From contig JAFVSN010000056.1 in assembly GCA_017503735.1 (NCBI GenBank), positions 1-64,000 of the forward strand: a stretch of DNA of 64,000 nucleotides. Direction: 5' to 3'. Made by a program: the position numbers and the translations under genes. This DNA comes from Lachnospiraceae bacterium (lineage in GTDB: Bacteria > Bacillota > Clostridia > Lachnospirales > Lachnospiraceae). Shown here piece by piece: positions 1-64,000 of this stretch. Numbering within the stretch: position 1 is the first letter of the stretch; every line of letters begins with the position of its first letter. A model generated the notes under the pieces. That model saw nothing but the letters and a program-made list of their open reading frames with translations. It was not told the DNA's origin and did no database searches.

Positions 1-86
1 CAGAATGAAAATTTCAAATGAATTTTCAGGGTTGTCTTACTGTTTAATTATCAAGGTTCATCTTGCTGTCCTTTAACCGACACAGC
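1..86 (-). other. Probable rRNA operon leader (16S gene would lie left of the window)
   Basis: Read on the minus strand, this segment (TGAACCTTGATAATTAAACA, then AGACAACCCTGAAAATTC) resembles the leader found just before 16S rRNA genes in Lachnospiraceae. It follows two tandem strong promoters. No rRNA sequence lies inside the window, so the assignment rests on leader resemblance and promoter strength. Confidence 0.6.
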
Positions 87-92
87 TTAACC

Positions 93-121
93 AGTTTACC
101 ACAGTCATCCGTGTTTGTCAA
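93..121 (-). promoter_or_regulatory. Sigma-A promoter, proximal of two (rRNA P2)
   Basis: On the minus strand the -35 TTGACA (116-121) and -10 TAAACT (93-98) are separated by exactly 17 bp. It points left, out of the window, and lies about 80 bp downstream of a second near-consensus promoter. Tandem strong promoters of this kind are typical of rRNA operons. Confidence 0.75.
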
Positions 122-200
122 GCGGTTTTTTGAATTATTTTAAAAATCTTTCTTTTAAAACAGTTCTTTGTTTTTCCGCTTTTTTTGTGACAGCTTCGTT

Positions 201-229
201 AGTATAACACCGTTTCTTTCTTCTGTCAA
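201..229 (-). promoter_or_regulatory. Sigma-A promoter, distal of two (rRNA P1)
   Basis: On the minus strand the -35 TTGACA (224-229) and -10 TATACT (201-206) have a 17-bp spacer, a near-perfect sigma-A promoter. The surrounding DNA is very AT-rich, and the stretch upstream (230-335) holds T/A runs like an UP element. No gene is visible between it and the left window edge. Confidence 0.75.
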
Positions 230-335
230 CACCTTTTTTTAATTTATTTTTTCCTTATTTTTCAAGGTTTTTAAAAACATCATTCTATTGTGGAACCCCT
301 GTCTTTTCATCTCAATATCTAGTATCTGTTTCCGC

Positions 336-370
336 AAAAAGGGGGACGCAAAAAAGAATGCGCCCCCCTT
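336..370 (-). terminator. Rho-independent terminator of the aldolase gene
   Basis: A 10-bp GC-rich stem (341-350 with 359-368) closes an 8-nt loop. On the minus strand it is followed by five T residues (336-340). It lies about 40 bp after the stop codon of the KDPG aldolase gene and separates it from the rRNA promoters. Confidence 0.8.
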
Positions 371-409
371 AAGGTCTTATCCCATAATTTCTTTATTATA
401 GAAGAAACA

Positions 410-1372
410 CTATTTCTTCTGTACCAAATGAACGGCAAAGCCTCCAAACTGCCCCTTTAAATAAATCGCAGCCAAATTGCCTTTCGCATCCTTCTTTGCG
501 GAAAGTTCATCGAATTCAAAGCCCTGTAATTCCATATGATACTTTGCGCGATCAATATAATTCGTGCGAATTGCAATATGTCCATGGGCTCCCAGATACG
601 GAGTCTTCATTACCTCAATGGCAGAACCCGCAAACACGGAACTGTTCCCCACCTTCTTCGTAAATCCGAATAACTTTTCAAAGGACCCGGCGATTCCGTC
701 CGCTTCTTCCTCACTGTTTGCATTGATTCCCACGTGGGCAATTTCAAATCCAAGCATCGTATTGACTGCTTCTCTGGTCAAACGTTTAATCTCGTCAAAA
801 TTTCCTTCATTAATTAATGCATCGCTTACCATCCAGCTTCCGCCGCAAGCAATAATCTTCGGGAAATCCAAATAGGACATCAGATTCTTTGCATTAATAC
901 CGCCGGTCGGCATAAACTTTACTTTTGTATACGGTGCAGCCATCGCCTTAATCTTTGCAATACCGCCGGAGGCTTCTGCCGGGAAGAATTTCACCACTTC
1001 AAGACCAAGCTCCAATGCCTGTTCAATGTCCGTCGGGCTGGAAGTTCCCGGTGTAATCGGAACACCCTTCTCCTGACAATACTGTACCACACGCGGATTT
1101 AATCCCGGGCTCACGATAAACTTTGCGCCCGCTGCCACCGCACGATCTACCTGTTCTGTGGTTAACACCGTGCCTGCACCCACTAACATCTCCGGGCATG
1201 CCTGTGCCATCTGACGAATCGCTTCTTCTGCAGCATCTGTACGGAAGGTAACTTCCGCCACCGGCAAACCGCCTTCGCAAAGAGCCTTTGCAAGAGGTGC
1301 CGCATCTTTCGCATCATCAATCTTTACTACCGGAATAATTCCAAGCTTCTGAAACTGTGTTAATACATCCAT
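410..1372 (-). CDS. eda: KDPG/KHG aldolase fused to a C-terminal VOC (glyoxalase-like) domain
   Basis: Cleaves 2-keto-3-deoxy-6-phosphogluconate (and/or 4-hydroxy-2-oxoglutarate) to pyruvate plus an aldehyde, in the cytosol. The class I TIM-barrel covers about residues 1-205. The E. coli Eda residues E45, T73 and K133 correspond to E40 (AEVTFRT), T68 (GAGTV) and the Schiff-base lysine K128 (VVKFFPAE). About residues 206-318 form an extra domain with VOC-type strands (IAHVGINA, GHIAIRT, FAVHLV) that classical Eda lacks. An in-frame start 24 codons upstream is possible, but the ATG at 1372 has AGAGGA before it and matches the family N-terminus. The gene is monocistronic, with its own promoter, operator-like palindrome and terminator. 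The role of the VOC domain is unknown. Confidence 0.9.
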   Translation of the reverse strand: MDVLTQFQKLGIIPVVKIDDAKDAAPLAKALCEGGLPVAEVTFRTDAAEEAIRQMAQACPEMLVGAGTVLTTEQVDRAVAAGAKFIVSPGLNPRVVQYCQEKGVPITPGTSSPTDIEQALELGLEVVKFFPAEASGGIAKIKAMAAPYTKVKFMPTGGINAKNLMSYLDFPKIIACGGSWMVSDALINEGNFDEIKRLTREAVNTMLGFEIAHVGINANSEEEADGIAGSFEKLFGFTKKVGNSSVFAGSAIEVMKTPYLGAHGHIAIRTNYIDRAKYHMELQGFEFDELSAKKDAKGNLAAIYLKGQFGGFAVHLVQKK

Positions 1373-1423
1373 CTTTTTTCCTCTTTCTTCTTTATAATAG
1401 TATCGTCTTTTGTTACTCGCAAA

Positions 1424-1439
1424 ATGTAAGTGCTTACAT
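1424..1439. promoter_or_regulatory. 16-bp operator-like palindrome at the aldolase transcription start
   Basis: ATGTAAG-TG-CTTACAT is a perfect inverted repeat (7-bp arms, 2-bp centre). It sits immediately downstream of the -10 box, where a bound repressor would block transcription. Size and symmetry fit a GntR-type regulator. No regulator gene is adjacent, so its identity is unknown. Confidence 0.65.
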
Positions 1440-1444
1440 TCCAT

Positions 1445-1473
1445 AGCATAACAAAAAATCCGTAATTTTTCAA
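1445..1473 (-). promoter_or_regulatory. Sigma-A promoter of the aldolase gene
   Basis: On the minus strand TTGAAA (1468-1473) and TATGCT (1445-1450) are 17 bp apart. The expected start point falls near 1438, inside the palindrome at 1424-1439. Confidence 0.75.
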
Positions 1474-1517
1474 GTCTATTTTACACTTCGCATTCGTTTC
1501 TTTCCAAACAGCCAGAA

Positions 1518-2207
1518 TTATCCTCTTGCAATAAACTTTGAAACCAGATTGTTCTTATATAAGAAATCCAACAATGGATTTTTCGCAATCATTTCCATTG
1601 CATCCCGACCGAATTCCGAACCGGCGAACATGGTCAAAACCACAAAGAGCACCCATACCAGCAAAATCCCCTCAGCAACGCCGGCCGCCAGTCCTGCCAT
1701 GGTATTAAGCTGACGCAACACCGGAAGTTTTGCCAACAAATTCAATGTATTACATAGTATCATCAGCGCAATCACCGCAATAATCAAGGTCACAACAAAG
1801 GCAATCGCATTTAAAATCATGTTGGTAATCTGACGACACACATATTGCTCAAAATTTTGCGCCTGCATGGATACATAGTTTTCTGCCGTATTGTTTTTTG
1901 TCAAAGAATCTTTTAATGCTTCCGGAAGCGGTAATGTATTGATAAAAGACTCCTGTTCGCTTACGTTTTCCTCTTTCGCCTCTTCCCCGGAAAAGTCTAC
2001 AATCATACCGATTTTCTCATCAAAAAAACCTACAATAGCCTCATTATTTTTCATCACTCCCGCAACAATCGGGCTGAACAGCATCGCAACCAACAGCGCC
2101 ACAATGGTTGACACCAAAGAAAACGCCACCTTCACAAATCCCTTTTTAAACCCGATAAATCCCAACGCCGCTATGATTGCAAGTACCGCAATTAATATCC
2201 AATTCAT
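1518..2207 (-). CDS. CvpA family membrane protein
   Basis: A 229-residue integral membrane protein of the CvpA/colicin V production family. A hydrophobic helix begins at the N-terminus (WILIAVLAIIAALGFIGF) and is followed by the family-typical GFKKGFVK. Further membrane segments lie near residues 28-50, 130-160 and 168-195. A polar insert of about 70 residues (acidic stretch, then a helical part) lies between the second and third. Molecular function in Firmicutes is not established. GGGGAG precedes the ATG. It starts 19 bp after the DUF5711 gene, with which it probably forms an operon. Confidence 0.8.
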   Translation of the reverse strand: MNWILIAVLAIIAALGFIGFKKGFVKVAFSLVSTIVALLVAMLFSPIVAGVMKNNEAIVGFFDEKIGMIVDFSGEEAKEENVSEQESFINTLPLPEALKDSLTKNNTAENYVSMQAQNFEQYVCRQITNMILNAIAFVVTLIIAVIALMILCNTLNLLAKLPVLRQLNTMAGLAAGVAEGILLVWVLFVVLTMFAGSEFGRDAMEMIAKNPLLDFLYKNNLVSKFIARG

Positions 2208-2226
2208 AAAAATCTCCCCTCTTTTG

Positions 2227-3321
2227 TTATACCAGCTTGATTACCCGAACCCCACGGTCTTCGATAATGTAATACCGGTTTCCGCCGATTACAAACATCT
2301 GACGAATTCCGTTTGCAAAGGTTCCTTGGTACACCAGCCCGTCTTCTACATGATAAACTTCACATCCCGAATAACTATATAATACCACTTCTTTTCCTGC
2401 GGTATGCAAACCTATATACGGAAATGTCAACACCTTTTTCATACAGATCTCTCCTGCTTTGTTATAGGCCTCTAACACTTCCTGTCCTTCTTTATTCTTT
2501 GTTATCATACAAAAATAATCACCGAACGCAATGCTTTTCACTTCTGCCGTGATTTCTTTTTTCTGTACGGATTTCGGACGTTCTTCCATAGAAAACAATT
2601 CCATTACGTTTTCTCCCACGACCATTACCGTATCATTGTCCCAAAACGAAATCCTCGGTACCAGACACTCTAAATACTGCACTTGTCCTACCAGGTTACT
2701 TTCATAATTTTGTCCCACTTCCCCAAAGTTATAAAAGGTCACACAACTTACCGGTTCATCCCGTTCCACTTTCATATAGGAAGTAATTAACTTCTTTCCA
2801 TCCTCCGACAATGCCACCGCCAGCGGAAATCCGTCTCTCGCTACCACCGTTTCGATTTCAGAAAGAAGCTCTCCTTCTTTGCTGTACAAATAGATATAAT
2901 CTTCCTCTTCCGCATTCATTAACACAGCCGTCACGCCGTTTTTCGCCACACTGACCGCCTGAATCGGATACGGCACGGAAAAAGATCTCGTGCTTCCGGT
3001 CCCATCGGACAATAAATAATTCTTCGAACCGATATCTGCCACAACCATCATGGAACCGCAAAACTCAAACTTCGGATTTTTCATTGTCTCGTAAGTAACA
3101 TTCCAAAGCAATGTACCATCCTTTGTTACTGCCTGCGCTCCCTCTTTTCCGCATCGCACCAGTTCTCCGTCTACTTCGACATATTCCAACGATTCCCCGG
3201 TTTCCAATTCCTGTACAACCTCAAAGCTTTTGTAATCTTTCTTGCCGAACACCGCGTACACAATTCCCCCGCCAAGCAACAACACCACAAAAACAAGTGT
3301 CGCAATCCTCACTTTTTTCAT
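2227..3321 (-). CDS. DUF5711 family single-pass membrane protein
   Basis: A 364-residue protein with one N-terminal membrane helix (about residues 5-25, ATLVFVVLLLGGGIVYAVF) and an extracytoplasmic part rich in short beta repeats of beta-propeller character. This matches the DUF5711 family of Lachnospiraceae. An in-frame start 16 codons upstream is possible, but the ATG at 3321 follows GAAGGA and starts MKKVRIATL directly before the helix. The function is unknown. It lies just downstream of the terminator for the Cthe_2159-like gene and 19 bp ahead of cvpA. No clear promoter was found in the short gap, so read-through from upstream is possible. Confidence 0.7.
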   Translation of the reverse strand: MKKVRIATLVFVVLLLGGGIVYAVFGKKDYKSFEVVQELETGESLEYVEVDGELVRCGKEGAQAVTKDGTLLWNVTYETMKNPKFEFCGSMMVVADIGSKNYLLSDGTGSTRSFSVPYPIQAVSVAKNGVTAVLMNAEEEDYIYLYSKEGELLSEIETVVARDGFPLAVALSEDGKKLITSYMKVERDEPVSCVTFYNFGEVGQNYESNLVGQVQYLECLVPRISFWDNDTVMVVGENVMELFSMEERPKSVQKKEITAEVKSIAFGDYFCMITKNKEGQEVLEAYNKAGEICMKKVLTFPYIGLHTAGKEVVLYSYSGCEVYHVEDGLVYQGTFANGIRQMFVIGGNRYYIIEDRGVRVIKLV

Positions 3322-3355
3322 AAATGTCCTTCGCCTCCCTCTCCCGAAAGGAAAT

Positions 3356-3392
3356 AAAAAGCACGGCAAGTCACTTGATTGCGCGTGCTTTT
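3356..3392 (-). terminator. Terminator between the Cthe_2159-like gene and DUF5711
   Basis: A stem AAAAGCACG/CGTGCTTTT (about 3356-3365 with 3384-3392) is followed on the minus strand by TTTTTATTT. It lies 34 bp after the stop codon of the lipoprotein gene and only 35 bp before the DUF5711 start. Confidence 0.7.
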
Positions 3393-3425
3393 CTATTTAC
3401 ATCATAATACAAAGTTTTCGTTCCG

Positions 3426-5480
3426 TCAATCCGGGTTCTGTATTTCTTCTCCCTCCTCCGGCACCATCGGCCATCCGTTCCCCGGTCGTATCGGCTTTTC
3501 ACCCATACCTTTATCAAAACCACCCATTCCGCCGAAAGCATCCTTTTCCCCTCTGCCGGCACCACCCATTCCGCCAAAGCCGCCCATTCCGCCAAAGCCA
3601 CCCATTCCGCCAAAGCCACCCATTCCGCCGAAATTCTCACCAAAACAGGTCACTACGTCTTCCAGTGTTCCGCCGGCGCTTTCTTCTCCGTTTATAACAA
3701 CAGCAACCTCTGCTCCCGCGGTAAACTCCTTAGACGATGCCACAACATATCGAAATGCTTTCGGTACTTTTTCGGAAATCACGGTGTCTCCGTTTATTAC
3801 AAGGTCGATTTGACTTCCTGCCTGTGCATTCGAGGGCAATACCGCTGCCACGGAATATTGTCCGGAAGATTGTGTCGGCGTTTGCGCCATTTCGGAGCTT
3901 CCTACGGCAAGTAACGTTCCTCCGTTTAAAGAAAATGTTCCGCCGTAGTCAAGAACACCGTTTCCTCCGCTTGTAGGGCCGTACACCAAAACGGTGCCAC
4001 CGTTCATCGTCAGGGTTCCGTTGGAATCCAATCCGTCCCCGTCCGCATTCACTGTAAGGCTTCCTCCGTTTATGATAACTTCTCCCTGACCTTCCCCGAA
4101 CATGCCGGCTCCCGGACGTCCCAGTCCGGAACCGTCCGCCCCGCCTGCCGCATTGATTCCGTCATCCGATGCCGTAATTTCGATTTCTCCTCCGGCAATT
4201 ACAATGGTTAAGCCCTCAATCCCTTCATAACTTTTTGTAATTCGAAGAATACTGTTTCCTTCTATCCATAACGTCTCATCCGCATGCATTCCGTCGTCTC
4301 CGGAAGTAATACGAAAATCTCCACCGGTAATTGCAACGTCCGTATTTGCATGTATGGCGTCATCTGCGGTATTCAGTTCAAATGTTCCGCCGGTAACGGA
4401 CAATACGGTACCTGCTTTTATGCCTTTTGCTGAAGGAGTATCTTCTTCCGTCCCGGTTCCCACAGTCATTCCCGGTCTGCCCCAGTTTCCCCAATCTCTT
4501 CCTCCTCCAAATCCCGATGTCTCTGTTCTTTCGGAGGCATTTTCAGAACCCCCTCCGGTTTTTACGGAAATTTTTCCGCCGTTCACAGTCACGCCTTTTT
4601 CCGCCTGAATTCCGTCTGTTCCGGAAACAATACGAAAAGTTCCTCCGTCAATTACAATATTCCCTAAAGAACCATCCGCATCGTTGGTTGCCTTTAATCC
4701 GTCGGATTTTGCATCCACCGTCAAAGTTCCGTCGGCAACATACAACAGATCTCTCCCCACAATTCCGTCATCTGCGGCGTTTACCGTAATTTCCCCGCCT
4801 AAGATATAGAGAGAATCTTTTCCTTTCACTGCATCTGCATAGGCAGACTTAACCTGCAATGCACCGGACCCGTTTATCACCATGTCATGCTTCGCAAACA
4901 AAGTGGCATCCGGCTCGTCTTCTCCTTCCTCAAAAACATATCCGGTCCCGTCCGAGAGTTTATTCACCGATCCTTCTGCCAATGTAAGAGTTACTTTTGC
5001 CGCCTTTTTACAATAAATGGCTGCACCGGTCTCATTATGTACGGTAACCCCGTTTAATATTAACTGCACTTCGCTTTCATTATCCACATTCACAAAAATG
5101 CTTCCGTTTGATAACGTACCGCTGATTTCATAAGTGCCGGCTTCCTTTATTTTCAATCGGCCTTCTTCTTCCGTACACCCGGTTCCGATGATTTCTATTC
5201 CCGCATCGCTTAATTTTACCGTAGCGGTTCGTTCTTCCTCTTCCGTTTTTTCTTTCTCCAGCACCTCCTGAATTCCCGTGCTTACTTCCGGTGCCTGTGT
5301 TGCAACCGGAATTTCCTTTTCCCCGGCTGTTTCTCCCTTCTTTTCTTGTCCCTGTGTTGTAAAAGACTCTGCCCCGTCGGATGCATGTTCTCCTGCAGTC
5401 TCTGCTTTACACGATGTACATCCTATCAGTAACATTACCAGAAAACAAGCTACTCTTTTTCTCAATTTACTATATGTCAT
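3426..5480 (-). CDS. Cthe_2159-like carbohydrate-binding beta-helix lipoprotein
   Basis: A 684-residue secreted protein. A lipoprotein signal peptide (lipobox LIGCTSC near residues 18-24) precedes a Ser/Glu/Thr-rich linker (about 25-90). A long beta-helix of repeated GG(T/E/D)-hydrophobic-T(A/S)DDG(I/L) rungs spans about 95-560, as in the Cthe_2159/DUF4353 family, which in Clostridium thermocellum binds acidic plant polysaccharide. The C-terminus (about 620-660) is a Gly/Met/Phe repeat, GFGGMGG, repeated four to five times and encoded by 3556-3640. GGTGAG precedes the ATG. It follows the LysM gene by 100 bp but has its own promoter. Surface binding of pectin or similar glycans is inferred from the family. 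Confidence 0.8.
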   Translation of the reverse strand: MTYSKLRKRVACFLVMLLIGCTSCKAETAGEHASDGAESFTTQGQEKKGETAGEKEIPVATQAPEVSTGIQEVLEKEKTEEEERTATVKLSDAGIEIIGTGCTEEEGRLKIKEAGTYEISGTLSNGSIFVNVDNESEVQLILNGVTVHNETGAAIYCKKAAKVTLTLAEGSVNKLSDGTGYVFEEGEDEPDATLFAKHDMVINGSGALQVKSAYADAVKGKDSLYILGGEITVNAADDGIVGRDLLYVADGTLTVDAKSDGLKATNDADGSLGNIVIDGGTFRIVSGTDGIQAEKGVTVNGGKISVKTGGGSENASERTETSGFGGGRDWGNWGRPGMTVGTGTEEDTPSAKGIKAGTVLSVTGGTFELNTADDAIHANTDVAITGGDFRITSGDDGMHADETLWIEGNSILRITKSYEGIEGLTIVIAGGEIEITASDDGINAAGGADGSGLGRPGAGMFGEGQGEVIINGGSLTVNADGDGLDSNGTLTMNGGTVLVYGPTSGGNGVLDYGGTFSLNGGTLLAVGSSEMAQTPTQSSGQYSVAAVLPSNAQAGSQIDLVINGDTVISEKVPKAFRYVVASSKEFTAGAEVAVVINGEESAGGTLEDVVTCFGENFGGMGGFGGMGGFGGMGGFGGMGGAGRGEKDAFGGMGGFDKGMGEKPIRPGNGWPMVPEEGEEIQNPD

Positions 5481-5513
5481 TTTCTCACCTTTCCTTTGTA
5501 TCTGCTTTACTTT

Positions 5514-5542
5514 ATCCTAACAATATATTACCCTTCCTTCAA
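5514..5542 (-). promoter_or_regulatory. Promoter of the Cthe_2159-like gene
   Basis: On the minus strand TTGAAG (5537-5542) and TAGGAT (5514-5519) have a 17-bp spacer, about 35 bp upstream of the start codon. Confidence 0.55.
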
Positions 5543-5582
5543 GTCGCTTTTGTGTTTGAAACGTGAATGTTTTGTGAACGAA

Positions 5583-6866
5583 CTACGGAAGATAAATTTC
5601 CTGCCCGGCAAAAATCCAATTTTCGTCCGTGATCTGATTGATGCCTTTTATTTCTTCCATACGAGCGGTCGTCCCGTAGAATGCCCTGCAGATTCCGGCC
5701 AGGGTGTCCCCGCTTTGAACAATATATAGTTTTAGTGAATCTCCCGATACTTCCTCTTCTTTTTCCGGTTCCTTTGTCGGCTTAAGGGTCGGCGTGGCTT
5801 GTTTCGGCTCCGGCGTCAGGGTTACTTTTTCCTCCCCCGGCCGATACGGTTCCTCCGTCACCGGAACAAATGCTCCTTCAAATATACTTCCTGCCATACC
5901 TTCTCCCGTAGGAGTTTCCTCTGTCTCCATCACATCCGCATGGGTCTGTACCGATTCCTCCGCCGGTTTTATCACGGTGTTTTCCGCTCCCTGGGGTGTA
6001 GGAGAAAGCACCCCTGTATTCCCCGGAAGACCTCCCTTTTCCGTCTCACGAAGCGCAAATGCCCCGATTGCCAGTAACGCTACCGCCACCGCAATTCCGG
6101 CACCGTGCTTCCCATTGGATTTCTCTGCGCTTTTCTCCTGCAAACGCTCCTTCGTTTCCATCGGATGTGCTTTGTCTCCCATCTCCTCCTGCCACAGGTC
6201 CTGCGGTTCCTCTTTACGTCCTACCTTCTTTCCGATTTCTGCCAAGATCGGTTCTTTATATCCCTCATCCACCGACGGCGGTGCTCCCGCCACAAGATAA
6301 TCCTGCATTTCTTCATTTCTTTCATAATAAACGCAATAGCCCGGCCACTGTTTTAATTCTCCTTTATCATATAAATAAAATACATCCTCTTTTTCTACCG
6401 GATCTTTTTTATATAAAACACGGTCCCGGCCTCCGAACCAGTCCACATGGGTCTGCCGGATGGTATCCGTTACTTCCGTAAGAAAACCCGGGCCGCCCAA
6501 AAACCAACCCACCGCCTCATATTGTGGGAAATAGCGTTTTATCTTTTCATACACTCCGGCCCAGATTTCCGATGTAAACTGAGGCACGTTCTCTTTCATG
6601 ACGTCTTCCGCTTCAATGGCTCCCCGGATAAACACGTATCGTTTTCCTTCCGCCTTTATGAATTCTCCCACCAGAACAGCCACCCTGCATTCCGCATAAT
6701 CACTTCCTGCCAGTCTTTTTAAGTAACCTTCCGCATAATCTTCTATGTAGATTTCCGGGCTGTTTCCTCCCCGTCCTATCTGCTTAATATGTTTCGGTAA
6801 CTTAAACAGTCGATTCCCTTCCTCCGCTCTTTCTTCTTCCTCTCTTTGCATAATTTTTTCTACCAT
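5583..6866 (-). CDS. Membrane protein with N-terminal MPN/JAB-like domain and C-terminal LysM
   Basis: A 427-residue protein. About residues 35-215 follow the order of MPN/JAB-fold proteins: a VAVLVGEF strand, a charged loop, a helix before EAVGWFLGGPG, an HVDWF segment, then the strand RVLYKKDPVEKEDVFYLY. The metal-binding H-x-H of active JAMM enzymes (GWxHSHP) is replaced by FLGGPG, so the domain should be catalytically inactive. A membrane helix lies near 252-270 (GIAVAVALLAIGAFAL), then a Pro/Thr/Glu-rich linker. A LysM domain (VQSGDTLAGICRAFYG to the end) should bind peptidoglycan outside the cell. GGAAGG precedes the ATG. The function is unknown; it may link a cytosolic partner to the wall. 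Confidence 0.7.
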   Translation of the reverse strand: MVEKIMQREEEERAEEGNRLFKLPKHIKQIGRGGNSPEIYIEDYAEGYLKRLAGSDYAECRVAVLVGEFIKAEGKRYVFIRGAIEAEDVMKENVPQFTSEIWAGVYEKIKRYFPQYEAVGWFLGGPGFLTEVTDTIRQTHVDWFGGRDRVLYKKDPVEKEDVFYLYDKGELKQWPGYCVYYERNEEMQDYLVAGAPPSVDEGYKEPILAEIGKKVGRKEEPQDLWQEEMGDKAHPMETKERLQEKSAEKSNGKHGAGIAVAVALLAIGAFALRETEKGGLPGNTGVLSPTPQGAENTVIKPAEESVQTHADVMETEETPTGEGMAGSIFEGAFVPVTEEPYRPGEEKVTLTPEPKQATPTLKPTKEPEKEEEVSGDSLKLYIVQSGDTLAGICRAFYGTTARMEEIKGINQITDENWIFAGQEIYLP

Positions 6867-7167
6867 GTTATTCTTCCTTTCCGCAACACTGCATTTCCTG
6901 CCGAACGCTGACTGATTCCATCATAACGGACAGGTCCTGCTTTTTTTGCCAAACCTTGCTGTCGCAAAAAGGATTTGATTTACGGCATTCGCTACAATCT
7001 CCCGCTCATCGCATCGGTTTCTCGGGATTTACAAAACAACGCTTTCTTTTTCGTCGGATTCTGTCACTAAATTTACATATTTTCCCAATTTTATGATTCT
7101 ATTTTTCGGCACTGCGGGAATACTTTTATTATACATGCCCGAATTATTTCTATGGAGGACCGAAACT
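6867..7167. other. Divergent intergenic region between the LysM gene and yyaC
   Basis: About 300 bp separate two divergent genes. No convincing sigma-A promoter pair was found in either direction, and no RNA gene, repeat or strong hairpin was recognised. YyaC relatives are sporulation genes, so a sporulation-sigma promoter upstream of 7168 would be expected, but no clear box could be assigned by eye. Confidence 0.5.
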
Positions 7168-7767
7168 TTGAATACGATTCATTACTATAATGCGGAGGAT
7201 TATGCTTCCTCCGCTCAATTCGGACAAGCTTTTTCCGTACTGTTAAGAGAACAGCTTTCACCGAATCATACCCTGATTTTTTTATGCATCGGCTCGGACC
7301 GTGCCACCGGCGATTCCCTCGGCCCGTTAATCGGTTATAAATTAGAACAACACACCGGCAGAAATTACCTGGTTTACGGAACCTTAGAATCCCCGGTTCA
7401 CGCAAAAAATTTGGCGACCGTGGTTGAAGAAATCCACAATCGCCATAAAAATCCTTATATTATTGCTATTGATGCTTCCTTGGGAAAACAGGCACACATC
7501 GGTTACTACACCCTTGGTGTCGGTTCTTTAAAACCGGGGGCGGGAGTCGGAAAGGAACTACTTGCCGTCGGAGACTTATTCATTACCGGCATCGTAAACC
7601 TTTCGGGGCTTTTGGACCGAATGCTTTTACAGACTACCCGCTTGCATACCGTCATGTCTTTAGCAGACCGGATCTATCTCGGCATCCGCTACGGTTTGAA
7701 TCTATTTACGGAACGTAGCTCCGTTTCCGTGTTACAGTTCCGTCCGGCCATCCAGCGCACGAAGTAG
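7168..7767 (+). CDS. yyaC: Spore protease YyaC (DUF1256)
   Basis: A 199-residue protein related to the germination protease GPR and hydrogenase-maturation peptidases. The motif CIGSDRATGDSLGPLIG (about residues 43-60) and the later IAIDASLG match that fold. YyaC is tied to sporulation in Bacillus. The start is a TTG at 7168, chosen because GGAGG (7154-7158) sits 9 nt upstream. In-frame ATGs at 7093 and 7135 have no such site and would add a non-conserved hydrophobic leader. The 3' end overlaps the convergent recR gene by 36 bp. Confidence 0.8.
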   Translation: MNTIHYYNAEDYASSAQFGQAFSVLLREQLSPNHTLIFLCIGSDRATGDSLGPLIGYKLEQHTGRNYLVYGTLESPVHAKNLATVVEEIHNRHKNPYIIAIDASLGKQAHIGYYTLGVGSLKPGAGVGKELLAVGDLFITGIVNLSGLLDRMLLQTTRLHTVMSLADRIYLGIRYGLNLFTERSSVSVLQFRPAIQRTK

Positions 7768-8328
7768 TGTCACCTCATCAATGTATTCCAAATCACCGCC
7801 CACCGGAACGCCACTGGCGATTCGTGTCACCTTGATTCCCGCCGGTTTGATGAGCTTGCTTAAGTACATTGCAGTGGCCTCTCCTTCCAGACTGGAGTTT
7901 GTGGCAATGATAACTTCTTCCACATCCCCCTGCAGACGGAGCATCAGTTCCTTCATACGCAAATCCGCCGGGCCGATGCCAAGCATCGGAGAGATGGCGC
8001 CGTGAAGCACATGGTACACTCCGTTGTACTTTCCGGTCTTTTCATAGGCCGCAAGATCTCTTGCATTCTCCACCACCATAATGGTTCGATGGTCTCTGTC
8101 TTCTTTCGCACAAATCGGACAAATTTCCCTATCCGTCAGTGTACAGCATTCTTTACAATACCGCACATTACTCCGCGCAGAAACAAGGGCGTCCGCAAAC
8201 TGCGCCACCCTCTCTGCCGGCAAATTAATCATATGGAATGCCAGACGTTGTGCCGACTTCGCCCCGATTCCCGGCAAAGACGCAAACTCTTCAATCAATT
8301 TACTGATTTGACTGCTGTAATAATCCAT
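7732..8328 (-). CDS. recR: Recombination mediator RecR
   Basis: A 198-residue DNA-binding protein that works with RecF/RecO in recombinational repair. The order is the usual one: an N-terminal helix-hairpin-helix (LPGIGAKSAQRLAFH), a zinc finger with C58, C61/C62, C70 and C73, a Toprim domain (MVVENARDLAAYEKTG through ATNSSLEGEATAMYL) and a C-terminal GVPVGGDLEYIDEVTL. Length is normal. The start codon overlaps the ybaB stop codon (TAATG), implying translational coupling in a dnaX-ybaB-recR operon. Its 3' end overlaps yyaC, encoded on the other strand. Confidence 0.95.
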   Translation of the reverse strand: MDYYSSQISKLIEEFASLPGIGAKSAQRLAFHMINLPAERVAQFADALVSARSNVRYCKECCTLTDREICPICAKEDRDHRTIMVVENARDLAAYEKTGKYNGVYHVLHGAISPMLGIGPADLRMKELMLRLQGDVEEVIIATNSSLEGEATAMYLSKLIKPAGIKVTRIASGVPVGGDLEYIDEVTLLRALDGRTEL

Positions 8329-8684
8329 TAGAACGGAAATCCTCCACCAAGACCGCCAAGGCCGCCTGCCAGGTTACCCATTACTTTGGCAGATTCTTCT
8401 TCCATCTTACGAAGTGCCTCGTTGGTTGCCGCTACAATCAGGTCCTCAAGCATCTCAACATCATCCGGATCAACCACTTCCGGTGCAAGCTTTACGGAAA
8501 CAACTTCTTTTTTACCGGATACTTTTACGGTAACGGCTCCGCCGCCTGCGGTCGCCTCAAATTCCTTTGTTTCCAGTTCTGCCTGCTGTTCCTCCATCTG
8601 ACGCTGCATCTTCTGTGCCTGCTTCATCAAATTTGCCATATTTCCCGGCATTGCGCCGCCCGGAAATCCTCCTCTTTTTGCCAT
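8328..8684 (-). CDS. YbaB/EbfC family nucleoid-associated protein
   Basis: A 118-residue DNA-binding protein. A basic helix ([21 protein letters not shown]) leads into the [25 protein letters not shown] hairpin region typical of the family, with Gly-rich ends ([10 protein letters not shown] and [12 protein letters not shown]). The family forms dimeric tweezers on DNA. AAGGAGG precedes the start, and the stop overlaps the recR start. The dnaX-ybaB-recR order is conserved across bacteria and supports the call. Confidence 0.93.
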
Positions 8685-8708
8685 GTGAAACTTCCTCCTT
8701 CAATTCTC

Positions 8709-10292
8709 TTAATCTACATATTCAATCGGCACCTTCGCCTTTAACTCCGAAAGGTCCGGGTAAGCCGCCATATTGCCTCTACCCTTCTTTGCCAACTCTA
8801 CCACAATTTCTACCTGTTTTCCGGTTTGTTTTCCGATCAGGTTCTGCAAAGACTCCAAATGGGACCCGCTTTCCATGGCAGACTTGTCAAACTCGTCCTT
8901 GTACACAAGAATCAACCGCGTACCGCCTTCATCCACACTGGGTTTTGCGGTCTGCAAATAAATCTTTAACGGTCCCGTTGCGGAATTCACAATGGCGGAC
9001 CATTTCTCTGCCACTGCTTTTATCTCCTCCCCAAGCGCCTTCGGAAGTTCCGCCGCCTGCACCGTTTCCTGTTCCGGCTCTGTTTGCGATGCCATGCCTC
9101 CCGGCACACTCGGGATTGCTCCCGGCTGCATTACCACACCGTTTGCCAACTGTTCCTCCAAATGACGCACTCTGTCTAAAAGCCCGCTGTAGTCCGTTTC
9201 CGTTTCCGGACGACACAAACGAATCAGTTCCACTTCAATCATCACACGCTTTGCTCCCGCATAGCGGATCCGATTGGTCAACTCCGAACAAACATTAATG
9301 TACCGCACCAAAGTTTCAGCTTTTGTTGCCTCGGCCTCAGCCAGAAATCCTCCCATTTGGTCGCTGGTAATGTCCAGAAATTCTTCCGGTTCCTCCACCG
9401 ACTTTGCCAGTAAAAGGTTCCGCAAATACCAGGTAAAATCAATCACAAACTGGGCCAAGTCCCGGCCTCTCATCACCGTATCGTCCAACACCCGCATGGC
9501 TCCTGCCACATCGCCGTTCCGGATGGCACGAAGCAAGGTTCCGAATACTTCCGTATCTACCGTACCGAGTACTTCCAGTACATTGTCGTAGGTCAAAAGC
9601 TCCCCCGGATAGAAGGCGATACACCGATCAAGAAGACTTAAGGCATCTCGCATAGCTCCGTCCGCTGCTTTTGCCACATAGCGCAGGGCTTTCTCCTCTG
9701 CCTGTATTCCTTCCCTGCCCACCAAATCCGTCAGACGCTCCGTAATCTCTTCCACCGTAATCCGGGAAAAATCATACCGCTGACAACGGGACAATATGGT
9801 TACCGGAAGCTTGTGGGCTTCCGTAGTCGCCAAAATAAAAATCACATAAGACGGCGGCTCTTCCAGCGTCTTTAACAACGCGTTAAATGCGCCGGTAGAC
9901 AGCATATGCACCTCGTCGATAATATATACTTTATAGCGTCCCTCCGTCGGGGAGTAACGCACTTCTTCCACAATCTCTCGGATATTGTCCACACCGTTAT
10001 TACTAGCCGCATCAATCTCTATTACGTTCATGGATGTACCCGCAGCAATGGACTGACACATCGGACACACACCGCAAGGATTCCCGTTTGCGGGAGACTC
10101 ACAGTTTGCCGCCTTTGCCATAATTTTCGCAATGGTAGTCTTACCGGTTCCTCTTGTGCCACAGAAAAGATAGGCATGGGAAAGTCGGGACGCCTTTACC
10201 TGATTGCGCAACGTAGTCACAATCGGCACCTGTCCCTTCACTTCATCAAATATATCCGGTCTGAATTTTCGATACAATGCAGTATACGACAT
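8709..10292 (-). CDS. dnaX: DNA polymerase III subunit gamma/tau
   Basis: A 527-residue AAA+ clamp-loader ATPase of the replisome. It shows Walker A CGTRGTGKTT (about 44-53), the zinc module C64, C73, C76, C79, Walker B with DEVHML, the SRC sensor/finger region (ILSRCQRYDF), a collar domain (to about 370), then a Pro/Gln-rich linker and a tau-like C-terminal domain. It is slightly shorter than the Bacillus protein. No obvious programmed-frameshift slippery run was noticed. AAAGGA precedes the ATG. First gene of the dnaX-ybaB-recR operon. Confidence 0.95.
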   Translation of the reverse strand: MSYTALYRKFRPDIFDEVKGQVPIVTTLRNQVKASRLSHAYLFCGTRGTGKTTIAKIMAKAANCESPANGNPCGVCPMCQSIAAGTSMNVIEIDAASNNGVDNIREIVEEVRYSPTEGRYKVYIIDEVHMLSTGAFNALLKTLEEPPSYVIFILATTEAHKLPVTILSRCQRYDFSRITVEEITERLTDLVGREGIQAEEKALRYVAKAADGAMRDALSLLDRCIAFYPGELLTYDNVLEVLGTVDTEVFGTLLRAIRNGDVAGAMRVLDDTVMRGRDLAQFVIDFTWYLRNLLLAKSVEEPEEFLDITSDQMGGFLAEAEATKAETLVRYINVCSELTNRIRYAGAKRVMIEVELIRLCRPETETDYSGLLDRVRHLEEQLANGVVMQPGAIPSVPGGMASQTEPEQETVQAAELPKALGEEIKAVAEKWSAIVNSATGPLKIYLQTAKPSVDEGGTRLILVYKDEFDKSAMESGSHLESLQNLIGKQTGKQVEIVVELAKKGRGNMAAYPDLSELKAKVPIEYVD

Positions 10293-10312
10293 AATATCAT
10301 TCCTTTCATTCT

Positions 10313-10370
10313 AAAAGAGTCCGCTTTGCGGAGCTCTTTTTTCTGAAAGAAAAACTTTTCTTTTCAGAAA
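10313..10370 (-). promoter_or_regulatory. Two adjacent hairpins in the dnaX 5' region
   Basis: A palindrome at 10313-10340 (AAAAGAG, 5-bp GC stem, TTT loop) is followed on the minus strand by CTCTTTTAG just before the dnaX ribosome binding site. A second AT-rich inverted repeat (TTTTCTGAAA... at 10337-10370) lies next to it. They may attenuate read-through or fold the dnaX leader. No clear promoter was seen between them and the terminator at 10374. Confidence 0.45.
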
Positions 10371-10373
10371 AAA

Positions 10374-10397
10374 GGCAGAAGGACAATACCTTCTGCC
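10374..10397 (-). terminator. Terminator of the ABC transporter operon
   Basis: A perfect 9-bp stem (10374-10382 with 10389-10397) with a 6-nt loop is followed on the minus strand by six T residues. It lies about 65 bp after the permease stop codon and insulates dnaX from the transporter genes. Confidence 0.85.
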
Positions 10398-10461
10398 TCC
10401 GCATTGTATTTTACCACATTCAGAGAAAAATAACAACCTTGGTTTTCTTCTAAACTTTCTT

Positions 10462-12729
10462 CTACTCCACCGATTTTAAAGCGATACTTTTCGAAACCCC
10501 TTTTACTTTTTTCATCTGAATCAATATAATGACAGTATAGGATAAAATCCCCAACGCTCCCATGCGGACAAATGCGGTAAACGGTACACGATAAGGGAGC
10601 CAGCCCGGATAATCTGCCAGCACTGCCGCAAACAAATATTTCATTATGTAATTTACAAGCGGTATCGTACCGATCAGAGAGATTACCACCACCGCAGAAG
10701 TCATCCACACATAGAGCTTATTGATCTCTCCGTCGGTATAGCCGAGAATCTTTGTCATAGAGATGGATTGAGCATTCTTCTCGATAATGAGTTTGGACAG
10801 CAAATAAATAACCAACAAAAACACGGCCACACCAAATACAAGGAACAAGTCCATCAGTTCTCCCATGGATACCTTTAACTGTCTTGTAGTCTTCGTTAAA
10901 TCGTCGGCTGTTATTTTTGTCGCCAGAAATCGTTCATCAAAATCTACAAGTTCACGATCACTGAAATATCCGTTAAAATATCCTTCTCCGAAACCGAACC
11001 GTTCGTTTAACTCCTCTTGCTCCATAAATACAGCCAAAGCCGCCGGATAATCATACACACCGGCTACCGTAAAGCTGTGGACCTGCTCCCCGAAAGACTC
11101 CTCCAACGTGATTTCATCTCCTGCAGAAAGTCCGTATTTTCCGGCATAAGCAGTAGAAATCAAGACACCGTCTCCAAACTCAGCATCAACATAAGCACTG
11201 CCTTCTGCTATTCCGTACACCATAACCTCTTCACTTTTTAACTTTCCTTTTACAGTCTGTAATGCTGTTACACTATATTTTTCTGCACTTTTTTCCTCTG
11301 TTTCTACCGGGGCTTTTAACACATACTGGTACTTCGCAATCAGATTTGAAGTAATATCCTTCTCATAATTATCCACCAACGGAGGCAACACAAACCCAAA
11401 CAACAGCAACACATTTGCAAAGAAAATTCCAACCAAAATCGTAATGTAATTCGGAACATTCTGAAGCAAAATCCGCAAACGGAACCGGTTCATCAAAGAC
11501 CATTTACTGTTTAACCGTATTGCCTTTCCTTTCTTTCTCTTACTTAAATCCCTTCGGATAAAGCGAAGCGGCGACAAAGAAAGCTTCCGTACCAACATGA
11601 CCAGATTGATTATAAACATTAACAGTACCGGAATCACGGTGGTCCGTATAAATGCATCCGCATTCCAGAGCGTCACAAAGGTAGGCAGGCTATAGCTGTT
11701 ATAATACATATTTGCCGCCACCTCTTTAAACACGGTATAACCCAAAATGTTACCCAGCACTGCCGCCACCGCTACAACTGTCATGGGCAATGCCAGATAA
11801 TGTCTGATCAACTCACCCTTCGTATATCCGGAAGCCCGCAAAGTTCCGATTACCAGAGCTTCCTTCGTAATGGTATTACTGATGGTAATGGCAAATACAA
11901 AGGCCAGGATTGCAATGATAATATACAAAAACACTGCCATCATTTTATTGTCCCGCCCCATATCATCGCCTACAAATTGAATGGCCAGATTAGACATGGC
12001 CGGAAGAAAATTAACCGGAACATTTCCGGTCCGCATTCCGTTTCCCATAAGCACTTCCAGTACTATATCCGCTCTCTCGCCTGCCTTTTTATCGCTCTCT
12101 GCAGGAGTATCATACCGCCAGGAATAACTGTAATGCAGATGGGTATCCCCCATCCCGTCAAATCCCTCCTCCGTCATCACTGCCACACCGAACTTTGTTG
12201 CATCAAACATCATATCCGATGCTTTTTCATAAAGAGCACTGTAATCCGAAAAAGCTACCAGTCCGGAGATTTGAAGTGTTTTCCCTCCTATCGTCAACGA
12301 ATCTCCTACCGACAATCTATTATTATCCGCATGCATCCGGTCAATGGCAATCTCATCCGCCTTCTCCGGAAAAGCTCCCTCCATCAGACAAATCAGATTC
12401 ACTTCCGTACGTTTCTTAAAAATGCGAAGCTTGGCCTCGGTTTCCTTTACTTCTTCGGTCAAATAGAAGTTTTCATACAGTGCCACCCCTTCTTCAATAA
12501 GTGCTGTCTGTAACTCTGTCTCAGCCGGTGAACTTAATTCGAAGTTTCCGTCTTCCACCCGATATTTTGCGAAACCATCCTCATAAGCCGCCAACATACT
12601 GTTACTTGCCACCAGAAATCCGGAAACAAAACCGATTGCTCCGATTAAAAATAAAAAGATAACCAAATACTTACCGAACTCACTCTTCAATTCCCTGATA
12701 AACCGTCTTTTTAATACATTTCGTCTCAT
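10462..12729 (-). CDS. ABC transporter permease, FtsX/MacB type
   Basis: A 755-residue membrane protein. An N-terminal helix (YLVIFLFLIGAIGFVSGFLVA, about 17-37) is followed by a large extracytoplasmic MacB-like domain. Three helices cluster near 265-400, including VFAITISNTITKEALVIGTLRASGYTKGEL, the coupling-helix signature of FtsX permeases. A second extracytoplasmic domain (about 450-625) is followed by a repeat of the FtsX core, including SMTKILGYTDGEI. An in-frame start 30 codons upstream would overlap the ATPase gene; the ATG at 12729 has AAAGGGGA and starts MRRNVLKRRF. It pairs with the ATPase 22 bp upstream. The substrate is unknown. Confidence 0.87.
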   Translation of the reverse strand: MRRNVLKRRFIRELKSEFGKYLVIFLFLIGAIGFVSGFLVASNSMLAAYEDGFAKYRVEDGNFELSSPAETELQTALIEEGVALYENFYLTEEVKETEAKLRIFKKRTEVNLICLMEGAFPEKADEIAIDRMHADNNRLSVGDSLTIGGKTLQISGLVAFSDYSALYEKASDMMFDATKFGVAVMTEEGFDGMGDTHLHYSYSWRYDTPAESDKKAGERADIVLEVLMGNGMRTGNVPVNFLPAMSNLAIQFVGDDMGRDNKMMAVFLYIIIAILAFVFAITISNTITKEALVIGTLRASGYTKGELIRHYLALPMTVVAVAAVLGNILGYTVFKEVAANMYYNSYSLPTFVTLWNADAFIRTTVIPVLLMFIINLVMLVRKLSLSPLRFIRRDLSKRKKGKAIRLNSKWSLMNRFRLRILLQNVPNYITILVGIFFANVLLLFGFVLPPLVDNYEKDITSNLIAKYQYVLKAPVETEEKSAEKYSVTALQTVKGKLKSEEVMVYGIAEGSAYVDAEFGDGVLISTAYAGKYGLSAGDEITLEESFGEQVHSFTVAGVYDYPAALAVFMEQEELNERFGFGEGYFNGYFSDRELVDFDERFLATKITADDLTKTTRQLKVSMGELMDLFLVFGVAVFLLVIYLLSKLIIEKNAQSISMTKILGYTDGEINKLYVWMTSAVVVISLIGTIPLVNYIMKYLFAAVLADYPGWLPYRVPFTAFVRMGALGILSYTVIILIQMKKVKGVSKSIALKSVE

Positions 12730-12751
12730 ATACGCATCCCCTTTCGCATTC

Positions 12752-13450
12752 TTACCAATCCAGTTCCGTTGCGGAAACTTTCTTGTCGTTTTTGTAATTC
12801 TCGCGAATGGTTCCGTCATGCAGTTTTACCACACGATCTGCCATATGCTTAATGGCATCATTATGCGTCACCATAACCACTGTATTTCCGTACTTTTGGT
12901 TTACCTCCTCAATGAGTTTTAAAATCTCTTTGGATGTTTTGTAATCCAACGCGCCTGTCGGCTCATCACACAACAAAATATCCGGATTCTTTACAATGGC
13001 TCTGCCGATGGCGGTGCGCTGTTGCTGTCCGCCGGAAAGCTGATTCGGCAGTTTATGGCGGTGCTCATACAGCCCCAACACCTTCAAAAGTTCATCCACA
13101 TCAAGCGGATTCTCACTTAAATATGCACCTGTCTCAATATTCTCCTTAATGTTTAGGTTCGGAATCAAATTGTACATCTGAAACACATAGCCCAGGTGTT
13201 TTCTCCGATATCGGGTCAGTGCTTTTTCGTTCATGTCCGCCATTTTTTCTCCATCAATGGCAATATACCCCTCGTCTGCGCTGTCGATTCCTCCGAGAAT
13301 GTTAAGCAGTGTTGTCTTACCGGAACCGGACGGCCCCAAAAGTACACAAAATTCTCCTTTCTCAATTCCAAGGTCAATTCCCTTTAAAACCTCTACTCTG
13401 CTTTCGCCTTCTCCAAAGTTCCTCTTGATTCCTTTGATTTCAATAAACAT
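12752..13450 (-). CDS. ABC transporter ATP-binding protein, MacB/LolD type
   Basis: A 232-residue ATPase with Walker A GPSGSGKTT, signature LSGGQQQR, Walker B ILLCDEPTGALD and the switch histidine in VMVTHND. The DEPTGALD form is typical of ATPases that drive FtsX-type mechanotransmission or export permeases rather than importers. GGAG precedes the ATG. It starts the two-gene operon and is preceded by a riboswitch-like leader and a terminator hairpin, so expression of both genes is probably controlled by premature termination. Confidence 0.92.
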   Translation of the reverse strand: MFIEIKGIKRNFGEGESRVEVLKGIDLGIEKGEFCVLLGPSGSGKTTLLNILGGIDSADEGYIAIDGEKMADMNEKALTRYRRKHLGYVFQMYNLIPNLNIKENIETGAYLSENPLDVDELLKVLGLYEHRHKLPNQLSGGQQQRTAIGRAIVKNPDILLCDEPTGALDYKTSKEILKLIEEVNQKYGNTVVMVTHNDAIKHMADRVVKLHDGTIRENYKNDKKVSATELDW

Positions 13451-13484
13451 ACGCTCTCCGCCTTTCGTTTTTTACAACAAAAAA

Positions 13485-13515
13485 GACCTGATGTTCTCAA
13501 AAGCAACATCCGGTC
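13485..13515 (-). terminator. Leader terminator in front of the ABC transporter genes
   Basis: On the minus strand GACCGGATGTT pairs with AACATCAGGTC (one mismatch), followed by TTTTTTGTTG (13475-13484). It lies between the riboswitch-like RNA and the ATPase start codon, so it can act as a transcription attenuator or strengthen the riboswitch platform. Confidence 0.7.
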
Positions 13516-13541
13516 GAATGAAGAAAGGGAAATAAAAAAAA

Positions 13542-13665
13542 CGACACAGCATGTACGCTTTTCAGAGCAATACATGAGTCTCGTTGATTAAGACAAGCCA
13601 GACCAAAGGGCGGCCAGTGTGTTGACTTGCCACGCAATTCCTTGCGCCACTACTCCCTCACGGGT
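13542..13665 (-). ncRNA. Probable yybP-ykoY (manganese) riboswitch
   Basis: On the minus strand P1 (GTGAG at 13657-13661 with CTCAT at 13574-13578) is followed by the conserved GGAGTAG. Then come a small hairpin CGCAA-GGAA-TTGCG, a longer arm (GGCAAG with CTTGTC), and CAACGAGA just before the P1 3' strand. This is the yybP-ykoY arrangement of GGAGTAG and (C/A)GAGA loops. The P1 3' strand overlaps a second hairpin (CATGTA 13571-13576 with TACATG 13550-13555, T run 13533-13541), suggesting that ligand binding prevents termination. The family senses Mn2+ and normally controls Mn exporters. Confidence 0.72.
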
Positions 13666-13682
13666 TAATTTGTTGTTACCTT

Positions 13683-13712
13683 TTTATACCATATTATGAA
13701 CATATTTGTCAA
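13683..13712 (-). promoter_or_regulatory. Promoter of the riboswitch-ABC transporter operon
   Basis: On the minus strand TTGACA (13707-13712) and TATAAA (13683-13688) are 18 bp apart. It lies directly upstream of the riboswitch-like RNA, so the RNA would be transcribed from its first bases. Confidence 0.7.
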
Positions 13713-13775
13713 TATATTTTTTGATGAAATATTTTTTCTGTTATGTTATACTAAAAAGCAGAAGGAGGAGTACTT

Positions 13776-14045
13776 ATGTTTCGCATGTGGTGTAAACTTT
13801 GGAAAGACAATCATTTATTAAAGGATATGGTAGTGGAAAACCACACTCCCGACTTAAACCGTACCAAAAAAATCTTTGCCGCCATCGATACGGTATGCTA
13901 TGAATTTGATTTATCCAAACCGATTTGGCTGGATTCCACGATTGCGGATTTTAAAAAACACGACCGTACCCGGTTTTATCAGGACAATTTTGTGGACAAG
14001 ATAGATTTTGATTATTTGGAGATTCATGTAATAGAAGAAGATTAA
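13776..14045 (+). CDS. Small protein of unknown function
   Basis: An 89-residue soluble, acidic protein with no signal peptide or membrane helix. Visible features are a basic/aromatic N-terminus (MFRMWCKLWKD), IFAAIDTVCYEFDLSKPIWLD and an acidic end (YLEIHVIEED). I do not recognise a family. A strong GGAGGAG site precedes the ATG and a terminator follows, so it is probably a real single-gene unit. It is transcribed divergently from the riboswitch-ABC transporter operon, about 65 bp from that promoter. Confidence 0.7.
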   Translation: MFRMWCKLWKDNHLLKDMVVENHTPDLNRTKKIFAAIDTVCYEFDLSKPIWLDSTIADFKKHDRTRFYQDNFVDKIDFDYLEIHVIEED

Positions 14046-14050
14046 GCAAG

Positions 14051-14099
14051 AAGCGCAGTGTACCCGTTTTCCCTTCCTAACGTTATACCGCGCTTTTTT
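14051..14099 (+). terminator. Terminator of the small unknown gene
   Basis: AAGCGC (14051-14056) pairs with GCGCTT (14090-14095), extended inward by AGTGTA with TTATAC. Six T residues close it. It begins 5 bp after the stop codon. Confidence 0.6.
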
Positions 14100-14199
14100 C
14101 ATTTCATACCGTTTTCTTTTTTAAAAAATGTGACCCGGTAAGATAAAACGTGAGTACATGAGTGAAAAGCTTTTTATTATCACACAAGGAGATGAATCC

Positions 14200-14760
14200 A
14201 TGGAAGATACCCAAATCATAGCCCTGTACTGGGAACGGGACGAGCGCGCCATCTCGGAAACCGCCGAAAAATACGGCAGATACTGCCATTCGGTTGCCTA
14301 TGGTATTCTACAGAACAACGAAGACTCGGAGGAGTGTGTCAACGACACCTACACCGGCGCCTGGAATTCCATTCCTCCCCACAAGCCGGAGTTGTTATCC
14401 GCTTTCCTCGCCAAAATCACCCGCCGGATTTCCTTAAATCGTCTGCGGAGCCGTCTCACAAAAAAGCGGGGAGGGGGACAATATGCCGTAACCTTAGGGG
14501 AACTGGAGGAATGCATCCCGTCTTCTTTTGCGGCAGAGGATATGCTGCAAACCCACGAGCTGACCCGGATATTAAACGAGTTCTTAGAAGAGCTTTCTAC
14601 GGAAGAACGCCGTGTTTTTCTTTGCCGATATTGGTATCTTGACCCGATAAAGGATATTGCAAAACGATTTTCCTTCGGAGAAAGCAAGGTCAAAATGATG
14701 TTAAAACGAACCCGGGAGAAGCTTCTCACTCATTTGGAAAAGGAGGGGATTACCCTATGA
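14200..14760 (+). CDS. ECF-type RNA polymerase sigma factor
   Basis: A 186-residue sigma-70 family protein. Region 2 (about 10-75, with SVAYGILQNNEDSEECVNDTYTGAWNSI) and region 4 (about 120-180, LSTEERRVFLCRYWYLDPIKDIAKRFSFGESKVKMMLKRTREKL) are present and region 3 is absent, as in extracytoplasmic-function sigmas. An in-frame ATG at 14158 exists, but the ATG at 14200 has AAGGAGATG 9 nt upstream and fits family length. Its stop overlaps the next start (ATGA), coupling it to a membrane protein that is probably its anti-sigma factor. Confidence 0.85.
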   Translation: MEDTQIIALYWERDERAISETAEKYGRYCHSVAYGILQNNEDSEECVNDTYTGAWNSIPPHKPELLSAFLAKITRRISLNRLRSRLTKKRGGGQYAVTLGELEECIPSSFAAEDMLQTHELTRILNEFLEELSTEERRVFLCRYWYLDPIKDIAKRFSFGESKVKMMLKRTREKLLTHLEKEGITL

Positions 14761-15716
14761 AACCCGAACAATTACAAGACGCATTGAACGAGATAAAAGA
14801 CGAATATATTACAGACGCCCATGGAGAAAATAGTGTGACGGAATCCGCTTCCGTCGGCAATGCGAAGGGGCATAAAAAAAAGACAAGAACGCTTTGGAGA
14901 CACAAGCCGTTTCGGATTGTCTTTGCAACCACTGTCGGCCTGATTCTTTTGGCAGGAGGAGGTCTTCTTCTGTCAACCTCCCTTTTCGGCAAAAAAGGCA
15001 TCTATATCCCACCAAGAGAACTCCCGAAACCGTCCTCCTCCGCGGATATGGTAGGCTTACTTTGTCACAACGGAAAAGTCTATGTTTCTACCGGAGCATA
15101 CAATTACAGCGGTAGTTCTGACGTTGACACAAAGGAAACCGTGTTCCGCTACGCAGGTACTTATCTTGGAGAGGCCATTGACAATATTGACGACTGGAAC
15201 TGGAACGGACCGGAGGGCGTTGTAGATTTGGCTTCCACCACCGGGGGCTCCGTTCATACCGTGGTGGGCTATGACGAGGATTTCCGTCTTTGCAAAATAG
15301 GAGAATGGTATCCGGAGGAAGGCGGTGTCCGTTACTTTATCGACTACTACGAATGTCTCTCCGGTATTACACTTACAAAGGGCTCGGATTTGCTGGAAGA
15401 CCGGTTGCACTTATCCGAAATGCTTCCTGACACAACAGACCCGGCCGTAAAAGAATTTCTTGCCCTTTTAAATGAGGCACCGTTTGTTTATGTGGAAGAT
15501 AACTCTGTCCCATATAACATTTATCACGGAGACCCTACCGGAGATTTTCGTCGCAAAAAGAATTATTCCACCCGGCTGAAAATTACCCCCATTGACAATG
15601 TAACTATTTCCTTTATCGTGTACAAAAACGGGTATGTCTGCTACAACCAATATGACATGAGTGACAACTATTTCATGGTAGTGGACCCGGCATCCGTGGA
15701 ATTTTTATTCCAATAA
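14757..15716 (+). CDS. Single-pass membrane protein, probable anti-sigma factor
   Basis: A 319-residue protein with a charged cytoplasmic N-terminus (about 1-50), one membrane helix (about 52-76, FRIVFATTVGLILLAGGGLLLSTSLFG) and a soluble extracytoplasmic domain of about 240 residues. The domain is Tyr/Asp-rich and I do not recognise it. The 4-bp overlap with the sigma gene and this topology fit a sigma/anti-sigma pair; the assignment rests on context. It is followed by the SRP RNA gene on the other strand. Confidence 0.6.
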   Translation: MKPEQLQDALNEIKDEYITDAHGENSVTESASVGNAKGHKKKTRTLWRHKPFRIVFATTVGLILLAGGGLLLSTSLFGKKGIYIPPRELPKPSSSADMVGLLCHNGKVYVSTGAYNYSGSSDVDTKETVFRYAGTYLGEAIDNIDDWNWNGPEGVVDLASTTGGSVHTVVGYDEDFRLCKIGEWYPEEGGVRYFIDYYECLSGITLTKGSDLLEDRLHLSEMLPDTTDPAVKEFLALLNEAPFVYVEDNSVPYNIYHGDPTGDFRRKKNYSTRLKITPIDNVTISFIVYKNGYVCYNQYDMSDNYFMVVDPASVEFLFQ

Positions 15717-15723
15717 AGAAAAA

Positions 15724-15757
15724 ACGGGCCGTCGCATTGGGAAATGCGATGGCCCGA
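15724..15757. terminator. Terminator of the SRP RNA, possibly bidirectional
   Basis: A stem of about 14 bp (CGGGCC-ATCGCAT with ATGCGA-CGGCCCG, one wobble) has a 6-nt loop. On the minus strand it is followed by six T residues. It starts 8 bp after the stop of the convergent membrane-protein gene and can also serve that gene. Confidence 0.85.
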
Positions 15758-15772
15758 CTAAATTCTTCAAAG

Positions 15773-16036
15773 ACCGTGCGCCTTGCTTTGAACGCTCGTC
15801 ACAATCGTTACTCTGACAGTTAACTCGGCTCCGGCAACCTTACGGCACACGGAAGGTTTCGCTTAGTGCTGCTCCATTCCTGACCTGACACGGTTCACGA
15901 ATTTCCGTTGCGCAAGACCAAAACGTCAACATCACTTATCAAAGGCGGCATCGCAACAAAGCGCCCGAGGCAAAGCATCACCCCTGCTGTAGCGGATTGC
16001 AGGTACAGGGCACCGCTAACTCCCCGGCTGCACGGT
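15773..16036 (-). ncRNA. ffs: Signal recognition particle RNA, large Firmicutes type
   Basis: About 264 nt. On the minus strand it follows Bacillus scRNA closely. The Alu part has CCGGGGAGTTAGCGGTGCCC and GCAATCCGCTACAGCAGGG. Then GTGTTGACGTTTTGGTCTTG and GCGCAACGG precede the Ffh-binding hairpin GTCAGGTCAGGAATGGAGCA. The 3' part has GTGTGCCG, GGTTGCCGG and GCCGAGTTAACTG. The GGAA tetraloop is kept, but its usual C-G closing pair is A-U. It scaffolds co-translational membrane targeting. Ends are estimated from complementary CCGTGC/GCACGG. Confidence 0.95.
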
Positions 16037-16042
16037 ATTCTC

Positions 16043-16071
16043 AGTATACTTACTTTTTTAAACGATGTCAA
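16043..16071 (-). promoter_or_regulatory. Promoter of the SRP RNA gene
   Basis: On the minus strand TTGACA (16066-16071) and TATACT (16043-16048) have a 17-bp spacer. The -10 lies about 7 bp before the RNA 5' end. Confidence 0.85.
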
Positions 16072-16158
16072 GGCGGTATTTTTTATTTCCGCTGTTTTTT
16101 CTTTCCTTCCTCGACAATTTCTTCCGTCGTTTCCTTCCCTCGCATCCACATCATCCAT

Positions 16159-17949
16159 TCAAACCTCCGGCTCCGTAACTGCAATCCGTGCATCTGCGGT
16201 CAGCGGACTTCTTGTCCCGTAATCAAACAAAACAAACACCGGCTTCTCTGCTGCTTTTATCTCCTCTCTTTCCGACAGCTTCCATACCGGATAGAAGAAA
16301 GGCTCCAGATGGGTCAGTCGCGCCAGTTGCTTGGAATCGTACTCCGTATATTCCGGCAGATACTGTCTCTTTTCCTCTTCCTTCCGGTAGAACTCCCGCA
16401 GTTCCTCCTTATATTCCGTCAAATCCTTTGCAAACACCGGACGGCTCTTTACCTTCTCCCGTAAGTACATATCGTAGGTCAAAAGTTCCCGGTAAACCGC
16501 TTCATATTTCCTATCCTTTTCACCGGCGAATGCAAGTAATACCTGATACCGGTAGCTTCTGGCGGGACTGTTTACAAAATACCCGTTTTCTTCATAATAC
16601 TCCGCCAAAGCCTCATACATCCGGAACGGAGAGTCAAATGCCTGCACCAAAAAGCCCATGGTATGTACAAACTGGTTGCTGTTATAATACAGCTCCACCA
16701 TTTCCTCTATCCGCTTTAACCTGACTACCTCACCAAAGGATAACCACCGGGTAAACAACACCTCATAAGGCGGTTTCTCCATATAACAAATCCCGTACTC
16801 CCCTACCCGATCATGTAGTTCCGATCCTTTTAGCACCTTTAGAAATCCCAACTGAAACTGTTCCGGCTTCATGGCATATACCCGGTCAAAGGAATGTCCG
16901 AAGCTTTCATAATCTTCATAAGGAAGTCCCGCAATCAAATCCAGATGCTGATGCACATTGTTTCCTCTGTGAATCCGCGCCACAACCCTCTCGAGCCGGT
17001 CCACATCCATGGTCCGGTGAATCGCCGTAAGCGTCCGGGGATTTGTGGATTGTACTCCGATTTCCAACTGTACCAGACCCGGTCGCATCTTGGCAAGTAG
17101 CGTAAGCTCCTCTTCGTTTAAAATATCCGCAGAAATCTCGAAGTGAAAATTTGTAATCCCGTTATCATGCTCTAAAATATATTCCCAGATCGCCGTAGCA
17201 TGGGCATGATTGCAATTGAAGGTCCGGTCAACAAATTTCACTTGTTTCACCTTATGATCCAAGAAAAATTGAAGTTCCTTTTTTACCGTATCCATATCCC
17301 GGAACCGAACCTTTTTGTCTATGGAGCTTAAGCAGTAACTGCACCGAAACGGACAACCTCTGCTTGACTCATAATAAATAATCCGATTTTCAAAAATCTC
17401 TAAATCTTCATATAAAAACGGCAACGCACCAAGATTCGTCAACTCCCGGCAAGGAGTATCGCCCGTAGGCAGACACAGGCCTTTTATCCCGGAAAGCCCA
17501 CTCCGATTCTCCGTTACATCGTTGCTTCCATCCTCTTCCGACACAGAATTTTTCATCTTCTCCACATAATACCAAAGCAACTCCCGGAACGTTTCCTCTC
17601 CTTCTCCCACCATAATTCCGGTAACTTCCGGATGCTCCGAAAGCACCTTCGGCGCATCATAAGATACTTCCGGACCTCCAAGCCATATCGGCACCGACGG
17701 CATCAACTTGTGAAGCTCCGTCACCAGTTCCCACACCATCCCGATATTCCAGATATAACAGGAAAACCCGATCACATCCGGCTTTCTCTTAAAAACATCC
17801 GCCAAAACATCCGTAAACGCATGATTTATCGTATACTCCGCAATCTCAATATGCTCGTAAAGCTCCGCCCCCGCATGGGCACGCAAACTATACACAGCCG
17901 GATTGGAATGAATATATTTCGAATTAATTGCAATCAAAAGAAACTTCAT
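16159..17949 (-). CDS. B12-binding-domain radical SAM protein (DUF4080 type)
   Basis: A 596-residue protein. The N-terminal cobalamin-binding-like Rossmann domain (about 1-130, MKFLLIAINSKYIHSNPAVYSL, then PIWLGGPEVSYD) is followed by a radical SAM barrel with the cluster motif RGCPFRCSYCLSS (CxxxCxxC, about 199-206) and a C-terminal domain (about 380-596) of DUF4080 character. The canonical DxHxxG B12 motif is not evident. Substrate and reaction are unknown; relatives modify lipids or other metabolites. AAAGGAG precedes the ATG. It lies between the SRP RNA promoter and a giant inverted repeat. Confidence 0.82.
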   Translation of the reverse strand: MKFLLIAINSKYIHSNPAVYSLRAHAGAELYEHIEIAEYTINHAFTDVLADVFKRKPDVIGFSCYIWNIGMVWELVTELHKLMPSVPIWLGGPEVSYDAPKVLSEHPEVTGIMVGEGEETFRELLWYYVEKMKNSVSEEDGSNDVTENRSGLSGIKGLCLPTGDTPCRELTNLGALPFLYEDLEIFENRIIYYESSRGCPFRCSYCLSSIDKKVRFRDMDTVKKELQFFLDHKVKQVKFVDRTFNCNHAHATAIWEYILEHDNGITNFHFEISADILNEEELTLLAKMRPGLVQLEIGVQSTNPRTLTAIHRTMDVDRLERVVARIHRGNNVHQHLDLIAGLPYEDYESFGHSFDRVYAMKPEQFQLGFLKVLKGSELHDRVGEYGICYMEKPPYEVLFTRWLSFGEVVRLKRIEEMVELYYNSNQFVHTMGFLVQAFDSPFRMYEALAEYYEENGYFVNSPARSYRYQVLLAFAGEKDRKYEAVYRELLTYDMYLREKVKSRPVFAKDLTEYKEELREFYRKEEEKRQYLPEYTEYDSKQLARLTHLEPFFYPVWKLSEREEIKAAEKPVFVLFDYGTRSPLTADARIAVTEPEV

Positions 17950-17995
17950 TTTGGGAACTCCTTTCTTAAATATGCCTCTTTCTCATCCGTGTGGC

Positions 17996-18384
17996 GGCTT
18001 CGGGCATGGCGGGTTTTTTGCGACAAAAAGGGGGCCTTCAAAAATAGGGCTTTCGCATAGTACAAAACCTTTTTGCCCTGTTTTTACGCTTTGGAACATT
18101 GGGTATCCGTTGTGGGGGAAATCTTGAATCCGCTTTTTGCTTTTCCCGAAGGGTCGCGCTTTTAGCGCAGTCGATATCACCTCTTAGAAAAGACTGGGCG
18201 CGAGGCCGCTCCCGAGCGTCCTAGTCGTTCTTAGAGGAAGATTGACGGAGCGTTGCGACTTGCAAAAAGGGATTCAAGATTTCCCCCACAACGCTTCCAC
18301 CCAAAAAGCGTAAAAGCAGGGCCTCCGCCTAAACCAGCGAAAGCCCTATTCGTCTCACATCCGTCGTCGCAAAAGCGGGAAGCC
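17996..18384. repeat. Giant imperfect inverted repeat (389 bp) after murG
   Basis: Left and right halves match as reverse complements along nearly their whole length, in blocks: GGCTTC/GAAGCC at the ends; TTTTGCGAC; AATAGGGCTTTCGC; CCCTG-TTTTACGCTTT; a 22-bp perfect block (18108-18130 with its partner at about 18270-18292) starting CGTTGTGGGGGAAATCTTG; and CCTCT-AGAA near the centre. The tip is GC-rich (18193-18217). One end lies 7 bp after the murG stop, the other 46 bp before the radical SAM gene start. No ORF was recognised. Transcribed, it would form one long hairpin. Confidence 0.85.
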
Positions 18385-18391
18385 ATACCCT

Positions 18392-19456
18392 TTATTTTGA
18401 CAATGTCCGAATCATCTCCGTGATAGTTTCGATTGCCTGATTTAAATTACTTTCATTCATCGCCGCCACATACTTCTCCCGGTGTTCAAACACTTCCTTA
18501 ACAGCGGACAGCAAAGTCTCATTGGTCACATCTTCTTCTTTCAATACATAAGAAAAGCCCTGTCGTTCAAAGGATTCCGCATTTAAAATCTGATCTCCGC
18601 GACTGGCCGCGGCGGAAAGCGGAATCAGGATGTTCGGTTTTTTCAATGCCAATAACTCACAGATTGCGTTAGCCCCGGCACGGGAAACAATCACATCCGC
18701 TGCCGCAAACAAATCCTTTAACTCTTTGTCGATATATTCAAACTGTATATAGCCGTCTCGTCCGTCATAAGCAGCATCCGTCTTTCCTTTCCCGCACAGA
18801 TGAACCACCTGGAACTGCTGTAACAGCGTCGGCAGTAAATCACGAATTGCCGCATTTACCGCAGCCGCACCGGTACTTCCGCCGATGACCAAAAGCACCG
18901 GTTTATTTGCCGTGAAGCCACACAAATCCAAACCCTTTAACTTATTTCCCGAAAACAGCTCCTTTCGAATCGGGGAACCGGTTAATACCGCTTTTTCCGC
19001 CGGTAAATAATTCAGTGTTTCCGGAAAATTCGCACATACCTTTGTGGCAGACGGAATGGCAAGCCGGTTCGCAAGCCCCGGGGTAATGTCCGACTCGTGG
19101 ATAATACACGGAATCTTACAACTCTTTGCCGCCATTACTACCGGCACCGAAACGAACCCGCCTTTGGAAAACACAATATTCGGATTCAACTTTTTTAATA
19201 ACTTTTTCGCCTGAACGTACCCTTTTATCACCTTGAACGGATCGGAAAAATTCTTCGGGTCAAAATAACGACGAAGTTTTCCGGAAGAAATACCGTAATA
19301 AGTCACTCCCTGTCCGGTGATTAACTCTTTCTCTATTCCTTCGTAAGAACCGATGTAAGAAATCTCATAACCCGCCTCTTTCACCGCCGGAAATAAGGCG
19401 ATGTTCGGGGTTACGTGTCCGGCAGTCCCCCCGCCGGTAAAAACAATATGTTTCAT
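18392..19456 (-). CDS. murG: UDP-GlcNAc:lipid I N-acetylglucosaminyltransferase MurG
   Basis: Adds GlcNAc to lipid I to make lipid II on the inner face of the membrane. The 354-residue GT28/GT-B protein has the N-terminal GGGTAGHVTPNIAL loop, SKGGFVSVPVV, HESDITPGLANR, the C-terminal GGSTGAAAVN and the acceptor/UDP-GlcNAc region VSRAGANAICELLALKKPNILIPL. Length is normal. It lies apart from a division/cell-wall cluster. It starts 6 bp after the TSCPD gene and probably shares its promoter. A giant inverted repeat begins just after its stop codon. Confidence 0.92.
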   Translation of the reverse strand: MKHIVFTGGGTAGHVTPNIALFPAVKEAGYEISYIGSYEGIEKELITGQGVTYYGISSGKLRRYFDPKNFSDPFKVIKGYVQAKKLLKKLNPNIVFSKGGFVSVPVVMAAKSCKIPCIIHESDITPGLANRLAIPSATKVCANFPETLNYLPAEKAVLTGSPIRKELFSGNKLKGLDLCGFTANKPVLLVIGGSTGAAAVNAAIRDLLPTLLQQFQVVHLCGKGKTDAAYDGRDGYIQFEYIDKELKDLFAAADVIVSRAGANAICELLALKKPNILIPLSAAASRGDQILNAESFERQGFSYVLKEEDVTNETLLSAVKEVFEHREKYVAAMNESNLNQAIETITEMIRTLSK

Positions 19457-19462
19457 AAGGTA

Positions 19463-19702
19463 CTATGCCCTCCATTCCTTTAATGCCTTGCTCAGCTGAT
19501 CCGGACAGGACGTCGGCTTAAATCCGCACTTAATTCCCTCCAGTCTGGAAATCACTTCATCCACCGGCATTCCTTCAACCAATGCGGAAATCCCCTGTGT
19601 ATTTCCTTTACAACCGCCGATAAATGTCACGTTTTTTACAATCCCGTTTTCCACCTCAAAATCAATGGCGGAAGAGCAGGTCCCCGATGTTTTATATCTC
19701 AT
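19463..19702 (-). CDS. TSCPD domain protein (TIGR03905 type)
   Basis: A 79-residue protein consisting of a single TSCPD domain: TSGTCSSAIDFEVENGIVKNV, GGCKGN and the family-naming TSCPDQLSKAL near the C-terminus. The domain also occurs as an accessory part of class II ribonucleotide reductases; four Cys (C8, C30, C59, C66) could bind metal. The role of the stand-alone form is not established. AAAGGAG precedes the ATG. First gene of a TSCPD-murG unit. Confidence 0.82.
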   Translation of the reverse strand: MRYKTSGTCSSAIDFEVENGIVKNVTFIGGCKGNTQGISALVEGMPVDEVISRLEGIKCGFKPTSCPDQLSKALKEWRA

Positions 19703-19783
19703 ATAGTTTATGCTCCTTTTCCGTTTTTGTGTATGTCTGTCAGAACAAAAAATCCGATTACGAAAAGTCCCAAATCTGCACTT

Positions 19784-19812
19784 ATTATACGGGAAGAAGC
19801 AAAGAAAATCAA
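19784..19812 (-). promoter_or_regulatory. Promoter of the TSCPD-murG unit
   Basis: On the minus strand TTGATT (19807-19812) and TATAAT (19784-19789) are 17 bp apart, about 80 bp upstream of the TSCPD start. Confidence 0.65.
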
Positions 19813-19832
19813 GTCAAATCACAGATTGTTCA

Positions 19833-19861
19833 TTGTGCTTTTCTCTGTTTTATGCTAAACT
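19833..19861 (+). promoter_or_regulatory. Promoter of mtnN
   Basis: TTGTGC (19833-19838) and TAAACT (19856-19861) have a 17-bp spacer, about 78 bp upstream of the mtnN start and divergent from the TSCPD promoter. Confidence 0.5.
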
Positions 19862-19939
19862 AAAACAAATATCGGTCCGGTATGTCCTTTTTTTCTTATA
19901 CACAGACAAATCTCACCGGTTCCGAAAAGGAGATTTCCC

Positions 19940-20644
19940 ATGAAAAAACTCGGAATCATCGGTGCAATGGAAGAAGAAGTTGCACGTCTTAAGGAAGCCA
20001 TGACAGAGGTACGTATCACAGAACGGGCCTCCCTGACCTTCTATGAAGGAACGATTCATAATCTTCCTGTCGTTGTGGTCCGTTCCGGCATCGGTAAGGT
20101 AAATGCCGCCATCTGCACACAACAACTAATTGACTTATTTGGAACAGACGCCATTCTTAACACCGGCATTGCCGGTTCTTTGGATGCTTCCATTGATATC
20201 GGGGATATCGTCCTTTCCACCGATGCCTTACAGCATGATATGGACGCAGTTGCCTTCGGTTATGACGTGGGTGTGATTCCGCGCATGGACACCTCGATTT
20301 TCGTAGCTGACGAAGCGCTTCGCGTTCTTGCCGGTGAAGTCTGCCGGGATGTGAACCCGGAAATTACCGTCCACGAAGGACGCATCGTTACCGGTGATCA
20401 GTTTATCGCATCCAGAGAGAAAAAGGACTGGTTAGTCTCCACCTTCCATGGCATGTGTACCGAAATGGAAGGAGCTGCCATTGCCCAGACCGCCCACAAC
20501 AACAAAATACCGTTTCTCATTATCCGTGCGATTTCCGACAAGGCGGACGACTCCGCCAGCGAGGATTACCCGACCTTTGAAGCAAAGGCCATTACCCATA
20601 CGGTAAATCTCGTAACAGAACTGGCAAACCGGTTGGGAAACTGA
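19940..20644 (+). CDS. mtnN: 5'-methylthioadenosine/S-adenosylhomocysteine nucleosidase
   Basis: A 234-residue cytosolic nucleosidase that cleaves MTA and SAH to adenine plus thioribose derivatives, recycling SAM by-products. It shows MKKLGIIGAMEEEV, VVVRSGIGKVNAAI, NTGIAGSLD, the substrate-binding CTEMEGAAIAQTA (ribose-binding Met-Glu) and the catalytic Asp in IRAISDKADD. Length is standard. AAAAGGAG precedes the ATG. It is a single-gene unit between a divergent promoter region and a shared terminator. Confidence 0.95.
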   Translation: MKKLGIIGAMEEEVARLKEAMTEVRITERASLTFYEGTIHNLPVVVVRSGIGKVNAAICTQQLIDLFGTDAILNTGIAGSLDASIDIGDIVLSTDALQHDMDAVAFGYDVGVIPRMDTSIFVADEALRVLAGEVCRDVNPEITVHEGRIVTGDQFIASREKKDWLVSTFHGMCTEMEGAAIAQTAHNNKIPFLIIRAISDKADDSASEDYPTFEAKAITHTVNLVTELANRLGN

Positions 20645-20670
20645 TTCACTTTAAGAACAAAGAATACACA

Positions 20671-20702
20671 AAGGGGCAATGCAATCGATGCAATGCCCCT
20701 TA
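20671..20702. terminator. Bidirectional terminator between mtnN and murA
   Basis: AAGGGGCA pairs with TGCCCCTT, extended by an inner TGCA/TGCA stem after one mismatch. It lies 26 bp after the mtnN stop and 30 bp after the murA stop, serving both convergent genes. Confidence 0.75.
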
Positions 20703-20732
20703 TCCTTTGTTTTATCTTTGTTGTCTGTTTTT

Positions 20733-22034
20733 CTAGCTTACTCTTAATTTAAACTTCTGGATTGCTTTCGCATCCTCGGAATCCACCTTTTCAATGGCTG
20801 CTCCCAATTCACACATCTTATGCACAAATTTCTCGTAACCACGCTCTACATACTCGATATGCTCTACCGTAGTATATCCGTCTGCCATCAAACCGGCTAC
20901 CACAAGTGCTGCACCGCAACGCAAATCCAGCGCACGAACCGTCGCGCCCGTAAGATTTGTAACGCCTTCAATCACCGCGCTGTTTCCTTCTACCACACGG
21001 ATGCTTGCTCCCATACGGGTCAATTCGTCTACATACATAAAACGATTCTCAAAAATCGTCTCGGTTACAATACTGGTGCCCTCTGCCACCGAAAGTAACG
21101 TTGCCATTACCTGTTGCATATCCGTCGGAAATCCCGGATAAGGTAATGTCTTAATGTTCGTATGCACCAAACGCTTTGATGCCACAACACGAACCGCATC
21201 GTCAAACTCCTCTACTTCCGCTCCGATTTCCACAAGCTTTGCCGTTACTGCCTCCAAATGCTTCGGAATCACGTTCTTAATTACAACATCGCCCTTTGTA
21301 GCCGCAGCCGCAAGCATAAAGGTTCCCGCTTCAATCTGATCCGGAATAATGGAATACGTACTGCCATGCAAAGACTCCACGCCGGAAATACGGATGACAT
21401 CCGTACCGGCACCCTTTATATTCGCACCCATACTGTTTAAGAAATTCGCCACTTCTACCACATGCGGTTCCTTAGCTGCATTCTCAAGAACGGTCTGCCC
21501 CTCAGCCATACAAGCTGCCATCATTACGTTAATTGTCGCACCTACGGAATTACAGTCAAAGTAAATATGTGCACCAACCAGCTTCTCCGCCTCGGCAATA
21601 ATCATACCGTGCTGAATCACTACTTTTGCTCCCAGTGCTTCAAATCCCTTAATATGCTGGTCAATCGGTCTGCTTCCGATATTACAACCACCCGGAAGCG
21701 GAACCTCCGCTCTTTTATATTTTCCTAACAAAGCACCGCATAAATAGTATACGGCTCTGATTTTTCTAAGGTCATCATATCCGGCAACACAAGTTGTAAT
21801 GCTTCCTCCCATAATACGGGTCTCGTGTACGCTTGGGCGCTCTACCTTTGCCCCTAATGCTTCGATTCCCTTTAAAAGGATATCTACATCACTGATATCC
21901 GGAAGATTATGTATTCTCACCGGTTCGTCTGTCATAACCGCTGCCGCCAACACACCTAACGCAGCATTTTTTGCTCCTCCGATGGTAACTTCACCAACCA
22001 ACGGCTTACCACCTTTAATAATATATTGTTCCAT
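20733..22034 (-). CDS. murA: UDP-N-acetylglucosamine 1-carboxyvinyltransferase
   Basis: Transfers enolpyruvate from PEP to UDP-GlcNAc, the first committed step of peptidoglycan synthesis; fosfomycin target. The 433-residue protein shows [22 protein letters not shown], the catalytic loop [16 protein letters not shown] with the PEP-reactive Cys (about residue 115) and GFPTDMQQ. Cys rather than Asp in the loop predicts ordinary fosfomycin sensitivity at this enzyme. The start at 22034 has a weak site (GAGGTG). Firmicutes often have two murA copies; only one is in this window. Confidence 0.95.
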
Positions 22035-22076
22035 AATTCACCTCGAATTTTGGTTTGTTCTGATTATTACTTACTT

Positions 22077-22173
22077 ATTTTGCCATATTGGCAAAATAAA
22101 ATTATTTTTGTGCAATTTGCACATAATTTAACTCCCTTTTTTGTGCAATTATACTATCCCCACTTTGATTATA
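22077..22173 (-). promoter_or_regulatory. murA upstream region: two palindromes and two -10 boxes
   Basis: A perfect 9-bp-arm palindrome ATTTTGCCA-TAT-TGGCAAAAT (22077-22097) and a second, TGTGCAA-T-TTGCACA (22109-22123), lie between murA and two minus-strand TATAAT boxes (22148-22153 and 22168-22173). A direct repeat of TTTTTGTGCAATT overlaps the first -10. No good -35 was found. The layout suggests repressor operators at or below the start point. Confidence 0.5.
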
Positions 22174-22217
22174 CCACAAACTTTCATTTTGTAAAGCTTT
22201 TTTCTAAAACAGTAGAT

Positions 22218-22763
22218 TTATTCTCTCGCTGTAGAATTTATCTCCGCATCCACGATTCCGGTTTCACGCAACTCTTTCACAAGCCCGGAAAGGAGTTCTC
22301 CGATTTCTTTCCCGGTCACATTCACCGTCATCGTTGCATATCGTTCGTAATACTTCCGCCGTTCTTCATACAATGCTTCCAAATTTTGTCCTTCCTTTAG
22401 CACAACGCCCCTTCTCTTCAAATCTCCGAGACGTTTTTCCAACTCCGTTACCGGCACATGCAAATAAACAATGGTTCCGATTTCCGCAAAATGCTTCATG
22501 GCAGACTCGGAATAGATTGCGCTTCCTCCCGGTGCAATCACTGTACGTTCTGCCAAAATCCCCGCATTCACTTCTCCTTCTATTTCCAGGAAACGCTCCA
22601 TTCCCTCCCGAGCAATAATCTCACACAAAAGTTTTCCTTCTCTTTCCTGTATCAACAAATCCGTATCCAGAAACCGATACCCTATGGCTTTGGCCAAAAG
22701 CACACCTAACGTGCTTTTCCCTGCCCCCGGCATACCGATTAAAATTATATTCCCGTTCTTCAT
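22218..22763 (-). CDS. aroK: Shikimate kinase
   Basis: A 181-residue P-loop kinase that phosphorylates shikimate in aromatic amino acid synthesis. Walker A GMPGAGKST (about 10-18), the DTD shikimate-binding motif (FLDTDLLIQ), GERFLEIE-type motif (MERFLEIEGE) and APGGSAIY are present. The C-terminal part (ATMTVNVTGK) is standard. It stands alone, outside an aro cluster, 184 bp upstream of murA in the same direction. Confidence 0.92.
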   Translation of the reverse strand: MKNGNIILIGMPGAGKSTLGVLLAKAIGYRFLDTDLLIQEREGKLLCEIIAREGMERFLEIEGEVNAGILAERTVIAPGGSAIYSESAMKHFAEIGTIVYLHVPVTELEKRLGDLKRRGVVLKEGQNLEALYEERRKYYERYATMTVNVTGKEIGELLSGLVKELRETGIVDAEINSTARE

Positions 22764-22822
22764 ACTTTATTCCTCTTTCTTGTCATTTCCGTCTGTCTTA
22801 ATGCAAATTATGGCAAAAAGAC

Positions 22823-22851
22823 TTGTAAACTTTCCGATTCTATACTATACT
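22823..22851 (+). promoter_or_regulatory. Promoter of the SbsA-Ig-like small gene
   Basis: TTGTAA (22823-22828) and TATACT (22846-22851) are 17 bp apart, about 40 bp before the start codon. Confidence 0.6.
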
Positions 22852-22889
22852 ATACCGTAAGATGATATGCAAGCGAAAGGAGAACGCTT

Positions 22890-23228
22890 ATGAATTTGCT
22901 GGAAATCGAATCCCTTACCGAAGATACCGGTCATCGAGTTAAGCAAAATCTGAAATTTAAAACCGGAAAATTTATCTGGCGTGTACGTTTCACCGCCCCG
23001 CTAAATCCGGCCACGGTCAATAATGTAAATATGTTTGTTACCGCGGAAGAAAGCGGCTCCATTTTACGCACTCTCATTCGCTACAATTCCGAAACGCATG
23101 AGGTGGAAATCGAACCGCTGGATCCTTATGCTAAAAACACCGCATATATTTTAAATGTCACAAAAAATGTTCGTTCCAAGGGTGGTCAACATTTAAAAGA
23201 CGAAATTAAAATCAAGTTTATCGTATAG
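22890..23228 (+). CDS. Small protein with SbsA Ig-like (Big_5) fold
   Basis: A 112-residue protein: after about 25 residues a single beta-sandwich-like domain follows, with FTAPLNPATVNNVNMFVTAE, an exposed-loop region and LDPYAKNTAYILNVTKNVRSKGGQHLKD, the pattern of SbsA Ig-like domains. Such domains are usually extracellular repeats, but this protein has no signal peptide and stands alone. GGAGAA precedes the ATG, and a good promoter lies upstream. The last 11 bp overlap the convergent TPR/P-loop gene. Its role is unknown. Confidence 0.65.
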   Translation: MNLLEIESLTEDTGHRVKQNLKFKTGKFIWRVRFTAPLNPATVNNVNMFVTAEESGSILRTLIRYNSETHEVEIEPLDPYAKNTAYILNVTKNVRSKGGQHLKDEIKIKFIV

Positions 23229-25185
23229 TCTCGAAATCCTCTGCCGTAAGTTCCAATACCTCTGCGGCAAGGAAGTTTCCGGCGCTTGCCATCGCGAGAA
23301 TCGTTCCCTGGTTCCGATAATCCGCGTTCGCAAGTGCTTTTTTTGTCAGTTCCATGGTGGCAGCGAGTCTTCCGCCCTTTTGCTCTACCCGGGTCAGATA
23401 TTCGATTTTCTGTTTCAGACACTGTTCCGCCTCAGCACCGATCCGGTAATCCTGCTCCTCAATGTATTCCAACGCAAATCCCATTAATTCTTTGCTGTCA
23501 TACTTCGGTAGATGTACGCGGTTATTAAACACACGGTTACATTCCGCGCTGTTACGAAGCAAACGGCTGATTGCATTTGCGTTGTCTTCTAAAATTACCG
23601 TTCCGAGAACGTTCGTGTGCTGAATGAACTCCAATAAAGATGCAACGGTTTCTTCCGTCATCATTCCGGCGCCTTCTACAATCAGACAAACATCCTTAAG
23701 CTGTTCCTTTTTCTCGAATAAATTCATCTGATTCAGCCGATCCCCGCTTATCTTTGCCACACGAGGTGTCTTTACATAAGACAGCTCATACAAAAGCTTT
23801 GCAAGGTAGGTTCCCAAGGTAGTTTTTCCACTTTTTTTCTCACCGGTAATAATCAGGCAATGACATTTTTTCCTCACCGTTACCACTACTTCCAGCATGC
23901 GTACCAATTGTTTCCGTACCCGTTCGATACGTCCGAATTCATGCAATACCTCTTCAAATACAATTCCCTTTTCGGAAAGACGTCCGGAGAGTTCTTTTCC
24001 GAGCGCGGAAATTTCCTGCACCGGCTCTTCCGGTTCCTTTTCGGCTTCCTTTTCGGCTTCCTCTTCGGCTTCCGCTACCGGTTCCTCCGTCGGTGCAAAA
24101 AGAGACATTTGTTCATACGCATTCCGTTCTTCCTGAATATATAACGTTTCCTGTTCTTCCGGCTCCTCCGGTTCCTCCTGCACTTCTACCGTGACATCTT
24201 CTTCCCACATCGGTTCCTCTGTCTCGGTTGCCGCCACTTCTTCCAAGGTCTCTTCCAAATCTTCCAACGCGTCCTCAGGCATCGGTTCCGGTAATTCTTC
24301 CTCATCCAAACTTTCTATATTACGCCAGATGCTTTCCAATGCCAAATGTTCTTCCTCGTCCAAACGACGCTGTTCCTCCTCTTCGCGGAGACGCAGTTCT
24401 TCCTCACGAAGACGCTCTTCCTCTTCACGAAGACGCTGCTCTTCCTCACGAAGACGTGCTTCTTCCTCTCTGCGGCGCATCTCTTCCTCTTCTGCCAGTC
24501 GTCTTTGTTCTTCTTCAAAGGCTTTTCGCTCTTCTTCTTCTCTTGCTCTGCGTTCTTCCGCTTCCTGTACCCTGCGTTCCGCTTCCATACGGATATCTTC
24601 TACGGACAGTTCCCCTCGGTAATAGGCTTGCAACGCTTTTGCACGCTCCACATAAGTCCCTTCCCCGAACCATAAAATCAGGTCTGCACACTCTGCCATA
24701 CACTCCTGTTCCCGACCCAGCTTATGATACAGTTTTGCCAGCTCGTATGCATACTTCTCTGTATACTCTTCTGCCTTTAATGTCTGCAGAATCGGCAATA
24801 ATTCCGCATCCGGACGATGCTTCTGTCGTCCGATCCGGTACTCGTAAATATAATTACGCGGGTCCCCTCCGGAGATTTTTCCGTACTGCTTTAAGTATTC
24901 TTCTGCCTCCTCCGGGTTCTTTTGGGCAAGACAAATTTCCATTAATTCTTCCAACACACGCCAGGAAGCTTTTTTCTCATAAATGCGCAGCAGATATTCC
25001 TTAGCCATAGCAAAATCTCCGCACTTACGGTACACGGCGGAAAGCAAAAACAAGTCTGAACTGTCCTTTATTTTCTCTTTCCGGATACTATCCGCCACTT
25101 CTTTTGCCGCCTCATATTCCTCCGATTCGAGCAATGACCGGATTTCTTCCAATCGGATAATAGTCCGATAGCGTTCCATTCCCAT
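23218..25185 (-). CDS. TPR - coiled coil - P-loop ATPase protein, last gene of the condensin-like cluster
   Basis: A 655-residue protein. About residues 1-200 are helical TPR-like repeats (SLLESEEYEAAKEVADSI, CGDFAMAKEYLLRIYEKK). About 205-310 are an almost pure Glu/Arg coiled coil (EEERLREEELRLREEE). An acidic linker runs to about 420. A C-terminal AAA-like ATPase (about 440-655) has Walker A ITGEKKSGKTT and a Walker-B-like VCLIVEGAG. An in-frame start lies 25 codons upstream, but the ATG at 25185 is preceded by GGAGGTG, which overlaps the end of the SMC-like gene; the two genes are 1 bp apart. A loader or regulator of the SMC partner is inferred from context only. Confidence 0.75.
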   Translation of the reverse strand: MGMERYRTIIRLEEIRSLLESEEYEAAKEVADSIRKEKIKDSSDLFLLSAVYRKCGDFAMAKEYLLRIYEKKASWRVLEELMEICLAQKNPEEAEEYLKQYGKISGGDPRNYIYEYRIGRQKHRPDAELLPILQTLKAEEYTEKYAYELAKLYHKLGREQECMAECADLILWFGEGTYVERAKALQAYYRGELSVEDIRMEAERRVQEAEERRAREEEERKAFEEEQRRLAEEEEMRRREEEARLREEEQRLREEEERLREEELRLREEEEQRRLDEEEHLALESIWRNIESLDEEELPEPMPEDALEDLEETLEEVAATETEEPMWEEDVTVEVQEEPEEPEEQETLYIQEERNAYEQMSLFAPTEEPVAEAEEEAEKEAEKEPEEPVQEISALGKELSGRLSEKGIVFEEVLHEFGRIERVRKQLVRMLEVVVTVRKKCHCLIITGEKKSGKTTLGTYLAKLLYELSYVKTPRVAKISGDRLNQMNLFEKKEQLKDVCLIVEGAGMMTEETVASLLEFIQHTNVLGTVILEDNANAISRLLRNSAECNRVFNNRVHLPKYDSKELMGFALEYIEEQDYRIGAEAEQCLKQKIEYLTRVEQKGGRLAATMELTKKALANADYRNQGTILAMASAGNFLAAEVLELTAEDFETIR

Positions 25186-25186
25186 A

Positions 25187-28100
25187 CTACACCTCCGAAA
25201 TATCCAAGCTTGTCTGTTCAAACTGTAACGGAATGAATTCCACCGAATCCGCTTCCACACGACTGCAATAGTCCACTACAACCGTCTGTTGTCTGCCATC
25301 AATTAACTTCTGTCCCAACACATAATTCACATCAAATCGTCCGGTAATCGCCGGGGTAGTGCCTCGCGCCGGTACAATTAACTGGACATGATTTGCACGC
25401 AATAATTCAAAAATCGGCTCCCAGATATACACATCTTTTGCGGCACCGAACGGGTTGTCGATAAAAATAACCTTTCGAAGTCCCGCCGCATCTCCGGTCG
25501 GAGAATAGATGCTGGAGATATAATTGATTACCGCAATCAAAAACTGGATATAAATACCCTGGGACTGTCCCGTACTTCCTACCGCTTCTTCATAACGCAA
25601 ATGCCTGCTCTGTTCCTTAATACGTTCTCTCTTATATAACAGCAGGCGAATTGCATTCATATCGGACACAATCACCGAAAAGAGTTTCTTATAAGATAAC
25701 GCGCTCCGGATATACTTCATCCGCTCCGCCGGATTTGCAATCCCGTCTACTGCCTGAATCACTTCGTCAATATATCCGGTCATCCGTTCTTTGAAAAACT
25801 CTTCCTTCACATACGGAATCTGGAGAGAAATCATCGGAATCTGCTCTCCGTCCAGCATAATCTTAGACAGCTTCGGCAAACGCTCCAAATCCGCCTTGAT
25901 ATTCAAACAACGCTGCAGACACTGATTCTCAAAGTTCTCTTTTATGGTTTCCAAATCTCCCAGCCCGGCCTCGATTCTGGTCCGCTCAAGCTGCAAACAT
26001 TCTCTTACTTCTCCCAGTCCGCGGACCACTTCTTCCGTTTCCCTTCCGCTTCGCGGCATCATCACGCTTCCGCCGATTTCTTCCGCCAAAGCCTGTGCGC
26101 CCAACAGTTGTAAAGTCTCCATGGTCTTTTGACGGTTCCGGTAAAATTCTTCCTGTCTCTTTAATAATTCTTTTCCGCAAGCCGCATAACGTTCTCTCGC
26201 TTCTTTATAACAGTCTGCCAGACGTACATTGTTTTCCAGACGTCCACATTCTTTTGTGAGGCTTTCCGTTCCTTCAAACATCCGGTCAATCTCGTTTCGA
26301 ATCACCGTATATGCCGACAATTCCTCATAAAGTTCCGCCTGGGAGGCTTTCTTTTCCGCAATCTCCTTTTGTTTCTCCGCAATTTGCAGCCTTCTTTTTG
26401 AAATAAATGAGGTCAACGCCTCTCCTGTCAGTTCCACCGGACAATATTCTCCGTATTTTTCCGTAATCGCAGCCTCTGCCTGACTGTTCTTTCCTTCCAG
26501 ACGATACAATTTCTCCTGTAATTGCTTTATCTGACGCTCCAGTTGCTCCGTTTCCGCAGTCAGCTCCGAAATCTCTTCCCCACGTCTTGTCAGCTCCGCC
26601 TCAGAGGTCTCGTATATTTCATTCTTTTCATATAACTCCGACAGTTCCGCAACACTAAATCCCTTATTCCGAATGTTACGGAGCAAACGATTCATGGCAG
26701 ATACATAAGAATCCAACAACCGTTGCTTATCCTCCAGGGAAGAAGCTTCCGTATGCAATGCCGCAATCTTTCCGTCAATCTGCACCGCCAACTCCCAAAT
26801 ATCATAGGAAACCGAAGCTGCCTCTCCTTCTGCATCATATATGGCATAGCTTTCCCAGTTATGCTCCAATTCTTCTTTGCGGGAACGTAAGTTTTCCGTT
26901 TCGGCAACCTTCGCCTCATATTCGGCTTTTAAGGTTTCTGCCATTTCCGCTGCTTCTCTGCTCCACTCCAGCAAACGCTCCTTCTTCTTGGCATACTCTG
27001 CCACAGCCTGCTCTTTTTCTTCTGCCTGATGATTTAACATCGCAAGGGAACGATAAACAAAACTATCCTTCTCTGCCTCCGCAATGGTTTTTGTGCAGCT
27101 TTCCTGTTCGGCGCAAATTGCCTCCAGACGCGCACCCAAATCGGATAATTTCTCCTTTTCTTCCCGCAGACGCTCCTGCAGATTTTCTTCTGTCTCTTCG
27201 GTTCCGTACTCGGTTTTCTTTGCATACATACTTTCATAATAATTCTTAACAAACCCGGTTAAAAACTCCTCGTCTTCTTCGTATGCTTCCAACAAACCGG
27301 TCAAACGCCGGATTCCGTACTCTGCCTCTTCCTCCTGTTTGGAAAGACGCAGGATTTCTTTCTGTCTTGCCTTTTCCTCAAACAATGCCGCCCCGTCTTT
27401 TACACAAAGCAACATCTGCTCCCGATGAAACAGTTCCTTTCCCGCCCGCACGGATTCCATGCGTAATAACGGTACCATCTCTCCTTCCGGAATACACTCC
27501 GCCAAAAGGTGATCGTCAAATACCGTTTCAAATCCTTCCGTAATTACCGCAAAGGGCAGACCCGCAAAACGCTTCAAAAGCTCTTCCTGTTCTTCCTTTG
27601 ATTTGCTCTGCAAATACTCTACTCCGGTCATTGCTTTCTTTTTATGCCGGGTACAAATATAGTCCTTTACGGTTTGTGCCGCTTCGGTAGAAGAAAACAG
27701 TTCTCCTGCCTCTATCGCCTGTCTTCTCGCCTTTGCCAGACGCATCTGTTCGGACAACCGGGTCATTTCTCCATAGGCCTCCCGGCAACGGGTACGCACT
27801 GCAGTCCGAAGTGCACGGTAGTCCTTTTCTCCGTATGCTTCCGCTAATTTATCCGCACGTTGCTTTTCTTCCGCAAGGGCTTCTTTTTCGGCATTCTGCT
27901 CCGCCACCGTATCCCGGAATCTCTGTAAATTCCCTTCGGCACGATGTACCGCAAGAATCGCATCCTCTTTTTCTTTGTTTAATTTCTCCGCCTCTTCCTT
28001 TAATGCGGTTAATTTGAGCGTTGCGGCCGCGCTGCGTTCTCTGCCTTCCTTTTCATAGGAAGACGCATCCTCCGCAAGCAAAAGTCCTACCGCATCCTTC

Positions 28101-29581
28101 TGCTCTTTTATTCTTGCATAGAGTGCAGACAACTCCTTTTTGGTCTGCTCTGTCATGATTTCTAATACAGCTGCTTCTTTTTCTACATCTTTTTTGGAAT
28201 TTTCAGCCGTTTTATATTTCATCAACGCACCGGCAGAAGCGCTTTCTGCCTTACGAAAGCTTTCTTCCAGCTCCTGCCCGTATTGCTCTTTTCGTTCCTT
28301 ATATGCCCGCACCAGCGCAGAGATTTCTTCCTGAAGTCCGCTTTGTCCGGTCATTGCCTGCAACGTAACCGCAGTTTCATCCCGCTTCTTCTTTTCTTCC
28401 AAGTATTCCAAATAGTCGTTGGCACATTCCTTTTTCTTAAGTAATTCTGCCAATGACTCTTTTCGCTCGTTCTTCTGTTCTTTTTCTGACGTTAAAAGTT
28501 CCACCTGCGTTGCGTATTCTTTTGCCAGTTCCCGATCCTCGGAAATCCCGGCAGAGAGAAGCTCTGCCTCATAAACACGCAATTCCTCTGTAGCTTTTGC
28601 TTCTTCCTGTTTTAATTCTTCTACCGCACCTTCCCGGCCGTCCAGATAATGCGTTGCCGCATTATAAATCCGGTTCAGCTGTGTTTTTGCTTCCTGTTGC
28701 TCCCCGTACACGGAACCCAACAACTCCACCCGGGAAGAAAACTCGGACAATACCTCTTCCTGACGGTCAAAGCTACGCATAGCGTCCTTTTGTTTCGCCA
28801 GTTCCACCAACTTGTCCTTCATATCCAAAAGGGTCTGGGACATCGTGTCTTCCGTATCCTCTTTCCCTGCTTTTCTGCGGAAAGAAGTACCCAGAATCTC
28901 CTCGATTAACAAATCTTCCACCACTTTCCGGGTGGTTTTATAATTGCTCTCAAAATAGGTACGGACATGTCCTTCCGTCTTATTGATTCCGCGGATAATC
29001 TCCCATTCGCTTTCATAAATCCCGTAGTCCGCAATAAAATTCTGATATTCACCCTTTCGGTCAAAAATCCGCACAACCAAAGAATTATCACGTTCCAATT
29101 CTTTCAGATAACGGCGAAGTCCGCTATAGGTAATTCGCTCTTTTTCTTTTACCAACGGAAGATTCCGAATATCGTTTGCGTTATACTCCCGATAAAAAAT
29201 ACAATAGTTAAAATACTCGATGGAGGCAGTATCCTTCGTCTCGCCTTCTACCTCCGCTGCCTTTCTGGCACAAAATCCCGTGGTCATATATTGAAAACCG
29301 TTCTCTATGTTCTCATCGTCCAGCTTCCATTCAATTAGGGAATGAATCGTCTTACTTCCCTCTCCGGTACGGAACAATTTTTCAATCGGTTGTTTCTCAT
29401 CCAAGGTACAATTCGGAATCACATTCTGTAACAAAAGCAGCATAAGTACACTTTTTCCGCCGCCGTTTGCAAGGTCATATAAGGTATTTCCGCAAAACGG
29501 CTTCATCAAAAAGTCATCATAAGCCTGGGTTCCGAAATTGTATTTTACGTTATTTACACGAATACGGTTAATATGCGGCAC
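25187..29581 (-). CDS. SMC/MukB/JetC-like chromosome-segregation ATPase
   Basis: A 1464-residue SMC-like protein. The N-terminal head has the Walker A LANGGGKS (37-44); two long coiled-coil arms flank a globular hinge-like segment (about 620-770, with LPFAVITEGFETVF). The C-terminal head has STGQSQGIYIQF as ABC signature and VIFIDNPFGAAKD as Walker B (about 1371-1383). The residue after the Walker B Asp is Asn, where most SMC heads have the catalytic Glu. The GTG start at 29581 follows AGGAGGAG by 6 nt and overlaps the upstream gene by 14 bp. The gene order JetA-JetB-JetC indicates a Wadjet/MksBEF-type complex. Confidence 0.85.
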   Translation of the reverse strand: MPHINRIRVNNVKYNFGTQAYDDFLMKPFCGNTLYDLANGGGKSVLMLLLLQNVIPNCTLDEKQPIEKLFRTGEGSKTIHSLIEWKLDDENIENGFQYMTTGFCARKAAEVEGETKDTASIEYFNYCIFYREYNANDIRNLPLVKEKERITYSGLRRYLKELERDNSLVVRIFDRKGEYQNFIADYGIYESEWEIIRGINKTEGHVRTYFESNYKTTRKVVEDLLIEEILGTSFRRKAGKEDTEDTMSQTLLDMKDKLVELAKQKDAMRSFDRQEEVLSEFSSRVELLGSVYGEQQEAKTQLNRIYNAATHYLDGREGAVEELKQEEAKATEELRVYEAELLSAGISEDRELAKEYATQVELLTSEKEQKNERKESLAELLKKKECANDYLEYLEEKKKRDETAVTLQAMTGQSGLQEEISALVRAYKERKEQYGQELEESFRKAESASAGALMKYKTAENSKKDVEKEAAVLEIMTEQTKKELSALYARIKEQKDAVGLLLAEDASSYEKEGRERSAAATLKLTALKEEAEKLNKEKEDAILAVHRAEGNLQRFRDTVAEQNAEKEALAEEKQRADKLAEAYGEKDYRALRTAVRTRCREAYGEMTRLSEQMRLAKARRQAIEAGELFSSTEAAQTVKDYICTRHKKKAMTGVEYLQSKSKEEQEELLKRFAGLPFAVITEGFETVFDDHLLAECIPEGEMVPLLRMESVRAGKELFHREQMLLCVKDGAALFEEKARQKEILRLSKQEEEAEYGIRRLTGLLEAYEEDEEFLTGFVKNYYESMYAKKTEYGTEETEENLQERLREEKEKLSDLGARLEAICAEQESCTKTIAEAEKDSFVYRSLAMLNHQAEEKEQAVAEYAKKKERLLEWSREAAEMAETLKAEYEAKVAETENLRSRKEELEHNWESYAIYDAEGEAASVSYDIWELAVQIDGKIAALHTEASSLEDKQRLLDSYVSAMNRLLRNIRNKGFSVAELSELYEKNEIYETSEAELTRRGEEISELTAETEQLERQIKQLQEKLYRLEGKNSQAEAAITEKYGEYCPVELTGEALTSFISKRRLQIAEKQKEIAEKKASQAELYEELSAYTVIRNEIDRMFEGTESLTKECGRLENNVRLADCYKEARERYAACGKELLKRQEEFYRNRQKTMETLQLLGAQALAEEIGGSVMMPRSGRETEEVVRGLGEVRECLQLERTRIEAGLGDLETIKENFENQCLQRCLNIKADLERLPKLSKIMLDGEQIPMISLQIPYVKEEFFKERMTGYIDEVIQAVDGIANPAERMKYIRSALSYKKLFSVIVSDMNAIRLLLYKRERIKEQSRHLRYEEAVGSTGQSQGIYIQFLIAVINYISSIYSPTGDAAGLRKVIFIDNPFGAAKDVYIWEPIFELLRANHVQLIVPARGTTPAITGRFDVNYVLGQKLIDGRQQTVVVDYCSRVEADSVEFIPLQFEQTSLDISEV

Positions 29582-30302
29582 CGTCTTCTCCTCCTTTGCT
29601 GCTTCGCATCTGCAATTCGTACAGTCTGCCCTTTTCTTCCTCAAAATACCTTCGGATCAAAGCGTGCATCCGTCCCGTCGGATAATACCGTTCTCCCACC
29701 TCCGTAAACAGGCCCTGGGATACCATGAAATTAAACACCAACTTAACAAAACCGCTTTTGGACCCTCTTCCGGCACGTACCCCCTGGGTATCCTCGTTTG
29801 CAATCACCGGCAGTTCATCCCAGGAAATCGCAAGGGCTTTAAAACTCGTCTCCTCCGGTGTTTCACTGGAAAACCGGTGTAACTCCGACACCATTCCCGC
29901 AAGGGCATGATTGGTGGCTTCCATCAAATCTTCCAGCTTAATGTATTCTCTGTAGTTGTAAGTGGCGGAATCCTGATAAAAACAAGCTGCCGCCTGATAA
30001 ATCAAGTAATAGCAGAGGTATAATTCTTTATTTAAGCGCAATCCCATCATGCGCTTTAAATCTTCATTGGAATATCCGAATACACGGTTTTTTTCTCCTA
30101 CTGCAACATATAGCGCATAATTATACTCATACACCCGTAAATTCAATTTCTTTAACATCAACTCCAAGGCATCGCTTACTTCCCCGGACTCATGATATGC
30201 TTCGTACAATCCTGCATTCTTTCCGCCTTTTGCCTCCACCGGTTCCCCGACCAAAAGGGCGGCCAAAAGCTCCGTTGCTTTTTCTAAGCTCTTTTGTTCC
30301 AT
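29568..30302 (-). CDS. MukE/JetB-like winged-helix partner (DUF6063 type)
   Basis: A 244-residue soluble helical protein with no membrane helix. Segments ALELMLKKLNLRVYEYNYALYV and LVFNFMVSQGLFTEVGERYYPTGRMHALIRRYFEEEKG look like winged-helix units, as in MukE/MksE/JetB kite-type subunits. I match it to DUF6063 from memory. It lies 2 bp after the JetA-like gene and overlaps the SMC-like gene by 14 bp, so the three are almost certainly co-translated and form one complex. Confidence 0.7.
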   Translation of the reverse strand: MEQKSLEKATELLAALLVGEPVEAKGGKNAGLYEAYHESGEVSDALELMLKKLNLRVYEYNYALYVAVGEKNRVFGYSNEDLKRMMGLRLNKELYLCYYLIYQAAACFYQDSATYNYREYIKLEDLMEATNHALAGMVSELHRFSSETPEETSFKALAISWDELPVIANEDTQGVRAGRGSKSGFVKLVFNFMVSQGLFTEVGERYYPTGRMHALIRRYFEEEKGRLYELQMRSSKGGEDGAAY

Positions 30303-30304
30303 TC

Positions 30305-31870
30305 TTATCCCGCCTTTTCTTCTTTTATCCGTTCAAATACAATCTCGGTTGTCACGAAGGTTGCATCCCTCTCCAACCCTGCAATCCGGTGTACCAGTTC
30401 TTCGGCTTCCGGTTTCATTACCAGGCAAAATTTCAGGCCGGCGTATTTTTTCATTGCCGGTTCCGCAAGCAATTCTGCAAGGATTCCTTCAAAAAAAGTA
30501 TCCTGCTTTTTCATTACCTGTTCTAAATCGTACTCTCTTTTTTGACAAACATGAACCAGAAACGAATAATAATCACTGTTTTTAAATATTCCGTCAAAAA
30601 ACTTTAACTCCAGTTTACGGTTCAGAGCAGATAGTGTTACCCGTTCCGTAACCGACAATTCTTCAAACAAAGTCTTTACAATTGCCCCGTAGTTTCCGGA
30701 AATACGCTCGTCTTCCACTTCATCATCAAAACGGTACATCTCTTCCTTTGCCTCTTCTACCGTCTCCGCGGTTTCACCCGCCTCCGGAGGAAGGGATAAA
30801 AGTTCATCGGTCTGTAGCAAAGTAAATTGTTTCCGTAACTTCGGAAACAACAGAGGCTCCACTAAGTGCGCCAGCATAGTTACATCCTGTGCTTCCTCTG
30901 CCGCCGCCACAAACCCGCGGAAATCAAAAGCACCTCGCAATCTGCTATACTTATATTTGTGAATCATCTCATCGGCACGCACCTGTAAATCCATACAATC
31001 GGAAAGTAATTCTCCGTGATTTGCCATTGCCTTTTTCAATTCCGTTTCCAACTGGTAAATCCCCCTAAGGGATTCCATATCCTTTGCGCCGTCCGTCGTT
31101 TCTTCCGCTTTCGCCCGCGCCCGCTCCATTAACTCCATATTGTGGGAAAACAGCTTCTGTTCTTCCGTAAACCAGCGCATTCCGGTGCGGTTAAACTCCT
31201 CTAACGCCTTTACTCCGTCAAACACGTTGCTTCCCAACAAAGCAAGCACTTCTCTTTTTTGCAATCGCAGACGGTTTACTTCACTGTTAATCCGTCGGAT
31301 GACATCAATACCGCCCTTGAAATTCTTTGTATGTATCATCTTTTCCAACAAAATCTGCTGGATATTAATCTTGCTTTCGTCCCGGATTTCCTTTGTGTCC
31401 AGATAAAACTCGATGGCATCCGCCGTTACGGTATAAAGCACCGTGCTTCCGGAAAGGGTAGCATCTATCAACTTCATCCGTACGGATGCCGTCGCCTTTT
31501 TCACCGGATCGAAGTATTCCATTACAAACGGTTTTCCGTCATTTTTTAATTTATCAAAAATATAATCAATCAATTCTTTTTCTTCTTCTGCCGGCAAAGA
31601 AAGAGAAAAATCCCTTGTCAAAACACCGGATAAAAAAGAAACAATCTCCGGATATTGCACCGCTCTGTCGTTAAACTGATTCTCTTCGATGAAAAACCGG
31701 AGAACCGCAAGGGTAATATAGCCCATATCCAGAGAGGCATACTTTCCTTCCTTAAACAGGTGGAACGCGGTATTTTGCAGGCAGAAAAACGGATAGTATC
31801 GTCTTAAATTCCGCATACGGTCGCCATGAAAATCTATGATGTCATGCAACATCTGATAACTGCCGTCCAT
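30305..31870 (-). CDS. JetA/MukF-like kleisin subunit (DUF5716 type)
   Basis: A 521-residue helical protein, in size and neighbourhood a counterpart of JetA (DUF5716), the kleisin of Wadjet complexes. The N-terminus (MDGSYQMLHDIIDFHGDRMRNLRRYYPFF) is followed by winged-helix-like parts (about 40-180), long helices (about 190-340, with METELKKAMANHGEL-like heptads) and a C-terminal helical domain including KQDTFFEGILAELLAEPAM. AAGGAGGACC precedes the ATG. It follows the cNMP-binding-like gene by 35 bp. The family match comes from memory; a profile search would settle it. Confidence 0.75.
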   Translation of the reverse strand: MDGSYQMLHDIIDFHGDRMRNLRRYYPFFCLQNTAFHLFKEGKYASLDMGYITLAVLRFFIEENQFNDRAVQYPEIVSFLSGVLTRDFSLSLPAEEEKELIDYIFDKLKNDGKPFVMEYFDPVKKATASVRMKLIDATLSGSTVLYTVTADAIEFYLDTKEIRDESKINIQQILLEKMIHTKNFKGGIDVIRRINSEVNRLRLQKREVLALLGSNVFDGVKALEEFNRTGMRWFTEEQKLFSHNMELMERARAKAEETTDGAKDMESLRGIYQLETELKKAMANHGELLSDCMDLQVRADEMIHKYKYSRLRGAFDFRGFVAAAEEAQDVTMLAHLVEPLLFPKLRKQFTLLQTDELLSLPPEAGETAETVEEAKEEMYRFDDEVEDERISGNYGAIVKTLFEELSVTERVTLSALNRKLELKFFDGIFKNSDYYSFLVHVCQKREYDLEQVMKKQDTFFEGILAELLAEPAMKKYAGLKFCLVMKPEAEELVHRIAGLERDATFVTTEIVFERIKEEKAG

Positions 31871-31905
31871 ACTGGTCCTCCTTCCTGCTATTCTCTGTCC
31901 GTCCT

Positions 31906-34185
31906 TTAATTGTCATGATAATACGCAAGTGTATCCAGCAATTCCTGCGGAAGTTCGATTCCGTTTTTGGTCAAAGCATGATTTCGTAACTCTGTCTCAC
32001 GCAGCTTTCTTGCTGTTTCTCTCCGATGTCTGGCCATTGCTTCCTCAAAGGCCGGTTGCTGTGCCAGCTGGGCACGAATCTTTCCTTCAAACGGACAATA
32101 GGTTGCCAAAATCTCACGTGCCACTTTATTTAACTTCATGGCTCCGCTTGATTCGTTTTTCATCCATACTTCATAATCCATGGCAAACACTTCGCGGTAA
32201 TTGTTCTTTCCCTTTTGCAACTGTGCCTTAACCCGTTCTTTTCGTTCCTCCGAAATATCTCGGTTCTTTTTATAGTACATCAAATAGTCCGTGTACTCCG
32301 AAGTCAGAGACTTAATCTGTATGTTATTCCATGCGGCACCCTGTATGGTACGGCAAAGTTCCCAACGATACCTTCCGCAAACACGAATCAGTAAATCATC
32401 TATGGAAACCTCCGCAAACATCGGCAACAAAAAACGCCCCGGTGTATCACGCCGACGACAGCTGATATCCTGCCATAACACGCTCTTGCTTCCCATGGTC
32501 GGGAATAAAATAATATCCGGCAGTACCTCTGCCATACGGTATTCTTTTTCGATTCCCAATTCTTTGTTCATGTACAAAAATTCCCGGTAAAACAGGGAAT
32601 AGTCCACCCGACGAAGCTTGTCCACAGAGGCCTGTACCGTGCTTTTGGACAGGAAGGACCGGGCCGGGTCTCCCGCCAACAATTCCTCATATAAAAACGG
32701 AACGAAAATACTGAGTTGCCCGTTTACCAGACGATGGTTGTACCGGAACAGGTTTTGTATCTCATAGTGCAGACGCTCGTCATAATCCTTTAACTTTGCC
32801 CGCTCTTCTTCTTCGGTAATCTGCCCGCTCTTACGAAGGTCCCGAAGCATCTCCGTATATTCCTGATCGAACTCGTTCTTTGACGGTTCCCGCTTTCCTT
32901 CATACACCCAGGAAAGCCATTCCCGAATGGAAAAAATATGACAGCCGTTTTTCTCTCCGGTCACCGGCGTAAGCTCAAGCTTCTCAAGCTCTAACATCTG
33001 GCTTCGGGAAACCAGTGTTTCATCAATAAAGCCAAAATCCAAAAACATACGAATCGGAAGCGGAATATCCGTATCCGCCATACCGTAAGTCTTCTTGAAA
33101 ATAATTTCGTATAATTGATAAAAACCGTCGGCCAACTGTCTGCGCAAACGTCTCGCGGTATCTTCCGTGGAAGTTTTATCCTCCATCGCATCAAACCGCC
33201 CCAACAGTTCGGAATATTCTTTTGTAAACTCTTCCGAAACTCCCGCAAAGGAAAAAATTTGCTCCAATGTATGCTCGCACGGCTCTTCCCCTGCCACATT
33301 CGGACCGGTTCCCGTCTTTCTGGCGGTCCGCCTCTTTTCATAACCTTCAAACGGTTCCCCGGCACATTTATCAAACAAATCCTTTAACTCGGTTAGTTTC
33401 TTTTCCGTAATCTCCTGTAATACTCCCGCTACCTTCTTCGTTTCTGCGATTGCCGTTTTTTCTTCCAACGCGCAAAAATAAAAGAACAAATTATCCGCTC
33501 CGCCGTTTATAAGCGCAGCACCTTGACGACGCAGAAACTCTCCGAGTTTTTCACACTCTGCGAATAACCAACGGATTATCTGCATCTGCTCCTCCACATG
33601 GCGAAGTACTACTTTTGTACCATGGGAAAAATAATTTTTCTGAACTTCTCCCGGCACTTTCGCCGCTTCCAAATAATATTCCATCCACGCCGGAAGCTCT
33701 GCTTCGGTTACGGTCGCCCCTGCCGCCGCCGGAAGCTCTGCTGCGCGAATTTCCTCTTCTTTACAACGCGCGCCGTACTGACGGTACAGTTCGGAAATCA
33801 CTTCCGGGAGCTTCTTTGCTTCCAGCATATAAACACTCCGGCGTGCCCACATTTCCGAAATATAACGACCGAAACAAGCCGTCATTCTGCCGCCGTATTC
33901 TTTGTTCCCTTCTAACATTGTCTGCAAATCATCCGTTGTTTTTGCCGGGAGGGCATAAACCGTCATTTCCTCCGTTGCAACACAGCTTTCTCCGTAGACT
34001 CCGGCATGTAAGTCCCAAATGCCGAGAAAATCTCCGCTTACCACAGGAATACAAAGATTGGCATTTTTCAGCACCCCTTTTCCTTTGAGTACCACAAAAA
34101 CACCCTCGAATGTTGCCCCGTTTTCAAATAAAGTTTCCCCTTTCGGTACTTGATTCATTGCATTCATCTTAATTGTAATTGCCAT
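31906..34185 (-). CDS. Protein with N-terminal cyclic-nucleotide-binding-like domain, first gene of the condensin-like cluster
   Basis: A 759-residue soluble protein. About residues 10-110 form a cNMP-binding-like beta barrel: PKGETLFENGATFEGVFVVLKGKGVL, SGDFLGIWDLHAG, then CVATEEMTVYALPA, as in CRP/EPAC domains. The typical phosphate-cassette Arg is not clearly present, so ligand binding is uncertain. The remaining 650 residues are helical and unrecognised, with Lys/Glu/Arg-rich stretches. A minus-strand TATACT lies near 34220, suggesting the operon promoter. It is not part of described Wadjet or MksBEF operons and may sense a signal for the complex. Confidence 0.7.
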   Translation of the reverse strand: MAITIKMNAMNQVPKGETLFENGATFEGVFVVLKGKGVLKNANLCIPVVSGDFLGIWDLHAGVYGESCVATEEMTVYALPAKTTDDLQTMLEGNKEYGGRMTACFGRYISEMWARRSVYMLEAKKLPEVISELYRQYGARCKEEEIRAAELPAAAGATVTEAELPAWMEYYLEAAKVPGEVQKNYFSHGTKVVLRHVEEQMQIIRWLFAECEKLGEFLRRQGAALINGGADNLFFYFCALEEKTAIAETKKVAGVLQEITEKKLTELKDLFDKCAGEPFEGYEKRRTARKTGTGPNVAGEEPCEHTLEQIFSFAGVSEEFTKEYSELLGRFDAMEDKTSTEDTARRLRRQLADGFYQLYEIIFKKTYGMADTDIPLPIRMFLDFGFIDETLVSRSQMLELEKLELTPVTGEKNGCHIFSIREWLSWVYEGKREPSKNEFDQEYTEMLRDLRKSGQITEEEERAKLKDYDERLHYEIQNLFRYNHRLVNGQLSIFVPFLYEELLAGDPARSFLSKSTVQASVDKLRRVDYSLFYREFLYMNKELGIEKEYRMAEVLPDIILFPTMGSKSVLWQDISCRRRDTPGRFLLPMFAEVSIDDLLIRVCGRYRWELCRTIQGAAWNNIQIKSLTSEYTDYLMYYKKNRDISEERKERVKAQLQKGKNNYREVFAMDYEVWMKNESSGAMKLNKVAREILATYCPFEGKIRAQLAQQPAFEEAMARHRRETARKLRETELRNHALTKNGIELPQELLDTLAYYHDN

Positions 34186-34252
34186 TTTTCAACCCCGCTG
34201 TAATAGATTCATTCCAAGAATAAGTATACTCCTTTTTCACCATAAAAGAAAG

Positions 34253-34855
34253 CTATTTTTCATTCTTCTTGTCATTCTTCCTTAATTCGTGAAAAAAACT
34301 CTGTAACAGTTCGCTGCACTCCTGTTCCAACACGCCTTTTGTAAATTTTACCCGATGGTTTAACCCCGGTGTGTCCAGAATATTTAATACAGATCCGGCG
34401 CAACCTGCTTTTGGATTCATGCAGCCGGCCACCACGCGCGGGATGCGCGCCTGCACAATAGCCCCCGCACACATCGGGCACGGTTCCAGTGTCACATAAA
34501 GGGTACATTCTTCCAGTCGCCAGTCTCCGAACAGTCGGCTTGCCTTCCGGATTACCGCCATTTCTGCGTGTGCCAGCGTTGTTTTGTCCGTATTCCGGCG
34601 ATTGTATCCTCTTGCCACAATTTTTCCGTCCCGGACCAGCACACACCCGATCGGCACCTCCGAAAGCTTTGCCGCTTTCTTTGCCTGCCGAAACGCTTCT
34701 TTCATAAAATGAATATCTTCCGCTTCCTGTGCCCTTTGTTGTTCAAATCGGCATTGTTCTTCCTTTTTTACTTTTTCTTCTTTTGCCTTTTGTCTGCGCA
34801 GAAAAGCTTTCTCTTTTGCTTCTCTGTCTTTTTCTCTGTTATACTTTTCTTCCAT
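34253..34855 (-). CDS. tadA: tRNA-specific adenosine deaminase
   Basis: Deaminates A34 to inosine in tRNA-Arg(ACG). The deaminase domain spans about residues 47-195, with the zinc/catalytic motifs HAEM and PCPMCAGA and the SELLQSFF C-terminus. About 45 extra N-terminal residues are a Lys/Glu/Arg-rich helix (EKDREAKEKAFLRRQKAKEE). The extension looks real, because the ATG at 34855 has GGAGA and starts at the stop codon of the GNAT gene. The two genes form an operon. Confidence 0.92.
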   Translation of the reverse strand: MEEKYNREKDREAKEKAFLRRQKAKEEKVKKEEQCRFEQQRAQEAEDIHFMKEAFRQAKKAAKLSEVPIGCVLVRDGKIVARGYNRRNTDKTTLAHAEMAVIRKASRLFGDWRLEECTLYVTLEPCPMCAGAIVQARIPRVVAGCMNPKAGCAGSVLNILDTPGLNHRVKFTKGVLEQECSELLQSFFHELRKNDKKNEK

Positions 34856-35641
34856 TTAAACAATCTCCTCGGTTTTATAATACTCCCGTTCTTCTTCCAC
34901 AGAAAAGCCCAGTCTTTGATATAGATTGTATGCCGCCGTATTTTGGGATGACACCTGTAAACGGAGCACCGCTCCCTCTTGTTTTTCATATTCTTTTGCG
35001 ATTCCCGTAAGCAAAGCAGTCGCCATTCCTTTTCTTCGATACTCCTCTTTTGTTTTTAAACCGAACAGATAATGCTGTGTTCCGTCTCCGGCAGACAGAA
35101 TGCGGCACTCCGCCGTTTCCCTGTCATTTTGTAAAAGACGGTAACAAATGGTCCCGTCGTTTTCCGGAGCAGGTTCTTTCTCTATTTTGATTCCCTCTTC
35201 CGGTTGTTTTGCCTCCCGTGCAAGATTTGCCATCTCACTACTTAGCATATACTCCGACCAGCTATAGGTAAACCGGATTCCTTCCAATGCATCCAGACAA
35301 AATCCGCAGGCCGGATTCCGTACCGTGTGTACGTTATCTACATCAACTCTTTTGCATTCGCGCAAGGCACGACAAAACAGCTCCTTTAGATTTCCTTTCC
35401 CCGGCACATACTCCGCTACCGTAAGTTCCGCATGACCTTCATCCGGGAAAAAAACCGTCAACAAGCCGTCGGGACGACGTCGTTTCCCCGAGAAAAAGAA
35501 ACATCCCGCATCCTCGAACACATTCATCTCACTTTCTAAAAACAGCGAGGCAGACACGCCACCCCGCCGCTTCGCTTCCTCTGTCATTTTCTCCAACCGT
35601 TTTTGTTCCCGTTTCCCTAGTCTTTTTGCCATCTTCCCCAT
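34856..35641 (-). CDS. GNAT family N-acetyltransferase
   Basis: A 261-residue cytosolic protein. A basic N-terminal helix (about 1-30) and a variable region precede the acetyltransferase core (about 165-255). That core shows motif A KTKEEYRRKGMATALLTGIAKEY (acetyl-CoA pyrophosphate loop R-R-K-G-M-A) and motif B LRLQVSSQNTAAYNLYQRLGFSVEEEREYY. The substrate is unknown. GGAGAG precedes the ATG; its stop abuts the tadA start. Confidence 0.82.
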   Translation of the reverse strand: MGKMAKRLGKREQKRLEKMTEEAKRRGGVSASLFLESEMNVFEDAGCFFFSGKRRRPDGLLTVFFPDEGHAELTVAEYVPGKGNLKELFCRALRECKRVDVDNVHTVRNPACGFCLDALEGIRFTYSWSEYMLSSEMANLAREAKQPEEGIKIEKEPAPENDGTICYRLLQNDRETAECRILSAGDGTQHYLFGLKTKEEYRRKGMATALLTGIAKEYEKQEGAVLRLQVSSQNTAAYNLYQRLGFSVEEEREYYKTEEIV

Positions 35642-35760
35642 ACGAACTCTCCTAACTGTCCACTGCCGGTACGATCCCTTTCTATTCTATAAAAATCATA
35701 ACATAGACAAAGAAAAAAACCAACCGTTTCGAAATATTTTCTTAAACTTTTCTTCCCTTC

Positions 35761-35789
35761 TTGCAGTTCCTGCCGTTTTGTGCTATTCT
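35761..35789 (+). promoter_or_regulatory. Promoter of the LTA-synthase-like gene
   Basis: TTGCAG (35761-35766) and TATTCT (35784-35789) have a 17-bp spacer, 37 bp upstream of the start codon. Confidence 0.55.
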
Positions 35790-35825
35790 TAACGAAGTTC
35801 GGATCATTACGTTTTGGGAGGGACT

Positions 35826-37961
35826 ATGAATAAAACCGATTTCAAAAATTTTACAAATAAACTCTTGTTACAACTGCGTATGTTTGCCACAGAGTGCCTT
35901 GCTCCTGCGGTTCTTATAAACCTATGCATTGAGGGCTTTTCCCGAGAGTCCGTCATTTTACCGTTTCTTTATTTCATTCAATCGCCGCTTATTTTTTTGT
36001 ATAATACCCTATTAATCTGTGCTACCCTTTCTCTTTCGTTTTTGTTTAAACGGAGAAAATTCGCACGTTTCCTTTTATGTGCCCTTTGGGTTGCGATCGG
36101 TGTTACGGATTTCGTATTGCTTCAGTTCCGTACCACCCCGTTTACGGCCGTAGATTTGCTTTTGCTGGACTCTGCGTTTGCCATTATGGGACATTATCTT
36201 TCCGTGTTCCAAATTATTCTTGTTGTGCTGGCAATACTTCTTGTTATCGGAATCGGCATCTTTTTGTTTCTGCGTACCAAAAAAGAAACCGAGGGAACGT
36301 CTCCTTTGTACGCCGGACTTGTGTTCGGCCTGTTGCTTTTGACAAGTTTCTGTTCCACGAAACTGTTTGTTTCCGTCAACATTCTGGAACGTAACTTCGG
36401 CAATCTGGCGCAGGGCTTTCACACCAACGGCCTTCCGTACTGCTTTTTTACCAGCATCTTCGAAACCGGTATTTCCAAACCGGCTTCCTATTCGGAACAG
36501 GAAATCGATCGTATTGTAGCTTCTATTACAAAGACTCCTTTGCCTAACCCGGAGTCCCCCGACCAGACAACACCGCCTTTGCGGGAAAACGATATTGACT
36601 CCCCGGAGCAATCCCAAACTTCACCGACGCCGGAGTCTCCTGCTTTACTTGACACGGAATATCCGAATTTTATCTTTTTACAATTAGAGTCTTTCTTTGA
36701 TCCGACTCTTCTTTCCGGCGCCTCTTTTTCCGAGGACCCGGTTCCGACGTTCCGCAAACTAAAAGAAACGTACTCCTCCGGCTATTTAACCGTTCCGTCC
36801 ATCGGTGCGGGAACAGCCAACACGGAATTTGAACTTTTGACCGGAATCAATCTCGATTTTTTCGGTCCCGGAGAGTATCCGTACAAAACGGTTTTAAAGG
36901 ATACCGTTTGCGAGAGCATTGCTTACAATCTGTCTGCGTTAGGCCTGACCGCCCATGCCCTTCACAACAATGACGGCACTTTTTACGGGCGCAACACCGT
37001 ATTTTCCCAGCTCGGGTTCCATACCTTTACCCCGATTGAATATATGGGACCGTATGAGACCACCCCGTTAGGCTGGGCCAAAGACCGGATTTTAACTACC
37101 CACATTATGAATGCCCTCTCCTCCACCGAAGGACAGGATTTCGTTTATGCTATCTCTGTTCAGGGACACGGTGCTTATCCGGAAACCGCTCTTTTGGATG
37201 ATCCGGCTGTCGCAATTCTTTCCCTGCCGGAAGAATTTAAAGATTCCTATTACGAATTCCTTTATTTTGTAAACCAGTTGAAAGAAATGGACACCTTTCT
37301 TTCCGAATTGATTTCGGCTCTGGAAAACTATGAGGAAGAAATTGTCCTTGTATTATACGGAGACCACCTCCCGTCTTTCCCGTTTAGCGACGAACTTATG
37401 ACAAACGGGTCCGTATTCGAAACCGAATACGTCATTTGGACCAATCGCCCAAACCCGAAACGCATTCAAAAGGATTTGGAGGCTTATGCCCTTTCTTCCC
37501 ACGTGCTGAATTGCAATAACATCCACGAAGGATTATTTACCCGATTCCATCAAACCCAGGCCGAGTCCGAAACCTATCTGGAAGACATGGAGCTTTTAGC
37601 CTATGATATCCTTTACGGGGAACAAAACAGTTACGAAGGTGAACTTCCTTACCATCCTACAACATTGCAATTCGGTCTTTCCGCCATTACACTGCAAAAT
37701 GCTTATTTACATTCCAAAGACAAAGAGTATCTCTGTCTGCATATTAACGGTGAAAATTTTACACCTTACAGCATTGCTTATATTAATGATAAACAATGTG
37801 CCACTACCTATATCAATCCGCAACAACTCTCTGTTACCGGATTTGATCCGGAAGAACAATTGACGATTTCCGTGGCACAGGTAGGCGCGGATTCCTATCC
37901 GCTCTCCTTTACCGAACCCATTGTAGTTTCCATTCCGATAGACTCTGACCCGGCAGACTAA
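35826..37961 (+). CDS. LTA synthase family protein (sulfatase-type phosphoglycerol transferase)
   Basis: A 711-residue membrane enzyme of the alkaline-phosphatase superfamily. Four to five helices occupy about residues 25-205. After a Pro/Ser/Thr/Glu-rich linker (about 215-270), the extracellular sulfatase domain (about 275-600) shows FLQLESFFDP (metal), GAGTANTEFELLTG (nucleophile Thr), HNNDGTFYGR, SVQGHGAYP and LYGDHLPSF (metal Asp-His). A C-terminal beta-rich tail (about 620-711) looks like an Ig-type extension. It probably transfers glycerol-phosphate to a glycolipid or wall polymer. The ATG at 35826 with GGGAGGG is preferred over an in-frame TTG 12 bp upstream. Confidence 0.87.
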   Translation: MNKTDFKNFTNKLLLQLRMFATECLAPAVLINLCIEGFSRESVILPFLYFIQSPLIFLYNTLLICATLSLSFLFKRRKFARFLLCALWVAIGVTDFVLLQFRTTPFTAVDLLLLDSAFAIMGHYLSVFQIILVVLAILLVIGIGIFLFLRTKKETEGTSPLYAGLVFGLLLLTSFCSTKLFVSVNILERNFGNLAQGFHTNGLPYCFFTSIFETGISKPASYSEQEIDRIVASITKTPLPNPESPDQTTPPLRENDIDSPEQSQTSPTPESPALLDTEYPNFIFLQLESFFDPTLLSGASFSEDPVPTFRKLKETYSSGYLTVPSIGAGTANTEFELLTGINLDFFGPGEYPYKTVLKDTVCESIAYNLSALGLTAHALHNNDGTFYGRNTVFSQLGFHTFTPIEYMGPYETTPLGWAKDRILTTHIMNALSSTEGQDFVYAISVQGHGAYPETALLDDPAVAILSLPEEFKDSYYEFLYFVNQLKEMDTFLSELISALENYEEEIVLVLYGDHLPSFPFSDELMTNGSVFETEYVIWTNRPNPKRIQKDLEAYALSSHVLNCNNIHEGLFTRFHQTQAESETYLEDMELLAYDILYGEQNSYEGELPYHPTTLQFGLSAITLQNAYLHSKDKEYLCLHINGENFTPYSIAYINDKQCATTYINPQQLSVTGFDPEEQLTISVAQVGADSYPLSFTEPIVVSIPIDSDPAD

Positions 37962-38081
37962 GGATTTCGTCATTTTTCAACCAGACAAACGCAATATTTG
38001 AGTGGCATTTTCCGTCGCCGGATGCTAAAATCAAATCGTGGGCTCCTTTTTGCCCACACTACATAATTTAGGAGGATTTTC

Positions 38082-39920
38082 ATGAAAAAGAAATGGACTT
38101 TGGTGCTTTCCGTAGTTCTTGCCGCTATGCTTCTTTTTGCCTGCAAGCAAACCCCGGATTCCACCGACACCGATACGACCCCTACCGTGACTACCGAAGC
38201 GACTACCGACACCCCGGCTACGGCTACCGTGGTTCCGGTTCCCACCTCTGCTCCGGAAGCTACACAGGCACCGGTCATTGAGCCGTTGCCGACTCCGACC
38301 CCGGGACCGACCGCCACTCCGCGTCCGGATATCTCCGGTGTCAGCTTAAAAGAACTTTATAAAGACGACTTTATGATCGGAACCATTTATACAACCACCA
38401 TTGATTCCGGTGCGGACAATGCACTGGTCAAGCAACATTTTAATGTAATTACTCCGGAAAACCTGATGAAACCGGAATATATGCAGCGTCCGCAAGGCAC
38501 TTTTAATTTTCGCGAATCCGACCATATGATGGAAATTGCGGAACGAGACGGTTTTACCGTAATCGGTCATACCCTTGCATGGCACAGCCAGTCCGGTGAT
38601 TTTCTCGGCATAAAAAATAAGGAAGGAAATCCGGTTACCAGAGAGGAAGCCATCCAACAGTTAAAAGATCATATTTACGGCGTTGCCGGTGAATACAAAG
38701 GGAAAATTTATTCCTGGGATGTGTTAAATGAAGCCATTGATGACAACGCAAGACTTCCGGAGGACGGAGACTGGACCAAGTGTCTCCGCAAAACCCAGTG
38801 GACGGAATCCATCGGACCGGACTACGTTGCCATGGCATTCCGGTTTGCCCACGAAGCTGCTCCGGATGCGCTTTTATACTATAACGACTACGGAATGGAC
38901 AGTGACAACAAATCGAAAATCGCTGCCGCCATGGTTGCCGATTTACGTTCCCAGGGTGTTCCGATTCACGGCATCGGTATGCAGGGACACTATAACACTA
39001 ACACCTCCGTTGATTCCGTGCGCAGAAGTCTTGAACGATTTTCCCAGATTGAAGGCATCCGCATCTCTGTTACGGAGCTGGATGTCGGTGTGGCAGGTTC
39101 CAACGGTGCCCTATCCGCCGCCGGCGAAAAAAAGCAGGCATTGTTCTATGCAAAACTGTTCTGCCTTTACAAGGAATATGCAGATGTGATTGAACGCGTT
39201 ACTTTTTGGGGATATCGGGATGACACCAGTTGGAGAAAAGAAAACTGTCCTCTCTTATTCAACAAGGATTTATCTCCGAAGGAAGCCTTTTATGCATTAA
39301 TGGACCCGGAGGCGTATATCGCCGCATCCGAAGCAGAAGACCCGGCACCGTTACCGCGTCAAATCAAAGGAACTTACGGTTCCCCGGAAATCGACGGCAA
39401 AAAGGAAGCCATTTGGGTAACAGGACCGAATGCTTACAAAATCAACACACCGCTTTACGCATGGCAGGGTGCAACCGGCACCGTACGCGTTCTGTGGGAT
39501 GAACACAATGTCTACGCTTTATTTGAGATTGAAGACAGCTTATTAAATACCTCTTCCGCCAATGCATACGAACAGGATTCCGTTGAACTTTTCTTAGATG
39601 AACAAAACACAAAACGGGACTACTACACAGATGCTGCCGGACAATATCGCGTCAACTGCGAGGGAGTACTTTCCTTCGGTACGGTTCCGACCGAGCAAGG
39701 CGTAAAAGCAGCTGTCACCCCTACCGCAAAAGGCTATCTGGTAGAAATGGCAATCCCGCTTCGCAGCACAGCATCTGCCGGCATGACCTTCGGTTTTGAT
39801 GCCCAGATTAACGACAGTAATAACATGGGTGTCCGTCAGAGTATTATGAAGTTCCATGACGCCACCGATAACTCCTACGCTTCTACGGCAGGCTGGGGTG
39901 AACTGACTTTGGAAAACTAA
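38082..39920 (+). CDS. Endo-1,4-beta-xylanase: GH10 plus CBM9, lipoprotein
   Basis: A 612-residue lipoprotein (lipobox LLFAC, Cys about 22), then a Thr/Pro-rich linker (about 25-85). The GH10 catalytic domain (about 88-415) includes HTLAWHSQ, the acid/base Glu in WDVLNEAI and the nucleophile Glu in SVTELDV. A CBM9-like domain (about 425-612) starts IKGTYGSPEIDGKKEAIW and contains VRVLWDEHNVYALFEIED and SVELFLDEQN. It hydrolyses xylan outside the cell. AGGAGG precedes the ATG and a strong terminator follows. It is not within a visible polysaccharide locus. Confidence 0.94.
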   Translation: MKKKWTLVLSVVLAAMLLFACKQTPDSTDTDTTPTVTTEATTDTPATATVVPVPTSAPEATQAPVIEPLPTPTPGPTATPRPDISGVSLKELYKDDFMIGTIYTTTIDSGADNALVKQHFNVITPENLMKPEYMQRPQGTFNFRESDHMMEIAERDGFTVIGHTLAWHSQSGDFLGIKNKEGNPVTREEAIQQLKDHIYGVAGEYKGKIYSWDVLNEAIDDNARLPEDGDWTKCLRKTQWTESIGPDYVAMAFRFAHEAAPDALLYYNDYGMDSDNKSKIAAAMVADLRSQGVPIHGIGMQGHYNTNTSVDSVRRSLERFSQIEGIRISVTELDVGVAGSNGALSAAGEKKQALFYAKLFCLYKEYADVIERVTFWGYRDDTSWRKENCPLLFNKDLSPKEAFYALMDPEAYIAASEAEDPAPLPRQIKGTYGSPEIDGKKEAIWVTGPNAYKINTPLYAWQGATGTVRVLWDEHNVYALFEIEDSLLNTSSANAYEQDSVELFLDEQNTKRDYYTDAAGQYRVNCEGVLSFGTVPTEQGVKAAVTPTAKGYLVEMAIPLRSTASAGMTFGFDAQINDSNNMGVRQSIMKFHDATDNSYASTAGWGELTLEN

Positions 39921-39939
39921 ACATTTTCTGTATTGTTTC

Positions 39940-39967
39940 CGGGCTGTTGCAGAAGCAACAGCCCGGT
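39940..39967 (+). terminator. Terminator of the xylanase gene
   Basis: A perfect 12-bp stem (CCGGGCTGTTGC with GCAACAGCCCGG) with an AGAA loop, 20 bp after the stop. The following T tract is short (TTC T). Confidence 0.75.
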
Positions 39968-40104
39968 TCTATGTAACCGGCATTATCCTAAAATGTGAAC
40001 TTTTTCGAAATCCTATATTTTCTTATAGCTTTTTTTTCGTTTTCAAGTTATACTAGGATAAGATTCATGATGTACCAGTACTTTGTTAAGAAAGGATTTG
40101 AACA

Positions 40105-41118
40105 ATGAAACGTTTTTCTGTATTATTTACTTTATGCACATTCTTACTTGTGTCTCTTTGCGGTTGTTCTAAGAAAACCGACGAACCGGACAAAACTCCG
40201 ACACCAATTGTTTCCGGTTCGGAAAACAACTCCTCCGGTGATGGTTCTCAGGACAACACGAATCAGTCCGAGGGTGCGATTTTCTTTGGCGGATCCTTTG
40301 CGGGAGACAATACTTATCTGTCCTTTGGTATTTTGGATGGTTCCTGGGCTGTAACCGGTTATTATTTTTCAAAGGGAAGTTCCCCTGCAGTTCATTTGAA
40401 CGGTCCGATTACCTTTAAGGAAAATACAGATTTTGTATACGATGACGGAGAAAACAAGCTTACCATTACCTTTGCAACCGATAGCGTAACCATTAAAGTC
40501 GACAAAGGAACTAAGTACTCTGTCTTTGCCGGAACCTTTAAACGCTCGGAAAGCTCCTCCGATTCTACGGTATTATCTCCGCATAGCGGTTCTCCGTTAG
40601 AGCTTTTGGGTCGCATTGCCCTTGCTCATTATATGGTAATCGGCGACGGAGCGTTGGAATGCAGCGTCGGCGTAACCTCGTCCGACTTTAATGCAGAGTA
40701 TATGGAGCAGTTTATTTTAGCTTACGCGGATTTATTCCTCGTTTCCGAAGCAGAACCTTTGCCGGATGTGTTTGACCGCTACCTCGCCTATGCCTTTACC
40801 GAAGAAGAGTTAAACGAACTGTTATTAAACGCTACCGCAGGAAAGTTCTCTGTTGACAAACTGAATCTTTCAAGCAGTGAAATCAAGGAAAAAGACGGCC
40901 TTTATTACGTTCCGTGTCGCGGCTCCTTTTCCGGTGGACTGATTGTGGAATCCCTTACCCCTGCACTGGTTTCCGATGCACTTAAGATTCAAGGCGGTGT
41001 TGCAAAGTTAGGCGGAATCAGTTACGACGTGGAAATGACTCTGTCCACAAAAGAAGACAAGAAAAACACCGTTACCGGTGTTACCATTGAATCCATCAGC
41101 TACAAAATGGTGAAATAA
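40105..41118 (+). CDS. Lipoprotein of unknown function
   Basis: A 337-residue secreted lipoprotein (lipobox SLCGC, Cys about 21; linker to about 57). About residues 58-150 contain a beta-rich module (AIFFGGSFAGDNTYLSFGILDGSWAVTGYYF is its start). About 165-337 form a second domain with mixed helices and strands (FTEEELNELLLNATAGKF, KIQGGVAKLGGISYDVEMTL). I do not recognise the family. AAAGGA precedes the ATG. It is followed by a long palindrome that probably ends its transcript before the FMN riboswitch. Confidence 0.7.
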   Translation: MKRFSVLFTLCTFLLVSLCGCSKKTDEPDKTPTPIVSGSENNSSGDGSQDNTNQSEGAIFFGGSFAGDNTYLSFGILDGSWAVTGYYFSKGSSPAVHLNGPITFKENTDFVYDDGENKLTITFATDSVTIKVDKGTKYSVFAGTFKRSESSSDSTVLSPHSGSPLELLGRIALAHYMVIGDGALECSVGVTSSDFNAEYMEQFILAYADLFLVSEAEPLPDVFDRYLAYAFTEEELNELLLNATAGKFSVDKLNLSSSEIKEKDGLYYVPCRGSFSGGLIVESLTPALVSDALKIQGGVAKLGGISYDVEMTLSTKEDKKNTVTGVTIESISYKMVK

Positions 41119-41180
41119 AGTTATAACTTACTGCGAATTATCTCTTTACAAACCGCATAGAATGCTGTATGCTTAATGAT

Positions 41181-41210
41181 GCGGGCGAAGTGAGCGCTCA
41201 CTTTGCCCGC
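41181..41210 (+). terminator. 30-bp palindrome between the lipoprotein gene and the FMN riboswitch
   Basis: GCGGGCGAAGTGAGC and GCTCACTTTGCCCGC form a 15-bp self-complementary stem with one mismatch/wobble. It is followed by ATTATCTTTTT, whose T run doubles as the 5' strand of riboswitch P1. It probably terminates the lipoprotein transcript; no separate promoter for the riboswitch was found downstream. Confidence 0.6.
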
Positions 41211-41212
41211 AT

Positions 41213-41352
41213 TATCTTTTTGGGACAGGTGAGGCCCATGGCCGATTCCTGACCGGTGGTATAGTCCACGAACTCCGAAAGGGAGCCGAACCGGTGAGAC
41301 CAGAACGGTCAATTCCGGTACCGACGGTATAGTCCGGATGGGAAAAAGGAGG
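41213..41352 (+). ncRNA. FMN (RFN) riboswitch
   Basis: Conserved RFN segments appear in order: GGGACAGGTGAG, GATTCCTGACCGGTGGTATA, GTCCACGAAC, GAGCCGAACCGGTGAGACCA, AATTCCGGTACCGACGGTAT and AGTCCGGATGGGAAAAAGG. P1 (CTTTTT 41216-41221 with AAAAAG 41343-41348) reaches into the AGGAGG ribosome binding site (41347-41352), so FMN binding should block translation of ribU directly. The class senses FMN and represses riboflavin synthesis or uptake. Confidence 0.93.
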
Positions 41353-41360
41353 ATATAACT

Positions 41361-41999
41361 ATGAACAAAACCCAAAGCAGTAACCCGTCAACTATTTCAA
41401 CCACAGCCAAACTGACCATCACGGCCATGTTCGGTGCACTGGCAGCAATTCTCATGCTGCTTGAATTCCCCATCTTTTTTACATTGCCTTTTATCAAACT
41501 GGACTTTTCGGACGTTCCGGTTATTTTAGGTGCTTATATGTTAGGTCCGCTCTGGGGATGCGTCATCGGAGCCATCAAGATTGCGCTGAATTTTGTTTTA
41601 AACGGCACCATCACCGGCGGGATCGGAGAACTGGCAAACCTAATGTTTACCCTGGCCTATGTGCTTCCGGCAAGCCTTATCTATCAGGGAAAGCGCACGA
41701 AGGGCGGCGCGGTACTCAGTCTGATTGTTGCCTCTGTTTTTGCTTCCGTGGCTGCCGTTATCTTAGACTGGTTTGTGGTATTTCCGGTATACATGAAGGT
41801 ATTCCATCTTGATATGGAATCCATTCTCGGCATGGCTACCGGTGCAAACTCTCTGGTAAAGAGCGAAGGTACTCTCATGTGGCTCTCCGTATTTCCGGCA
41901 AACCTGTTAAAATACGCTTGCGCTTCCGTGATTACCTTCTTTGTATATTCACCGCTTCGGAAACTGATTAATTCCGTGGCACACAAACAAAGAACTTAA
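41361..41999 (+). CDS. ribU: Riboflavin ECF transporter S component
   Basis: A 212-residue membrane protein with six predicted helices. It captures riboflavin and docks on the shared ECF EcfA/A'/T module, which is not in this window. The RibU pattern is visible: TAMFGALAAILMLLEFPIFF, KLDFSDVPVILGAYMLGPLWG, the Asn/Gly-rich GTITGGIGELAN and FPANLLKY. An FMN riboswitch 8 bp upstream of the ATG supports riboflavin as substrate. The gene ends at a bidirectional terminator. Confidence 0.93.
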   Translation: MNKTQSSNPSTISTTAKLTITAMFGALAAILMLLEFPIFFTLPFIKLDFSDVPVILGAYMLGPLWGCVIGAIKIALNFVLNGTITGGIGELANLMFTLAYVLPASLIYQGKRTKGGAVLSLIVASVFASVAAVILDWFVVFPVYMKVFHLDMESILGMATGANSLVKSEGTLMWLSVFPANLLKYACASVITFFVYSPLRKLINSVAHKQRT

Positions 42000-42085
42000 A
42001 ACCGCAATACGTTAAAATCACTATAATTCCATGCAAAACAAGTGATACATACTCCTAAAACTTTGATTCAATTACTACGAAATAA

Positions 42086-42118
42086 AACAGAGACTCCGAT
42101 GCATTCGAAGTCTCTGTT
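42086..42118. terminator. Bidirectional terminator between ribU and ksgA
   Basis: AACAGAGACT (42086-42095) pairs with AGTCTCTGTT (42109-42118). On the plus strand it is followed by C and eight T residues. On the minus strand TTTTATTT follows. It serves the convergent ribU and ksgA genes. Confidence 0.85.
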
Positions 42119-42134
42119 CTTTTTTTTCTCAATG

Positions 42135-43001
42135 CTATTTTCCCGCAAACACATTTGCCAGCTTCGCAAACTCCGCCAACGTCAGTGCTTCCCCTCGTAT
42201 CGTCGGGGAATACCCACATGCTTCCAAAGCATTTGTCACCTCTTCTTTTGAGAAAGAAAGCTCCGGCGAATTGGTAAGACCGTTTACCAAGGTCTTTCTG
42301 CGTTGTGCGAACGAAGCTCTGATAAGCTTAAATAACAGCTTCTCATCCGCCACCTCCACCGGTGGCTTATCATGCAGCGTCAGACGAATCACCGCAGAGC
42401 CCACATTCGGACGTGGCATAAAACAGTTGGGCGGTACGTTGGCAGCGATGTACGGCTCCGCATAATATTGCACTGCCAGGGAAAGCGCACCGTAATCCTT
42501 GCTACCCGGTCCTGCCTGCATGCGGTCCGCCACTTCTTTCTGCACCATAACAGTAATGGACGCAAGCGGTACCCCTGTTTCAAACAATCCCATAATAATC
42601 GGTGTTGTAATATAATAAGGCAGATTTGCCACTACTTTCATGGGACGACCGCCGTTTTCTTCTTCCGCCAGCTTCTTTAAATCCAGCTTTAGCACATCGG
42701 AATTGATTACCTTCACATTGTCATAGGCCGCAAGGGTATCTTCCGTTAAAATCGGAATCAGGTTTTTGTCAATTTCCACCGCTATGACCTTTCCTGCATT
42801 TTCACAAAGGTACTGGGTCATGGTTCCGATACCCGGACCGATTTCCAACACGCAATCATCCTTCGAAATATCCGCAGCACGAATAATCTTTTCCAGTACA
42901 TGGGTATCAATCAAAAAGTTCTGACCGAACTTCTTTTGGAAATTAAAGCCATATTTATTTAAAATCGCTATAGTCTCTTTTGGATTTCCCAGAGTCGCCA
43001 T
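42135..43001 (-). CDS. rsmA: 16S rRNA (adenine1518-N6/adenine1519-N6)-dimethyltransferase
   Basis: A 288-residue SAM-dependent enzyme that dimethylates two adenines in helix 45 of 16S rRNA (KsgA). Motifs are FGQNFLID, the SAM-binding VLEIGPGIGTMTQYL, VIAVEIDKNL, the catalytic NLPYYITTPI and RPNVGSAVIRL. A longer in-frame ORF (to 43244) overlaps tatD and is not conserved; AGGAGGAAAGGA before the ATG at 43001 sets the start. It lies downstream of tatD in the usual tatD-ksgA order. Confidence 0.95.
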   Translation of the reverse strand: MATLGNPKETIAILNKYGFNFQKKFGQNFLIDTHVLEKIIRAADISKDDCVLEIGPGIGTMTQYLCENAGKVIAVEIDKNLIPILTEDTLAAYDNVKVINSDVLKLDLKKLAEEENGGRPMKVVANLPYYITTPIIMGLFETGVPLASITVMVQKEVADRMQAGPGSKDYGALSLAVQYYAEPYIAANVPPNCFMPRPNVGSAVIRLTLHDKPPVEVADEKLLFKLIRASFAQRRKTLVNGLTNSPELSFSKEEVTNALEACGYSPTIRGEALTLAEFAKLANVFAGK

Positions 43002-43084
43002 ATTTATCCTTTCCTCCTGTTTCCGGGCACCTGTAACTGTTTCGCCTTTGCTCCTCTTGAAACAATGTCCTTTTATGTCATCCA

Positions 43085-43861
43085 CTACAACAAACGATAC
43101 AATTGTCTTGCATTTTCCTCCGTCAAACGTTCCACTTCCTCCGTTGTCATGCCACGCAATGCCGCAATCTCCGCTATCACATGCATAAGCAACGTGGAAT
43201 CGTTTCGCTTTCCGCGATAAGGTACCGGCGCCAGATACGGGCAATCCGTTTCAATCACCAATTTGTCAAGGGGCATGGTTTCCACCACTTCCTTCAACTT
43301 CTTTCCGTTCTTAAACGTCACGACACCGCCCACACCGATATAAAAGCCCATATCGGTATATTCCTTCGCAATTTCCGCCGAACCGGAAAAGCAATGGATT
43401 ACACCACGAAGTTTTCCTCCGGATTTCTTATATGCTTCCCGCATAATCTCCAGCGTTTCCTGCGTAGCCTCTCTGGAATGAATTACTACCGGCAAATCCT
43501 TTTCCACTGCCAGATGAAGCTGTCTTATAAACCACTCCCGTTGCACGTCATGAGGTGCCGTATCCCAGTAATAATCCAATCCGATTTCACCGATAGCAAC
43601 AATTTTCTCTGTATCTGCCAATCGTGAAATCTCTTCAAACATCTCCTCCGTCACTTCTCCCGCATGATCCGGATGGATGCCCGCCGCACCGTACACAAAA
43701 GAATACTGCGCTGTCAATTCCGAAATTCTTTTTAAAGATGCCGGACTTGCACAAATATTTACTACCGTACCTACTCCTTTTTCCTGTAAAGAAGAAAGCA
43801 CCGCTTCTCTGTCTTCATCAAAAGCCTCATCATCATAATGGGCATGGGTATCAAAAATCAT
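43085..43861 (-). CDS. tatD: TatD family metal-dependent hydrolase/DNase
   Basis: A 258-residue TIM-barrel metallo-hydrolase. It shows IFDTHAHYDDEAFDED (HxH metal motif), GIHPDHA, AIGEIGLDYYW, the PVVIHSREA and HCFSGSAEIAKEY histidines, and the Asp in IETDCPYLAPVPYRGKRN. Relatives act as 3'-5' DNases or D-aminoacyl hydrolases. An in-frame ATG six codons upstream is possible; AAAGG sits before the ATG at 43861. It lies 83 bp upstream of ksgA. Confidence 0.92.
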   Translation of the reverse strand: MIFDTHAHYDDEAFDEDREAVLSSLQEKGVGTVVNICASPASLKRISELTAQYSFVYGAAGIHPDHAGEVTEEMFEEISRLADTEKIVAIGEIGLDYYWDTAPHDVQREWFIRQLHLAVEKDLPVVIHSREATQETLEIMREAYKKSGGKLRGVIHCFSGSAEIAKEYTDMGFYIGVGGVVTFKNGKKLKEVVETMPLDKLVIETDCPYLAPVPYRGKRNDSTLLMHVIAEIAALRGMTTEEVERLTEENARQLYRLL

Positions 43862-43921
43862 AACAAACCTTTCTGTCATTGCAGGTTTTGCCTATAACCG
43901 TACAACACAATTTTCTACACA

Positions 43922-44950
43922 TTAAAAATTCCCACTCAAAGCTTCCTTCGTTATCGCAAAAAACTCCCGCACATAATACTGTATCGTAACCGCATAAAAA
44001 TCTGTGGCACCCAGGCCCGAAACATTGATGTACCCTAGATTCTTTGCCAGCTTTACGGCTCGAAACACATGAAAGTCGTTGGTGACCAGCACTACATTTT
44101 TACATACAAAACGAACCGGTTCTTTCGACTGTTCCGTCGCTGATTGCCCGCCCTCATTTACCGCTGTTTCCGCACCGTTCCCCTCGGTTTGTGGCACGAT
44201 ACTCTTTATCGCCGACTGTTCCGTTCCGGATTTTTCCCGCTCATAATTTTGTATCACTTCTGCGGAAAACCTCAAATTCTCCGTTGTGCTGGTAGAATGC
44301 TCCTCCAGTAAAATCCGTTCTTCGGAAATCCCGAGACGCATCAGGCCTCTACGAATCGCCTCCGCTTCACTGATTGTTTCGCCTGTCCCTTTCCCCCCGG
44401 AAGCCACCGCAACGGCCTGCGGATGTTCCTTCAGATACTCTGCGGCTGCTCTGATTCTTGCCCCAAGCACCAAGGTCGGCACTTCACCTCTGACCTGCGC
44501 TCCGAGAACAATCACGTACTCACCGTCCGCCGCCGGAACCTTTCTGCCCGCAGAAAATACCATCGCTTCCACCGCAAAAAAAACTGCCATACAAAACCAG
44601 AATACTCCGCACAAACACACTGCCGTCATTTTAAGCCGTGGCAAACGCCCGCTTAAAACCAAAAACAGCAAAACCACCGCAACCAATGCGATGACACAGG
44701 TCAACGGCCAAAACCACAAAAAAGAAGTTGCTTTACCGGAAGCGTACACCACCACCGTGGAATACAGGAACGCAAACACTGCAAACAACAACAGAAATCC
44801 AAGGGTAATCCACAAAAAAATCTGCATGCCCTTACTCCTTTCCGGTCGCTTTACACGCCTCCCCGCCGATTCCTTCTCCTTCATCAAACTACGTTCAAAC
44901 TTATCCCATCCAAACATCCCACACTTACCGAAAAAACCTTTCTTATCCAT
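43922..44950 (-). CDS. YdcF/ElyC family membrane protein (DUF218)
   Basis: A 342-residue protein with three helices (about 42-70, 77-100, 108-132) and a C-terminal DUF218 domain (about 143-342). The domain has YVIVLGAQVRGEVPTLVLGARIRAA, VASGGKGTGETISEAEAI, LEEHSTSTTENLRFS and VTNDFHVFRA. The family includes E. coli ElyC and SanA, linked to envelope integrity; the biochemical activity is unclear. A low-complexity Glu/Gln/Ser insert (about 240-275) interrupts the domain. GGAGGG precedes the ATG. The 533-bp gap upstream holds a giant inverted repeat. Confidence 0.82.
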   Translation of the reverse strand: MDKKGFFGKCGMFGWDKFERSLMKEKESAGRRVKRPERSKGMQIFLWITLGFLLLFAVFAFLYSTVVVYASGKATSFLWFWPLTCVIALVAVVLLFLVLSGRLPRLKMTAVCLCGVFWFCMAVFFAVEAMVFSAGRKVPAADGEYVIVLGAQVRGEVPTLVLGARIRAAAEYLKEHPQAVAVASGGKGTGETISEAEAIRRGLMRLGISEERILLEEHSTSTTENLRFSAEVIQNYEREKSGTEQSAIKSIVPQTEGNGAETAVNEGGQSATEQSKEPVRFVCKNVVLVTNDFHVFRAVKLAKNLGYINVSGLGATDFYAVTIQYYVREFFAITKEALSGNF

Positions 44951-45185
44951 ATGTTAACCCTCCTATGTACAACCGGTCTCAAACAAAATTCTTTAAAACC
45001 ACTCTAACACAGAAACATTAACCTATTCTTACCGACTTCTTAAGTATTCTTAAACATTCTCCATCAATTCGTGAAAGAAAACTATTATCTCACTGTGAAC
45101 TTGCGTTTCAGCACTTAACCGTCAGCACATTTTCGCCATAGATTATCCGCAGAAATCTCCTGAAAATAATCTCTATCAAAGACAG

Positions 45186-45473
45186 CCTCTAACCCCGAAC
45201 TGCTCTCTTCTTCAAAATCCGCCTATAAGAGAAAGGGGCTTGGAACTTTGTGCAGGATGTTAGCTTTTCTTAGTGCTCCGCTTGCGCATTGCTATGCTCA
45301 AACATGGAAGTTTGAGCAAGTGACGCACGCGCCACGGACGGCGCGTAAGGAACGGTAGCAAGCCGATTTACTTATCTCTCCCGGAGCAGTTAGAAAAACT
45401 TACATCCGTAACACGAGACAAGCTCCTTTCTCTTATAGGCGGATTTTGCAGGAATTCTTATCGGGGGTAGAGG
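45186..45473. repeat. Giant inverted repeat (288 bp) after metG, with TwoAYGGAY-like core
   Basis: The outer arms run CCTCTA-CCCCGA; AAAATCCGCCTATAAGAG (extended as AAAGG-GCTTG); and GGATGT-AG-TTTTCT, each with its reverse complement in the right half. The core (45276-45365, plus strand) holds two small hairpins: GCTCAAACATGGAAGTTTGA, with loop ATGGAA, and CGCGCCACGGACGGCGCG, with loop ACGGAC. One end lies 10 bp after the metG stop. The core and inner arms are shared with the repeat at 50.3 kb. The rest of the gap (44951-45185) is AT-rich with nothing else recognised. Confidence 0.85.
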
Positions 45474-45483
45474 CGTCCCTTTA

Positions 45484-47499
45484 TTAACAGATTTCTGCCC
45501 CTGCCGGCATCTTCTTCTCCGGCGTCATCAACGCCAGTTCACCGTTCTCATCCTCGGCACAAAGAAGCATTCCTTCGGATACGATACCCGCAAGAGTTGC
45601 CGGCTTTAAGTTTACTAAAACCATAACCTTCTTGCCCACCATTTCCTCAGCGGAATAGTGTTGTTTAATACCGGATACAATTTGCTTTACCTGACTGCCG
45701 ATCTTTACCTGAGAACACAGAAGCTTCTTAGACTTCTTCACTTCCTCACAAGCAATAATTTCACCCACCTGGAATTGTAACTTTGCAAAATCGTCGTAGG
45801 TGATTTCCGGCTTTGCCTCAATATCAATTACGGATTCTTCCTCTTTCGCTTCCTCTGCTCCCGGTACCGGAAGACCGAGGCGTTTTGCTTCCGCAGCCGC
45901 CTCTGCCGCTGCTTCCGCACGCTGCTTCTCCTGAATCACTGCAACCTTCTCCATGACTTCCTTTGCGTCAAGACGGGCAAAGAGAATCTCCGGTGTCTCG
46001 GTTACCTTCGTACCGGACGCATACAATCCGTAGCTCGCAAGGTCTTCCGCACTACGTTCCGTTGCATTTAACTGTGCAAAAATCTTATCTGCGGTACGCG
46101 GAAGGAAGGACTTAAGAAGAGATGCACCGATGCAGATACTTTCCACCAAATTGTAAAGCACGGTAGCCAGACGGTCAGCGTTTGCCTCGTCCTTTGCCAG
46201 AGCCCACGGAGCGGTCTCATCAATATATTTATTACAACGCTTGAACAAATTAAATACTGCGGAAATGGCATCTGCCACACGAAGCTTCTCCATCTTCTCT
46301 TCCACAAGGCCCGGGGTCTCAAGGACAAGTACCTTTAGCTCTTCATCCACCGGCTCAGCTACGCCACCGTTACGAACCACACCGTCAAAATATTTATTAC
46401 TCATGGAAATGGTACGGTTTACGAGATTGCCTAAGGTATTTGCAAGGTCCGCATTGAGACGCTCAACTAAAAGCTCCCAGGTAATGGTTCCGTCATTATC
46501 AAACGGCATTTCATGCAGTACGAAGTAACGTACCGCGTCCACACCGAACAAGTCTGCCATATCATCCGCATAAATTACATTGCCCTTGGACTTACTCATC
46601 TTGTCACCGCCCTGCAGCAGCCACGGATGACCAAAAATCTGCTTCGGAAGCGGAATATCTAAGGACATAAGGAAAATCGGCCAATAAATGGTATGGAAAC
46701 GAATAATATCCTTACCGATTAAGTGCAAATCTGCCGGCCAGAACTTCTTAAACTGCTCTGTGTGGTTACCGTCCGCATCATAACCGATACCGGTGATGTA
46801 GTTGGTGAGTGCATCCAGCCATACATAAACCACATGCTTCGGGTCCTCTTCCACCGGAATTCCCCACTGAAAAGAGGTACGGGATACACAAAGGTCCTGT
46901 AAGCCCGGAAGCAGGAAATTGTTCATCATCTCGTTCTTACGGCTTACCGGCTGAATGAACTCCGGATGCGTGTTGATGTGCTCAATGAGGCGGTCCGCAT
47001 ACTTGCTCATTCTAAAGAAATATGCCTCCTCCTTTGCCGGCTGTACCGCACGCCCACAGTCCGGGCACTTGCCGTCCACCAGCTGGGAATCGGTCCAGAA
47101 GGACTCACACGGGGTACAATACATTCCTTCATAAGCACCCTTATAAATATCGCCCTTGTCTACCATCTTCTTGAAAATCTTCTTTACCTGGGCTTCGTGG
47201 TCCGCATCGGTGGTACGGATAAACTTATCATAGGAAGTATCCACCAAATCCCAGATCCGCTTAATCTCACCGGAAACATTGTCTACAAATTCCTTCGGAG
47301 TTACGCCTGCCGCAGCCGCCTTCTCCTCAATCTTCTGACCGTGCTCGTCGGTACCGGTCTGTAAAAATACATCATAGCCCTGAAATCTTTTATAACGGGC
47401 GATGCTGTCTGCCAAAATTGCCTCGTAGGTGTTGCCGATGTGCGGCTTACCGGAGGTGTATGCAATTGCGGTTGTAATATAATACGGTTTCTTACTCAT
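45484..47499 (-). CDS. metG: Methionyl-tRNA synthetase
   Basis: A 671-residue class I synthetase that charges tRNA-Met. It shows the HIGN signature (SGKPHIGNTYEA), a zinc-binding insert with CTPCESFW and CPDCGRAV, KMSKS (GDKMSKSKGN, about 299-304), an anticodon-binding helical domain, then an Ala/Glu linker and a C-terminal OB-fold tRNA-binding domain (about 565-671). GAGGG precedes the ATG at 47499, preferred over an in-frame ATG 13 codons upstream. It lies 84 bp after metI in the same direction with no terminator seen between, so it may be the last gene of the T-box operon. Confidence 0.95.
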   Translation of the reverse strand: MSKKPYYITTAIAYTSGKPHIGNTYEAILADSIARYKRFQGYDVFLQTGTDEHGQKIEEKAAAAGVTPKEFVDNVSGEIKRIWDLVDTSYDKFIRTTDADHEAQVKKIFKKMVDKGDIYKGAYEGMYCTPCESFWTDSQLVDGKCPDCGRAVQPAKEEAYFFRMSKYADRLIEHINTHPEFIQPVSRKNEMMNNFLLPGLQDLCVSRTSFQWGIPVEEDPKHVVYVWLDALTNYITGIGYDADGNHTEQFKKFWPADLHLIGKDIIRFHTIYWPIFLMSLDIPLPKQIFGHPWLLQGGDKMSKSKGNVIYADDMADLFGVDAVRYFVLHEMPFDNDGTITWELLVERLNADLANTLGNLVNRTISMSNKYFDGVVRNGGVAEPVDEELKVLVLETPGLVEEKMEKLRVADAISAVFNLFKRCNKYIDETAPWALAKDEANADRLATVLYNLVESICIGASLLKSFLPRTADKIFAQLNATERSAEDLASYGLYASGTKVTETPEILFARLDAKEVMEKVAVIQEKQRAEAAAEAAAEAKRLGLPVPGAEEAKEEESVIDIEAKPEITYDDFAKLQFQVGEIIACEEVKKSKKLLCSQVKIGSQVKQIVSGIKQHYSAEEMVGKKVMVLVNLKPATLAGIVSEGMLLCAEDENGELALMTPEKKMPAGAEIC

Positions 47500-47583
47500 A
47501 GTTTTTCCCTCTTTCACTTCTGATTTTCTATCTTGCATCTACAATCATTCCCAAGGGCACGTTGCAGACATTTTAATTAAGGT

Positions 47584-48288
47584 CTAATGTTTCACTCTAC
47601 GATCCAGCTTCACTGCCAACTTCGTACCGATACTCTGGAATACCTGCACCAGCACAATCAGGATAATGACTGCAATTAGCATAACCAGATATTTATATCG
47701 ATAATATCCGTAGTTGATGGCGATTTTACCCAATCCGCCACCGCCGATAATGCCGCTCATAGCGGTATATCCGAGAATCGTCGTAATGGCAATGGTAAAG
47801 TTGGAAATCAAGGACGGAATACTTTCCGGCAACATGACCTTTACAATAATCTGCATCGGAGAAGCCCCCATACTCTGCGCCATTTCGATGATATTCGGGT
47901 TCAGTTCACGAAGACTGCTCTCCACCAATCGCGCTACAAACGGAAACGCCGCAATGACTAACGGTACGATGGAGGCGGTGGTTCCCACAGAAGTACCCAC
48001 AATCAATCTTGTCAACGGAAATACCAAAATCATCAAAATCAAAAACGGAATGGAACGGAGCAGGTTAATCACTACGTTTAACACATGCATAAGACCCTTC
48101 GGAAGGGGCAATACACCGTCCTTCTCACCGGCCACCAATAAAATTCCTAACGGCAGACCCAGCAGAATTGCAAAGGCCGTAGCCAGTACCGTCACATAAG
48201 TGGTTTCCCACAACGCAAAAGGCATCTCTTCCTTTAAAATCGTCAGTGCTTCAGAAATTGCTTCCGATGTAAACATTTTATCAAGCAT
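47584..48288 (-). CDS. metI: Methionine ABC transporter permease
   Basis: A 234-residue permease with five to six membrane helices (first about 29-52). It contains the EAA-type coupling loop ESSLRELNPNIIEMAQSMGASPMQIIVKVMLPES and the family-typical SNFTIAITTILGYTAMSGIIGGGGLG. It pairs with MetN and MetQ to import methionine. It overlaps metN by 8 bp, implying coupling, and belongs to the operon read from the methionine T-box. Confidence 0.94.
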   Translation of the reverse strand: MLDKMFTSEAISEALTILKEEMPFALWETTYVTVLATAFAILLGLPLGILLVAGEKDGVLPLPKGLMHVLNVVINLLRSIPFLILMILVFPLTRLIVGTSVGTTASIVPLVIAAFPFVARLVESSLRELNPNIIEMAQSMGASPMQIIVKVMLPESIPSLISNFTIAITTILGYTAMSGIIGGGGLGKIAINYGYYRYKYLVMLIAVIILIVLVQVFQSIGTKLAVKLDRRVKH

Positions 48289-49291
48289 GTTCCGTCACCT
48301 CCGTTACCAAGACATTTCCTGTCGCAGTCAAATACTTTACGGCACGTTGCAGGGTTTCTTCCTCCTCCGGAAGACCTAAAAGCATGTTTCCGTACACCTT
48401 ATCCCCGAGACACTTGGTGGATGCGTACAAAATGTTTGCCGCAATCTTTTCATCAATGGCCATCTGGGTAATGAGCGGTGCCCCCGCTGCCATTGCCCCG
48501 TTAAATACCACCCGGAGTACTCTCTCTCCCGGATGTACCGGAACAACCTCTTCTTCACCGTCCGGGAATACGAGACGTTTTGCCGCATCGGACTGTGGGT
48601 TTGCAAATACTTCGGAAACCTCACCTTCCTCCGCAACCACACCGCCGTCCAAAATCGCTACCCGGTTACAAATCTCCTCCACCACGCTCATCTGGTGGGT
48701 AATAATAATAATCGTAATACCGAGACGCTCGTTAATATCCTTAAGAAGCTCCAAAATATCGTGGGTTGTCTTCGGGTCCAGCGCACTGGTGGCTTCATCG
48801 CAAAGAAGCACCTTCGGCTGGGTCGCCAACGCTCTTGCAATGGCGATTCGTTGCTGTTGACCGCCGGATAACTGGGCCGGATAATTCTCCGCCTTGTCCG
48901 GAAGTCCGACAATTTCAAGAAGTTCCATGGCACGCTTCTTCGCCTCTGCCTTCTTTACTCCCGCAAGCTCCAACGGGAAGCAGATATTCCGAAGACAAGT
49001 CTTTTGCATCAAAAGATTAAAGCCTTGGAAAATCATGGTCACATCCCGGCGCACCTCACGGAGTTCCTTCTTGGAAAGATCTCCCAGATTCTTTTCGTCC
49101 ATAAGAACGGAACCTTCCGTCGGCCGCTCCAACATATTGATACAGCGCACCAACGTACTCTTTCCCGCACCGCTCATACCGATGATTCCATAAATGTCAC
49201 CGTCATTTATGGTTAGGGAAATATTCTTTAATGCCTCCACCGTTCCGGCTGTGGTCCGGAAGGTTTTGGACAAATCCTTTATTTCAATCAT
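48281..49291 (-). CDS. metN: Methionine ABC transporter ATP-binding protein
   Basis: A 336-residue ATPase with Walker A GMSGAGKST, LSGGQQQR, Walker B VLLCDEATSALD and the switch His in IIITHQM. The C-terminal NIL domain (about 258-336, RVLRVVFNGAMAAGAPLITQMA) is typical of MetN and senses methionine for trans-inhibition. The ATG at 49291 is preceded by GGAGGTGA. An in-frame start 8 codons upstream is less likely. It overlaps metI and follows metQ by 70 bp. Confidence 0.95.
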   Translation of the reverse strand: MIEIKDLSKTFRTTAGTVEALKNISLTINDGDIYGIIGMSGAGKSTLVRCINMLERPTEGSVLMDEKNLGDLSKKELREVRRDVTMIFQGFNLLMQKTCLRNICFPLELAGVKKAEAKKRAMELLEIVGLPDKAENYPAQLSGGQQQRIAIARALATQPKVLLCDEATSALDPKTTHDILELLKDINERLGITIIIITHQMSVVEEICNRVAILDGGVVAEEGEVSEVFANPQSDAAKRLVFPDGEEEVVPVHPGERVLRVVFNGAMAAGAPLITQMAIDEKIAANILYASTKCLGDKVYGNMLLGLPEEEETLQRAVKYLTATGNVLVTEVTEHA

Positions 49292-49361
49292 GACTTCACC
49301 TCCGCCACCGGACACATCTGCCCGAGGCTTCCTTTCTGCCGATCATTATACCGATATCTGC

Positions 49362-50219
49362 TTACTCCTGAGTCTTGATGACATCAAGGCTGGTCTGCTT
49401 ACCGCCGTAAATGCCCATCGGCTCTACGTGAACGGAAACCGCAGATACGATATGCGTGCCGTTCTGCGCATTAAAATCATCCAAATACGGGGTATGCTGG
49501 AAGTAGTTTGCATCCACTTCACCGCTCTCTACCACGTTGTTCGGCTGTACATAATCCGTGTACTCGATAATCTCAAGGGTAATATCTTTGGCTGCAAGAA
49601 TATCCTTTGCAATCTCTAGAATCTCTGCATGCGGAGTCGGAGAAGCCGCAACGGAAATCTTCGTTCCTGCCAAAGCCGCATAATCTACGGATGCATCGTA
49701 ACCGTCTCCCGGCTCAGCCACAACGCTGACAACCGCACCGGCATAGGTCTTACCGATGTAATCAGCCACTGCACTGCTCTCCAATGCCGCAACCAATGCC
49801 TTAATCTTATCCGCGGACTCGTTCCCTTCCTTTACCGCAAGAATGTTACTGTAAGCGGAAAATGCACCTTCAATGGCAAGAGAATCCTCTACCGGGTTAA
49901 TATCTGCGGAAATCGCATAGTTGGAATTGATTACCGCATAATCCACATCCTGCAATACATTCGGAAGCTGTGCCGCTTCTACTTCATTGAACGTAAGATT
50001 GTACGGATTCTCCGCAATATCTCTTACAGTTGCGGTGATGCCTGTGCCTTCCTTTAAGGTAATATACCCAAGTTCCTCCAAAAGAAGCAATGCTCTTGCC
50101 TCATTGGTGGTATCATTCGGAACCGCAATGGTGATTCCCTTGTTCTTACCGCAACCTGCAAACATAGCGATTGCTAAAACTGCTGTTACTAAAAGTGCTG
50201 TAAGTTTTCTCTTCTTCAT
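49362..50219 (-). CDS. metQ: Methionine-binding lipoprotein
   Basis: A 285-residue NlpA/MetQ-type solute-binding lipoprotein (lipobox AMFAGC, Cys 23) anchored outside the membrane. It shows ITIAVPNDTTNEARALLLLEELGYITLKEG, NPYNLTFNEVEAAQLPNVLQDVDYAVINSNYA and DANYFQHTPYLDDFN. It delivers methionine to MetNI. AAAAGGAG precedes the ATG. It is the first gene after the methionine T-box, but a giant inverted repeat separates the two. Confidence 0.94.
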   Translation of the reverse strand: MKKRKLTALLVTAVLAIAMFAGCGKNKGITIAVPNDTTNEARALLLLEELGYITLKEGTGITATVRDIAENPYNLTFNEVEAAQLPNVLQDVDYAVINSNYAISADINPVEDSLAIEGAFSAYSNILAVKEGNESADKIKALVAALESSAVADYIGKTYAGAVVSVVAEPGDGYDASVDYAALAGTKISVAASPTPHAEILEIAKDILAAKDITLEIIEYTDYVQPNNVVESGEVDANYFQHTPYLDDFNAQNGTHIVSAVSVHVEPMGIYGGKQTSLDVIKTQE

Positions 50220-50253
50220 AATTTTTCTCCTTTTCTATTCTTTTTGCTGGACA

Positions 50254-50576
50254 AAGGCGGTTTTTTCTTTTTCTGCGTTATTCCTTTCTGCTATCCAAGG
50301 AATTTCCCTTTTGAGGAATGGTTCTTGGATTTCACGTAGGATGTTAGACTTTCTTATTACTCCGTATGTTTGTCAGCGGTGTCCGAACAGGACGTTCGGG
50401 CAAGGCGACGCGCGCCACGGATGGCGCGTTGGAGCCGGTCGCGTTCCTTCAAAGTGATATTTCCCGGAGTAATTAGAAAGACTTCATCCGAAGGCCAATG
50501 ACAAGAACCATTCCTCAAAAGGGAAATTCCGGCCATCGCAGAAACCCTGACGCTGAAAAAAGAAAATCCCGCCTTT
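50254..50576. repeat. Giant inverted repeat (about 323 bp) between the Met T-box and metQ
   Basis: Arms, outside to inside: AAAGGCGG; CTTTTT; GCGT; TTCTGC; then the perfect GGAATTTCCCTTTTGAGGAA block (extended to ATGGTTCTTG); then GGATG and CTTTCT-ATTACTCCG, each complemented in the right half. The core (50366-50430) has a hairpin CCGAACAGGACGTTCGG and CGCGCCACGGATGGCGCG (loop ACGGAT), and shares GCAAG, GACGC and CGCGCCACGGA with the 45.3-kb copy. The right end overlaps the T-box terminator. It lies inside the 5' untranslated region of metQ. Confidence 0.85.
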
Positions 50577-50840
50577 AAGTTTCCTTAAAGACGGGATAAT
50601 AATCTCCGTGGTACCACTTTAATTCATGTATTTCTCGCAAAATACACCTCACTGACTGCTTCCTTGCGGTTTACAGTCGCACACGATAACGGGCGTACCC
50701 GTCGCAGCCTAAGAAATTTTTCCTCGGTGCGAAGCTCCGGAACCATGTTCGGTAAGTATTCACTCTTCTGCTCTCAGCAAATGCAGAATTCTCTGTAAAG
50801 CCCTTCGTTACCTACTCTTTCCTTCACTGCCTTTAGCTAT
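50555..50840 (-). promoter_or_regulatory. Methionine-specific T-box riboswitch
   Basis: On the minus strand stem I holds GAGTA-GGTAA on its 5' side and TTACC-GAA-C-ATG-G on its 3' side. This puts ATG (50744-50746) in the specifier position after the conserved GAA. Downstream lies the T-box AAAGTGGTACCACGG, in which TGGT can pair with an ACCA tRNA end. The terminator (50566-50579 with 50584-50597) is followed by TTTTCTTTTTT. Uncharged tRNA-Met should switch on metQNI. Specificity was read from the sequence and fits the downstream genes. Confidence 0.93.
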
Positions 50841-50848
50841 TTGTGTCG

Positions 50849-50877
50849 ATTATAGCACGATTTTTATGATTTGTCAA
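50849..50877 (-). promoter_or_regulatory. Consensus promoter of the T-box/met operon
   Basis: On the minus strand TTGACA (50872-50877) and TATAAT (50849-50854) have a 17-bp spacer. The -35 box contains the TGA stop codon of the upstream DUF2809 gene (50874-50876). Confidence 0.85.
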
Positions 50878-51251
50878 ACCTTTTCTCTTATAAGTTCATA
50901 CACAAAAAGCAACACGCACCCCACTCCATAGCACACAATATCCTTCATGTCAAACACCGAACCTATTACCACAGACAACACCCGGTTTTCCGAAATCCCT
51001 AATATCTCTGCAATCCGGAAGTACTGCATTACCTCCACTCCTGCCGCAAACAGAAATATATATAACGGTAACAACCGCATCCCTTCCGGCAGAAATATAC
51101 GCATAAAAGTGTAAATCAGCACCACCACCAGCATATCTCCTACATAAGGACGTATGAGATTATCATGGACAAACAGCGCAATCGACAATTCTATTATAAA
51201 TAAGAGCACTGTTGCTATTCCATAGGCGACCCGCTTTTTTGTCTTATCCAT
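50874..51251 (-). CDS. DUF2809 family small membrane protein
   Basis: A 125-residue integral membrane protein with four helices (about 9-30, 38-52, 58-73, 98-118). It contains IRPYVGDMLVVVLIYTF and FDMKDIVCYGVGC, which match the DUF2809 (YjgA-like) pattern. The function is unknown. GGAAGGAATGAG lies upstream of the ATG. Its last codons overlap the -35 box of the met operon promoter, so it is probably a separate unit. Confidence 0.75.
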   Translation of the reverse strand: MDKTKKRVAYGIATVLLFIIELSIALFVHDNLIRPYVGDMLVVVLIYTFMRIFLPEGMRLLPLYIFLFAAGVEVMQYFRIAEILGISENRVLSVVIGSVFDMKDIVCYGVGCVLLFVYELIREKV

Positions 51252-51366
51252 CTTTTACTCATTCCTTCCTCTTCATAAACACCGCCATAACGCCCTGTTT
51301 TTCTATCGACGCAACTATCCCTATTCATTATAAATCATCTTTCGCACGGACACAACCTTTTTGGGG

Positions 51367-51465
51367 TAAGCGGTAGCAAAACTGCGGTAAACGGTTGGTC
51401 AAACCCGACGAGCGGTCATTTAACCCCATAAGCGGTCGTTTTTTGAGAAAAACGGTCGTTTTCAT
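51367..51465 (+). repeat. Cluster of short imperfect GCGGT repeats upstream of the VanY-like gene
   Basis: Five spaced copies of (A/G)CGGT occur: AGCGGTAGC, TGCGGTAAACGGTT, GAGCGGTCATTT, AAGCGGTCGTTTTTT and AAACGGTCGTTTTC. Spacing is 13-27 bp. They end about 32 bp before the -35 box at 51497. They could be operators for an activator, or a degenerate repeat. The rest of the 300-bp gap (51252-51366) holds nothing recognised. Confidence 0.5.
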
Positions 51466-51496
51466 GGCTTTTTCCCGCATCTTACGAAAAATTCCA

Positions 51497-51525
51497 TTGA
51501 CTTTTTCCCTTATTTTTCATACAAT
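51497..51525 (+). promoter_or_regulatory. Promoter of the VanY-like gene
   Basis: TTGACT (51497-51502) and TACAAT (51520-51525) have a 17-bp spacer, 31 bp before the start codon. Confidence 0.7.
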
Positions 51526-51556
51526 CAACATAGTGATTTACCCTTGGGAGGCTACT

Positions 51557-52900
51557 ATGAATACCAAAAAAGCGCTTACATTTTTATTATTGAATACATT
51601 GCTGTTAGGCGGCTTCCCGGACTTCCGTGTCACCGGTCAGGCTAACTACCTATTCCCGGATCTTCCGCGGATACAAACAATCCCGACAAAGACCTATGAT
51701 TTGTCCCGGATGGAGCGGCCTGACAATTTCCCTTCGTTTCAGGAGTTAATTGCAACACCGACGCCGACTCCGTCTCCGACACCAACTCCGACGCCAAGCC
51801 CGACGCCGACTCCGACGCCGACTCCAAGTCCGACTCCGCGTCCAACGTCGACTCCGACGCCGGTTCCACTCGGAACAACCCATGCGGAATCCGCCGGAGA
51901 ACTTTCCTATACATATCCGGAAGCAGCACCGTTAAATACAAATACCTCCACCTATACCCTTTTAGTGAATAAGGAACATCTTCTTTCTTCTTCCTATATT
52001 CCGTATATGGTGGAACCAAACGTAGAAATTTACCATAAGGGAATCAATGAAAGACGTTATTTACAGCCGGTTGCGGCTACCGCATTGGAAACCTTATTTA
52101 CGGCTGCGGAAACAGACGGATTCCATCTCGTATTACGTTGCGGATTCCGTTCCTACCGGCTTCAGAAATCCATCTATTCCTGGAATTTGGAGACCGACGG
52201 TTACTACGAAGCCAGTCGTTATCATGCACTTCCCGGTACCTCGGAACATCAGACCGGACTGGCGGTAGACCTTTGTTGTGAGGCAACCAATTACAACAAC
52301 AGCTTTTCCTTCTTAAACACAAAAGAGTATGCATGGCTGTTGGAAAATGCACATCTTTACGGGTGGATTTTGCGGTATCCGGAAGACAAAACCCATATTA
52401 CCGGTTACAATTTTGAACCGTGGCATTTCCGCTATGTGGGTGTCGAACTGGCCACTTACCTGAAAGAACATGATTTGGTTTTAGAAGAATACTACGGCGC
52501 TCTTCCTCTAAAAAATCTTCTGCTCGTACCGGAAGAATACTGGTATCTTCTCTCCGATGAAGACTTTGCTCTTATGATGGAGGAAGATGCTACTTTTGAA
52601 CAACAAAAGGCGGAGCAAACCCAACCGGAGGTTACTCCGGAACCGGCACCGGACACCGGTGAAGTTCTTTCTCCTACTCCGGAACCGGATATGGACACGG
52701 TCCCTTCTCCGACACCGGAACCCGATACGGACACGGTCCCTTCTCCGACGCCGGAATCTGATACGGACTTTGTCCTTTTCCCGACGCCGGAACCCGATAC
52801 GGACTTTGTCCTTTTCCCGACGCCGGAACCCGATACGGACTTTGTCCCTTCCCCGACACCGGAACCGGACTCCTTCTTTGAAACTGATATGACTTACTAA
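51557..52900 (+). CDS. Secreted D-alanyl-D-alanine carboxypeptidase (peptidase M15B, VanY-like)
   Basis: A 447-residue secreted protein: signal peptide (about 1-20), a Pro/Thr/Ser linker (about 65-105), a VanY domain (about 130-325) and an acidic Pro-rich tail of repeats. The domain shows LRCGFRSYRLQKSIY, GTSEHQTGLAVDL (zinc His, Asp) and EPWHFRYVG (Glu, His), so it should be active. It trims the terminal D-Ala from peptidoglycan stems. The tail (about 375-440) repeats TPEPD(T/M)D with VPSP or VLFP six or seven times. The ATG at 51557 with GGGAGG is preferred over an ORF start 54 codons upstream that would include the promoter. Confidence 0.88.
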   Translation: MNTKKALTFLLLNTLLLGGFPDFRVTGQANYLFPDLPRIQTIPTKTYDLSRMERPDNFPSFQELIATPTPTPSPTPTPTPSPTPTPTPTPSPTPRPTSTPTPVPLGTTHAESAGELSYTYPEAAPLNTNTSTYTLLVNKEHLLSSSYIPYMVEPNVEIYHKGINERRYLQPVAATALETLFTAAETDGFHLVLRCGFRSYRLQKSIYSWNLETDGYYEASRYHALPGTSEHQTGLAVDLCCEATNYNNSFSFLNTKEYAWLLENAHLYGWILRYPEDKTHITGYNFEPWHFRYVGVELATYLKEHDLVLEEYYGALPLKNLLLVPEEYWYLLSDEDFALMMEEDATFEQQKAEQTQPEVTPEPAPDTGEVLSPTPEPDMDTVPSPTPEPDTDTVPSPTPESDTDFVLFPTPEPDTDFVLFPTPEPDTDFVPSPTPEPDSFFETDMTY

Positions 52901-52936
52901 TATAGAAACATTTTTTCTATGCTGAAAGGAGTTTTT

Positions 52937-54256
52937 ATGGACCCTATCCAAAAGAGAAAGCATACGACGAATTACTACTTTCTCCTATGCGCATGCTTTT
53001 TTATCTGTTTCCTCGGTGGCTGTGCTTCGATTGCATCCGTTTTTTCACCGCAGGATAGTTCCGTAACTCCTCCTGCACCAACCAGTAGTCTGATTCTTGC
53101 GCCCACCCGTGTTCCGGACCCGACATCAACCCCGACGCCGAGTCCGACACCGACACCAAGCCCGACCCCAACACCAAGTCCTACCCCGACGCCGAGTCCC
53201 ACTCCGACACCTCGTCAGGTAACCTTACTTGCGGTAGGTGATGATTTGGTTCATGACAGTACAATGTTCGGAGGATTGCAGGAAGACGGAACTTACAATT
53301 TTGACGGGTTTTACCGCCATCTTACCGACGAAATCAGTGCGGCAGATATTGCGGTTATCAATCAGGAAACCATCCTCGGCGGTGCCGAATTTCCTTATAA
53401 AGGTTATCCTACGTTTAACACCCCGGATGCCATGGGACATGCCATTGTAAATGCCGGATTTGATGTGGTGTTACATGCGACCAATCACACCATGGACAAA
53501 AAAGACAAGGGTGTGGAAAACTGCTTAAACTTCTGGAAAACCAATTATCCGGACATTACGGTTCTCGGCATTTATGAATCCAAAGAAGCCCAGGACACCG
53601 TAACCGTTGTAGAGAAAAACGGCATTCGTATTGCCATGTTAAACTATACTTACGGACTGAACGGAATTAAGATCCCCGCAGGAAAAGAACATTTGGTAAC
53701 TCTTCTTACCTGGAATAACCGGGATTACATTCGTTCTCAAATACAACAGGCGAAAGAGGTTTCGGACTTTGTCATTGTATTCCCTCACTGGGGTTCCGAA
53801 TACAAATACGAACCGAACAAAGACCAGCTTGCCTGGACCGAATTGTTTGCGGAAGAAGGGGTTGACCTTGTAATCGGTGCCCATCCCCATGTTCTGGAAC
53901 CGGTGGAATGGATCGACCGCCCGGACGGAGAAAAGATGTTAGTCTTTTACTCTCTCGGCAACTTCATTTCCGGTCAGATCGAAGCTCCCCGATTACTGGG
54001 CGGCATGGCAAATGTAACCATTACCGAAACTCCGGACGGGACTTTTGAGATTTCCGATTGTTCTGTCGTTCCGGTGGTTACCCATTACAGTGAACAGGTA
54101 AATGACGGTACCTATTCCACTTACCGTCTGTCGGAATACACGGAAGAACTTCTGCAAACCCACGGCATCCACAAACGGGCACAGCACACAGTATTTACAA
54201 TGGAAGATACCTGGGCTTTAGCCCGGGATATACTGGGAGAATATTTAGAAGAATAA
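52937..54256 (+). CDS. CapA family lipoprotein (poly-gamma-glutamate synthesis-like)
   Basis: A 439-residue lipoprotein (lipobox FLGGC, Cys about 29). A Pro/Thr/Ser linker (about 60-95) resembles that of the VanY-like protein next door. The CapA metallophosphatase-like domain (about 97-345) shows [50 protein letters not shown] and [13 protein letters not shown]. The CapA family takes part in capsule poly-gamma-glutamate export, but no capBC genes are nearby, so another envelope role is likely. AAAGGAG supports the ATG at 52937. It follows the VanY-like gene by 36 bp and is probably co-transcribed. Confidence 0.86.
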
Positions 54257-54263
54257 ACGAAAG

Positions 54264-54409
54264 GGGCCTCGCCGGTTGCGGTGGGGCTTTTTTGTTTGTG
54301 ACAAACCGTGCCATGCAAGCAGTTCTTTTTGCAAGTCGCAAAAAGAACTGCTTGCATGGCACGGTTTTATGTCAACAATAAAGGAGCCCCACCGCAACCG
54401 GCGAGGCCC
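54264..54409. repeat. Near-perfect 146-bp palindrome between CapA and the Feo genes
   Basis: Perfect 25-bp outer arms (54264-54288 with 54385-54409) and perfect 30-bp inner arms (54303-54332 with 54338-54367) are joined by a partly matched segment. The tip loop is AAGTC (54333-54337). It begins 7 bp after the CapA stop codon and ends 28 bp before the stop of the convergent Cys-rich gene. A T run follows the left outer arm. It may be a bidirectional terminator, but it is far longer than needed. Confidence 0.85.
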
Positions 54410-54437
54410 TCTCAACTACCTTCTCTTATTTACTTTT

Positions 54438-54659
54438 CTATTTCGTCTCCTCATGACTTCCACAGTTCTCCTGTGCGTCATCTCCTCCGCAGCCGCTACA
54501 GCTGCTGCATCCGCTACAGGAAGCACCATTTTTCCCCCCACAGCTTCCGCCTGCGGAACAGCCGATGCACTTTACTCCATTCTGTTTTGCTTTTACGATA
54601 TATGCCACCGCTCCGCCTAAAATAGCGACAAGCACAAGAATCAATATCACATTTTCCAT
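54438..54659 (-). CDS. FeoB-associated Cys-rich membrane protein
   Basis: A 73-residue protein with one N-terminal helix (about 3-22, VILILVLVAILGGAVAYIVKAK). A Cys-rich tail follows (CIGCSAGGSCGGKNGASCSGCSSCSGCGGDD) with nine Cys residues. It matches the small proteins found next to feoB in Firmicutes, which are thought to assist ferrous iron uptake, perhaps as a metal relay. It lies 16 bp after the feoB stop and is co-transcribed with it. Confidence 0.87.
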   Translation of the reverse strand: MENVILILVLVAILGGAVAYIVKAKQNGVKCIGCSAGGSCGGKNGASCSGCSSCSGCGGDDAQENCGSHEETK

Positions 54660-54675
54660 AAACGGCTCCTTTCCG

Positions 54676-56685
54676 CTACGCCCGTTGCTTTGCCGCCTTT
54701 TCCTTTGTCAATTCCTTACTGGTCTTCATAATCATCGCTACCACAATCGTCACAAATACCGCAATGGCAATCATACCCGGCACAAAGCCCTTACCGAAGT
54801 TTCCGGTGGTAAATAACGTACCGAACTGGAATACCAGACAACCTACCGTAAATCCTACGCCAAGTTGCAATGCAATACCGCCCCAAAGCCACTTTGCACT
54901 CTTCATTTCGGCGTTCATCGCTCCGATTGCCGCGAAACACGGCGGGGTGTATAAGTTAAACATCAGATATGCAAGTGCCGCTACCTTTGTAATTGCAAAT
55001 ACAGAAGCAACCTCTGCACCCGCACCCTCTACAAGAGCAAATTCCTCGGTATCAATCAAGTTTTCCAGTCCTACAAAACAAACTGCCAAAGTACCTACAA
55101 CATTTTCCTTTGCAATAAAACCGGTTACCGCTGCCGCTGCCAACTGCCAGGAAAGAACACCGACTACCGGTACAAGTACATATGCAAACGGGCTTGCAAT
55201 CGATGCGAGGATAGAAGAATCCGCACTCTCCGCCACTCTAAAGCTCCAATCAAAGGTCTGCATAATCTGCACCACCGTGTTACAAACAAGAATAATGGTC
55301 GCTGCCTTTACAATATACGCCCAACCTCTGCCACACATGGTGGTAAATGCTCTCCAAAGGCTCGGTATCTTATACTCCGGAAGCTCAATAATGAAAAAGG
55401 ACTTTCTTGCCTTGTGACCTGCAATCTTGTTTACCAAAAGTGCACCAAGGAAAATAAGAGCGATACCGGTAAAATATACTACAAAACTGATAATGCCTTG
55501 ATTCTCAGAGAAGAATGCACCTGCAAACAAGGAAATCACCGGTACCTTTGCACCACACGGCATAAACGGAGCCAGCATTGCGGTCGCTCTGCGTTCCCGC
55601 TCGTTCCGAATGGTTCGAGAAGCCATAACGCCCGGCACCGCACAACCGATGGTAATAACAAACGGAATTACAGACTTACCGGACAACCCCACCTTCTTGA
55701 AGATCGGATCAAGTACCACCGTTGCACGAGCCATATAACCGCAATCCTCTAAAAGTGCAATCAGGAAGTACATTACCATAACCAGCGGTAAGAAACCGAT
55801 TACTGCGATTACACCACCGATTACACCGTCTACCAACAATGCGGACAAGAGCGGATTTGCCTCTTCAAAGAAACCGCCTACAAACCCCTGAAAGCTTTCC
55901 AACCAACCAACCAATGCATCCGCTACAAACGGTCCTACCCAGGCCTGAGAAATCTCAAACACCAAAAACATAATCACTGCAAAAATCCCAAGTCCAGCAA
56001 CGGGATGTGTTAACACCGCATCCATCTTATCCTGACCATTCTTTTCCCTTGTCAGCACCTTACGGGTCTCTACCTGCGCTACAATCTTATTTACAAACTC
56101 AAACCGTTTTCTATCTGCAGCTACGACAGAAGCCTTATCGGTCAAGTCGATATTTCCTTGTTCATACGGTGCCTTCTGCACAGTACCTGTCGCCGCAATC
56201 GCTGCCGCTACAACCTCCTTCAAACCTGCCTCATTAAAGGAAGTGGACACAGTCTCGATCACCGGACAACCCAACTTCTCAGACAACGCTTTTACATCAA
56301 TTTTCGTTCCCTTCTTTGCGTTAATATCACTCTTGTTTAACGCTACCACCGTCGGAACTCCCAACTCTAAAATCTGTGTAGTAAAGAACAAACTGCGACT
56401 CAGATTCGTTGCATCTACAATATTAATAATGGCATCCGGTTTCTCGTTCTTTATGTATGCGCTGGTAATACTTTCCTCCGAAGTAAACGGAGACATGGAA
56501 TATGCTCCCGGAAGATCTACCGCCACCAACTCCTCGACTCCCTCGTATAAACTTTTCTTAATCCGACTTTCTTTTTTTTCTACAGTAACCCCCGCCCAGT
56601 TACCTACTTTTTCATTTCTTCCGGTAAGTGCGTTGTACATGGTTGTCTTACCGCTGTTCGGATTTCCCGCAAATGCGATTCTCAT
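54676..56685 (-). CDS. feoB: Ferrous iron transporter B
   Basis: A 669-residue Fe2+ transporter. The N-terminal G domain shows G1 GNPNSGKT (about 7-14), GNWAGVTVEKKE, DLPGAYSM and NKSD, followed by a helical spacer. The membrane domain (about 225-650) has two Gly/Pro-rich gate motifs (GCAVPGVMASRTI and the later FAIGAMNAE region) and PFMPCGAKVPV. AGGAGG precedes the ATG. Two feo genes and the Cys-rich partner form a cluster; a palindrome and a hairpin separate feoB from feoA. Confidence 0.95.
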   Translation of the reverse strand: MRIAFAGNPNSGKTTMYNALTGRNEKVGNWAGVTVEKKESRIKKSLYEGVEELVAVDLPGAYSMSPFTSEESITSAYIKNEKPDAIINIVDATNLSRSLFFTTQILELGVPTVVALNKSDINAKKGTKIDVKALSEKLGCPVIETVSTSFNEAGLKEVVAAAIAATGTVQKAPYEQGNIDLTDKASVVAADRKRFEFVNKIVAQVETRKVLTREKNGQDKMDAVLTHPVAGLGIFAVIMFLVFEISQAWVGPFVADALVGWLESFQGFVGGFFEEANPLLSALLVDGVIGGVIAVIGFLPLVMVMYFLIALLEDCGYMARATVVLDPIFKKVGLSGKSVIPFVITIGCAVPGVMASRTIRNERERRATAMLAPFMPCGAKVPVISLFAGAFFSENQGIISFVVYFTGIALIFLGALLVNKIAGHKARKSFFIIELPEYKIPSLWRAFTTMCGRGWAYIVKAATIILVCNTVVQIMQTFDWSFRVAESADSSILASIASPFAYVLVPVVGVLSWQLAAAAVTGFIAKENVVGTLAVCFVGLENLIDTEEFALVEGAGAEVASVFAITKVAALAYLMFNLYTPPCFAAIGAMNAEMKSAKWLWGGIALQLGVGFTVGCLVFQFGTLFTTGNFGKGFVPGMIAIAVFVTIVVAMIMKTSKELTKEKAAKQRA

Positions 56686-56704
56686 TCTTGTTCCTCCTTA
56701 AATT

Positions 56705-56724
56705 ATTAGAAATACTTATCTAAT
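56705..56724. promoter_or_regulatory. Inverted repeat upstream of feoB, possible iron-regulator site
   Basis: ATTAGA-AATACTTA-TCTAAT is a 20-bp inverted repeat about 20 bp before the feoB start. The TTAG...CTAA halves recall DtxR/IdeR-type operators, and a similar pair lies at the feoA promoter. Confidence 0.45.
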
Positions 56725-56828
56725 CAACCCTGCTCCTTTAGGAAGCCATGGCTAACTGCACTGTAATAAAAAACGGATAGCAGATGCTAACTCCTGTTCT
56801 GAAAAAATACCGTCGTAACGGTATGTAC

Positions 56829-56859
56829 CCTGTTACAATCTTTATGCGACTGTAACAGG
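56829..56859 (-). terminator. Hairpin between feoA and feoB
   Basis: CCTGTTACA (56829-56837) pairs perfectly with TGTAACAGG (56851-56859). It begins 8 bp after the feoA stop. There is no strong T run on the minus strand, so it may be an attenuator or an mRNA processing/stability element. Confidence 0.5.
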
Positions 56860-56867
56860 TTCTATTC

Positions 56868-57080
56868 TTAAATCATTATTGCCGATGCCAACTCACGATC
56901 AATGGTATATCTTCCGTCTTTAATGGAAATGACACACGCACGCTTTCGATGTGAAATCACCGTTACCGGCTCCCCGCTGTAACACCCCAGCGTAAAAAGA
57001 AATGCGTCCAGTTCTTCGTCTTCTGTTGCAATCTCTTTTATAATATATTCTTCACCAACTTGTGCTTCCGCTAACGTCAT
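56868..57080 (-). CDS. feoA: FeoA domain protein
   Basis: A 70-residue SH3-like protein that supports FeoB. It shows MTLAEAQVGEEYIIKEI, a strand-turn region (LFTLGCYSGEPVTVISHRKRACVISIKDGRYTIDRELASAIMI) and the usual length. AGGAGG sits before the ATG at 57080; an in-frame start 11 codons upstream (57113) would place the ribosome site inside the gene. It lies 182 bp upstream of feoB, with a hairpin and palindrome between. Confidence 0.9.
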   Translation of the reverse strand: MTLAEAQVGEEYIIKEIATEDEELDAFLFTLGCYSGEPVTVISHRKRACVISIKDGRYTIDRELASAIMI

Positions 57081-57122
57081 AACAGCCTCCTGCTTTCTAC
57101 ACTCAAATCCCATCCTCTTTCA

Positions 57123-57175
57123 GTTAGTCACGTCTAACCACTGATGAGGATACCACAGAATATATCGTTTGTCAA
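57123..57175 (-). promoter_or_regulatory. feoA promoter with DtxR-like inverted repeat
   Basis: On the minus strand TTGACA (57170-57175) and TATCCT (57147-57152) are 17 bp apart. Just downstream lies GTTAG-TCACGT-CTAAC (57123-57138), a 16-bp inverted repeat across the expected start point. Its TTAG/CTAA halves match the one near feoB, so iron-dependent repression is likely. Confidence 0.6.
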
Positions 57176-57243
57176 GTATCCTTTTTCAATTTCTTCCATC
57201 TTTTGTACCGGTCTCCCCATTAAACCCACAAAACTTCCCACAA

Positions 57244-57276
57244 CAAAAGGAGGCCGCCTTTCCGGACCTCCTTTGT
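57244..57276 (-). terminator. Terminator of the alarmone synthetase gene
   Basis: ACAAAAGGAGG and CCTCCTTTGT form a 9-10-bp stem around a GC-rich loop, 18 bp after the stop codon. On the minus strand it is followed by TTTTGTTG. Confidence 0.75.
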
Positions 57277-57293
57277 ATTTCATTCTGAACTAT

Positions 57294-58232
57294 CTATTTC
57301 ATTGTTGCTTTCCGACTCTTGGGCATGGAGAACAATTTTTTCCTTTGCGCAGTCTCCGTTCTCTCTTCATCCGCTCTCCGCAGCTGTGCTTCGTCTAAAT
57401 CGATTACTACCGCGTCATTTTCTTTCTGTGTCACAGCATCCTTCCCGTCATTTTCCTCGTTTACCATACCATACAATCTGCGCAGGGATTCGGAAATCAA
57501 TACTCCTTCTTCCTCCTCGTCGCTGTATTTTTTTATCTCCTCGTTAATCGCCATCATCTTACGGTCCAGAAAACCGACCAAATCCGCACATTCCTTTAAC
57601 TCCCGACGAATATTTTCCGGAGCGTTTCCTTCGAATTTATAATACATCTTATGCTCAAGGCTTGCCCAAAAATCCATGGCAATGGTACGAATTTGAATTT
57701 CCACCTTTGTATCAATGGTCATATCCGACAGAAAAATCGGTACCGACACAATCATATGATAACTGGTATAACCGTTCTCCTTCGGGTTCGCAATATAATC
57801 CTTGATTTTTAACACTTTTACATCACTTTGCTTCCGAATCAGTTCGGAAAGCTTATAAATATCCGATGTAAAAGAACAGATAATACGGATTCCTGCCACA
57901 TCATTAATATAACGCACAATGTTCTCCACCGTCACCGCCCTGCCCTGGTGGCGTAACTTTTTTGCGATACTCTCCGGAGACTTAATCCGGGCTGAAAGAT
58001 GCTCAATGGGATTATAGCGATGTGCCATCTGAAATTCCGCATTCAAAATTTCAAGCTTCGTATTCACTTCCTTTAAAGCAGCAGAATAAATCAGTTGCAT
58101 CCGCTTCCATTCGTCAAGAGATGCGGTTGGTGCCGGCACAAACCGATTCAAAGGTTGACGTTCCGACGCTTCTTGTACGCGATACCCGTTATTCTCTGCT
58201 CCATATTCTTCCTCTTTCCTCTTTTGATCCAA
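57294..58232 (-). CDS. relQ: RelQ-like small alarmone synthetase
   Basis: A 312-residue GTP pyrophosphokinase-family protein. The synthetase domain (about 40-225) shows HLSARIKSPESIAKKL, YINDVAGIRIICSF, YIANPKENGYTSYHMIV and TKVEIQIRTIAMDFWASLEHKMYYK. There is no HD hydrolase, TGS or ACT domain, so it should only make (p)ppGpp. It is longer than typical RelQ by about 70 C-terminal charged residues. A terminator follows, and it stands alone. Confidence 0.9.
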   Translation of the reverse strand: MDQKRKEEEYGAENNGYRVQEASERQPLNRFVPAPTASLDEWKRMQLIYSAALKEVNTKLEILNAEFQMAHRYNPIEHLSARIKSPESIAKKLRHQGRAVTVENIVRYINDVAGIRIICSFTSDIYKLSELIRKQSDVKVLKIKDYIANPKENGYTSYHMIVSVPIFLSDMTIDTKVEIQIRTIAMDFWASLEHKMYYKFEGNAPENIRRELKECADLVGFLDRKMMAINEEIKKYSDEEEEGVLISESLRRLYGMVNEENDGKDAVTQKENDAVVIDLDEAQLRRADEERTETAQRKKLFSMPKSRKATMK

Positions 58233-58377
58233 TGAACTACCTCCGTCACTATCTAATACCTTTTATGTAATCAGGGGAAACCTTATTTTTCCCTTTCTTA
58301 CGCTCATGTTATCATTAATTTATGAACAAACTTTGAAATATTTTATTTTTAATCGAATCTTAATCTTTCTTAAACTT

Positions 58378-59301
58378 TTACGTCTCTGTTTCCGAACAAG
58401 AAAAATCCGGAATAAAGCTGTCGCTGGCTGCTTCTCCCTCTTGTAAAAAACCGTGGCCGATGCCTAATTCCATTGCATACTCTACCACTTCCTCATATTC
58501 AGCATCCGTTACTTTCCGATTCAGTTCCGGATATTTCGCCACATGAGGAAGCGGGGTATATTGATTCAAAATGCTGACGGCTATGGTATCCCCATAGGTT
58601 TCATATAAGTATTGCAACACCTGCTTCGCCTCTTGTGTTTGCCCCGGCAACAACAAATGACGTACGATGACTCCCTGTTTCATCAAGGCACCGTCCGGAT
58701 ACTCTTTTGCATTCTTAATTCTGGTATGGTTTTCTTCCTCATACTCGGCGCTACCGATTTGCCGCACCATCTCCCGGATCGCACGCTCCGCCGTTTCCGG
58801 ATAATCTTCCGCATGGGAGTATTTCTTCGCAAGCTTCTTATCCAAATACTTCAAATCCGCCAGATAAATATTCACGTATCCTTCTAACATCCGCAATGTT
58901 TCTACACATTCATAAGAAGAAGTATTATACACCACCGGTATCTCTAATTCTGCCTGTTGTAATGCAGTCCGAATTTGCGGAACATAATGACTCGGTGTTA
59001 CCAAATTGATATTATGACAACCTTGTTCCTGCAAGGAAAGAAAAGACTCGGTCAACTCCTGTACCGTCATTTTCCTTCCGGCCATGCCTGCCGCAATTCT
59101 AAAATTTTGGCAATAAACACAACGCAGATTACAACCGGAGAAAAATACAGTTCCCGATCCACGTGTTCCGGAAAGGCACGGTTCCTCCCAGAAATGAGGT
59201 GCTACCCGAGCCACCCGTACCTCTTCTGTCATTTTACAATATCCCTGTTGCCCCAGCCCACGCTCCGCATTACAATGACGTGGACAAAGATTGCATGCCA
59301 T
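58378..59301 (-). CDS. Radical SAM protein, PflA-like activating enzyme (TM1668 type)
   Basis: A 307-residue protein with the radical SAM motif GCNLRCVYCQN (C57, C61, C64). An N-terminal Cys cluster (C3, C6, C10, C22 in CNLCPRHC...GYC) is typical of the TM1668-type family and may bind a second cluster or metal. The core shows NLVTPSHYVPQI, VVYNTSSYE, YLADLKYLD and VIVRHLLLPGQ. Relatives are annotated as pyruvate formate-lyase activases, but the real partner is unknown and no glycyl radical enzyme lies nearby. AGGAGAAG precedes the ATG. It lies 24 bp after the histidine kinase gene. Confidence 0.86.
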   Translation of the reverse strand: MACNLCPRHCNAERGLGQQGYCKMTEEVRVARVAPHFWEEPCLSGTRGSGTVFFSGCNLRCVYCQNFRIAAGMAGRKMTVQELTESFLSLQEQGCHNINLVTPSHYVPQIRTALQQAELEIPVVYNTSSYECVETLRMLEGYVNIYLADLKYLDKKLAKKYSHAEDYPETAERAIREMVRQIGSAEYEEENHTRIKNAKEYPDGALMKQGVIVRHLLLPGQTQEAKQVLQYLYETYGDTIAVSILNQYTPLPHVAKYPELNRKVTDAEYEEVVEYAMELGIGHGFLQEGEAASDSFIPDFSCSETET

Positions 59302-59325
59302 ATCTTCTCCTGCCTTTCTCCTGTA

Positions 59326-60690
59326 CTACACACCGCGCTGGCGCGGAATCGTAATCGTAAAACAGCTGCCCCGGGTATACTGGGTTCGAACCGATATTTT
59401 ACCGGCATGTCCGTCAATAATCAAACGGGCTATGGACAATCCAAGGCCATGCCCTTCAATGTTCTTCCCGCGCACGGTATCCGCCCGGAAAAACCGTCCG
59501 AATATCCCCTCTAAATCTTCTTTTCTCATTCCGAGACCGGTGTCTTCCACTATAATTTCACAGCTGCCATTGCGATTTTTACAGGAAAGCGAAACAGTAT
59601 CTCCCTCTTTTGTATATTTTACGGCATTGTCCAAAAAAACCCGGATTGCCTGTTTTAACGCCTGCTTATCTCCGTATACCCGCACCGATTCACACAATTC
59701 ACATTTCATATTGCGGCTTTCGGACAAATATATCATTTCCTTTTCCAGTTCCGCCACCACATCTCCCATGTCAAACCACTCTTTGGCAAAAGGAAGCTTC
59801 CGACGCTCATGACGGGACAAAAACAGAAGTTTTTCCACTAACTCCTGCATGGATTTCGCCTCCGATTCAATTGCATCAACAGACTCTGCCAATACTTCCT
59901 TATCCTCTGCTCCCCACCGTTTCAACATAGAAGAGTATCCCTGTAGCACGGTAATCGGTGTCCGCAACTCATGAGAAGCCTCGGAAACAAATTGCTTCTG
60001 TGCCTCATATGCCTGTTCCATTCGGTCTAACATTTCGTTAATGACCGATGCCAATGTCTTTAACTCATTCTTACTTCCTTCTACGTTTAATCGTTCCTTA
60101 TGGATATTTTGCAGATTTAGGCGACTTACCTGTATCGCCATTTCATCTACCGGTCGGAACACCGCTCGTACCGATACATAGCAAACAAAAACCGCCACAA
60201 AAGAAATTACCAAATACCAAAGCATCATACGAAGTAGTTCCTCACGTATCTGCTGCCATTGTTCTGTACAGTCAAACACCGCTTCTCCGTGGCATTCTGT
60301 ACCTGATAACACTACCGGTAATCTAAATTTTACGTATAACTCAAAACGCTCTTTCGGGCTTGTAAAATACCATTTTCCCAAATGTAGACGCTCCGGTTCC
60401 CTTCCGATTTGATAAATCACTTCTCCGGTCTCTTCGGTAACTACCACAAACGCTTTGCATTCTGCTTCCACTTGTTCCCTATCTATGGTTTCGCTTTCCA
60501 ATGCATTACAATAGTCCATCGCCAGTTCCCTATATCCGCGGGAAACTGTACCAAGCCGTACTCCTATAAAAAGACACAACAAGAGAAGCCCTGCCGAGAA
60601 AAACAAAATTCCCACATTCAGGGTGATTCGATACGTCAACGACGCACGCAGCTTCACTTGTAAGACCGATTCTTTCTTTTTACTTTTCAT
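59326..60690 (-). CDS. HAMP-domain sensor histidine kinase
   Basis: A 454-residue two-component sensor. It has TM1 (about 20-42), an extracytoplasmic loop of about 115 residues, TM2 (about 155-178), HAMP (about 180-232), HisKA with the phosphorylatable His in SEASHELRTPI (about 243-253), and HATPase_c with the N box (FLDNAVKYT), G1 (VEDTGLGM) and G2 (GHGLGLSIA). The ligand is unknown. It overlaps the response regulator by 11 bp (start inside the regulator's last codons), so the pair is co-translated. The gene order suggests an envelope or stress role, but no target site was identified. Confidence 0.93.
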   Translation of the reverse strand: MKSKKKESVLQVKLRASLTYRITLNVGILFFSAGLLLLCLFIGVRLGTVSRGYRELAMDYCNALESETIDREQVEAECKAFVVVTEETGEVIYQIGREPERLHLGKWYFTSPKERFELYVKFRLPVVLSGTECHGEAVFDCTEQWQQIREELLRMMLWYLVISFVAVFVCYVSVRAVFRPVDEMAIQVSRLNLQNIHKERLNVEGSKNELKTLASVINEMLDRMEQAYEAQKQFVSEASHELRTPITVLQGYSSMLKRWGAEDKEVLAESVDAIESEAKSMQELVEKLLFLSRHERRKLPFAKEWFDMGDVVAELEKEMIYLSESRNMKCELCESVRVYGDKQALKQAIRVFLDNAVKYTKEGDTVSLSCKNRNGSCEIIVEDTGLGMRKEDLEGIFGRFFRADTVRGKNIEGHGLGLSIARLIIDGHAGKISVRTQYTRGSCFTITIPRQRGV

Positions 60691-61363
60691 CCCGTATCAT
60701 ATACCCCACTCCTCGCACGGTTTCAAGAAGATGCAGCCCTAACGGTTCTTCTACTTTCTGCCTTAAGTATCGTACATACACATCTACCACATTGGTATCT
60801 CCCGCGTAATCATAATCCCATACCGCAGAAAGCAGCTCTTCTCTCGGAACAGCGCGATTTTTATTTTTAAGCAAAAAAGCAAGCAAATCAAACTCTTTCT
60901 TCGTAAGCGTTACCGGAGTATCGCCAAATGTCACCTGTCTTGCCGCTAAATCAACCGAAAGCCTGCCATAGGTCAGAATCGATTCCTCTTTCTTTTTTTC
61001 GGTAATTCCGTTCTTTAATGCCACACGAATCCGAGCCAGTAATTCCTCGATGGCAAAAGGTTTTGTCATGTAATCATTGGCCCCCATATCTAAACCTGCC
61101 ACCTTGTCCGTAACATCCCCCTTTGCCGTCAACATAATCACCGGCACGGTAGATTCCTGTCGAATCCTACGGCAAACCTCCATCCCGGATAACTCCGGTA
61201 ACATAATATCCAATAACACCAAATCCGTCTTTGGCTCCAGTGCTTTCATAAGTCCTGTTCTTCCGTCGGTTGCAGTTTCCGTTTCATACCCTTCATGTCG
61301 CAACTCCAGCTCCACAAAACGGGCAATCTTCACATCATCTTCTACAATCAGTATCTTTGCCAT
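60680..61363 (-). CDS. OmpR/PhoB-family response regulator
   Basis: A 227-residue regulator. The receiver domain (about 1-120) has acidic residues in ILIVEDDVKI, the phospho-acceptor Asp in LVLLDIMLP (about residue 53), and the conserved Thr and Lys (MLTAKGD, KPFAIEELLARI). The winged-helix domain (about 130-225) shows LTKKEFDLLAFLLKNKNRAVPREELLSAVW and TNVVDVYVRYLRQKVEEP. It partners the adjacent kinase. It starts 18 bp after the prepilin peptidase stop. Confidence 0.94.
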   Translation of the reverse strand: MAKILIVEDDVKIARFVELELRHEGYETETATDGRTGLMKALEPKTDLVLLDIMLPELSGMEVCRRIRQESTVPVIMLTAKGDVTDKVAGLDMGANDYMTKPFAIEELLARIRVALKNGITEKKKEESILTYGRLSVDLAARQVTFGDTPVTLTKKEFDLLAFLLKNKNRAVPREELLSAVWDYDYAGDTNVVDVYVRYLRQKVEEPLGLHLLETVRGVGYMIRDEK

Positions 61364-61381
61364 ATTTCCTCCTACGCTTTC

Positions 61382-61999
61382 TTATAACATTCTATACCAT
61401 AAAAGCATCCGTTCCCCAAACCATACCATACCTAACGTCCCCATTGCAAGATATGGTCCCATTGCAAACACATGCCCTTTTTTCTCCGGCTTCATTCCCG
61501 GCAGATGTACAAGCACCGCCACTAAACATCCGAGAAACAACGCAAAAAATCCTTTCGATGCTCCCAGAACCAATCCCACCGCCGCCATCATTTTCACGTC
61601 TCCGCCGCCGATTCCTCTTCTCTTCGTCACAACATAAACCAAATACAATATTCCGCCGACCAAAAGACCTCCCGCCAAATAGCTCTCCCAACGGGAAACA
61701 TCCGTAATAATACGCACTGCTCCCATTCCCGCTATGCACAAATTTGACCCCCGGGGAATCTCAAAAACATAAAAATCTGTCACTGCAATCAAAAACAGCA
61801 GTGATACCAACACCCCATAGAAAACACATTCCATGCCCTTGTCATAGCATAAAGCCGTCACCAACCACAGAATTCCGTTTATTGCTTCCGGTAACGGTCT
61901 TCGTATTCCCTTCGGGAATTTAGATATTCCCTTATTTACCAAAAAAAGCCCCACAAAAACCCGGCACACCCCTCCGGCCAAAACGCCGATCCCCATCAT
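61382..61999 (-). CDS. A24 family prepilin peptidase, catalytic domain only
   Basis: A 205-residue membrane protein of the TadV/CpaA/PilD-C type with six or more helices. The two catalytic Asp are visible: VTDFYVFEIP (TDxxxxxIP) and GIGGGDVKMMAAVGL (GxGD). The N-terminal methyltransferase domain of PilD is absent, as in archaeal-like and Tad peptidases. No pilin or secretion genes are in this window. The start is uncertain (adjacent ATGs at 61999 and 61996, with a TTG at 62005); no strong ribosome site precedes them. It is placed just before the two-component genes in the same direction. Confidence 0.84.
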   Translation of the reverse strand: MMGIGVLAGGVCRVFVGLFLVNKGISKFPKGIRRPLPEAINGILWLVTALCYDKGMECVFYGVLVSLLFLIAVTDFYVFEIPRGSNLCIAGMGAVRIITDVSRWESYLAGGLLVGGILYLVYVVTKRRGIGGGDVKMMAAVGLVLGASKGFFALFLGCLVAVLVHLPGMKPEKKGHVFAMGPYLAMGTLGMVWFGERMLLWYRML

Positions 62000-62061
62000 A
62001 CACAAACCATAGAAAAACTCGAACCCTTTTATCTTATTCCCTCCCTGTTTTCTCTTAAGCG

Positions 62062-62098
62062 GAAAACTACCGTACCTGCCACAAGACAGATACGGTAG
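62062..62098 (-). terminator. Terminator of the transketolase gene
   Basis: AAACTACCGTA pairs with TACGGTAGTT with an inner CTG/CAG extension. On the minus strand TTTTCC follows. It lies about 37 bp after the transketolase stop. Confidence 0.75.
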
Positions 62099-62134
62099 TT
62101 CCTATGTCACACTAACTCAAGTGTACCTGTTCAA

Positions 62135-64000
62135 TTACAATACGCTCTTAACAGCCTTTACTACATTGTCTACAGTGAAGCCGAACTTCTCGAACAAGGT
62201 ATTCGCCGGAGCGGAAGCACCGAAACCGGTCATAGTTACGGTAGCACCGTCAAGGCCTACATACTTGCCCCAACCGTAATCAATAAGAGCTTCTACTGCT
62301 ACTCTTGCGCGGATGTTCTTCGGAAGAACACTCTCTTTGTACTCTGCGCTCTGCTCCTCGAAGAGATCCATACACGGCATGGATACAACTCTTACATCTA
62401 CGCCTTCCTTCGCAAGTACTTCCTTTGCGTTAACCGCAAGGGAAACTTCGGAACCGGAAGCAATGATAATAGCATCCGGAGTCGCCTTGGTAGAATCAGC
62501 GATAACGTAGCCGCCCTTCAAAGCTTCCTTGGAGGAACCTGCAAGCTGCGGAAGGTTCTGTCTGGTAAGAACAAGCGCAGTCGGGGTTTCCTTGGAGGTA
62601 GCTGCGGAATACCAAGCAGCAATGGTTTCGGTAGCATCTGCCGGACGGAATACATGGAAGTTCGGCATAGCGCGAAGCATAGCTAACTGCTCAATCGGCT
62701 CATGGGTCGGACCGTCCTCACCAACACCGATACTGTCATGAGTTAATACATAAGTGGTCGGAATACGCATGATGGAAGAAAGTCTTGCCATCGGCTTAAC
62801 GTAATCACTGAATACGAAGAATGTGGAAACAAAAGCACGAAGACCATGTAAAGTCATACCGTTACCGATTGCTGCCATTGCAAGCTCACGAACACCAAAA
62901 TGTAAGTTACGTCCTGCATAGTTTTCCTTGGAGAAATCTCCCGCATCCTTCATATAGGTCTTGGTGGACGGAGCAAGATCCGCTGCACCACCGATTAATG
63001 CCGGAACGAAGTCCTTTAAGCGGTTAAGAACAATACCGGAAAGGTTTCTGGTAGCTTCCGGCTTATCGTCGAATGCCCAGAACTCTTCGTTGTCGATTAA
63101 GGACTTAGCGATGTCAAGGTTGAACATATCGTCCCAAGCCTTCTTCATCTCCGGATACTTTGCGCAGTACTCAGCAAACATCTTGTTCCAAGCTTCCTCG
63201 TCCTTTGCCTTTTCAGCGGAGATTGCCTTGTAGTTTGCGTATACTTCGTCCGGTACAAAGAACGGCTCGGTAGACGGCCAGCCAAGGTTTTCCTTCATAG
63301 CAGCTACGTTATCAACACCGAGCGGTTCGCCGTGAGCGCTTGCCTTACCCTGCTTAGCCGGGCAACCAAAACCGATCTGGGTCTTGCAGATAATGAAGGA
63401 CGGCTTCGTCTTCTCTGCCTGAGCGGCACGAATCGCCTTACCGATTTCTTCTAAGTCGTTACCATCCTCTACAGTAAGAGTCTGGAAGCCGAATGCCTTC
63501 ATGCGGCCTTCCACGTCCTCGGTGAACGCGATGTCGGTGCTTCCTTCGATGGAAATCTTATTGGAATCGTATAATACGATAAGCTTGCTAAGACCAAGGG
63601 TACCTGCCAAGGAGAATGCCTCAGAGGAAATACCCTCCATCAAACAACCGTCTCCGCCTAAAACATAGGTGAAGTGGTCAACTACATCATAGCCTTCCTT
63701 GTTGAACTTTGCAGCAAGGTGAGCTTCTGCCATAGCCATACCTACAGCCATAGCCATACCTGCACCAAGCGGACCGGTGGTAGCTTCAACACCTCTGGTG
63801 TGACGGTATTCCGGATGACCCGGGGTTAAAGAATCCAACTGACGGAACTGCATCAAGTCTTCCTTGGTGAGACCGTAGCCGAATAAATGTAATAAGGAAT
63901 AAAGCAACGTGGAACCGTGTCCGCCGGAAAGGATGAAACGGTCTCTGTTTGCCCAGTCCGGATTCGCCGGATTGTGCTTCATTTCCTTTGCCCAAAGCTC
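62135..64000 (-). CDS. tkt: Transketolase, 5' end beyond the window
   Basis: A pentose-phosphate pathway enzyme that moves two-carbon units between sugar phosphates with thiamine diphosphate. About 620 residues are in the window; the first 40 or so, including the first His of the active site, lie past 64000. Visible are DRFILSGGHGSTLLYSLLHL, VEATTGPLGAGMAMAVGMAMAE, the ThDP motif LGGDGCLMEG followed by DSNKISIEG, the pyrimidine domain (GGAADLAPSTKT, FGVRELAMAAIGNGM, THDSIGVGEDGPTHEPIEQLA) and the C-terminal SGSEV region. The reading frame continues without a stop to the window end. Confidence 0.95.
   Translation of the reverse strand, partial: ELWAKEMKHNPANPDWANRDRFILSGGHGSTLLYSLLHLFGYGLTKEDLMQFRQLDSLTPGHPEYRHTRGVEATTGPLGAGMAMAVGMAMAEAHLAAKFNKEGYDVVDHFTYVLGGDGCLMEGISSEAFSLAGTLGLSKLIVLYDSNKISIEGSTDIAFTEDVEGRMKAFGFQTLTVEDGNDLEEIGKAIRAAQAEKTKPSFIICKTQIGFGCPAKQGKASAHGEPLGVDNVAAMKENLGWPSTEPFFVPDEVYANYKAISAEKAKDEEAWNKMFAEYCAKYPEMKKAWDDMFNLDIAKSLIDNEEFWAFDDKPEATRNLSGIVLNRLKDFVPALIGGAADLAPSTKTYMKDAGDFSKENYAGRNLHFGVRELAMAAIGNGMTLHGLRAFVSTFFVFSDYVKPMARLSSIMRIPTTYVLTHDSIGVGEDGPTHEPIEQLAMLRAMPNFHVFRPADATETIAAWYSAATSKETPTALVLTRQNLPQLAGSSKEALKGGYVIADSTKATPDAIIIASGSEVSLAVNAKEVLAKEGVDVRVVSMPCMDLFEEQSAEYKESVLPKNIRARVAVEALIDYGWGKYVGLDGATVTMTGFGASAPANTLFEKFGFTVDNVVKAVKSVL

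Follow-up and report, generated by a model that had tools for sequence, protein, structure and literature searches.

The middle three genes of a five-gene cluster in a Lachnospiraceae genome are, by their profile matches, the core of a Wadjet type III system, and phylogeny places them in a variant of that system, real and well supported, without the nuclease JetD. The explanation we favor, at a probability of roughly 0.6, is that this JetABC is a Wadjet III motor that lost JetD early and has been kept as a chromosomal, MksBEF-like, three-gene SMC complex. By analogy with its relatives, it would best be read as a loop extruder that descends from Wadjet III and has no nuclease.

Layout and identity of the cluster

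A preliminary description of the window (the whole 64,000-nucleotide stretch analysed here, from genome G000) had recognised five closely spaced minus-strand ORFs, and all five were confirmed in position and spacing, with 0 internal stops. Beginning upstream, the cluster contains CNMP, encoding a 759 aa cNMP-domain-like protein (34185-31906); jetA (521 aa, 31870-30305); jetB (244 aa, 30302-29568); jetC, encoding the SMC ATPase (1464 aa from a GTG, 29581-25187, in an ORF whose longest open frame reaches 29644); and TPRA, encoding a TPR protein with a CbbX-type AAA region (about 655 aa from an ATG, about 25185-23218, the longest open frame starting at a GTG at 25260), all on the minus strand. 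CNMP and jetA are separated by 35 bp and jetA and jetB by 2 bp, jetB and jetC overlap by 14 bp, and 1 bp lies between jetC and TPRA; Shine-Dalgarno-like stretches precede jetA, jetC and TPRA, and a weaker one precedes jetB. The left flank, upstream of CNMP on the same strand, holds a tadA-like deaminase (34253..34855, minus strand; Pfam MafB19-deam and dCMP_cyt_deam) and a GNAT gene. Downstream of TPRA, on the right flank, are a small Big_5-domain protein on the opposite strand (22890..23228, plus strand; Pfam Big_5, 1.2e-8), a shikimate kinase (aroK-like) and an EPSP-synthase-family gene, which we take to be murA-like. The tadA-like and aroK-like flanks agree with the housekeeping surroundings described for the cluster earlier.

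PADLOC type III models cover JetA, JetB and JetC nearly full-length: JetA3 (PDLC00560) matches jetA with 658.8 bits over residues 1-516, JetB3 (PDLC00571) matches jetB with 311.1 bits, and JetC3 (PDLC00581) matches jetC with 1611.9 bits over about 1460 residues. The SMC-like core and its Wadjet/Mks kinship, as first proposed, are thereby borne out, and the condensin-like reading of the core, in so far as function may be read from family, was correct. At E<=0.1 the JetC3 models alone match the window's JetC, with no match to the JetC1-type models of the MksB lineage. Among the three core proteins only JetB exceeds a Pfam cut-off (DUF6063, 154.6 bits), and none of the five proteins exceeds an NCBIfam family cut-off. 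Because sequence searches of the PDB found no relative of type III JetA or of type III JetB, their kleisin and KITE roles, respectively, follow from family names and gene order. The ATPase motifs of the window's JetC are intact (Walker A NGGGKS, signature STGQSQ, Walker B DNPFG) and recur across the 111 rows without JetD (NGGGKS in 110, STGQSQ in 108, DNPFG in at least 103). JetC is not a canonical Smc, scoring 18.3 bits against TIGR02168 (SMC_prok_B, cut-off 567); the window genome encodes a separate ordinary Smc (G000:C12), and one was found in each of 26 jet-bearing genomes tested.

The order jetA-jetB-jetC on one strand is conserved in 74 of 80 named relatives, and the clustering is not chance. 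Four of the six exceptions are truncated by a contig end; the other two, L079 and L105, have jetB and jetC, with jetA absent within the 4.3 and 9 kb examined.

Absence of JetD and the phylogeny of JetC

A match to JetC3 at E<=1e-30 was found in 74 of 397 Lachnospiraceae genomes, 50 of them scoring >990 bits (the window's clade) and 26 scoring 112-190 bits, with 2 genomes having both. A search of the window genome, which is 94.6% complete, with the JetD model PF09983 gave no hit. We surveyed PF09983 in 80 genomes of 102 initially chosen (57 clade, 23 non-clade). JetD was on the jet contig in none of the 57 clade genomes; 43 had no match anywhere in their assemblies, which are incomplete, and 14 had a match on another contig, 13 of them over the cut-off. 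As a positive control, PF09983 matches 21 of the 23 non-clade jetC3 genomes, and a custom JetD profile recovers JetD in both of the remaining ones (L233, L234).

A JetC tree was built from 138 loci; of the 168 examined, 25 were left out as duplicates and 5 because their jetC was <1400 aa. The window falls within a 106-row clade (support 96) nested inside JetD-bearing type III, and JetD was seen in none of these 106 rows, 86 of which are scorable upstream, as against 27 of the 32 rows outside. The five exceptions outside the clade comprise L230, whose genome (G746) has JetD beyond the stretch examined; L126 and L223, near contig ends, the former (C. akagii) with no JetD in the 1.4 kb available and a phage-integrase-family gene there instead; and L248 and L249, in which JetD was not found within about 20 kb. 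The nearest JetD-bearing rows, L050 (G039) and Clostridium vincentii L117, both have JetD adjoining jetABC. When JetA, JetB and the JetC heads were concatenated in a tree of 38 rows, the 31 clade rows again grouped together (SH-aLRT 99), with two very long outgroups. Since the JetD-less rows form one clade nested among JetD-bearing rows, the simplest account is a single early loss of JetD on the way to the clade. The cluster's lack of JetD, remarked on in the preliminary description, thus holds for G000 and for the 86 scorable rows of the clade; a JetD linked to the same kind of cluster, which that description had named as evidence against its reading, does exist in the sister lineages outside the clade and was not seen within it.

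Under the favored explanation, the JetC heads together with the JetA kleisin and JetB KITE would clamp DNA, and the complex, like the Wadjet and Muk complexes to which it is related, would dimerise and extrude loops by ATP hydrolysis. In the Wadjet model, as set out in a 2023 review (PMC10586767), JetD is switched on once a small circle has been fully extruded; with no JetD this signal has no known outlet, so that loop formation on chromosomal or invading DNA would be the likely outcome. A nuclease-less JetABC would then work alongside ordinary Smc, organising, resolving or silencing DNA without cleaving it.

We consider it unlikely, though deserving of serious weight, that the complex still serves in defence, with JetABC trapping or silencing circular DNA without cutting it, or recruiting a nuclease encoded elsewhere. 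JetABCD systems restrict plasmids, according to PMC10586767, and the patchy presence of the clade (50/397 genomes) is as much in keeping with defence or an accessory function as with housekeeping. The jet state beside TPRA requires 12 changes on the TPRA tree (9 of these changes forced by starred branches; four linked rows, L062, L107, L109 and L130, were left out). The JetD matches on other contigs in 14/57 genomes would allow action in trans in those genomes; the 43 assemblies without a match count against the defence reading. So do the surroundings: the commonest neighbours across jet loci are dnaX-ybaB-recR, TPRA, tadA, aroK and malic-enzyme genes, not defence genes (the names dnaX, ybaB, recR, DHH, ABC, malic enzyme and radical SAM were verified by Pfam).

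Two further comparisons discriminate poorly. Distances between JetCs correlate with those between RpoBs (Spearman 0.55, n=29), and so, equally well, do those of JetD-bearing type III from the same family (0.60, n=13); vertical inheritance is therefore not specifically supported, and we rejected RpoB congruence as a means of telling housekeeping from defence. No relatives of jetABC turned up in collections of phage, plasmid or viral sequences, which lends no support to a mobile-element origin and counts slightly against defence; the plasmid result says little because JetA of JetD-bearing type III, used as a control, had no match in plasmids either.

The flanking genes CNMP and TPRA

The preliminary description saw the outer two genes as extra partners of the core, the cNMP-like protein as its own signal input and the TPR/P-loop protein as an ATP-dependent loader. 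A five-part machine of this kind, with TPRA as loader or remodeller of JetABC and CNMP as its sensor, seems to us improbable. In the 397 Lachnospiraceae genomes a 42-row profile detects TPRA in 376 at E<=1e-35 (a threshold exceeding the about 60-85 bits attained by AAA-only stretches) and in 382 at E<=1e-15, all 50 jet genomes among the 382; CNMP is present in 140, and jetC of the window's clade in 50. Being far wider spread than the jetC clade, neither gene is a dedicated jet subunit; as part of the favored explanation taken as a whole, both are probably long-standing neighbours with functions of their own. Their frequent occurrence without jetABC also led us to reject the five genes as a functional unit, and either flanking gene as an effector replacing JetD.

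The window's CNMP matches Pfam PF00027 at E 1.5e-4 (22.1 bits, under the cut-off of 27.5), and all 9 aligned relatives match it too (best E 1.1e-8); in the PDB it is matched best by KCNH1 channel domains (E 0.003). The predicted model has an N-terminal beta-roll (residues 10-80, block pLDDT 75-91), and residues 478-703 are mostly <50. A Glu and an Arg form the phosphate-binding pair of cNMP domains; judged by eye in an alignment, this pair is off the expected positions in 9/9 rows, the Arg by one or two places in three of them. CNMP occurs in 26/50 jet genomes vs 114/347 others (odds ratio 2.2, p 0.011, kinship ignored), a mild enrichment that would favor a sensor, and it adjoins jetABC in 4/50 jet genomes (G000, G001, G159, G198), a count that contig ends could hold down. 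The CNMPs from the nine jet-linked loci do not form a single clade (AU p 0.014); the JetCs of these loci all lie within one 14-row clade. The association that remains is weak, and a signal input through CNMP is not supported.

TPRA matches CbbX (3zuh/3syk, 7.4e-23) and EccA1 (9lur, 1.7e-12) in its C-terminal part. Its predicted model (pLDDT 83) has TPR helices at 1-185 and an alpha/beta AAA region at 388-645, in an architecture of TPR helices, long helix, disordered linker and CbbX-type AAA region. It thus shares with TPR-AAA proteins of the CbbX/EccA type the N-terminal TPR and matching C-terminal AAA parts, but differs in its long disordered linker and in the Walker A motif, which a simple pattern found in 30/61 jet-linked copies vs 21/29 unlinked ones and missed in 31/61; no ESX or Rubisco genes were seen adjoining TPRA. 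AAA proteins of the CbbX type are remodellers, a point in favor of a loader. Linkage is another: 61/121 scorable loci have a same-strand TPRA downstream of jetC, no more than 400 bp away in 45 of them and set apart by other genes or long gaps in 16. A third is that distances between TPRAs correlate with those between JetCs (0.64, n=21). Against it, linked TPRA is absent in all 30 scorable rows of a 40-row jet subclade, and the Walker A pattern is missing from half of the linked copies of what is a nearly universal gene in the family, so that the loader proposal is not supported. After jetC in named loci without linked TPRA there is a malic-enzyme gene in 21 and a radical-SAM gene in 19.

CNMP and TPRA are also neighbours where the core is missing. 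jetABC lies between them at 9 loci, and at 8 of 20 CNMP loci examined (L261-L263, L265-L268, L270) TPRA follows CNMP without jetABC, which again argues against a five-part machine. The tadA cluster lies <=5 genes before CNMP in 5/8 of these loci and the Big_5 cluster after TPRA in 6/8, as around the window's jetABC; a DHH-family gene, presumably pyrophosphatase-like, follows in 6 of the 8, and the window is without it. At six of the loci CNMP and TPRA are 14-260 bp apart; at the other two the distance is 763 and 1900 bp and takes in an ABC-ATPase gene, which is also found between jetC and TPRA in L064.

A second setting is recR, which is upstream of jetA in 30/138 rows (the identities of dnaX, ybaB and recR were verified by Pfam in L039). 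Examination of 20 TPRA loci from genomes without clade jetC revealed dnaX-ybaB-recR-TPRA without jetABC in G250 (L298; RecR verified by Pfam). Its recR-TPRA gap is not a pristine empty site, a reading we rejected, since it contains a jetC relic: 46 codons match residues 1440-1485 of the 1485 of L070 JetC (74% identity, E 6e-15), and the TPRA of L070 is the nearest to that of G250 (support 100). Relic and TPRA together indicate that this lineage deleted jetABC, which makes at least one deletion of the cassette. Of the 40 loci lacking jetABC that were searched, the 39 besides this one yielded no relic at E<=1e-3. The simplest reading is an old cassette lost repeatedly; at loci other than G250, repeated insertion at the same place would also fit.

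Maintenance, known relatives and significance

In the window's genus jetABC is under purifying selection, with median dN/dS of 0.050 for jetA, 0.043 for jetB and 0.060 for jetC, lower than for the flanking CNMP (0.088) and TPRA (0.11); these values, from 10-20 usable pairs of 21 per gene, are rough because dS is near saturation. jetC is present in 8/9 genus relatives, and the ninth genome is 72% complete. A decaying remnant, JetABC drifting away without its nuclease, is very improbable: the relic in G250 shows that deletion occurs and jetC is split over two frames in L066, but the low dN/dS, the Walker A and signature motifs, which 108-110 of 111 rows retain, and the full-length open frames persisting at deep divergence all speak against decay.

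Compared with Wadjet type III (jetD-jetA-jetB-jetC), the window has the same JetA3, JetB3 and JetC3 families in the order A-B-C, and a Walker B DNPF as caught by pattern in 12/27 JetD-bearing rows, but its clade is without JetD and has core-gene surroundings instead. JetD and TPRA are present together in 0/138 loci. With MukBEF and the MksBEF of P. aeruginosa without MksG the window shares a three-gene kleisin-KITE-SMC set without nuclease (the roles in the window being given by family name), but it is a different sequence lineage, matched by type III models alone, and hosts of window-type JetABC also retain ordinary Smc. MukBEF and several other members of the Wadjet group are without MksG/JetD according to PMC7617805, and the 2023 review finds an origin of MukBEF/MksBEF from Wadjet 'tempting to speculate' but leaves it unsettled, and describes type II/III complexes as still to be characterised (PMC10586767). 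In the open-licence literature, including passages of PMC12287153, PMC12647877 and PMC10512200, we came across no account of a type III clade that lacks JetD; the tree data of PMC7617805 may list the clade.

More tentatively, and at somewhat less than even odds, a plasmid-restricting complex of the type III lineage, itself little studied, may have been disarmed once, domesticated as a second, optional chromosome organiser at core-gene loci, frequently those following dnaX-ybaB-recR, and lost often since. A link to RecFOR would be a possible part of this: at recR loci the gene upstream of jetA encodes a Toprim protein, RecR, where the sisters have the Toprim nuclease JetD, and a Toprim protein in JetD's place suggests that JetABC may work with RecFOR repair.

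Motors of this kind normally find and cut plasmids, and the loss of the nuclease across one branch of a family of gut bacteria may offer a favorable case of defence machinery put to a different purpose. The loss is rooted and well sampled here, with JetD-bearing sisters in C. vincentii and G039; there is also a close pair of which one member, L070, has jetABC and the other, G250, the jetC relic only, as well as a named isolate carrying jetABC, L. phytofermentans KNHs2131 (L064). Together, these sisters, this pair and this isolate would make the change from defence to another use directly testable.

Loss of the cassette and its chromosomal sites

In genome G250 the jetABC cassette is missing from the site between recR and the TPR/AAA gene, where a remnant of the 3' end of jetC persists, flanked by these two genes (locus L298, 4962-5099). 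The cassette has therefore been deleted at this locus, and the jetC relic is direct evidence of that deletion. Among the named loci without a linked TPR/AAA gene (L085, L088, L090 and others), a radical-SAM gene comes after jetABC in 19 and a malic-enzyme gene in 21, and this site is a further recurrent chromosomal slot of the cassette. The Clostridium akagii locus (L126) carries a phage-integrase-family gene before jetA on the opposite strand (64-1002), and no JetD was found within the 1.4 kb available before jetA.

Proteins encoded beside jetABC

The TPR plus CbbX-type AAA gene (23218-25185 in the window) is near-universal across Lachnospiraceae; a Walker A pattern was not found in approximately half of the jet-linked copies. 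One match to its profile (G353:C2:3255130-3257025) lies within a 2474-aa open frame, far longer than other members. In the cNMP-like protein (31906-34185), residues ~400-759 are visibly better conserved than its own cNMP domain, and this C-terminal half matched no Pfam family above threshold.

JetC Walker B and the position of RecR

The Walker B motif of type III JetC (DNPFG, near residue 1374 in the window's protein) reads D-N, whereas that of SMC proteins is usually D-E; the D-N form occurs both with and without JetD. At L039, L042, L070 and the other recR loci, jetA is preceded by RecR, a Toprim protein, in the place held in JetD-bearing sister systems by JetD, likewise a Toprim protein. 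This shared position possibly reflects a functional link, or possibly chance.
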